27,229 nt of DNA from a virus: the IMG/VR virus record IMGVR_UViG_3300025030_000370, positions 1-27,229 of that record, one strand, 5' to 3'. A program made the position numbers and the translations under genes. Shown here piece after piece: positions 1 through 27,229 of this stretch (position 1 is its first letter; each line of letters opens with the position of its first letter). Below the pieces are notes generated by a model. It was not told where the DNA came from and did not search any database. It worked only from the letters and a program-made list of their open reading frames with translations.

Positions 1-173
1 GCGACGGGGAGGTGCGCGAGGACCTCGACGCCAAGGCGCGCGTCGTGTCCGTGATCCGGCTCGACACGGGCGAGGTCGTGCGCGAGCGCGTGGCCACGTC
101 GAGCGACCTCCAGGCCGAGTTCCCAAAGCTGGCCGAGGTGCTCGACGGGCCGTGCGCGAGCGCGAAGAAGTAG
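1..173 (+). CDS. 3' end of an unidentified phage gene
   Basis: The first 173 bases hold an open frame (codons from base 3) that runs in from outside the window and stops at TAG 171-173. The 56 visible residues are acidic and hydrophilic and include a run reading VVSVIRLDTGEVVRER, which looks like the end of a small globular protein. I do not recognise a family. The next gene starts 3 bases after the stop, so it belongs to the same run of tightly packed small genes. Confidence 0.6.
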   Translation, partial: DGEVREDLDAKARVVSVIRLDTGEVVRERVATSSDLQAEFPKLAEVLDGPCASAKK

Positions 174-176
174 CCC

Positions 177-404
177 ATGAGCGGATTCAATCCTCACCGC
201 CGTCGCGCCCGGTTGGCCGCGAGCGCGCGGAAAACGATCCACGCCGCCGCGCGGACGTGGGTGTCAGGCGCGAAGTTCGCGGGCGGCCTGCCGTCGCGGG
301 AGGCCTGGAAGCGGGCCGCGAAGATCCTCGGGCCGGCGATGGATGCCGTGGTCGCGGAAGAGTTCGGCGCCGCGCGGGCCGCGCAACCGGAGGCCGCGCC
401 ATGA
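177..404 (+). CDS. small basic protein, unknown function
   Basis: This encodes a 75-residue protein with an Arg/Lys-rich N-terminus (HRRRARLAASARK) and an amphipathic helical middle, ending in an Ala-rich tail. There is no signal peptide, membrane segment or Cys cluster. The ATG follows the previous stop by 3 bases, and the TGA overlaps the next start as ATGA at 401-404, which indicates translational coupling. The basic N-terminus could bind nucleic acid, but nothing identifies a function. The alternative reading of this stretch in the frame starting at 152 is Arg-rich and looks like a shadow up to base 400. Confidence 0.6.
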   Translation: MSGFNPHRRRARLAASARKTIHAAARTWVSGAKFAGGLPSREAWKRAAKILGPAMDAVVAEEFGAARAAQPEAAP

Positions 405-541
405 CGCCCCGCGAACCCCCAACGCCCGATGCCGACGACGAATCCGCGCGACTCGCCCGCGACCGGGAGCGCGACTACGCGAGGATGCTCGCACGCGTCG
501 AAGCCGATCGCGCGAAGCGGGGGACGGCCGATGCCCGATGA
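401..541 (+). CDS. very small charged helical protein, unknown
   Basis: This is a 46-residue ORF starting at the ATG that overlaps the upstream TGA (ATGA). It is almost entirely charged and helix-forming (RLARDRERDYARMLARVEAD), consistent with a short coiled coil. Its stop TGA 539-541 overlaps the next gene by 11 bases. I chose this start rather than the upstream ATG in the same frame at 152, because the region before 401 in this frame reads as an Arg/Gly/Ala-rich shadow of the previous gene. The function is unknown. The coupling on both sides is the main support for it being real. Confidence 0.5.
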   Translation: MTPREPPTPDADDESARLARDRERDYARMLARVEADRAKRGTADAR

Positions 542-941
542 TCGCAACTGGCAGCAACGCGCCATCGACGCCGAGGTCGAAGTCGCGCGCCTCCTCGCCG
601 TGCTCGCGCGCATCCGGCGCGAGGTTGTGCTCGCGGACCCGCGCGACGATGTGCGGACGCGACCGGCGGTGACGCAGCCGATGCCGCGCGTTCTCGCCCC
701 GCCGGGCGCCAGCGGGATCGACGACCTGGAGGCGGTGGCGCGGGCTGGGGGTGTTGCTTGCTCGTTCTCGTGTATCGCGTGCGGATGCCGTCTCCCGCGC
801 GAGGGCGCGCTCTGCGAGTCGTGCGCGCAAACGTGCCGATGCCCGACGTGCGGGGCACTGTACCCACCCGAGACCGGGGTATGCCTCCCGTGCATGGCGG
901 AGCACGATGCGGCCCGCGCGGGCAAGTCGGGACTGCGATGA
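531..941 (+). CDS. Cys-rich zinc-ribbon-like protein
   Basis: This is a 136-residue protein. Residues 1-40 form a charged helix (QRAIDAEVEVARLLAVLARI). The C-terminal third holds 11 cysteines in CxxC-type pairs (SCIACGC, LCESC, CRCPTC, VCLPC), typical of two or three structural zinc sites. The start at 531 overlaps the previous gene by 11 bases, and the TGA overlaps the next ATG (ATGA at 938-941). Zinc-ribbon proteins of this kind in phages are usually of unknown role and may bind DNA, RNA or protein. No enzyme motif is visible. It sits directly before a second Cys-rich gene. Confidence 0.65.
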   Translation: MPDDRNWQQRAIDAEVEVARLLAVLARIRREVVLADPRDDVRTRPAVTQPMPRVLAPPGASGIDDLEAVARAGGVACSFSCIACGCRLPREGALCESCAQTCRCPTCGALYPPETGVCLPCMAEHDAARAGKSGLR

Positions 942-1645
942 AGCGCCCCGCGCCCCCGGCGTCCCGCCCGCTGGCGGCCATCGGGAATCCCGAAGAACTC
1001 GACGCGATGGTGCTCCAGGAACTGGCGGCGGCCAAGCCGCGCGAGGCGCCCAAACAGTGTGTCGTCAACAAGCACACGTCCAGGTGTCGTTTTCCGGCCG
1101 TGGCAGGGTTGACGCAATGCGCGAAACATCGGGAAATGCAGCGGGTGAATCAAGCGAAGCGGCGCCGCGCGAAACAACGATCGCGCGTTCTCCGGATTCG
1201 CTGTAGATCGTGCAATAAATCCTTTCGGGCGCAACGCACGCAGCAGAAATGGTGTCCAGCCTGCGTCGCCGCCCGGAAACCGCGAGTCCTCGCCACACTG
1301 AAGCGGCGGCGCAATCGCGCATTGGCCGGGCTCTGCGTCCATTGCGGCAACGCGGCAACGCCCGGACCGCGCGGGGGGAGGAGTTCGTGCGACGAATGCC
1401 GCGCCGCAGAAAAGATGCACGACGCCGATCGGCGCGCCGGGATTGCGCCGCCGCCTCGCCCCGCGGCAACGATGCGAGGGTGTCGCACCTGTGGGCGCGT
1501 GAGGCCGCTTGCTCTGCTTGCCGGAGGCGAATGCGCCGCCTGCGCGCGATATCGGAAACGCCACGGGGCGTCACGGCCCTACGGCATCCAGGACGGTCGC
1601 GCGGCCAGGACTGAGGCCGATCGCATCGAGAGGATCGTCGCGTGA
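938..1645 (+). CDS. multi zinc-finger protein, 15 cysteines
   Basis: This is a 235-residue protein with a chain of Cys motifs. An N-terminal C-x(n)-C-x(n)-CxxH unit includes TQCAKH. CRSCNKSF follows and is paired with WCPAC, then LCVHCGN paired with SCDEC, then GCRTCG paired with ECAAC. Basic linkers (RRRAKQRSRVLR, LKRRRNRALA) separate them. The LCxxCG...CxxC unit followed by an Arg-rich helix resembles the zinc part found next to HNH nucleases in phages, but I see no HNH catalytic motif. The start ATG overlaps the previous stop, and the stop overlaps the methyltransferase GTG (GTGA at 1642-1645). The DNA here is visibly less GC-rich than its surroundings, which hints at separate acquisition. 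A DNA- or RNA-binding role is an inference. Confidence 0.65.
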   Translation: MKRPAPPASRPLAAIGNPEELDAMVLQELAAAKPREAPKQCVVNKHTSRCRFPAVAGLTQCAKHREMQRVNQAKRRRAKQRSRVLRIRCRSCNKSFRAQRTQQKWCPACVAARKPRVLATLKRRRNRALAGLCVHCGNAATPGPRGGRSSCDECRAAEKMHDADRRAGIAPPPRPAATMRGCRTCGRVRPLALLAGGECAACARYRKRHGASRPYGIQDGRAARTEADRIERIVA

Positions 1646-3051
1646 AAAACCAACCCCGCCCGCTCTCCGACCTCGCCGCTGACCCCGGCAACCCCCGGCG
1701 GATCACGCCGGAGGCCGCGGCCGGGCTGCGCTTCTCGCTCGACCGCTACGGCGACCTGAGCGGGATCGTCTTCGACGCAGGCGCTGGCGTGCTCGTCTCG
1801 GGCCACCAGCGCCTCGACCAACTTCGCGCGGCGGGCGTCGCCGACTGGACCGTCGAGCGCGAGTGCGACGCCGGGCTGACCGCGCCGGACGGCCCTGGCG
1901 CCGAGGGGACGGGGTGGATCGCGCACACGTCCGGGCGTTTCCGCGTGCGGCTCGTGCGGTGGACGGAGCAGACGCGCTCCGAGGCGAACGTCGTCGCCAA
2001 CAGCGACCAGATCGCGGGCGAGTGGACCCCGGCGGCGCTGGTGAAGCTCGCGCCGCTGGCCGCGCTTCCCGCGCTGGCGCCGCTGCGCTTCGGCGAGCTG
2101 CGCATGGGGCTCGCGCGGCTGTTCCCCGATGAGACGAAGAACGCGGGTGACGACGACGTTCCCGATCCGCCGCCGGTCCCGGTGTCGCGCACGGGCGATC
2201 TGTGGATCTTGGACAGCGGAAAGGGGGCGGGACATCGGCTGCTCTGCGGGGACTCAACGAAGGCCGAGGACGTGGCGCGGGTCATGGGCGGGGAGAAGGC
2301 GGCGCTGATGGCGACCGATCCGCCGTACCTCGTCGACTACAATGGCGCGAACCACCCGTCGAAACACCATGCTCGCCAGCGCGCCGCAAAGCAGACGGCG
2401 AAGGGAACGTCGTCGACGGGAAATGTCTCGTGGGATGCCTACCACGATCCAGCCGCGTCGGTAGAATTCTACGCGGCATTCCTTCGAACGGCGTTGGACT
2501 ACCTCGCAGACGATGCCGCGATCTACCAATGGCACGCGACCCGACGGCAGGCGCTGGTTGAACAGGCGTGGGTGGCCAACGGACTCTTGATCCACCAGAC
2601 GATTATCTGGGCGAAGACGCGGGGCGTGTTGACGCACTCTCACTATCTCTGGGCACACGAACCGGCCTTCTACGGCTGGCGAGAGGGCCACCAGCCCCCG
2701 AAGGAGCGGCGACCGGAAACGACAGCCACGACGGTCTGGCAGATCGGATCGGCGGGCGAATCGGACGGCATCCACCCGACGCAGAAACCGGTGGAAATCT
2801 TCGCACGACCGATCGGCTACCACACCCGTCTCGCAGAGGTCTGCTACGAGCCGTTCAGCGGATCGGGCTCGCAGATCATCGCGGGCGAGAACCTCGGGCG
2901 CCGCGTCTACGCGCTCGAAATCGCGCCCCAGTACGTGGACGTGGCCGTGATCCGCTGGGAGAAGGCGACGGGCAAGCACGCGATCCTCGACGGCGACGGC
3001 AGGACTTTTTCGGAGGTCGCAGCAGAGCGCACCCCCGAGGCCGCCCCGTGA
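1642..3051 (+). CDS. ParB-like domain fused to DNA N4/N6 methyltransferase
   Basis: This is a 469-residue protein. Residues 1-70 resemble a ParB/Srx-type domain: NPRRIT is followed by GHQR at 54-57, where classical ParB has GERR. Residues 205-469 form an AdoMet-dependent amino-methyltransferase with DPPY at 226-229 (catalytic motif IV), HPTQKP at 378-383 and FSGSG at 405-409 (AdoMet motif I). The order IV then I is that of beta-class enzymes. The expected reaction is methylation of adenine N6 or cytosine N4 in a short DNA site. Such ParB-methylase fusions are frequent in phages and usually act without a restriction partner, protecting or marking phage DNA. None is visible here. The GTG start overlaps the upstream TGA. 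The catalytic half (about 2330-2830) is visibly more AT-rich than the ParB half. Confidence 0.9.
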   Translation: MKNQPRPLSDLAADPGNPRRITPEAAAGLRFSLDRYGDLSGIVFDAGAGVLVSGHQRLDQLRAAGVADWTVERECDAGLTAPDGPGAEGTGWIAHTSGRFRVRLVRWTEQTRSEANVVANSDQIAGEWTPAALVKLAPLAALPALAPLRFGELRMGLARLFPDETKNAGDDDVPDPPPVPVSRTGDLWILDSGKGAGHRLLCGDSTKAEDVARVMGGEKAALMATDPPYLVDYNGANHPSKHHARQRAAKQTAKGTSSTGNVSWDAYHDPAASVEFYAAFLRTALDYLADDAAIYQWHATRRQALVEQAWVANGLLIHQTIIWAKTRGVLTHSHYLWAHEPAFYGWREGHQPPKERRPETTATTVWQIGSAGESDGIHPTQKPVEIFARPIGYHTRLAEVCYEPFSGSGSQIIAGENLGRRVYALEIAPQYVDVAVIRWEKATGKHAILDGDGRTFSEVAAERTPEAAP

Positions 3052-3215
3052 CCGCCATCCCCGGCTCCCCGATCTGGTGGGACCTCGCGCACTGGGGACT
3101 CGCGGGGCGCGGCGTCGTGCGCGTCACGATCCGCCCCGTGCCGCCGCGCGAGGTCGCGGCCGGCGACCCCGAACCGTGGCCGGGAAACCGCGATCCGCGC
3201 GGCGTGGTAGGATGA
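3048..3215 (+). CDS. small protein, unknown
   Basis: This is a 55-residue ORF that starts at a GTG overlapping the methyltransferase stop (GTGA at 3048-3051) and ends four bases before the small terminase ATG. It is rich in Trp near the N-terminus (IWWDLAHWGLAGRG) and in Pro near the C-terminus. There are no recognised motifs. Support comes only from the coupled start and GC-rich third codon positions. Its last codons overlap the candidate -10 box at 3208-3213, so the same bases probably serve as coding and promoter sequence. Confidence 0.45.
   Translation: MTAIPGSPIWWDLAHWGLAGRGVVRVTIRPVPPREVAAGDPEPWPGNRDPRGVVG
3189..3213 (+). promoter_or_regulatory. candidate promoter for small terminase, leaderless type
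   Basis: A TAGGAT box (3208-3213) lies exactly 6 bases before the ATG of the small terminase, and no Shine-Dalgarno sequence is present between them. Transcription starting about 7 bases after the box would begin at the ATG. The upstream stretch CGCGATCCGCGC then CGTGGTAGGAT recurs, with one base less, at 17298-17321 before the tape measure gene. No good -35 box is seen. Confidence 0.45.
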
Positions 3216-3219
3216 CCCC

Positions 3220-3708
3220 ATGAGCGACGCGAAGCCGAAGCGCAGGGTCGGTCGCCCGCTGGCGATCACGCCCGAGGTCGCGGAGGTCATCTTCGAGGGC
3301 GTCATCCTCGGGCGAACGTGGGAGGACGTGGCGGCATCGGCTGGCGTGTCCGACGAGACGATTCGCCGCTACCGCGTGCAGGGCGAAGAGGACAAGGCCG
3401 CAGGATTGTCCACGGATTACGTGGCATTCGTGGCCGGCGTCGCGCGCGCGCGCAGAACCTACCGCGACAACCTGCTCGCCGCCGTGCAGCGCGGGACGGA
3501 CGGCAGTAACGGGGCTCGTGCGGACTGGCGGGCAGCGGCGTTCCTCCTGGAGCGGCAATTCCGCGAGGAGTTCGCGGAAAAGCGAAACGTCGACGTGACG
3601 ACGGGAGGCCAGCCGCTCGCGTCGTTCGTCGAGGCCGTGCGCCGCCGGGAGCGCGAGGAGGAGGCCGCGGAAGGTGGCGACGGCGAAGGGAGCCCGCGCG
3701 ATCCATGA
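3220..3708 (+). CDS. terS: terminase small subunit (putative)
   Basis: This is a 162-residue protein directly upstream of the large terminase. Residues 8-55 contain a helix-turn-helix-like region (RVGRPLAITPEVAEVI, then WEDVAASAGVSDETIRRY), as in small terminases that recognise the packaging site. The middle is helical and rich in aromatic and Arg residues (ARARRTYRDNLLAAV), and the C-terminus is acidic. The length fits the family (140-200 residues). It would bind phage DNA and load it onto the large terminase. The ATG follows a TAGGAT box by 6 bases and lacks a ribosome binding site. Function is assigned from the HTH plus position; small terminases are poorly conserved. Confidence 0.75.
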   Translation: MSDAKPKRRVGRPLAITPEVAEVIFEGVILGRTWEDVAASAGVSDETIRRYRVQGEEDKAAGLSTDYVAFVAGVARARRTYRDNLLAAVQRGTDGSNGARADWRAAAFLLERQFREEFAEKRNVDVTTGGQPLASFVEAVRRREREEEAAEGGDGEGSPRDP

Positions 3709-3833
3709 GCACGGCTGCATGTGGGGAGTCAAGGCCCGGGGTCGTTGCCGTGCGTGGGCGCGCGGTTGCGTCCCGCGAAAGCGTGTCACGCCCGCGATCG
3801 ACGAAACGCGCGGAAACCGCCGCGCCGCGGTGA
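3705..3833 (+). CDS. possible small ORF between terminase genes
   Basis: The gap between the two terminase genes (3709-3840) is open in two frames. The frame given starts at an ATG overlapping the small terminase stop (ATGA at 3705-3708) and encodes 42 residues, basic and Ser/Arg-rich, ending 7 bases before the large terminase GTG. The alternative is a GTG at 3674 in another frame. It has somewhat better GC3 and three closely spaced cysteines (HGCMWGVKARGRC, then GC), but it would overlap both neighbours and run 73 bases into the large terminase. Neither product is recognised. One of them may be real. Confidence 0.3.
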   Translation: MSTAACGESRPGVVAVRGRAVASRESVSRPRSTKRAETAAPR

Positions 3834-3840
3834 GTGACCC

Positions 3841-5331
3841 GTGCATCTGGAGACCCTCGCCTCCCTCCTCTCGCCGCGAATCTCGCCGGGGCAGCGCGCC
3901 GTCTGCCGCCTGATTGAGGGGCGCCCGCCGCGCGACCGCGAGCAGGGCGCCCTCTACGCGAAACTCCTCGGGCGCGAGTGGGGGCCGGACCTGGCAACGC
4001 GCCGTTCTCGCATCGTTCTCCGTGCCGGGCGTGGCGCGACGAAGACGACGATCGCGGGTTGGTACGCGATCTGGCGCGCGCTCGATGGCCCGGTGGACGG
4101 CCTGGCCGCTGGCGAGTGGGCCTACGTTCCGATCGTCGCGCCGCGCATGGACGCGGCTCGCATCACCCTCGGGCTCGTCTGGGGCACGGTAGCGACGGCG
4201 CAGGCGGGGGAGGGCGCGACGGCGGCGCGGTTGTCGTCACATGTCTGGCGCCCGGAGCACGCTGGCGGCGATGTCGTGCGGTTCCGGCGCGGTGTCAAAA
4301 TCGGCGCGTACGCGGCGGACCGCGGCGGCGTCAACGTGCGCTCGCGGTCGATCCTCTCGCTCGTGTGCGACGAGGCCAACCTGTTCCGCGCGCACGGCGC
4401 GGCCGTGGTCAACGATCGCGACGTGGTGACGGCGGCCGAGGCGCGAATGGTCCCCGACGCGCAGACCCTGATGCTGTCGTCGCCGTGGGTGGAGGAGGGC
4501 CTGTTCTACGATCTCTTCGATGCCGACTTCGGGCGCTCGACGGAGGCGCTCGTGATCGCCGTCGACCACCCGCTGACGCTGAATCCCGGGTGGACCCCGA
4601 AGCGGAACCTCAAGCCGGGGACGCCGGAGCACGCGCGGGAGATCGAAGGGCGATGGGTTGCGGACGGCGAGGACGGGATCTGCACGCGGGACCAGGTGCT
4701 GGCCTGCCAGCGCCACGCGAACGGCTCCGGCCCCGACCTCGCTCCGGTCGCTGGCGAGCGGTACGCGGACGCCTGCGACGCGCACGGGATGGGGCGTCAC
4801 CGCACCGGCTACACGATCGGGCACTGGGACCGTGGGGGTCGGCTCGTGGTGGACCTCGTTCGCGGGTGGACCTCGGCCACGAAGGTCGAGGATCGCGTCG
4901 CCGAGATGGCACGCCAGCGCGCGCGCTACCGGATTGACTCGGCATGCGCGTCGGACCAGTACGCCTACGAGATGCTGGCGGCGCTCGGGCGCTCGGGCGT
5001 TGACGGCGGTTCCGACGGGCGGCTCACGGTGACATTTTCGCACGACACCGGCGACCGCGCCGTGCAGGCCGTGCGGTGCGGAGAGTCGATCCGGGATGGC
5101 CGCATGTCACTTCCCCCGGGCGACCGTCTTGCTCTTGACTTCCCGCGCATCACGACGCGGAACACGGCCGGCGGACACGTCGCCGTTCGCGTCCCGGTGG
5201 ACTCGGCGGGCGGCCACTGCGACGAGGCCACAGCCGTCATCCTTTTGCACGCGACATCCGCGACTCGGGCAGGGTCGGTTGACGTGGCCCCGCTCGGCGT
5301 CTCGCAGCGCGACTGGACCACGCGCGCTTGA
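3841..5331 (+). CDS. terL: terminase large subunit
   Basis: This is a 496-residue packaging motor. The N-terminal ATPase has a Walker A-type loop RAGRGATKT at 61-69 and a Walker B strand ILSLVCDE at 171-178, followed by a coupling-type segment (TLMLSSPWVEEGLFYDLF). The C-terminal RNase H-like nuclease is marked by acidic residues: DACD at 310-313 inside the first strand and ASDQY with Asp372. It cuts concatemeric DNA and drives it through the portal into the prohead using ATP. The GTG at 3841 is the first in-frame start and gives a full-length family member. The stop TGA 5329-5331 lies inside the -35 box of the next promoter. Confidence 0.9.
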   Translation: MHLETLASLLSPRISPGQRAVCRLIEGRPPRDREQGALYAKLLGREWGPDLATRRSRIVLRAGRGATKTTIAGWYAIWRALDGPVDGLAAGEWAYVPIVAPRMDAARITLGLVWGTVATAQAGEGATAARLSSHVWRPEHAGGDVVRFRRGVKIGAYAADRGGVNVRSRSILSLVCDEANLFRAHGAAVVNDRDVVTAAEARMVPDAQTLMLSSPWVEEGLFYDLFDADFGRSTEALVIAVDHPLTLNPGWTPKRNLKPGTPEHAREIEGRWVADGEDGICTRDQVLACQRHANGSGPDLAPVAGERYADACDAHGMGRHRTGYTIGHWDRGGRLVVDLVRGWTSATKVEDRVAEMARQRARYRIDSACASDQYAYEMLAALGRSGVDGGSDGRLTVTFSHDTGDRAVQAVRCGESIRDGRMSLPPGDRLALDFPRITTRNTAGGHVAVRVPVDSAGGHCDEATAVILLHATSATRAGSVDVAPLGVSQRDWTTRA

Positions 5332-5356
5332 CGCGCCGCACGGCGCCGAGTAGCGT
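5328..5356 (+). promoter_or_regulatory. candidate promoter for portal operon
   Basis: TTGACG (5328-5333), a 17-base spacer and TAGCGT (5351-5356) are followed 6 bases later by the portal GTG at 5363. The two hexamers and the spacing match the known Streptomyces-type vegetative consensus well. The predicted transcription start falls on or next to the GTG, so the transcript would be leaderless. This is the best-formed promoter in the window, and it fills the whole 31-base gap between the terminase and portal genes. Confidence 0.6.
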
Positions 5357-5362
5357 GGAGCC

Positions 5363-6685
5363 GTGCCGCCGAAGCCGAAGAAGCCCGCGCCGCCCGAGGG
5401 CGTGCCCTCCCCGCGCCCGCTTATGGGCGAGATCGGCACGACCGGGCTCCGGCAGTCGCGTGGGATCATCGACGAAGAGATCCTGCGCGAGTTGCAGGGG
5501 CTCCGAGGCATCCGCGTCTACGCCGAGATGCAGTGCGACCCCATCGTCTCGGCCGGGTTGACGGCGATTGCGCTCCTGATTCGTGGCGCCGAATGGGCCG
5601 TCGAGCCCGCCTCCGCGAGCGACGAAGACCAGGAGGCGGCCGACTTCCTCGTGAGCGTCCGCGACGGGATGACCTCCTCGTGGGCGGACACGATCTCCGA
5701 GATCCTGTCGATGCTCCCCTACGGGTGGAGCTACCACGAGATCGTCTACCATGTCCGCGAGGCGGACGGGCTTGTGGGGTGGGAGTGCCTGCCGATCCGC
5801 TCGCAGGACTCGCTCGACCACTGGGAGTTTGACGAGCGCGGGCGCGTGGCCGCGATGGTGCAGCGCGACCCGAACACGTACCGCCTCGCAACGATCCCGG
5901 CGGACAAGGCGCTTCTGTTCCGGCCGAGCGCGCACAGGGGCAACCCCCAGGGGATCTCGGTGCTCCGCGCCGCGTACACGCCCTGGTACTGGAAGGCGAA
6001 CACGCTGCGCTTCGAGGGCATCGGCATCGAGCGCGACCTCGCGGGCCTGCCGCTCGCGCGCGTCCCGGCGTCCGTGCTGGCGGCCGGTGGTCCGAACGCG
6101 AAGGCGTGGGAGAAGATGGTCACGGAGATCCGTCGCAACCGGCAGAGCGGCGCCGTGATTCCGTCCGACCCGCACGTCGGGGGTTCCGTCCGTCAGTACG
6201 ACCTCGAGCTCCTGCGCGCCTCCGGCCCGCGCCAGTTCGACACCTCCGCGCTGGTCACGCGCTACAACACCGAGATCGCCACGTCGATGTTGGCGATGTT
6301 CCTGACGCTCGGCGCGAACGGCAAGACCGGCTCCTACGCGCAGGCATCGTCGCAGACGGAGTTGTTCGCCGTCGCGATCGGCGCGTACCTGACCGCGATC
6401 GCGGAGACGTTCAACCGCGACGCGGTGCCTCGGCTGCTCGCGCTCAACCCGTCGATCCGCGGCAAGGCGCGCTTCGCTCCCGGCGACGTGGAGACGGTGG
6501 ACATCGGGCAGTTCGCGGCGGCGTGGCAGTCGCTCGCGCTTGCGGGATTCGACCTCACCCCGGCCGACGAGGGCTGGTTCCGCAGCAAAGTCGGGATGCC
6601 CCCCGCGCTGGTCGCCGAGGAGAGCGCCGAGGGCGAGGCGGGCGACGAAGAACCCGAGCCGGCCGCCCCCGAGCCGGTGGCGTAG
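5363..6685 (+). CDS. portal protein, Mu gp29/DUF935-like
   Basis: This is a 440-residue protein that would form the dodecameric ring at one capsid vertex through which DNA is packaged and to which the neck attaches. It has features of DUF935-type portals: an N-terminal segment with EMQCDPIVSAGLTAI, an acidic helix, then LPYGWSYHEIVYHV, a family-typical aromatic stretch. After this comes DKALLFRPSAHRGNPQGISV and a long stem/wing region ending in an acidic tail (SAEGEAGDEEPEPAAPEP). It lies between large terminase and Mu F-like protein, the normal place for a portal. The GTG start fits the promoter 6 bases upstream; no ATG exists in frame nearby. The stop overlaps the next GTG by one base (TAGTG). 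Confidence 0.85.
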   Translation: MPPKPKKPAPPEGVPSPRPLMGEIGTTGLRQSRGIIDEEILRELQGLRGIRVYAEMQCDPIVSAGLTAIALLIRGAEWAVEPASASDEDQEAADFLVSVRDGMTSSWADTISEILSMLPYGWSYHEIVYHVREADGLVGWECLPIRSQDSLDHWEFDERGRVAAMVQRDPNTYRLATIPADKALLFRPSAHRGNPQGISVLRAAYTPWYWKANTLRFEGIGIERDLAGLPLARVPASVLAAGGPNAKAWEKMVTEIRRNRQSGAVIPSDPHVGGSVRQYDLELLRASGPRQFDTSALVTRYNTEIATSMLAMFLTLGANGKTGSYAQASSQTELFAVAIGAYLTAIAETFNRDAVPRLLALNPSIRGKARFAPGDVETVDIGQFAAAWQSLALAGFDLTPADEGWFRSKVGMPPALVAEESAEGEAGDEEPEPAAPEPVA

Positions 6686-7566
6686 TGGCCCGGAAGCCCC
6701 GCAGCCTGCGCGCGATCCGCCACCAGCGGAGGGTGATCGCCGCGTCGAAGAAGGCCGCGAACGGCGCCCGCGCGCGGTTTCTCGGCGCATTTCGCCGCGT
6801 CGCGGGCGACCCGTCCGCGGCGACGCTGACCCGCTCGATCGGCGAGGGCGCGAACGTCGCGGCCCGTGTGCTGCTCCCCGAGGGCGGGACGCGCGCGGCG
6901 GCGGCGGCGACGATGGAGCACGGCACGACGGCGGGCGCGAAGGCCGAGGCGACGTTCCTCGTGGGCGACTCGGCCGAGTACGGCAAGCGCCTCCTGATCA
7001 AGAATCCGATCCTCCCGCGCGCTGCGGCGTGGGGGAAAAAGCGCTCGGCGGAGCTCGTGACGGAGATCGAGAAGCCCGCGCGCGCCGCGTTGCGTGCCGT
7101 GATCTCGACGCGCCTCCGCGAGGGCGTACACCCGTCGTCGATCGCGAAGCAGATCCGCCCGTGGGTGGGCATCCACTCGCGCAACGTGCCCCCGATCCTG
7201 CGGTACGAGGCCGCGCTACGGAAAGCGGGCGCGGGCGCGGCGAAGGTCGAGAAGGCCGTCGCGCGGAAGATCGCGGCAGCCGTCCGCGAGCGGTGTGATC
7301 TGATCGCCCGCACGGAAACGTGGAGAGCGGTCAACAAGGGGCGCGAAGCTCTCTACCAGGAGCTTGCCGCAGAGGGTCACGTCGACCCGGCGCGCATGGT
7401 GCGGACGTGGGTTGCGACGCCCGACGAGCGGCTGTGCGACATCTGCGAAGCGCTCGACGGCACGACGGCCGAGGGCTTCGACGACGACTTCGGCGGCGGC
7501 ATCCACGACCCGAGCGACGCGCACATGGATTGCCGGTGCACGGTTCTTTTTGAGGAGCGCGGCTGA
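6685..7566 (+). CDS. Mu F-like minor head (head morphogenesis) protein
   Basis: This is a 293-residue protein of the Mu gpF/SPP1 gp7 family, which associates with the portal in the capsid. The C-terminal signature is clear: CDLIARTETWRAVNKGR, then RTWVATPDERLCDICEALDG with Cys251 and Cys254, then HMDCRCTV with Cys283 and Cys285, the conserved zinc-binding-like cysteine set. The N-terminal 150 residues are basic and helical. The start is the GTG at 6685 overlapping the portal stop, which gives a normal length; the open frame upstream of it is a shadow of the portal gene. It ends 16 bases before the protease ATG. Confidence 0.88.
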   Translation: MARKPRSLRAIRHQRRVIAASKKAANGARARFLGAFRRVAGDPSAATLTRSIGEGANVAARVLLPEGGTRAAAAATMEHGTTAGAKAEATFLVGDSAEYGKRLLIKNPILPRAAAWGKKRSAELVTEIEKPARAALRAVISTRLREGVHPSSIAKQIRPWVGIHSRNVPPILRYEAALRKAGAGAAKVEKAVARKIAAAVRERCDLIARTETWRAVNKGREALYQELAAEGHVDPARMVRTWVATPDERLCDICEALDGTTAEGFDDDFGGGIHDPSDAHMDCRCTVLFEERG

Positions 7567-7582
7567 CGCGCGAGGAGCGACC

Positions 7583-8536
7583 ATGGGCAAGCGAACCACA
7601 CTGACGATCTGCCGAACGGCGGTGGGCTACGAGGACACGCCGGAGTCCGGCAAGACGACGTGGGACGGCGCGAAGGCCGTCCTACGCCTGCGCAAGTGGT
7701 CCGGCGTCTCGACGGCTGAGCCGAGCGCGGCAGCGTGGACGAAGTACCGGCGCGGGTTCGCGTGGTTCGACGCCGAGAACCGCTCGACCGTGGGCGCGTA
7801 CAAGCTCCCGCACCACGACGTCGAGGGCGGCAACCTCGTGCTGAATCGCGCGGGGCTGATCGCGGCCGGCGGCGCGGTGCAGGGCGCGCGCGGCGGCGTG
7901 GACATCCCGGCGGCCGACATCCTGCGGGTCAAGTCGCACCTCGGTCGCCACTACCGGGCGCTCGGGCTGACGCCTCCGTGGAAGGAGGAGGCCGCGGCCG
8001 AGAGCGCGCGCGGCTACCAGCGGAGCGAGGAGGGCGCGGGCAAGGACGGCCGCGTGCTGCTCGCGCGGGCCGACGAAGACAAGAAGCTCATCTACCTGAT
8101 CGTCAGCCGCGCGAACGACGAGGACGGATACGGCAACGTGTTTCCGCCCGAGGAAGTCGAGCGCAGCGCGCATCGCTTCATGCAGCGGCAGGCGATCGGA
8201 ATCAACCACGAGTGCAACTGCGGTCACGACTTCCGCGCTCACGCCCAGGGCGCCGCGATGGGGACGTGCCGCGGCGACGGGTGCACCTGCCTGGGATACG
8301 ACGCCGTCGAAGCGCCGGTCACTCTCGTCGAGAACTTCCTGTGCGGCGTGGACGCGGCCGAGTGGCACGGCGCGCCGCTCGCGGAGCCGTTCAAGCGCGG
8401 CGACCACGTGATCGTACTGCACTGCGAATCGCCGATCCTGTGGTCGTACCGCGAGGCGATCACGGGCGCATCGTGGGAGGGGACGGTGGAGATCGAACCC
8501 ATCGCCGAAACTCCCGCGACGGTGCCGAGTGCCTGA
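7583..8536 (+). CDS. XkdF-like prohead protease with N-terminal extension and Cys insertion
   Basis: This is a 317-residue protein. Residues 20-135 form a domain often fused to phage proteases (TTWDGAKAVLRLRKW, KYRRGFAWFD, AYKLPHHDV, VQGARGGVDIP). Residues 155-305 resemble the PBSX XkdF family: KKLIYLIVSRANDEDGYGN, PPEEVERSAHRFM, INHE with His209, APVTLVENFLCGVD and a final ITGASWEGTVEIEP. The role would be maturation of the prohead by cleaving scaffold and capsid N-termini. An unusual Cys/His cluster (Cys211, Cys213, His215, His220, Cys229, Cys234, Cys236) sits right after the conserved His. A GAGGAG ribosome site lies 5-7 bases before the ATG. The catalytic serine cannot be assigned with certainty by eye. 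Confidence 0.8.
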   Translation: MGKRTTLTICRTAVGYEDTPESGKTTWDGAKAVLRLRKWSGVSTAEPSAAAWTKYRRGFAWFDAENRSTVGAYKLPHHDVEGGNLVLNRAGLIAAGGAVQGARGGVDIPAADILRVKSHLGRHYRALGLTPPWKEEAAAESARGYQRSEEGAGKDGRVLLARADEDKKLIYLIVSRANDEDGYGNVFPPEEVERSAHRFMQRQAIGINHECNCGHDFRAHAQGAAMGTCRGDGCTCLGYDAVEAPVTLVENFLCGVDAAEWHGAPLAEPFKRGDHVIVLHCESPILWSYREAITGASWEGTVEIEPIAETPATVPSA

Positions 8537-8909
8537 TTCGCGCGGACTTCTGACGACGGGCGAAGTCGCCGAGCGTCTCGGCGTCTCGATGCAGACCGTC
8601 CGCGAGGCGATGCTCGCGGGCGTGGTGGTCCCGGCGATCCGCTCGCGCAAGCCGGGCGGGCGCAACCTCTGGACCGAGAAGGAGTGCGCGGACCTGTCCG
8701 CGGCCTTCGACGCGCACGACGCCGTCGCACGACTCGCCGCGTCCGTCGAGTCGTCGCGCTCGCTCGTGGCCCGGCTTGCCCCGCACCAGATCGCAGCGAT
8801 CGGGCCGAAGGGCGCGAAGGTCTACCCCGAGCGGTGGCCCATCAAGAGCGTTGCCGCGCAGGTCGGCGTCCCCTTCCTCGTGCTGCGGAACCTCACGCCC
8901 GCCGCGTGA
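8529..8909 (+). CDS. MerR/excisionase-like helix-turn-helix protein
   Basis: This is a 126-residue protein. Residues 7-50 form a winged-helix DNA-binding unit of the MerR/Xis type: LLTTGEVAERLGVSMQTVREAMLAG, then a hairpin and GRNLWTEKECADL. A second helix-turn-helix-like stretch near the end (WPIKSVAAQVGVPFLVLRNL) is possible. The GTG start overlaps the protease stop by 8 bases. A DNA-binding protein between protease and scaffold is unusual for a head operon. It could be a regulator, or a structural protein that has reused an HTH fold, as in some small terminases and connectors. Its last codons lie inside the 28-bp repeat. Confidence 0.65.
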   Translation: MPDSRGLLTTGEVAERLGVSMQTVREAMLAGVVVPAIRSRKPGGRNLWTEKECADLSAAFDAHDAVARLAASVESSRSLVARLAPHQIAAIGPKGAKVYPERWPIKSVAAQVGVPFLVLRNLTPAA

Positions 8910-8916
8910 CGTTGAC
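8889..8916 (+). repeat. 28-bp repeat, copy A
   Basis: This 28-base sequence matches 13935-13962 at 27 of 28 positions and ends in GTTGAC. Here it covers the last codons and stop of the HTH gene and the first bases of the gap before the scaffold gene. The single difference is C here and T in copy B at the seventeenth base. Confidence 0.75.
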
Positions 8917-8941
8917 GCCCCCCGTGGGCGTCCGTCATGTT
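8912..8941 (+). promoter_or_regulatory. weak candidate promoter before scaffold gene
   Basis: TTGACG (8912-8917), at the end of repeat copy A, is a good -35 box. The best -10 is CATGTT at 8936-8941 after 18 bases, which is poor. A start near 8948 would lie just before the ATG at 8951. The stretch also contains a 6-bp inverted repeat (ACGCCC/GGGCGT, 8915-8931). The promoter is supported mainly by analogy with the second repeat copy. Confidence 0.3.
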
Positions 8942-9076
8942 GGGGGCGCAATGGCGAAGGGCCGCTACCGGAACCTCGACGCGACGCGGATCGCGCTCCT
9001 CCTCGGGAAGGAGCCCGCGAACCGTCTCCGCGTCCCGCTGTGCCGCTTCGAGCCGGACACCCAAGAGGAGAGCGCG

Positions 9077-9766
9077 ATGGCGAACAAGCAGATCGAGATC
9101 GACGAGGACCAGGCCGCGCTCGTGGCCGCGCTCCAGAAGGCGCGCGCCGACGAGGGCGAGATCGAGAAGGCGATCGGCGACGCGCCCGAGGGCGCGCTTC
9201 TGGTCGCCGCGATGCGCCTGCTCGACGGCGTCCCCTCCGACGTGACGCAGCGGGTGCTCGCGGCCGGGAAGCTCGCCCCCGCGCCGGCCGCGCCGCCCGC
9301 GCCCGAGGCGGTGCTGTCGGCCGAGGCGCGCGCGATGATCTCGAAGGCCGAGACGATCGCCGCGGACGCCGTCGCCCGCGTGCAGTCGATGCAGGCCGAG
9401 CGCGACCTGGAGCAGATCACGGCGATGTGCCGGAGCGACTTCGCGGCCGTCCCCGGCGCGACCGTCGCGGCGCGCGCCGCGAGCCTCCAGAAGATCAAGG
9501 CCGTCGCGCCGAAGGCCGAGTACGAGGCCGTGCTCGCGTGGCTCCGTGCCGCGGACGCCGCGGTCAAGGGCGCGCCGACGTTCCAGACGCGCGGGATCGA
9601 CGGCGCGGGCGCGCCGGACTCCGACGACCCCGACGCGCAGATCAAGGCGCTCGCGGTCGCGCGGGCGGCGAAGGACAACTGCTCCTACCCCGTCGCGATG
9701 GAGCGCGTCATGAAGACCGACGAGGCCCGGAAGCTCTACGCCAACCGCAAGCAGGTGCGGCTCTAG
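9077..9766 (+). CDS. putative capsid scaffolding protein
   Basis: This is a 229-residue, highly charged, Ala-rich helical protein between the protease/HTH genes and the cement and capsid genes, where a scaffold is expected. It contains a long coiled-coil-like stretch (EARAMISKAETIAADAVARV, then MQAERDLEQI), an acidic Pro/Ala linker (LAPAPAAPPAPEAVL) and a basic C-terminus (DEARKLYANRKQVRL), a feature seen in scaffolds that bind capsid protein. The start chosen has a strong AGAGGAG ribosome site 5-7 bases upstream. An in-frame ATG at 8951 would add 42 basic residues (MAKGRYRNLDATRIALLLGK) and sits behind the candidate promoter, so a longer form is possible. Assignment is by position and composition. 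Confidence 0.6.
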   Translation: MANKQIEIDEDQAALVAALQKARADEGEIEKAIGDAPEGALLVAAMRLLDGVPSDVTQRVLAAGKLAPAPAAPPAPEAVLSAEARAMISKAETIAADAVARVQSMQAERDLEQITAMCRSDFAAVPGATVAARAASLQKIKAVAPKAEYEAVLAWLRAADAAVKGAPTFQTRGIDGAGAPDSDDPDAQIKALAVARAAKDNCSYPVAMERVMKTDEARKLYANRKQVRL

Positions 9767-9785
9767 GCCGCCAGGAGAACCGACG

Positions 9786-10181
9786 ATGGCCCGTTCGACC
9801 ATGTCTCACACCGTGAGCCTCCCGACCGCGGAGGACCTGTCCGCCCTGACGATGGGGCGCTTCGTCCGCTGGGTGCAGGGCGCCGCGGGCGTGACCCGGT
9901 GCGGCGCGCACCTCAAGGCGGACGGCGTGCACGTCACGTCGCCGTCCGCGATCAACGGCAACGTCGTCGGCGTCCAGATCGGCGCCGGCAAGGCGATGGT
10001 CGAGTCCGGCGGGATCATCGCCGCCGGTCAGGAGGTCGCGTCCGACGCCCAGGGCCGCGCGGTCGCCGCGACGGTCTACGCGGGCGAGGTCACGCTAGGC
10101 AAGGCGCTGGAGGCGGTCGGCGCCGCCGGGCGCGAGTTCACCCTCCTCTACTACGGCTGCGGCGGCGGGCCGCTCGACTAG
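9786..10181 (+). CDS. capsid decoration/cement protein, DUF2190-like
   Basis: This is a 131-residue small beta-rich protein immediately upstream of the capsid gene. The stretch GKAMVESGGIIAAGQEVASD followed by AQGRAVAA is typical of DUF2190-type head decoration proteins, which bind the outside of mature capsids and stabilise them against DNA pressure. A Gly-rich C-terminus (YYGCGGGPLD) follows. A clear ribosome site (AGGAG, 772 region: bases 9774-9778) precedes the ATG by 7 bases. The short gap to the capsid gene (36 bases) holds only another ribosome site, so the two genes are probably cotranscribed at high level. Confidence 0.75.
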   Translation: MARSTMSHTVSLPTAEDLSALTMGRFVRWVQGAAGVTRCGAHLKADGVHVTSPSAINGNVVGVQIGAGKAMVESGGIIAAGQEVASDAQGRAVAATVYAGEVTLGKALEAVGAAGREFTLLYYGCGGGPLD

Positions 10182-10217
10182 CCAGAGACCGAAAGCTCAG
10201 GCCAAGGAGACACCCCA

Positions 10218-11213
10218 GTGCCCATCACCGACCCGAAGAACGTCCACGTCAACCAGCCGCTGACCGACCTGTCGATCGCCCACTTCGACACGGAGATCGT
10301 GAACTACGTCGGCCCGCGGATCGCTCCGCTGGTGCGACTGCGGAAGCTGTCCGACCTCTACTACCTGTTCGATCAGGGCGACCTGACGCGCATCGTGATG
10401 GCGCTGAGGGCGAGCGGGGCCGAGGCCGACATGGGCGGCTACGACCTCTCGACGGCGGCCGTCACTCTGGAGCGGTTCGCGCTCGGCAAGCCGACCGGCA
10501 ACGACGAGATCGGCAACCAGGACGAGGTGCTCGACCTGGAGACCGCCGACATGAACTACCTGATCATGCAGTGGCTCATGCGGATGGACGAGCGGTGCGC
10601 CGCGCGCCTGGTCGCCCCGCTGCTGTGGACGGGGTCGTTCACGGGCGCCGACCTGACGCCCGCCACGGTCGCGGGCGGGCTCGCCTGGGACAACGCGAAC
10701 GCGACGCCGGTCCGCGACATCCACCGCGAGGTCCAGTCGATCAAGCGGCGGACGCTCGCGAAGCTCAACAAGCAGAACTTCAAGCTCGTGCTCGGGGAGC
10801 GCGTGTGGTCGGCGCTGCGCGAGAACGCCGACATCGAGGCGAAGTTCGTCGGCGTGCAGGTCGGGATCGTCAACGAGAAGATGGTCGCGCAGGCGTGCGA
10901 CATCGGCGAGGTCATCGTCGCCGACACGATGCAGAACACCGGCATGGAGGGCGCGGCGAACGTGCCGACCGACATGTTCACGGGCAACGACGCGCTGCTC
11001 CTCTACGTCGAGCCGAACCCCGGGAAGGGGAAGTTCTCGGGGGCGTACACGTTCGTCGGCGGCCACCGGCCGGAGCTGTCCCCGCTCGGCCACTGGATCA
11101 AGACGTACGAGGACGAGAAGGCCGACGCGCACGTCACGGAGATCAACGCCTACTTCCGGCACGTCCAGGTGTCGGCGATGGGCGGCGCGTACTTCGACGG
11201 CATCGTGACCTAG
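10218..11213 (+). CDS. major capsid protein
   Basis: This is a 331-residue protein in the position of the major head protein, after scaffold and cement. It begins with a short polar arm (PITDPKNVHVNQPLTDLS). Then come IVNYVGPRIAPLVRLRKLSD, DLYYLFDQGDL, helix-rich spine-like segments (VLDLETADMNYLIMQWLMRM), a region with HREVQSIKRRTLAKLNKQNF and VLGERVWSALRENADI, and a beta-rich end (ALLLYVEPNPGKGKFSGAYT). This order fits an HK97-fold capsid protein of the type found with XkdF-like proteases. An AAGGAG site lies about 10 bases before the GTG start. A strong stem-loop follows 19 bases after the stop. Confidence 0.85.
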   Translation: MPITDPKNVHVNQPLTDLSIAHFDTEIVNYVGPRIAPLVRLRKLSDLYYLFDQGDLTRIVMALRASGAEADMGGYDLSTAAVTLERFALGKPTGNDEIGNQDEVLDLETADMNYLIMQWLMRMDERCAARLVAPLLWTGSFTGADLTPATVAGGLAWDNANATPVRDIHREVQSIKRRTLAKLNKQNFKLVLGERVWSALRENADIEAKFVGVQVGIVNEKMVAQACDIGEVIVADTMQNTGMEGAANVPTDMFTGNDALLLYVEPNPGKGKFSGAYTFVGGHRPELSPLGHWIKTYEDEKADAHVTEINAYFRHVQVSAMGGAYFDGIVT

Positions 11214-11232
11214 CCGGTCGCGGAACCGTAGC

Positions 11233-11271
11233 ACGAACGCCCCCGGTGGTCTTTCCGCCGGGGGCGTTCGT
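11233..11271 (+). terminator. strong stem-loop after major capsid gene
   Basis: A perfect 14-bp inverted repeat (ACGAACGCCCCCGG at 11233-11246 and its complement at 11258-11271) encloses an 11-base loop. It is followed by TGTGTTA rather than a clean T-run. It lies 19 bases after the capsid stop, a usual place for a terminator that limits transcription into the less abundant neck genes or protects the capsid mRNA 3' end. Confidence 0.75.
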
Positions 11272-11281
11272 GTGTTACGGT
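11252..11281 (+). promoter_or_regulatory. candidate promoter overlapping the terminator stem
   Basis: TACGGT (11276-11281) lies 5 bases before the ATG of the next gene, with no ribosome site in between. The region 17-18 bases upstream (TTTCCG/TTCCGC, 11252-11258) is in the loop and stem of the terminator and is a weak -35. The arrangement would restart transcription at lower level right after termination. Confidence 0.4.
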
Positions 11282-11286
11282 GGGCC

Positions 11287-11616
11287 ATGCCCTACGTCGT
11301 GAAGACGGCCGTGTTCCTCCGCGGCGTCCACCTCCGTCCCGGGGACGTGCTGACGGCCGCGCAGGAGCGGCGATGGTGGCCCTTCCTGCGGCGCAACGAG
11401 GTCCGGGGCCTGTGGGCCCGGGTCGAGGCCGCGGACGTGCCTGCCGCGGTCGCGCGGGCCCTGCCGCCCGTGTTGGCGACGGACGCGGAGCACGCAGGCG
11501 AGGCCGCGCCGGAAGCCGTCGCGATGCCGCCCGCGGACGTGCAGGTCGAGGCGGTCGCGCGCGCCGACGCCCGCAAGTCGCGCCCGCGTGGCAAGGGCGC
11601 GCAGGCGGTCGCGTAG
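11287..11616 (+). CDS. small neck-region protein, unknown
   Basis: This is a 109-residue protein. The first half is a compact basic domain (VFLRGVHLRPGDVLTAAQER, RWWPFLRRNEVRGLWARV) resembling small phage proteins found just after the capsid gene. The second half is an Ala/Pro/Val-rich tail with a basic end (ARKSRPRGKGAQAVA). I chose the ATG at 11287, 5 bases after TACGGT, rather than the in-frame TTG/ATG-like start at 11272, which lies inside the terminator region. The stop is directly followed by the ATG of the next gene. The role is likely structural at the head-neck junction but is not proven. Confidence 0.7.
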   Translation: MPYVVKTAVFLRGVHLRPGDVLTAAQERRWWPFLRRNEVRGLWARVEAADVPAAVARALPPVLATDAEHAGEAAPEAVAMPPADVQVEAVARADARKSRPRGKGAQAVA

Positions 11617-12081
11617 ATGGCCTGGTCGTACACGCTCGTCTTCACCGCGACGGCGACCGGGCGGCGTAACCAGGTCCGGTGGCACCTCGGCGACACGGAC
11701 ACGAACCGGCAGCTCTGCCAGGACGAGGAGATCGACTTCGCGCTCGCAGCCGCGGGCGACGTGGTTCTCGCCGCCGTGATCGCCTGCGCCCGTGCCGTCA
11801 TCGGCCGGTTCTCGACGCGCCCGGATTCGCAGACGGTCGGAGGCGTGACGATCAACTGGGCGGGCGTGCTCGCGCGCCTGCAAGCCGTGATCGCCGAAGC
11901 CGAAGCGGCGCTCGCGTCGGGCTCCGCGCTTCCGTTCGCGGGCGGCGTGTCCGTCGCCGACATCGAGGCCCGCGACGCGGACGCGGATGTTCCCGTGCCC
12001 GTGTTCCATGAGGACCTCGCCCGCTCGCGCTACGCGCAAAACCTCGGCCCGCGCGGGCAGGACGAGCAGGAAGACGACTGA
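11617..12081 (+). CDS. head-tail connector/adaptor protein
   Basis: This is a 154-residue protein starting on the base after the previous stop (TAGATG). The stretch QVRWHLGDTDTNRQLCQDEE, then IDFALAAAGD is characteristic of small phage head-tail connector proteins with a helical fold (gp6/gp15-like group). Residues 50-100 are helical and Ala-rich, and the C-terminus is acidic (GPRGQDEQEDD). Such proteins form a ring below the portal. The position just after the capsid gene and before the other completion proteins supports this. Confidence 0.7.
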   Translation: MAWSYTLVFTATATGRRNQVRWHLGDTDTNRQLCQDEEIDFALAAAGDVVLAAVIACARAVIGRFSTRPDSQTVGGVTINWAGVLARLQAVIAEAEAALASGSALPFAGGVSVADIEARDADADVPVPVFHEDLARSRYAQNLGPRGQDEQEDD

Positions 12082-12082
12082 C

Positions 12083-12556
12083 GTGCGCGGCGGCACCGTC
12101 ACCGTTCGCGACCACGACCGCGGCATGAGGCGCGCGATGCGGAAGATCGCCGGGCTCGACAAGGTGCGCGTGACGGTCGGGTACCACCACGACGACGACC
12201 ACGAGGGAACGCCGACCGCGACGATCGCCGCCGTCCACGAGTTCGGGCGCGAGGACGGGTCGGTCCCTCCGCGCCCGACGCTCGGGCCGACCGCGGACGC
12301 GAACGCCGGGAAGTACCTCGACAACCTGCGGCGCCTGTTCGGCGAGGCCGTCGAGGGCAAGCGGACGCTCGTGGGCGCGGCGCACGTCTTCGGCTCCGGG
12401 GTCGTCGCGGACGTGAAGCGCGCGATCACGGCGCTCACGTCGCCGCCGCTGGCCGACAGCACGATCGCGCGGCGGAAGCACGGCGGGACGAAGCCGCTGA
12501 TCGACACGGGGGCGATGCGCGACCAGGTCGGCCACGAAGTACAGGTGAAGCCGTGA
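12083..12556 (+). CDS. neck/tail completion protein, HK97 gp10-like
   Basis: This is a 157-residue protein. VRVTVGYHHDDDHEGTPTAT followed by AAVHEFGREDG and VPPRPTLGPT matches the pattern of HK97 gp10/phage virion morphogenesis proteins, where an HEFG motif precedes PPRPxL. It ends with a conserved-type PLADSTIARRKHGGTKPLID, then TGAMRDQV. It would join or terminate the tail at the neck. The GTG at 12083 is one base after the previous stop and is the first suitable start; an ATG at 12126 would remove 14 residues. The stop overlaps the next GTG (GTGA at 12553-12556). Confidence 0.75.
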   Translation: MRGGTVTVRDHDRGMRRAMRKIAGLDKVRVTVGYHHDDDHEGTPTATIAAVHEFGREDGSVPPRPTLGPTADANAGKYLDNLRRLFGEAVEGKRTLVGAAHVFGSGVVADVKRAITALTSPPLADSTIARRKHGGTKPLIDTGAMRDQVGHEVQVKP

Positions 12557-12798
12557 GTTACATTTTCAACGAGGACGGGACGAAGACCCCGTATTGTTCG
12601 GGGTGCTGCCGCGAAATCCCGGCTGAGAGCCTCGCCTGTCCGCATTGCGGAGCGCCGCAGTGGCGGGGACACGACCCGGAAAACTGCCCCTGCGCAGGGG
12701 GACACTACCTGGCGGGCGGCTGCACGTGCTGCGGTGCGACGGAGCCGGATCAGCCGTGCGCGTGCGGGCGTGTCCCGGCAGTGGGGGGGCAGCCGTGA
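12553..12798 (+). CDS. small Cys-rich zinc-ribbon protein inserted among neck genes
   Basis: This is an 81-residue protein with 12 cysteines: YCSGCC, LACPHCG, NCPC, GCTCCG and PCAC. The first two clusters form a plausible zinc ribbon. The remainder resembles the CxC...CxC arrangement seen in the protease insertion. Start and stop overlap both neighbours (GTGA at 12553-12556 and at 12795-12798), so it is translated with the neck genes. The DNA at its 5' end is visibly less GC-rich than around it. No such protein is needed for neck assembly in known phages, so it may be an accessory gene. Function unknown. Confidence 0.7.
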   Translation: MSYIFNEDGTKTPYCSGCCREIPAESLACPHCGAPQWRGHDPENCPCAGGHYLAGGCTCCGATEPDQPCACGRVPAVGGQP

Positions 12799-13172
12799 CG
12801 CTCTTCGACCTCCCCGACGATGCGCTGACGGGGATGTTCCTCGACGTGACGCGCCGTCGCCGCGCGGCGGGCTCCTACGTCTCCGGCCGGTGGGTGGACG
12901 GTGCGGAGACGACGGCGACGATCCGCGCGAGCGTGCAGCCCGCGACGCCACGCCAGATCGACAACCTCCCCGAAGCCGTGCGGACGCACGACGCCGTCAT
13001 GATCTACTGCGTCCCGGTCGTGCGCACGGTCGACGAGCGCACGCTACTGAAGGCCGACCGGATCGACTGGCAGGGAGAGCAGTACGAGGTCCACGGCGCG
13101 AAGTCGTGGGCGGTCGGGAGCCTCGACCACTACGAGGGGATCGCGACCCGCGTCGAGAGAGCGACTCCGTGA
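12795..13172 (+). CDS. head-tail joining (head completion) protein
   Basis: This is a 125-residue protein with a beta-rich pattern typical of small head-closure or minor capsid proteins: SVQPATPRQIDNLPEAVRTH, a middle part with LKADRIDWQGEQYEVHGAKS, and a final HYEGIATRVE. Proteins of this type form the ring between connector and tail terminator. The GTG overlaps the upstream stop, and the TGA overlaps the next GTG (GTGA at 13169-13172). The in-frame region upstream of 12795 is a shadow of the Cys-rich gene. Assignment rests on family resemblance and gene order. Confidence 0.7.
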   Translation: MTLFDLPDDALTGMFLDVTRRRRAAGSYVSGRWVDGAETTATIRASVQPATPRQIDNLPEAVRTHDAVMIYCVPVVRTVDERTLLKADRIDWQGEQYEVHGAKSWAVGSLDHYEGIATRVERATP

Positions 13173-13936
13173 TCGACGTAGCCGCCATCGAGACCGCCGT
13201 CCGGGCGTGGGTCGTCGCGGCGGTGAACGACGCAGCCGTGCCGGTCATCTTCGGCCAGCAGAGCGCGCCGCGCCCGGCGTCTCCCTACGTCGCGATCTGG
13301 CGCACGGGAATCGACCAGCCCGAGTGGGACGAGCCGCACGCCGTTGAGGAGCACCCCGTCACGGCGGTCAACCAGGGGGCCAGGCGGTTCACCGTCGCGG
13401 GCGACGCGCGCTTGTTCTACCCGGCTGGCGCGGCAGCGATCGTCGCCGATTCGACCGGCAACGACGGGACGTACACCGTGGCGTCCGCGACGTTCGCGGG
13501 CGGGAACACGGCGATCGTCGTCGTCGAAGCCGTCCCCTCGGCCGTCGCAGATGGCGTGCTGACCGGCGCGCGGCGGATCGTCGGCACGCGCATCCTGACG
13601 TTTCAGATCGACTGCATCGGCGGGACCGCGCTGCAACGCGCGGAGGGCATCAAGGCCGCGCTCGCAAAGCGGACGATCCTCGACGCGCTTTCGGCGGCCG
13701 GGTGCGCCGTCTACCGGAGCGAGCGCATCCAGGACCTGACGGGGCTCGTGGACACGGTGCGCGAAGCGCGCGCGGCGTTCACGACGCGGATCGCCGTCGC
13801 CTCGACGGAGCACGAGACGACGGGCATCATCGAGCGCGTGACCGGGACGGCGACGACGCTCGACGTAGACGGCACGGCGCTGCGGGCGGACCCGCTGATC
13901 GCCGACCAGCGCGTCACCCCCTACGAACCCGGCTAA
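13169..13936 (+). CDS. neck terminator-like protein (LIC_12616 type) with inserted beta domain
   Basis: This is a 255-residue protein. The N-terminus (PVIFGQQSAPRPASPYVAIW) and C-terminal half (TFQIDCIGGTALQRAEGIKA, then VDTVREARAAFTTRIAV) fit the phage neck terminator/LIC_12616 family, which caps the tail at the neck. Residues 73-134 are an insertion carrying the STGNDGTYTV-type domain that recurs in the sheath and baseplate genes. Without it the protein would be a usual length. The GTG start overlaps the upstream stop. The stop TAA touches repeat copy B. Confidence 0.78.
   Translation: MIDVAAIETAVRAWVVAAVNDAAVPVIFGQQSAPRPASPYVAIWRTGIDQPEWDEPHAVEEHPVTAVNQGARRFTVAGDARLFYPAGAAAIVADSTGNDGTYTVASATFAGGNTAIVVVEAVPSAVADGVLTGARRIVGTRILTFQIDCIGGTALQRAEGIKAALAKRTILDALSAAGCAVYRSERIQDLTGLVDTVREARAAFTTRIAVASTEHETTGIIERVTGTATTLDVDGTALRADPLIADQRVTPYEPG
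13385..13570 (+). repeat. STGNDG domain copy 1 (neck protein)
   Basis: Residues 73-134 of the neck protein: RRFTVAGDARLFYPAG, then STGNDGTYTVAS, then GNTAIVVVEAVPSAVADG. This is the cleanest copy of the repeated domain and shows its order: FTV strand, F-x-x-G turn, STGNDGTYTV, a GxTxI strand and PSAxADG at the end. Confidence 0.85.
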
Positions 13937-13962
13937 CCTCACGCCCGCCGTGTGACGTTGAC
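13935..13962 (+). repeat. 28-bp repeat, copy B
   Basis: It is identical to 8889-8916 at 27 of 28 bases. It begins inside the TAA of the neck gene and lies in the gap before the sheath gene. Its last six bases supply GTTGAC, overlapping the -35 box of the sheath promoter. Read as codons it would give NLTPAV then stop, close to the NLTPAA end of the HTH gene at copy A. Confidence 0.75.
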
Positions 13963-13986
13963 CGTTGCGTGCGCGGTCGGCAGGCT
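13958..13986 (+). promoter_or_regulatory. candidate promoter for sheath operon
   Basis: TTGACC (13958-13963), a 17-base spacer and CAGGCT (13981-13986) are followed by 8 bases and the sheath ATG. The spacing to the ATG equals that of the promoter at 16571-16599. The -35 lies at the end of repeat copy B. Confidence 0.5.
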
Positions 13987-13994
13987 AGGACTCG

Positions 13995-16130
13995 ATGTCC
14001 CTCGCCGACCATGTCCAGGTCACCGTTCGCCGCGTTCGGTCGCCCGCCGCGAAGGAGGGCTTCGGGACGATGATGGCGCTCGACGCCCATCGTCTGTGGG
14101 AGGACCGCTACCGCTCGTTCGCGTCCCTCGCCGAGCTCGAGGACGCCGGGGCGACGGCGCACGACACGCTGCACCGGCTCGCGACGGTCTACTTCGGGCA
14201 GGCGAACTCGCCCACGGCGCTCGGTGTCGGGCGGCTCGACTGCGGAGACAACGTGTGGGTCGAGATCGACGATCTCGCCTCGGAACTCCCCTACGACCTG
14301 ACGATCGCGGGCCTCCTGCACCGGATCGTCTCGGCGCCGAACGCAACCGAGGAACTCGTGGCGGGGAAGCTCGTCACGCAGATCAACGGCGGATACGAGA
14401 TCACGGCTGTGGCCGTGGGCCCCGCGGGCGTGTTCACGATCGCGGGCAATCACCTGGACGAGTTCGCCGCTGGGCAGACGTTCACGGTCGCAGGATCGAC
14501 CGGGAACAACGCGGGCTACACCGTGGCCTCTGTGGCGCTCAACGCGGGCAACACGGAGATCACTATCACCTCCGCGGCACCGCTCCCCTCCGCGGTCGCG
14601 GACGGCCACATCGGAGGCTACGCCGTGACGGCGTGCGTGGCGGGCGCCAGCGGTACGTTCACGACGCCCGGCGACGTGCGCGACCGCTTCCCCGATGGCC
14701 TGAAGTTCGGGATCTCCGGCTCGACGAACAACGACAACCGGACGGGTTCCGGCACGAGCATGGACGGCATCCCGTACGAGGTCGCCTCGACGACGGTCGC
14801 GGGCGGGAATACCGTCATCACGATCGCGACGACGGGCGGCGCGGTCATCCCCGGCGCACTCGGTGCGAACGGCGGCGGCATCGTGTCGTGGGCGGACGGA
14901 GACTCGGCGACGAGCACGGTCGTCGCGGACATCCTGTCGTACGACATCGCAGCCGTGGTCGCCGGTCCCGGCGGGACGTTCGCGTTTCCCGGCGACGCGA
15001 CCAGCCTCTTCCCGGCCGGGACGCAGTTCCGGGTCTCGGGCGCCACGGTTGCCGCGAACAACCGCCTGTGGACCGTGGGGGCCTCGACGTACACGGCGCC
15101 GAACACCGTCGTCACGGTCGTCGCGACGCAGACGGTCACGGCAGATGCGGGCGCGACGGGCAACGTCTCGCTCCCGATTCTCCGCACGGCCCCCGAGGAC
15201 GCGAACCAGTTCTACACCGTCGCAGCCTCCGATCGCCTGCACCTTCGGTTTGCGGTCTCGGCCGTGGATCTCACGGATGTCCGCAACGCCGACGACAACT
15301 GGTACGCGGTCATGGTCACGTCCCGGTCGTCCTTGGCGACCTCGATGCTCGCGGCGGCCGTCGAGGCAATCACCGACGCCCCCAAGATCGCGGGATTTGG
15401 CAGCGGCGACGACAGGATCGTGGACGACGATGTGACCGCGGACAGCCCGGTCACGGGCAGCATCGCGGCGCGCCTCGCGGGGCTGAACTACGCGCGCAGC
15501 TTCGTCGTCTACTCCGGCGACGGCGCGGGCGAAGACGGCGTCGGGCACAAGGTATGGAGCGGCTTCTCGGAAGGCGAGACAGACGACGACCCGTTCGTCG
15601 AGGCGGCGATTTTCGGCAAGATGCTCCCCTCTTTGCCGGGCTCCTCGACCTACAACCTTCAGGAGTTGACGGGCATCCTCGCCGACGATCTGACCGGCAC
15701 GCAGCGCACGAACGCGCTCGCGAAGAACGCGAATATCTACGCGGCGGTCACGGACACGAGCGACGGATTCCAGTCGGGCACGACGGCGCAACCCGAGTGG
15801 ATCGACATCATGGCGGGCCTCGACTGGCTCAAGTGGGACATCGAGACGCGCCTCTACAACCGCCTCTGGAGCGAGAGCAACGCGGGCCGCAAGGTGCCGT
15901 ACACCGATGCGGGTGCGGCGACCCTGGAGGGCGAGATCCGGGCGTCGGTGGACCTCGCGATCTCGCGCAACGTGATTGCCTCCGACCCCGCGCCGGTGTT
16001 CGTGACGCCCCCGGTCGCGTCGCAGAGCGCGGCCGATCGCGCCGCGCGTCGCTTCGCCGGGATGCAGGTGCGCTGCACCGCGGCTGGCGCGATCCACGTC
16101 GTGGGCCTGACCGTGGAAGTGGAGGTCTGA
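13995..16130 (+). CDS. contractile tail sheath protein, DUF3383-like, with three inserted beta domains
   Basis: This is a 711-residue protein, longer than the roughly 400-500 usual for the family. The N-terminal 125 residues (MSLADHVQVTVRRVRSPAAK, GFGTMMALDAHRLWEDRYRS) fit DUF3383-type sheaths. Residues 145-391 contain three tandem copies of the STGNDG-type domain, probably displayed on the outside of the sheath. From residue 400 the sheath fold resumes (RFAVSAVDLTDVRNADDNWY, then IAARLAGLNYARSFVVYSGD), ending with the C-terminal domain (NRLWSESNAGRKVPYTDAGA) that interlocks subunits. Sheath subunits contract to drive the tube through the cell envelope. The ATG at 13995 follows the promoter by 8 bases. 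Confidence 0.87.
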   Translation: MSLADHVQVTVRRVRSPAAKEGFGTMMALDAHRLWEDRYRSFASLAELEDAGATAHDTLHRLATVYFGQANSPTALGVGRLDCGDNVWVEIDDLASELPYDLTIAGLLHRIVSAPNATEELVAGKLVTQINGGYEITAVAVGPAGVFTIAGNHLDEFAAGQTFTVAGSTGNNAGYTVASVALNAGNTEITITSAAPLPSAVADGHIGGYAVTACVAGASGTFTTPGDVRDRFPDGLKFGISGSTNNDNRTGSGTSMDGIPYEVASTTVAGGNTVITIATTGGAVIPGALGANGGGIVSWADGDSATSTVVADILSYDIAAVVAGPGGTFAFPGDATSLFPAGTQFRVSGATVAANNRLWTVGASTYTAPNTVVTVVATQTVTADAGATGNVSLPILRTAPEDANQFYTVAASDRLHLRFAVSAVDLTDVRNADDNWYAVMVTSRSSLATSMLAAAVEAITDAPKIAGFGSGDDRIVDDDVTADSPVTGSIAARLAGLNYARSFVVYSGDGAGEDGVGHKVWSGFSEGETDDDPFVEAAIFGKMLPSLPGSSTYNLQELTGILADDLTGTQRTNALAKNANIYAAVTDTSDGFQSGTTAQPEWIDIMAGLDWLKWDIETRLYNRLWSESNAGRKVPYTDAGAATLEGEIRASVDLAISRNVIASDPAPVFVTPPVASQSAADRAARRFAGMQVRCTAAGAIHVVGLTVEVEV
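14427..15167 (+). repeat. STGNDG domain copies 2, 3 and 4 (sheath)
   Basis: Three tandem copies lie in the sheath: residues 145-208 (AGSTGNNAGYTVAS, PSAVADG), 220-296 (GTFTTPGD, SGSTNNDN, GNTVITI) and 326-391 (GTFAFPGD, FRVSGATVAANNRLWTV). Copy 3 has a roughly 12-residue insertion in the central loop. Copy 4 is the most divergent. Linkers of 12-30 residues, such as AVTACVAGAS and IAAVVAGPG, separate them. Confidence 0.8.
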
Positions 16131-16134
16131 TCCG

Positions 16135-16557
16135 ATGGCCGTCGCCACCTACGACCCGAGCAACCTGACGCTCTCGATTCTCGGCAGCGATCCGCACGGG
16201 TTCGCCGATGGCGAGTTCCTGCGGGCGGTTCCGGACGAGGACCTGTTCACAAAGACGGTCGGGGCGGATCGGGAGGTGGCGCGCGTCAAAAACGCCGCCG
16301 GAATGTCGGGCACGCTCGTACTGACGCTCCTCCAGTCCTCGACGTTCAACGCGGTCATGTCGGCCGCGGCGGCACTCGACCAGGCGAGCGGAGCCGGTGT
16401 CGGGCCCTTCGTCTACAAGGAGGGCGGCACTGTCCTCGCCGCCGGGGAGTGCTGGGTCAAGCGGCTCCCCGACGCGGCGTGGGGCAAGGAGATGGGGACG
16501 CGGGAATGGATCATCGAGGTGGCGAAGTTCACCGCATACTTCCTCGGTGGGAACTAA
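16135..16557 (+). CDS. tail tube protein, DUF3277-like
   Basis: This is a 140-residue protein that matches the DUF3277 tube pattern: VATYDPSNLTLSILGSDPHG, FADGEFLRAVPDEDLFTKTV, GADREVARVKNAAGMSGTL, LTLLQSSTFNAVMSAAAALD, and a C-terminal GTREWIIEVAKFTAYF. It forms the inner tail tube inside the sheath. It lies 4 bases after the sheath stop and is probably cotranscribed with it. The length is typical for the family. Confidence 0.9.
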   Translation: MAVATYDPSNLTLSILGSDPHGFADGEFLRAVPDEDLFTKTVGADREVARVKNAAGMSGTLVLTLLQSSTFNAVMSAAAALDQASGAGVGPFVYKEGGTVLAAGECWVKRLPDAAWGKEMGTREWIIEVAKFTAYFLGGN

Positions 16558-16570
16558 CCGAGGTCACGCC

Positions 16571-16599
16571 TTGCGCGTGAAGTCGGCGCGGGGTAGGCT
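16571..16599 (+). promoter_or_regulatory. candidate promoter for chaperone/tape measure block
   Basis: TTGCGC (16571-16576), a 17-base spacer and TAGGCT (16594-16599) lie entirely in the 50-base gap between tube and chaperone genes. The ATG is 8 bases after the -10 box and lacks a ribosome site, so the transcript would have at most one or two leader bases. Confidence 0.5.
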
Positions 16600-16607
16600 G
16601 GTCCCCG

Positions 16608-17129
16608 ATGCCCGCTCCTCGCGAGATCCAGATCCACGGCCGCACCTGGGCCATCGGCTACTTCCCGCCGGCGCAGGCGCTCCCGGTGTTCGGGCGCCTG
16701 CTGGCGTTCCTCGGTCCGGCGCTGGAGGGTGCGGCGGGGGAGGCGGTCAAGGCGATCGTCGCGCGCCTCCACGCCCTCGACCTCGACTCGGATCTCGGCG
16801 CGCTCCTGGGCGACGCGGTGAGCATCGCGAAGGCGATGGACTGGCCGGCGGTCGTGCACGGCGCCTTCGTCGTGGGGTGGGGCTCGCCGGCGTTCGGCGC
16901 GCTGGTGCGCGACCTGCTGGCCCAGTCGCGCTACAAGGACGGCCCGGCATGGATACCGGCCTCCGACTACCTAGAGGCCACGGACGGCCCCCTGGCGGGC
17001 CCGGAGGGCACGGAGACGCAGCTCCGGCTCGTGCTCGCCGTCGTGCGGAGCAACTTCGCACTCCCTTTCTTCTCGCGGACGTCCGCCGCCGTCTTGCCGC
17101 CGCCCGCGAGCCCGACCCCCGCGCCCTGA
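16608..17129 (+). CDS. tail assembly chaperone, short form
   Basis: This is a 173-residue, mostly helical protein between tube and tape measure genes, the standard place for the tail assembly chaperone (lambda G equivalent). It has EIQIHGRTWAIGYFPPAQAL, then VFGRLLAFLGPALEGAAGEA, as in such chaperones. The final 19 residues after the slippery site (SRTSAAVLPPPASPTPAP) are low-complexity, as expected for the unshifted end. It would bind the tape measure protein and keep it soluble until the tube forms around it. The ATG is 8 bases after a TAGGCT box. Confidence 0.75.
   Translation: MPAPREIQIHGRTWAIGYFPPAQALPVFGRLLAFLGPALEGAAGEAVKAIVARLHALDLDSDLGALLGDAVSIAKAMDWPAVVHGAFVVGWGSPAFGALVRDLLAQSRYKDGPAWIPASDYLEATDGPLAGPEGTETQLRLVLAVVRSNFALPFFSRTSAAVLPPPASPTPAP
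17063..17069 (+). other. -1 ribosomal frameshift slippery site CCCTTTC
   Basis: The heptamer C-CCT-TTC is in the exact phase (X XXY YYZ) of the short chaperone frame. After slipping back one base, the codons CCC and TTT keep perfect first- and second-position pairing. The -1 frame then stays open to 17344. Confidence 0.7.
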
Positions 17130-17344
17130 CGCCGGAGCGGTTCACGCGCTCGCGCATCGTCGGGCGCGCGCTCTGCCTGGAGTGGGAGTTGTGGGGGAGG
17201 CTCGCGTTGTCGGGCGTGGCGACGCGGCGCGAGATTGAGGAGTCCTGGTCCCTCGCCGACCTGTACCTCGCGCACCTGACCCTCGACTACCATGACGCGC
17301 GATCCGCGCCCGTGGTAGGATCGCCGGGAGGGAAACGCCCGTGA
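17069..17344 (+). CDS. tail assembly chaperone, frameshifted C-terminal extension
   Basis: These 91 codons are read after the -1 slip and give a fusion of about 245 residues (16608-17069 joined to 17069-17344). The extension begins FLLADVRRRLAAAREPDPRA and contains ERFTRSRIVGRALCLEWELW and LADLYLAHLTLDYHD, a pattern typical of the second chaperone ORF (lambda T equivalent). No ATG or GTG occurs in this frame between the slip site and about 17215, which argues against separate initiation. The stop TGA 17342-17344 overlaps the tape measure GTG. The same frame is open far upstream, so the slip position is inferred from the heptamer rather than forced by stops. Confidence 0.72.
   Translation, partial: LLADVRRRLAAAREPDPRALTPERFTRSRIVGRALCLEWELWGRLALSGVATRREIEESWSLADLYLAHLTLDYHDARSAPVVGSPGGKRP
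17293..17321 (+). promoter_or_regulatory. candidate promoter inside chaperone extension
   Basis: TAGGAT (17316-17321) is preceded by 17 bases and TGACGC (17293-17298), and 20 bases before the tape measure GTG by a GGGAGGG ribosome site. The 24 bases 17298-17321 match the element before the small terminase (3189-3213) except for one extra base and one substitution there. Confidence 0.4.
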
Positions 17345-18813
17345 CCGTACGCGAGTTGATCGTGCAGTGGGGCTTCAAGGTCGACGACCGCCGGCTGAGG
17401 GCGCTCGACTCGACGATCAACGCGACGCGTACGGCGATCCTGGCGGTCGGGGCCGCCGGAGTCGCGGCGGCGGGCGCGATCTTCGGCCTCGCGCGCTCTG
17501 TCGGCCAGGCGGCGGACGCGGCCGGCGAGGCGGCGCAGCGCGTCGGGATCTCGGCGAAGAACCTCCAGGAGTTCCAGTACGCGGCGAAGCTCGGCGGCCT
17601 CGAAGCCGAGGGCGCGGAGACGGCGATCGGGTTCCTGTCGCGCTCGATGGTCGAAGCCGCGAAGGGCGGGAAGGAGAGCGCGGCGTCGTTCCGCGCGCTC
17701 GGCGTGCGCGTCAGGGGCGCGAAGGGCGAGCTTCGCCCGACCTACGACGTGATGCTCGACGTGGCGGACGCCTTCGCGAAGATGCCGGACGGCGCGGAGA
17801 AAACCGCGCTGGCGATGCGCGTCTTTGGGCGCTCCGGCCGCGCGATGATCCCGACGCTGAACCTCGGGCGCGTCGGAATCTCGAAGCTCGCCGACGAGGC
17901 GAACCGTCTCGGGGTCGTGCTCTCCGGCGAGACGATCGCGGCGGCGGACGAGTGGGAGCGGAAGACGGTGGCGGCCGAGGCGGCGATCGTCGGGATCAAG
18001 AACACGATCGGCTCCGCGCTCCTGCCCGTCGTCGGGGACATCGCCGACAAGATCAGGAAGTGGGCCGGCGAGAACCGCGAGTTGATCGCGCAGAAGGTGA
18101 CGGAGTGGTTGCAGCGGGCCGTCGAGTGGGGCGCGAAGGCATGGACGTGGTTTGACAGGATGGCGACGCGGGTCGGGGATCTCGTGGCTGCGGTCGGCGG
18201 TCTCGACGGTGCGATTCGGTTGCTGGCGACCGGGTGGGCGGCGTTCAAGGCCGCCGAGATCGCGGTCGGCGTCTGGCGGCTTTTCTTCGCCACGTCGGCG
18301 TTGGCCGGTCTCGCCGGGCCAATCGGACTTCTCGCGGCGGGGCTCGTGGCCGTGGCCCTGAACTGGGACACTGTATCGAGGCACTACTTGATGTTTCTCG
18401 ACGAGATGGCCCACGGGATCGACGACTTCCTGAACCTGCCCGTGATCAAGCAGTTGATGTGGCTGCTCGACAACCTGTTCGGCCTCACGAAGATCGCGGG
18501 GTTCGTGGGCGGCGTCGAGAAGACACGATTCGCGTCGCCGGAAGAGGTCTCCCGCGTTGCGCGCGAGGCCGACGCGGCAAATCTCCAGTCGTGGCTCAAC
18601 GACCGCGTGACCGCGCCGGTCGTGTCGCAGCTTCCGTCGCGCCTCGCGCCCCCGGTCGGTCGCGGCGCGGTCGGGCGCACGGAGATCGTCATCCACCAAA
18701 ACCTTCCTCCCGGGACGCCCGAGGCGACGCGGCGCGCGGCGGCCGAGGGCGGGCGCATGGCCGCGGACAGCGTTTCGGCGGCGGTCGCGCGCGCCGCGGC
18801 ACAGGCGGGCTAG
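17341..18813 (+). CDS. tape measure protein
   Basis: This is a 490-residue helical protein following the frameshifted chaperone. The N-terminus (VQWGFKVDDRRLRALDSTIN) leads into a hydrophobic stretch at about 31-52. Then comes a tape-measure-type region (AAQRVGISAKNLQEFQYAAK, FGRSGRAMIPTLNLGR). A second hydrophobic region at about 300-345 (GPIGLLAAGLVAVALNW) is typical of tape measures that may insert into the host membrane. The C-terminus is Ala-rich. By the family rule of about 0.15 nm per residue the tail would be near 70-75 nm. The GTG overlaps the previous TGA and has a GGGAGGG site upstream. Confidence 0.88.
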   Translation: MTVRELIVQWGFKVDDRRLRALDSTINATRTAILAVGAAGVAAAGAIFGLARSVGQAADAAGEAAQRVGISAKNLQEFQYAAKLGGLEAEGAETAIGFLSRSMVEAAKGGKESAASFRALGVRVRGAKGELRPTYDVMLDVADAFAKMPDGAEKTALAMRVFGRSGRAMIPTLNLGRVGISKLADEANRLGVVLSGETIAAADEWERKTVAAEAAIVGIKNTIGSALLPVVGDIADKIRKWAGENRELIAQKVTEWLQRAVEWGAKAWTWFDRMATRVGDLVAAVGGLDGAIRLLATGWAAFKAAEIAVGVWRLFFATSALAGLAGPIGLLAAGLVAVALNWDTVSRHYLMFLDEMAHGIDDFLNLPVIKQLMWLLDNLFGLTKIAGFVGGVEKTRFASPEEVSRVAREADAANLQSWLNDRVTAPVVSQLPSRLAPPVGRGAVGRTEIVIHQNLPPGTPEATRRAAAEGGRMAADSVSAAVARAAAQAG

Positions 18814-18816
18814 CCG

Positions 18817-19401
18817 ATGTCCTTCGACGTTCTCGGCCTGATCTTCGCCGGGAAGGCAAAGACCACCTTCACCGGCCTCGACGTGACGCTTGACGCCGCC
18901 GAGGTCATCGCACACTCCGTCCGCAACACCGTGTCGCGCGAGGTGCGCGAGGACGGATCGGCCGTCTCCGACAACGTCGTGAGCGAGCCCGACGAGTTGA
19001 CCGTCACCGGGCTTGTCTCCGACTACCCGGTATCCGTTCTCGGCGGATCTCTGGAGGGCGCGGCGGCGCGCCTCTCGGCGACGTTCAACACGGAGCCCGT
19101 GGAGCAGCCGTCGCAGACGGCGTGGCAGCGGCTCAAAAAGGCCGCGACGGACCACACGCTCGTCGGCGTCGTGACGCGCCTCGGCACATACGAGGACATG
19201 CTGATCGAGGACCTGACCGCAACGCAGGACCGCTCGACGGCGCATAGCCTCCGATTCACCGCGCGCTTCGTGAAGATGGCGACGGCGACGACGGATGAGA
19301 CCGGGCTTCTCGACGTGCTCGACGACGTGCTTCCGGGGACGGCCGACCTCGCCGCCGGAACGCAGGACCGCGGCGCGCAGACGGCGCAGGTGGCGCCGTG
19401 A
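18817..19401 (+). CDS. Dit-like baseplate protein
   Basis: This is a 194-residue protein located after the tape measure. The pattern SREVREDGSAVSDNVVSEPD, then LTVTGLVSDYPVS, a middle stretch with LVGVVTRLGTYEDMLIEDLT, then TAHSLRFTARFVKM matches Dit-type N-terminal domains of contractile baseplates. It forms a ring attached to the tube end. The ATG follows the tape measure stop by 3 bases, and the stop overlaps the next GTG (GTGA at 19398-19401). The last 25 residues are a polar tail. Confidence 0.8.
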   Translation: MSFDVLGLIFAGKAKTTFTGLDVTLDAAEVIAHSVRNTVSREVREDGSAVSDNVVSEPDELTVTGLVSDYPVSVLGGSLEGAAARLSATFNTEPVEQPSQTAWQRLKKAATDHTLVGVVTRLGTYEDMLIEDLTATQDRSTAHSLRFTARFVKMATATTDETGLLDVLDDVLPGTADLAAGTQDRGAQTAQVAP

Positions 19402-19712
19402 GCACGCGCGTCCCAACGACGGCCGACTCTCCCACCTACGATCAGGTGAGCGACCTTGGGCGCAGGCTCTACCGGCTCGGCTTCCGCTACAACGCGCGGG
19501 ACGGCTCGTGGTACCTGTCCGTCGCGACGCAGGGCGGCACGGCGCTCGCGGAGGGGCGCAAGTTGCGGATCGACTGGGACACGCTTCGGCAGTTCTCCGA
19601 CGCGCGCCTCCCGGACGGCGTATTGTCGCTCCCCGACGCGGACGGGTCGCGCGTCGAACCGGGCCGCGACGACCTCGGCTCGCGGCTGCACCTCACCTTC
19701 GACGAGGCGTGA
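19398..19712 (+). CDS. baseplate plug protein, DUF6983-like
   Basis: This is a 104-residue protein with YRLGFRYNARDGSWYLSVAT, GTALAEGRKLRIDWDTLRQF and DDLGSRLHLTFDEA, the pattern of the small plug protein found in baseplates of short-genome contractile phages (cyanophage Pam3 type). It would close the central channel of the hub before contraction. The GTG overlaps the Dit-like stop, and the TGA is one base before the next gene. Confidence 0.75.
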   Translation: MSTRVPTTADSPTYDQVSDLGRRLYRLGFRYNARDGSWYLSVATQGGTALAEGRKLRIDWDTLRQFSDARLPDGVLSLPDADGSRVEPGRDDLGSRLHLTFDEA

Positions 19713-19713
19713 C

Positions 19714-20667
19714 GTGGGCGAGCTTTTCGGCCGCCACGCACGAGTCACGATCGGCGCCCCCGGCGAGGGCGCGCTCGTGATCGACTCCGGCGACCCGCCG
19801 AAGCGCGGATTCCGGATCGCATTCGCGTGCGAGAAGTCGCTGAAATCCTCGCTCAACTCCGCGACGGTGCGCGCGTGGAACCTCTCGGAGGCGAGCCGTT
19901 TTCGCATCCAGCGCGACCGCACTCGCTTCCTTTTGGAGGCCGGCTACCAGCGCGACCTCTTCGGCGTGTTCAAGGGGCAGGCAACGCGCTCGTGGACCGC
20001 GCGCGAGGGCGCGGACCTCGTGACCACGATCGACAGCCTCGACGGCTACGACGCCGTGCAGGACTCCGAGGTGGCGAAGGTGGACCCGCGCGCGGGCCAG
20101 CGCGTCGCGGTGAAGTTCCCGGCGGGCACGCGGATCGACGCGCTGATCGAGGCCGTCGCCGCGTTCCTCACGCTCGGCGGCGACGTGCGCCTCGGGGACC
20201 TTGACGCGGCCTTCGCGGAGATCGAACTGGAGGCGGCCGAGCGCGGTCTCCCGTTCGCGCTCGTGCGGTCGCTGACGCTGGAGCACAAGGCGGGCGACGT
20301 GCTCGATCGGCTCGGGCGCATGTACCGCTTCGACTGGTCGATCCAAGACGGCGTGCTCGAGCTCCACCCGTGGGATCGGATCTGGCGCGGGGACGTGGTC
20401 GAGGTGACCCCCGCGACCGGGTTGATCGGCACGCCAACCCCGATCTGGCAGGCGACGCGCGAGGGCGGCGAGACGGGCACCGTGATCGGCGCACGCTTCA
20501 CGAGCCTACTGCGGGCGTCGATCCGCCCCGGCGCTCTCGTCTCGCTCGCGTCCGAGGCCGTCTCCGGGACGTTCCGCGTGCACTCGACGCGGTACGAGGG
20601 CGACACGATATCCGGGCCGTTCTCCGTGGACGCCGAGTGCTACAACCTGCCGGGCGTGGTGGAGTGA
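19714..20667 (+). CDS. baseplate hub protein
   Basis: This is a 317-residue protein between plug and spike. FRIAFACEKSLKSSLNSATV, RAWNLSEASRF, LLEAGYQRDLFGVFKGQATR and GADLVTTIDSLDGYDAV are typical of phage hub proteins of the gp27/gp44 group (tail ring domains). The later part includes a LysM-like/hub segment (RLGRMYRFDWSIQDGVLELH) and ends with a beta domain (VSLASEAVSGTFRVHSTRYE). It would carry the spike at the centre of the baseplate. The GTG lies one base after the plug stop, and the TGA shares its last base with the ATG of the spike gene. Confidence 0.78.
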   Translation: MGELFGRHARVTIGAPGEGALVIDSGDPPKRGFRIAFACEKSLKSSLNSATVRAWNLSEASRFRIQRDRTRFLLEAGYQRDLFGVFKGQATRSWTAREGADLVTTIDSLDGYDAVQDSEVAKVDPRAGQRVAVKFPAGTRIDALIEAVAAFLTLGGDVRLGDLDAAFAEIELEAAERGLPFALVRSLTLEHKAGDVLDRLGRMYRFDWSIQDGVLELHPWDRIWRGDVVEVTPATGLIGTPTPIWQATREGGETGTVIGARFTSLLRASIRPGALVSLASEAVSGTFRVHSTRYEGDTISGPFSVDAECYNLPGVVE

Positions 20668-21251
20668 TGGGCGGCCGGCTCCCCGAGGCGGGCGCGGACC
20701 TCACGACGTTGGCGAAGCGGCACACGGAGCGCGCCCTCGAAGGCGTGCGGGCCGTGACCCTCGCGCGCGTCGCGACGTTCACGGGCTCGACCGGCGCGCG
20801 GCGCCAGCCCACCGCGACCGTCGAGCCGCTTGTGCCCCGGTGGGTGGACGACGACGACCCGATCCACGACGGCCCGCTCGACGACGTGCCCGTGTTCTTC
20901 CCGGGGTCGCGCGGGCTCCGCCTCGACTGGGCGCTGTCGGCCGGCGACTTCGTGGTCGTGCTCTTCTGCGACCGGGCGATCGACGACGTGATCGTGCAGC
21001 TGATGGGCTCCGGGTCGCTCGACCCGCAGCCGACGAACCGCGCCTCGACGCATCTCCACGAACTCGGGAACGCCGTGGCGATCCCGGTGGCGACGTTCGG
21101 CAACGCGACGCAGGTGGACCTCCTCGACCTCCTGCGCGACTTCCTCGCGCTTGTGCAGACGGCGACGACCGGCCTGGGCGACGCGACGCTGAACCCGGCC
21201 CTCCAGGCGCAGGTGGCCCTCATGGTCGCGCGACTTGACGGAGTGCGATAG
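20667..21251 (+). CDS. baseplate spike protein, gp138 N-terminal-like
   Basis: This is a 194-residue protein. An OB-fold-like region VRAVTLARVATFTGSTGARR, then ATVEPLVPRW, VPVFFPGSRGLRLDWALSAG and DFVVVLFCDRAIDDVI matches gp138-type membrane-piercing spikes. The C-terminal part is short and helical rather than a long beta-helix needle, so the tip may be provided by another protein. The start overlaps the hub stop by one base. Its TAG stop (21249-21251) is part of the candidate -10 box for the next gene. Confidence 0.8.
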   Translation: MGGRLPEAGADLTTLAKRHTERALEGVRAVTLARVATFTGSTGARRQPTATVEPLVPRWVDDDDPIHDGPLDDVPVFFPGSRGLRLDWALSAGDFVVVLFCDRAIDDVIVQLMGSGSLDPQPTNRASTHLHELGNAVAIPVATFGNATQVDLLDLLRDFLALVQTATTGLGDATLNPALQAQVALMVARLDGVR

Positions 21252-21254
21252 GAT
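21249..21254 (+). promoter_or_regulatory. candidate -10 box before small baseplate gene
   Basis: TAGGAT lies exactly 6 bases before the ATG at 21261, as for the small terminase, with no ribosome site. A TTGACG occurs at 21235-21240 but only 8 bases upstream of the box, too close to act as its -35. The TAG is also the stop of the spike gene. Confidence 0.35.
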
Positions 21255-21260
21255 GGGCCA

Positions 21261-21506
21261 ATGCCGCTGAACGCCGCAGCCGCCGATGCCGTTGCCGCGC
21301 AGATCGTCGCGGACGTGCTCGCGTTGCCCAAGGCGACGGCGACCTCACAGGACTATTGGCAGGCGGCCGTTCGGCGCATCTTCGCGGGCGTGGCGTTGAA
21401 CGCCGTGGTGAACACCGTGGACGCGGTGGCGAGCGTGTCCGGCGTGACCGTGGGCGCGGGCGTTTCCGGCCCCGGGACCGGGACCGGGGTGGGCACGGTG
21501 TCCTGA
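21261..21506 (+). CDS. small baseplate-associated protein, unknown
   Basis: This is an 81-residue protein. A helical N-terminus (AAADAVAAQIVADVLALPKA) and a Val/Gly-rich C-terminus ending SGPGTGTGVGTVS are features shared by small phage proteins next to spike and wedge genes. A role near the baseplate is inferred from position. The TGA overlaps the next ATG by one base. No SD is present; see the TAGGAT box upstream. Confidence 0.65.
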   Translation: MPLNAAAADAVAAQIVADVLALPKATATSQDYWQAAVRRIFAGVALNAVVNTVDAVASVSGVTVGAGVSGPGTGTGVGTVS

Positions 21507-21868
21507 TGGCCGACCTCACCGACCTCCCGCTCGACCCGGACACGCACGACCTCCTGTTCACGGGCGGCGATCTGGTCATGCTCGACCCCGGCGACGCGCT
21601 CGCGCAGCGCATCCGGATTCGCCTTCGCTCGTGGAAGGGGGAGTGGTACCTCGACTCCACTTTCGGGGTGGACTACCGGGGCAAGGTCCTCGTGAAGAAT
21701 GCCGATCGCGCCGTCGTCGCCAACCAGTTCCGGAGCATCGTCGAGAGCACGCCCGGCGTCGCGCGGATCGTCACGTTCGAGACCGATTACGACGCGACGG
21801 CGCGCAAGATGACGATCACAAGGTGCGCGGTCGAGGCGGACTCCGGTGCGCTCGTGGAGGTGCTCTGA
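21506..21868 (+). CDS. baseplate wedge protein, gp25/GPW-like
   Basis: This is a 120-residue protein with the family pattern: FTGGDLVMLDPGDALAQRIR, LRSWKGEWYLDSTFGVDYRG, VANQFRSIVESTPGVARI and a final beta hairpin. Proteins of this type are the conserved sheath initiator of contractile systems and link the sheath to baseplate J. The ATG and TGA each share one base with their neighbours (TGATG), so translation is coupled with baseplate J. Confidence 0.85.
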   Translation: MADLTDLPLDPDTHDLLFTGGDLVMLDPGDALAQRIRIRLRSWKGEWYLDSTFGVDYRGKVLVKNADRAVVANQFRSIVESTPGVARIVTFETDYDATARKMTITRCAVEADSGALVEVL

Positions 21869-23835
21869 TGGTCTTCGGACTCGGCCCTACGGGGTTCGGG
21901 ATCAAGCGGCTGACGGACGTGCTCGCCGACCTCAAGGCGGCGGCGGCAGCGCAGTTCGGCGCGGGCGTCAACACGTCCAGCGACGGCGCGCTCGGCAAGG
22001 CGCTCGGGATCTTTGCCGAGCCGGTCGCGGAGTTGTGGGCGCTCGCACAGGCGGTGTGGTCGTCGCTATCGCCTTCGACCGCCGAGGGCGTCGCGCTCGA
22101 TTCGATCGTCGAGTTGAACAACGTCGTCCGCCTCGCGCCCGACGAAACGACCTTCTGGGCGCGGCTCGACGGGACCGATACCACGGTCGTTCCCGCGGGC
22201 TCGACGGTGCAGCACCCCGAGGCGCTCGACTCCTACGCGACCGATGCGGACGCGACGATCGACTCGGGCGCAGCGCTTCGGCTCGACGTGCTCGTGTCGG
22301 CGACGGGCGTAGGCAACTGGATCGTGACGATCGACGGCACGGCGTACACGTTTGTTGCGGGAGCCGTCACGCCGCAGCAGATCGTGGACGGTCTCGCCGC
22401 CGTCATCAACCGCACGCCGGCCGACCTGCCGATCCTCGGTGGCGCGGTGAACCAGATCACGCGCACGTTCACGCTCGCCGCCGCGGCGGGCAACGTCACC
22501 GCCGAGTTCCCGGTCGGGCTCGGGATGCGCGTGTTCGGCTCGACGGGGAACGACGGGATCTACACCGTCGTCTCGCGCACCTTCTCGGGTACGCAGACGT
22601 CGATCGTCGTCGCCGAGGACATCCCCGACGCGACGGTGGACGGCAACGTGGCCAAGGGGCTGACGGCTTCAAGCACGGGCGTTCCCGACGCGGACGACCC
22701 CGACGCCGGGAGCCTCGCTGCGAACACGCTCCGCATCCTCGTCCACTTCCCCGCGACGGCAGACGACGCAAGTCTCTACGCGCTCGCCGCCGTGCTCGGG
22801 GCGGCGCCGGGCGCGGGCGCGTGGGCGCTCGCGTCGGTCGGGTCTGCCGCGCTCGTGCGCGCGAGCGAGACCGGGCCGAAGGCGGTCAACGCGAGCGTGG
22901 AGTTCTCGATCCTCTCCGGCGTCGCCGGGTGGGCGGGCGTGTGGTCCGTGCTCGCGGGCGACACGGGGCGCGACCTCGAATCCGACGCCGACCTGCGAAT
23001 CCGGCGCCTCGCGTCACTTCAGCAGGGCGGCTCGACGGTAGACGCGATTCGGGCCGCGCTCCTCGCGCTCGACGGCGTGGACGTGGTGTTCGTCTACGAG
23101 AACGACACGGACGTGGCGATCGGCTCGCGCCCGCCGCACAGCACCGAGGCCGTCGTCGAGGGCGGGTTGCCGGCCGACATCGGGCAGACGATCTTCGACC
23201 AGAAGGCGGCCGGCATCGCGGCCTACGGCACGCGCTCCGTCAACGTGACCGATTCGATGGGCGTCGTACACGGCATCGGCTACTCGCGCGTGACGCTAGT
23301 GCCGATGTTAGCCGTCGTACACGTCCGCACGCTCTACACCGAGGAGACGCTGCCGGATACCGCCGCCGACCTTCTCGCCGCGGCCCTCGCGGCGTGGGGC
23401 AACGCGCACACGATCGGACAGGACGTGATCGCGGGCCGCTCGTGGGGCGCGCTGTACGCAGCCGTCCCCGGGCTCGGGGTGCTCGACGTGCTGATCGCTC
23501 CAACCAGCGGGGTGGCGCGGGCGCTCGACGAATCCGACGCCGTGAACGACTACCTCTACCTCGAAAACGGGGTAGGAGACGTGACGGCGATCTTCGTTCC
23601 CGGGGTGCGCTTCGTCGTCTCCGGCAACACGGCGGGCCTCAACGGCTGCTACACCGTGCAGTCCTCGGCGTTCGTCGCCGGCCGCACGCGGATCACCGTC
23701 GATCAGGACGTGGTGACCACCGTGGGCGCCGGGGCGAACGGCTCGACGTTCCTCGCCTACGACACGAACGCGATCGGCGACACGTCCCGCTCGACTTTCG
23801 ACGCAGTCTCCGTCCTCGCGGTCCTCCCGCCGTAG
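21868..23835 (+). CDS. baseplate J-like protein with two STGNDG domains
   Basis: This is a 655-residue protein, longer than the 300-500 usual for J. The N-terminus (LKAAAAAQFGAGVNTSSDGA, LWSLSP-like WSSLSPSTAEGVALDSIVEL) and the core (GRDLESDADLRIRRLASLQQ, AIRAALLALDGVDVVFVYEN, LAAALAAWGNAHTIGQDV) fit the baseplate J/gp47 family, which forms the wedge arms. Residues 130-180 hold another beta segment (WIVTIDGTAYTFVAG). Residues 199-261 and 572-628 are copies of the repeated domain. The ATG overlaps the wedge stop. The stop is followed 6 bases later by the next gene. Confidence 0.85.
   Translation: MVFGLGPTGFGIKRLTDVLADLKAAAAAQFGAGVNTSSDGALGKALGIFAEPVAELWALAQAVWSSLSPSTAEGVALDSIVELNNVVRLAPDETTFWARLDGTDTTVVPAGSTVQHPEALDSYATDADATIDSGAALRLDVLVSATGVGNWIVTIDGTAYTFVAGAVTPQQIVDGLAAVINRTPADLPILGGAVNQITRTFTLAAAAGNVTAEFPVGLGMRVFGSTGNDGIYTVVSRTFSGTQTSIVVAEDIPDATVDGNVAKGLTASSTGVPDADDPDAGSLAANTLRILVHFPATADDASLYALAAVLGAAPGAGAWALASVGSAALVRASETGPKAVNASVEFSILSGVAGWAGVWSVLAGDTGRDLESDADLRIRRLASLQQGGSTVDAIRAALLALDGVDVVFVYENDTDVAIGSRPPHSTEAVVEGGLPADIGQTIFDQKAAGIAAYGTRSVNVTDSMGVVHGIGYSRVTLVPMLAVVHVRTLYTEETLPDTAADLLAAALAAWGNAHTIGQDVIAGRSWGALYAAVPGLGVLDVLIAPTSGVARALDESDAVNDYLYLENGVGDVTAIFVPGVRFVVSGNTAGLNGCYTVQSSAFVAGRTRITVDQDVVTTVGAGANGSTFLAYDTNAIGDTSRSTFDAVSVLAVLPP
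22462..22650 (+). repeat. STGNDG domain copy 5 (baseplate J)
   Basis: Residues 199-261: RTFTLAAAAGNVTAEFPVGL, then FGSTGNDGIYTVVS, GTQTSIVVAEDIPDATVDG. It lies in the extended N-terminal half of baseplate J, before the conserved core. Confidence 0.85.
23581..23751 (+). repeat. STGNDG domain copy 6 (baseplate J, C-terminal)
   Basis: Residues 572-628, near the end of baseplate J: VTAIFVPGVRFVVSGNTAGL, then NGCYTVQSSAFVAGRTRITV. NTAGLNGCYTV replaces the usual STGNDGTYTV. It is a more divergent copy. Confidence 0.75.
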
Positions 23836-23841
23836 CCGACC

Positions 23842-24981
23842 ATGCTTGCCCGCTGGATACCGCAGCACTTCGCCCGGATGCTCCGGCTCTTGCCGGGGCA
23901 GTTCCCCGGCGATCCGCGCGAGGGAGATTCCGGCTGGCAGCAGATCGTGCGTGCACTCGCGCACGCGGGCGGCGGCGACGCGATCACGGCGATCGACGCG
24001 ACGGCGCGGACGTTCACGCTGGCGGACGACCAGACCGCGCGCTTCCCGGTCGGATTCCTCGCCGAGTGCGGCGGGTCGAGCGCGATCCCGCGCGCGATCG
24101 ACGGCGTGAACGACGGTCGGTACACGGTGACAGCGGTGGCGCTGGTTGCCGGGTCCGCCGTGGTCACGGTCGCCGAGGCGATCCCGTCCGCGGCGCCGGG
24201 CGACCTCGGCTATCTGCGCGGAGACGACACGGCGGCGGTCGTCGCGTACGGGCTCCAACAGATCGAGGAGGTTCTCTTCGACCTCCGCAACCTCCTGACG
24301 TTACGCCGCGCGACGGGGCGCGCGCTGGAGGTGCCCGGCGAGATCCTCGGCCTCGTGCGCACGTCCACTGACGACGAGGTGTACCGCGCCGACCTCTACC
24401 TCCAGGCCGCGATCAACCACTCGCGCGGGACGATCGAGCAGATCAACGCCGCGGCGCAGGGCATGGCCGGCCCCGCTGCCGTCATCCTCCTCCTGGAGCA
24501 CCCGCTCGCGCGCATCTTCCTGCACGTGATCGGCTACCTCGTGCCCCCGGCGACGCGCGCGCGGTTGCGGCGGATCAAGGCCGGCGGCGTGGCGATGGAC
24601 CTGATCGGCGGGGACATGGCCGTGCCGTTCGTGTTCGGGTACGACATGGACGCGGCGGGCGTGGGCGCCGATCCGCCCGGCGAGGACCCGGACGGAGAGG
24701 GCTTCGGCGAGGCGTACCCGATCGTTGCGGTGCTCGTGGGCGGAGCGGGCGCGGGGGCGTTCTACGTCGCGAACGACTGCACCGCCGCCCTCGTTGCGGG
24801 CGACCCGCTCACCGTCGTCGGCAGCACGAACAACGACGGCACGAAGACGATCGTGACCCTCACCTACGAGGCCGGTCCGGTCCGCACGCGGATCGACGTG
24901 GCCGAAGCCGTGCTTGCCGTCGCGGACGGGCAGGTCCTCGACGGCGGCGACGGCTCCGGTGACTTCTGCGAGGTGTGGTAG
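23842..24981 (+). CDS. baseplate protein, DUF2612/tail protein I-like, with two STGNDG domains
   Basis: This is a 379-residue protein directly after baseplate J, where tail protein I is expected. The N-terminus (LARWIPQHFARMLRLLPGQF) and centre (LRNLLTLRRATGRALEVPGE, EVYRADLYLQAAINHSRGTI, EQINAAAQGMAGPAAVILLL) match DUF2612-type proteins that connect wedge to tail fibres. Copies of the repeated domain occupy residues 56-123 and 303-369, the latter forming the C-terminal end. Between them is an acidic linker (GADPPGEDPDGEGFGEA). The start ATG follows the J stop by 6 bases. Confidence 0.78.
   Translation: MLARWIPQHFARMLRLLPGQFPGDPREGDSGWQQIVRALAHAGGGDAITAIDATARTFTLADDQTARFPVGFLAECGGSSAIPRAIDGVNDGRYTVTAVALVAGSAVVTVAEAIPSAAPGDLGYLRGDDTAAVVAYGLQQIEEVLFDLRNLLTLRRATGRALEVPGEILGLVRTSTDDEVYRADLYLQAAINHSRGTIEQINAAAQGMAGPAAVILLLEHPLARIFLHVIGYLVPPATRARLRRIKAGGVAMDLIGGDMAVPFVFGYDMDAAGVGADPPGEDPDGEGFGEAYPIVAVLVGGAGAGAFYVANDCTAALVAGDPLTVVGSTNNDGTKTIVTLTYEAGPVRTRIDVAEAVLAVADGQVLDGGDGSGDFCEVW
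24007..24210 (+). repeat. STGNDG domain copy 7
   Basis: Residues 56-123 of the DUF2612-like protein: RTFTLADDQTARFPVGF, then GVNDGRYTVTAVAL and TVAEAIPSAAPG. VNDGRYTV is the core motif here; the loop before it is longer (GGSSAIPRAIDG). Confidence 0.8.
24748..24948 (+). repeat. STGNDG domain copy 8
   Basis: Residues 303-369, at the C-terminus of the DUF2612-like protein: GAFYVANDCTAALVAG, then VVGSTNNDGTKTIVT, then TRIDVAEAVLAVADGQV. It ends 10 residues before the protein end, so the domain is the terminal module here. Confidence 0.8.
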
Positions 24982-24999
24982 CATGGCGAAGGAGAGCAC

Positions 25000-26631
25000 A
25001 TGAGCGCGAAGCCAGGCGAAGCCGTTGTCGGAGATTCCGGCGTCCCCGCCGAGTGGGCGAGCGGCGCGCCGATCACCGATCCGAACTCCGGGCAACTGAA
25101 CGCCATCGAGCCCGTCGCCCCCGTGAAGGCGTCCGGGTTCGTGCCCTACCGCGTGAAGCCCCCGCGCAACTGGGTCAACTGGCTCCTGCGGCGCAACTAC
25201 GACTGGCAGCAGTACTTCGACGCGACGTGCCAGCGGACGGCCGTGCGTTTCGTGGCCTCCGCAACCGCAAGCGACGACGCGAAGAGGATGTGCGACTACC
25301 TTTGCACGGGCATCAACGACGCGACGCTGATTCGCGCAGCCCTTGCGGACGCGGCGGCAGATGGCGGCCTCGTTCAGCTCTCGGAAGGGACCTTTGTTCT
25401 CGCCACGGCGGACCCCGCGAATCCCGGGATCTGCCTCGCCCCGGCGGCGAACGTCGTGCTTCGCGGGGCCGGTCGTGCCACGCAACTGGCGCCCCTCGGC
25501 GCCGTCAACATGGACATGATTTCCCCGGTCGGGGACGGCGTCGAGATTCGAGACCTCGACATCGACGGGACGACCGGCGGCGGCCTTCAGGGCGGTATCT
25601 ACCTCAACGGCCGACAAGACTGCGTCGTCGACAACGTGCGCGTCGTGGACATGATCGGCGCCTTCCCGGCGACGGGCTACGGCGTCCGGATCGTGAACGG
25701 GGCCGACTGCCGCCTGTCGCGCTGCTACGTGGGCGGGTGCGCCGGGTACGGCATTCTCGCCACGGAGACGGCGCCCGCGATCCGGCGACACCGCGTCGAG
25801 GATTGCGACGTTCGCAACTGCTGCGCTGGCGGGTATCAGGTGTCGTGGACGAGTGGCCACGGCGAAATCCACCGGCTGAACATGACCCACTCGGCCGTGG
25901 CAGCAGGCGGCCTCTTCGTCGGCGGGGCCGAGGCCGTGGTGGCGCGGCGGCTGACCTCTGTGGGACTCCCCGGCGGCGCGCAGAACGGCGTCTACGTCTC
26001 GGCGGGGGCGACCTACCCCGAGGTCCACAACGCGGACCTGTGGTCGTGCGACTACGAGGATGCGGGCGCGGGCGGCAAGGTGTGGGACGTGCGCCTCATC
26101 GACCCGCCGCGGGGCGTCGTGGCGACGGGAAACGGGGTGGAGGTCGCGCGATGCAGAATCGCCGGGGCGCTCGGCGCGGGCGCGGCCATCGCCATCGGCA
26201 ACGCGATCACGGGCGCGGACAGGGCGCGGGTCGTGGGCTGCTACGTCAACACGGCGCAGGGCGACGGGATCGGCTTCAACAACTGCGACGACTTCGTGTG
26301 CGACGCGAACAGCATCCACAACACCGGGCTCGGCGGCGCGGCGAACGCTGCCAGCGTCCTCGTCGTCGGCTCCGCTGGGGGGAGCGTGACCGGCAACGTG
26401 CTCCGCGCGCCCGGAGCCGGCGCGAACACCTACCCGGTCGTCCTCGGCGCGGGAATCGCAAACGCGACCGACATCTACGTGTCCGGGAATCACCTGCACG
26501 CAGGGACCGGAGGCGCGACTGCCGAAGGATTCGTCAACGTGTTCGTCGGCTCGACGGCGTTCGGAGACGACGGGTGGGCGCTTGTGGCACCCCCACTCAA
26601 CACCGTGCTCGCTAGCAACCGCCAACTCTAG
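25000..26631 (+). CDS. tailspike/tail fibre with right-handed beta-helix
   Basis: This is a 543-residue receptor-binding protein. Residues 20-75 form the baseplate-attachment part, with PRNWVNWLLRRNYDWQQYFD, a motif common at phage fibre N-termini. From about residue 100 to the end the sequence is a parallel beta-helix of pectate lyase type, with repeated short strands: LVQLSEGTFVLATA, DGVEIRDLDIDGTTGGGLQG, YGVRIVNGADCRLSRCYVGG, DGIGFNNCDDFVCDANSIHN, and SVTGNVLRAP. Such spikes bind and often cleave surface polysaccharide. I cannot assign catalytic residues. A ribosome site GAAGGAG precedes the ATG by 6-7 bases. Confidence 0.82.
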   Translation: MSAKPGEAVVGDSGVPAEWASGAPITDPNSGQLNAIEPVAPVKASGFVPYRVKPPRNWVNWLLRRNYDWQQYFDATCQRTAVRFVASATASDDAKRMCDYLCTGINDATLIRAALADAAADGGLVQLSEGTFVLATADPANPGICLAPAANVVLRGAGRATQLAPLGAVNMDMISPVGDGVEIRDLDIDGTTGGGLQGGIYLNGRQDCVVDNVRVVDMIGAFPATGYGVRIVNGADCRLSRCYVGGCAGYGILATETAPAIRRHRVEDCDVRNCCAGGYQVSWTSGHGEIHRLNMTHSAVAAGGLFVGGAEAVVARRLTSVGLPGGAQNGVYVSAGATYPEVHNADLWSCDYEDAGAGGKVWDVRLIDPPRGVVATGNGVEVARCRIAGALGAGAAIAIGNAITGADRARVVGCYVNTAQGDGIGFNNCDDFVCDANSIHNTGLGGAANAASVLVVGSAGGSVTGNVLRAPGAGANTYPVVLGAGIANATDIYVSGNHLHAGTGGATAEGFVNVFVGSTAFGDDGWALVAPPLNTVLASNRQL

Positions 26632-26634
26632 CCC

Positions 26635-26997
26635 ATGTCCCGCACCCCCCCGCCACGCTCCGACCCGCGCAGCACAGGGGAGATCCGCCGCGAGGAGCGG
26701 GCCGAGGATCGCGCAGAGCACGTCGCCGAGCGCCTGGAGTGCGCGGCACGGAGAGGGCATCGCGAAGAGCGCGACGAGCAGATGGATCGCATCCTCGCGC
26801 ACATGGCCCAGCGCCTCGATTCCGTCTACGAGGCCATCGTCGGCGACGGCCGCTCGTCGGGATTGCTCGGGCGACTGGAGGCCGTGGAGGCTCGCCAGCG
26901 CGGCGGGGCGCGCCTCGGGTGGGTGCTCGTGGGCACGCTGTTCGCCGCGGGCGGGACGGTGCTCGCGGCGGTCCTGACGCACGGGTGGACGCGGTAG
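26635..26997 (+). CDS. single-TM protein with coiled coil (possible holin)
   Basis: This is a 120-residue protein. Residues 1-60 are highly charged and helical (EIRREERAEDRAEHVAERLE), residues 60-90 continue as a coiled coil, and about 93-115 form one transmembrane segment (LGWVLVGTLFAAGGTVLAAV), with a short HGWTR end. The position after the tailspike fits a lysis gene, and a single TM would be compatible with a class III holin or an antiholin, but no signature proves it. The ATG is 3 bases after the tailspike stop. Confidence 0.65.
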   Translation: MSRTPPPRSDPRSTGEIRREERAEDRAEHVAERLECAARRGHREERDEQMDRILAHMAQRLDSVYEAIVGDGRSSGLLGRLEAVEARQRGGARLGWVLVGTLFAAGGTVLAAVLTHGWTR

Positions 26998-27015
26998 CGG
27001 CGCCGGGTGTACGCT
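26986..27015 (+). promoter_or_regulatory. candidate leaderless promoter before secreted protein gene
   Basis: TGGACG (26986-26991), an 18-base spacer and TACGCT (27010-27015) are followed by 6 bases and the ATG at 27022, without a ribosome site. The -35 overlaps the end of the TM protein gene. Confidence 0.45.
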
Positions 27016-27021
27016 GGCGGC

Positions 27022-27229
27022 ATGAGACGCACCCTCGCCCTCGCCGCCGTGCTCGCCCTCCTCTCCGCGTTCCTGGCGCATCCAGCGTTCGCGCTCCTGC
27101 GCGACCCCGACGACGTGGCGCTGGAATCGGAGCCCGAGGTCCCCGACGATGCGCCGCCCGTGTCGGCGGTGGTCGTCGTCGCCGCGCCCGCCGTTGCTCC
27201 CGCGATCGACCCGCTCGCCCTCCAGGCGC
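27022..27229 (+). CDS. secreted protein, N-terminal part only
   Basis: The gene runs off the window end. The visible 69 residues start with a Sec-type signal peptide: MRRT, a hydrophobic core (LALAAVLALLSAFLA) and a likely cleavage site after AFA. Then comes an acidic, Pro/Val/Ala-rich segment (ESEPEVPDDAPPVSAV) that looks like a linker. There is no lipobox Cys. An exported lysis or envelope-active protein would fit the position, but the rest is not visible. Confidence 0.6.
   Translation, partial: MRRTLALAAVLALLSAFLAHPAFALLRDPDDVALESEPEVPDDAPPVSAVVVVAAPAVAPAIDPLALQA

Follow-up and report, generated by a model that had tools for sequence, protein, structure and literature searches.

A small beta domain is inserted eight times in four unrelated virion proteins of an uncultured phage. 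We think it rather probable that this module is an independently folding closed beta-barrel of about 70 residues, used by tailed viruses as an exchangeable accessory domain of their virion proteins and contributing to adhesion; that combined statement takes most of its weight from the parts established below. The window, i.e., the whole stretch of DNA analysed, is positions 1 to 27,229 of IMG/VR record IMGVR_UViG_3300025030_000370 and is probably a fragment rather than an entire genome. Four of its genes host the module:

13169..13936, + strand: neck (tail terminator) protein of the LIC_12616 / PF23961 family (PF23961, E 5.8e-16), with copy 1
13995..16130, + strand: tail sheath protein, DUF3383 / phrog_205, 711 aa (phrog_205, E 1.5e-62), with copies 2-4
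21868..23835, + strand: baseplate wedge J-like protein, 655 aa (phrog_6, E 3.2e-41), with copies 5-6
23842..24981, + strand: DUF2612-like baseplate protein, 379 aa (PF11041, E 0.0028, under the cut-off), with copies 7-8

The neck protein matches PF23961 in two stretches, the better of which (135-227) directly follows the module in a Pfam search, and matches NF047498 in an NCBIfam search (E 2.3e-18). The sheath matches PF11863 (E 6.1e-17), reaching 62 bits against the Pfam cut-off of 34.9 for DUF3383, and a fold search with it returned the sheaths of Bas63, Sf14 and PhiTE. The wedge relatives of solved structure for the J protein are 9zd7 and 9ndy, and the DUF2612-like protein also matches baseplate PHROGs 1160, 4017 and 4056. 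A 295-aa open reading frame close to the record's left end (758-1645) has several CxxC pairs resembling zinc ribbons.

The eight copies, each with its E value from a profile built without window sequences, are as follows:

13361..13585, + strand: copy 1, in the neck protein (E 3.2e-27)
14394..14618, + strand: copy 2, sh1, first in the sheath (E 1e-20; AlphaFold2 pLDDT 96.3, pTM 0.86)
14619..14885, + strand: copy 3, sh2, second in the sheath, with a loop insertion (E 3.7e-6)
14940..15167, + strand: copy 4, sh3, third in the sheath (E 1.3e-8)
22450..22659, + strand: copy 5, J1, internal in the J protein (E 6.4e-23)
23548..23751, + strand: copy 6, C-terminal in the J protein (E 6.3e-10)
23977..24222, + strand: copy 7, D1, in the N-terminal part of the DUF2612-like protein, with a loop insertion (E 6.6e-12)
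24715..24948, + strand: copy 8, D2, C-terminal in the DUF2612-like protein (E 7.7e-13)

These segments are homologous to one another. The profile, drawn from other viruses only, recovered exactly eight copies, with E values from 3.2e-27 to 3.7e-6, and gave no further significant match among nine window proteins. All 28 of the 28 pairwise comparisons scored above shuffles (z 3.3 to 18), and tblastn with the neck copy against the whole record found just the same eight places, the worst at E 0.0019. The first-pass annotation, made from the sequence alone, had proposed this very count and distribution (one copy in the neck, three in the sheath, two each in the J and DUF2612-like proteins), and the shuffles, tblastn and independent profile all bear it out. 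Its estimate of 57-77 residues for the module fits only in part: the segments measure about 68-89 aa, the excess reflecting the loop insertions in sh2 and D1.

Comparison with relatives shows that the module is an insertion, optional at clean insertion points. The neck copy is cleanly missing in a relative (L155:13914-14831, related genome G002), whose neck protein is module-free, with both flanks joined directly. The sheath has three copies in the window and in the related genome G001 and one in G002 and L189, while 51 of the 54 sheath relatives found have no module and are mostly 381 aa long; sh2 and sh3 are missing in the sheath L026:5610-7214. The internal J copy lies at the same place in the window, G001 and G002 and is missing in 43 of the 45 J relatives found. 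The C-terminal J copy was seen in the window only, being missing in all three aligned relatives, as was D1, none being detected in the G001 or G002 relatives. The C-terminal copy of the DUF2612-like protein is common to all three genomes; the fibre protein has a copy in G001 and none in the window. Copy number consequently differs among three close genomes. The proposal that the module had been added to unrelated families, at insertion points or ends, is thus upheld by relatives that do without it, and the opposite case, a segment present in every homologue, does not occur. It is very improbable that the segments are integral parts of each family that came to resemble one another by convergence of glycine-rich beta segments. 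Turn motifs like NDG are indeed frequent in beta proteins, but the pairwise scores lie far above shuffles, an independent profile matches the copies, and most sheath and J relatives lack the segment.

How the copies arose is a separate question. Likeness of the DNA around them had been taken to suggest duplication within this genome lineage, an argument that does not survive a codon comparison: where two copies have the same residue, they share the codon in 396 of 659 cases, and the record's codon usage alone would give 369 (the pairs are not independent), so the DNA likeness is about as great as codon bias and conservation of the proteins would produce. Some copies are also closer to counterparts in other genomes, and recent duplication within the genome is therefore unsupported. 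For example, sh1 is 66% identical to the G001 sh1 and 32-44% to the other window copies, and the closest relative of D2 is the G001 D copy (50% identity). The neck copy is 52% identical to J1 and 54% to the G002 D copy, but 42% to the G001 neck copy. A copy and its positional counterpart in another genome are often mutual best matches, and a tree of 127 copies (70 columns) is poorly resolved, with p 0.13 in a one-clade test. The picture that these sequence comparisons suggest is of an old set of copies, part of which was passed down in place, and of some exchange among proteins or with other sources.

The module is widespread among viruses. When 2.9 million viral contigs were scanned with a strict motif, 111 viral stretches came up, in virion proteins of very diverse kinds; masking the motif left 116 of 122 sites matching the profile, as against 0 of 122 shuffled. 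The stretches fall in 85 non-redundant host proteins, 82 of which were scanned and matched 77 PHROG families, with virion classes chief among the 25 listed. These matches include sheath, baseplate wedge, central fibre J, DUF2460, head decoration, glycoside hydrolase and internal virion families, and the copy is internal in 124 of 167 cases. Among 20 records, which are not a random sample, G012 has 18 copies on its contig, G013 12, G011 8 and G001 7. In the large viral contigs of G012 (L083) and G013 (L090), copies are spread across many open reading frames, some over 3,000 aa.

Such breadth bears on the idea that a coding segment which folds by itself and does little harm simply moves by recombination, with no selected function. 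The very wide range of host proteins, the erratic presence and absence and the differing insertion points all suit near-neutral spread of this kind. On the other hand, fold residues are conserved although overall identity among copies over many hosts is 30-40%, which argues for maintenance of the copies; orthologues persist from one genome to another, and several viruses keep many copies, as G012 does. We therefore regard near-neutral spread as improbable, if well short of negligible.

Outside viral contigs, the same motif scan was applied to 84,980 prokaryote genomes and picked up 26 stretches, with about a dozen strong copies, mostly in metagenome-assembled genomes (MAGs). Four prokaryote genome contigs (L164, L167, L168 and L175) have long open reading frames with several weak, divergent copies; these may be phage proteins, or may belong to a related family of repeats found outside phages. 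We searched 50,697 phage records by blast with four copies and the consensus, followed by a profile search of the resulting records, and the profile matched three. The cultured phage XacN1 has three copies; LR756504, from an uncultured phage, has one clear copy and a second at E 0.0013; and the baseplate J protein of Shewanella phage QDWS matches weakly (E 6.5e-5 in its genome) and is missed by the other profile. Phage zrk29-1 gave the same blast match as QDWS. tblastn of single copies (the neck copy and two others) found no match in cultured phages, and tblastn against plasmids found none. Since blast is less sensitive than the profile, the rarity of the module in cultured phages is a tendency rather than a count.

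One family of module-bearing proteins has an archaeal connection. In L174, which comes from a MAG of the Asgard archaeon Borrarchaeum, a 313-aa protein (L174:1671-2612) has a C-terminal module and shares 48-50% identity along its length with proteins from five IMG/VR contigs. The family, of 313-339 aa and with the module C-terminal, comprises this protein and members in L017, L032, L038, L093 and L097. Two genes downstream of the L097 member is a tail sheath gene, and in L174 a tail lysin gene is close by. On these gene contents, the family fits tailed viruses of archaea, though the MAG binning may be wrong.

AlphaFold2, run on an alignment of 77 copies, predicts an all-beta domain of about six strands (mean pLDDT 96.3, pTM 0.86), which is strong evidence, and we have high confidence in the prediction that the module of ~70 residues folds autonomously. 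A Foldseek search of the model against the PDB gave no match reaching E 0.001. Leading the matches were the N-domain of Klebsiella K1 capsule lyase, T5 tail protein pb9 and phi92 endosialidase, together with ubiquitin E1 enzymes, F1-ATPase and EF-Tu; in E1 the part matched is likely the FCCH domain. We infer from the known folds of these proteins that a small closed barrel is their common element. Closer matches exist among predicted viral structures (TM 0.87 for H9YRQ5). Conservation, as read from 63 copies without the scan motif, falls mostly on turn glycines, core hydrophobics and an (S/T)TGN(D/N)G turn; we discount conservation of STGNDGxYTV as functional evidence because the scan itself selected for that motif.

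As the first reading had supposed, the module belongs to no named family: no curated Pfam or NCBIfam family covers it, the match to PHROG 1236 is weak, and the motif string had no match in a literature search. The middle region of PHROG 1236, annotated as a head protein, is matched by 31 of 77 copies (best E 1.4e-6) and may contain a distant copy, judging by sequence. We rejected it as the module's family since the matches are weak and partial, covering about 40-60 of its 177 positions at about 40-110, and the four window host proteins do not match it. A PDB sequence search with the profile gave an alcohol dehydrogenase as its best match (E 0.021), which we dismissed as chance.

The nearest characterized folds are the K1-lyase_N and endosialidase beta-barrels, the best PDB matches (Foldseek probability up to 0.99, yet E 0.11 and TMq 0.54). 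These barrels sit in capsule-degrading tailspikes, whereas the module sits in sheath, neck and wedge; the endosialidase barrel contains a polysialic-acid site (PMC12632334). K1-lyase_N (PF24145) is matched weakly by the sequences of 4 of 77 copies, the best at E 0.0026, with the module consensus scoring 16 bits against a gathering cut-off of 27, and the pb9 A-domain has a weak Pfam match to module copies (E 0.0059). The E1 FCCH domain and other small barrels (EF-Tu, the F1-ATPase beta N-barrel) are similar by Foldseek at E values that are not significant. E1_FCCH (PF16190) gave no Pfam match to the 77 modules at E 0.05; it matched one module-bearing host protein, at a region not located relative to the module.

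The closest parallel in usage is with the Ig-like accessory domains of phage virion proteins, small beta domains that relatives have gained or lost on numerous unrelated structural proteins and for which weak glycan binding has been proposed (Fraser et al. 2006, cited in PMC10684548). The module likewise proved optional and promiscuous, inserting into several structural proteins, so the earlier comparison with Ig-like decorations stands as an analogy. It fails on fold, the one being an Ig sandwich and the other a small closed barrel. An Ig fold for the module was rejected: the 50 listed PDB matches are mostly barrel proteins, none named Ig, and Ig/Fn3 Pfam families gave single insignificant matches (Fn3_arc 0.027, DUF4469 0.11). 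The BACON domain of crAss-like phages, as described in PMC6949934, is a repeated small domain with a suspected glycan role; that description, rather than sequence, sets it apart, as its repeats are in tandem within one protein and the module is distributed over several.

What might such a domain do? The module would be gained and lost at loops or ends where the core of the host protein accepts an insert, and copies would then protrude from neck, sheath and baseplate. Surface exposure is suggested by known structures, in which extra sheath domains sit away from the tube and a role in adhesion or stability has been proposed (PMC9230969). With three per sheath subunit, each virion would bear very many modules. 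These may bind glycans of the host envelope or matrix weakly, avidity keeping the virion near the cell, or oriented on it, before the receptor-binding proteins engage. We hold this adhesion role at a little under an even chance, from the nearest folds, one with a known glycan site, and the parallel with Ig-like domains. Structurally, the module comes closest to phage proteins that bind capsules or lie at the tail tip, and the weak Pfam matches are of the same kind; the carbohydrate analogy is nonetheless a weak one, given the absence of a PDB structure match at E 0.001. The conserved residues are as readily explained by a need to keep the fold as by a binding site, and module orientation is not readable from the full sheath model, which is low in confidence (pLDDT 66, pTM 0.53).

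Alternatively, the barrels could be structural, touching neighbouring subunits and so stiffening or cementing neck, sheath and baseplate with no host binding. An extra sheath domain of phage 812 is reported to contact a neighbouring subunit and probably to stabilise the sheath disk (PMC9230969), neighbouring parts of a virion could make contact if neck, sheath and baseplate all bear the same module, and conservation is chiefly of fold residues. However, most copies are missing in some relative, and fibres, glycoside hydrolases and decoration-type proteins, which would not be expected to share a partner surface, have the module too. A clamp is thus unlikely, though a more serious contender than near-neutral spread, and what probability remains beyond these two and adhesion goes to other roles. 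More tentatively than weak glycan binding itself, we suggest that a virus-enriched barrel family forms a general adhesion coat in bacterial and Asgard-linked tailed viruses of mostly uncultured lineages, where neck, sheath, baseplate, fibres and large virion proteins would all bear the module at once and a contig can have up to 18 copies.

Promiscuous Ig-like phage domains have been known for years, and their function is unsettled. The module adds a second fold, unrelated to the first, that is put to the same use and often sits on several of a virion's proteins; it allows an independent check of whether tailed viruses wear coats of weak-binding domains. Unnamed as it is, and nearly absent from cultured phages, the family escapes the current annotation of environmental viruses, and its inserts blur the profiles of sheath, J and neck proteins.

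A second small domain, YxVTIxGTxYTYxSDxxATxxEIxxGLxxAIN, lies beside the module at 14247-14387 in the sheath and 22276-22410 in the J protein, directly preceding sh1 and J1, respectively. It may be another shared accessory domain, as its sheath-only profile finds J proteins that have no barrel module (L273, E 2.4e-7; L248, 8.4e-6; L255, 1.3e-5).
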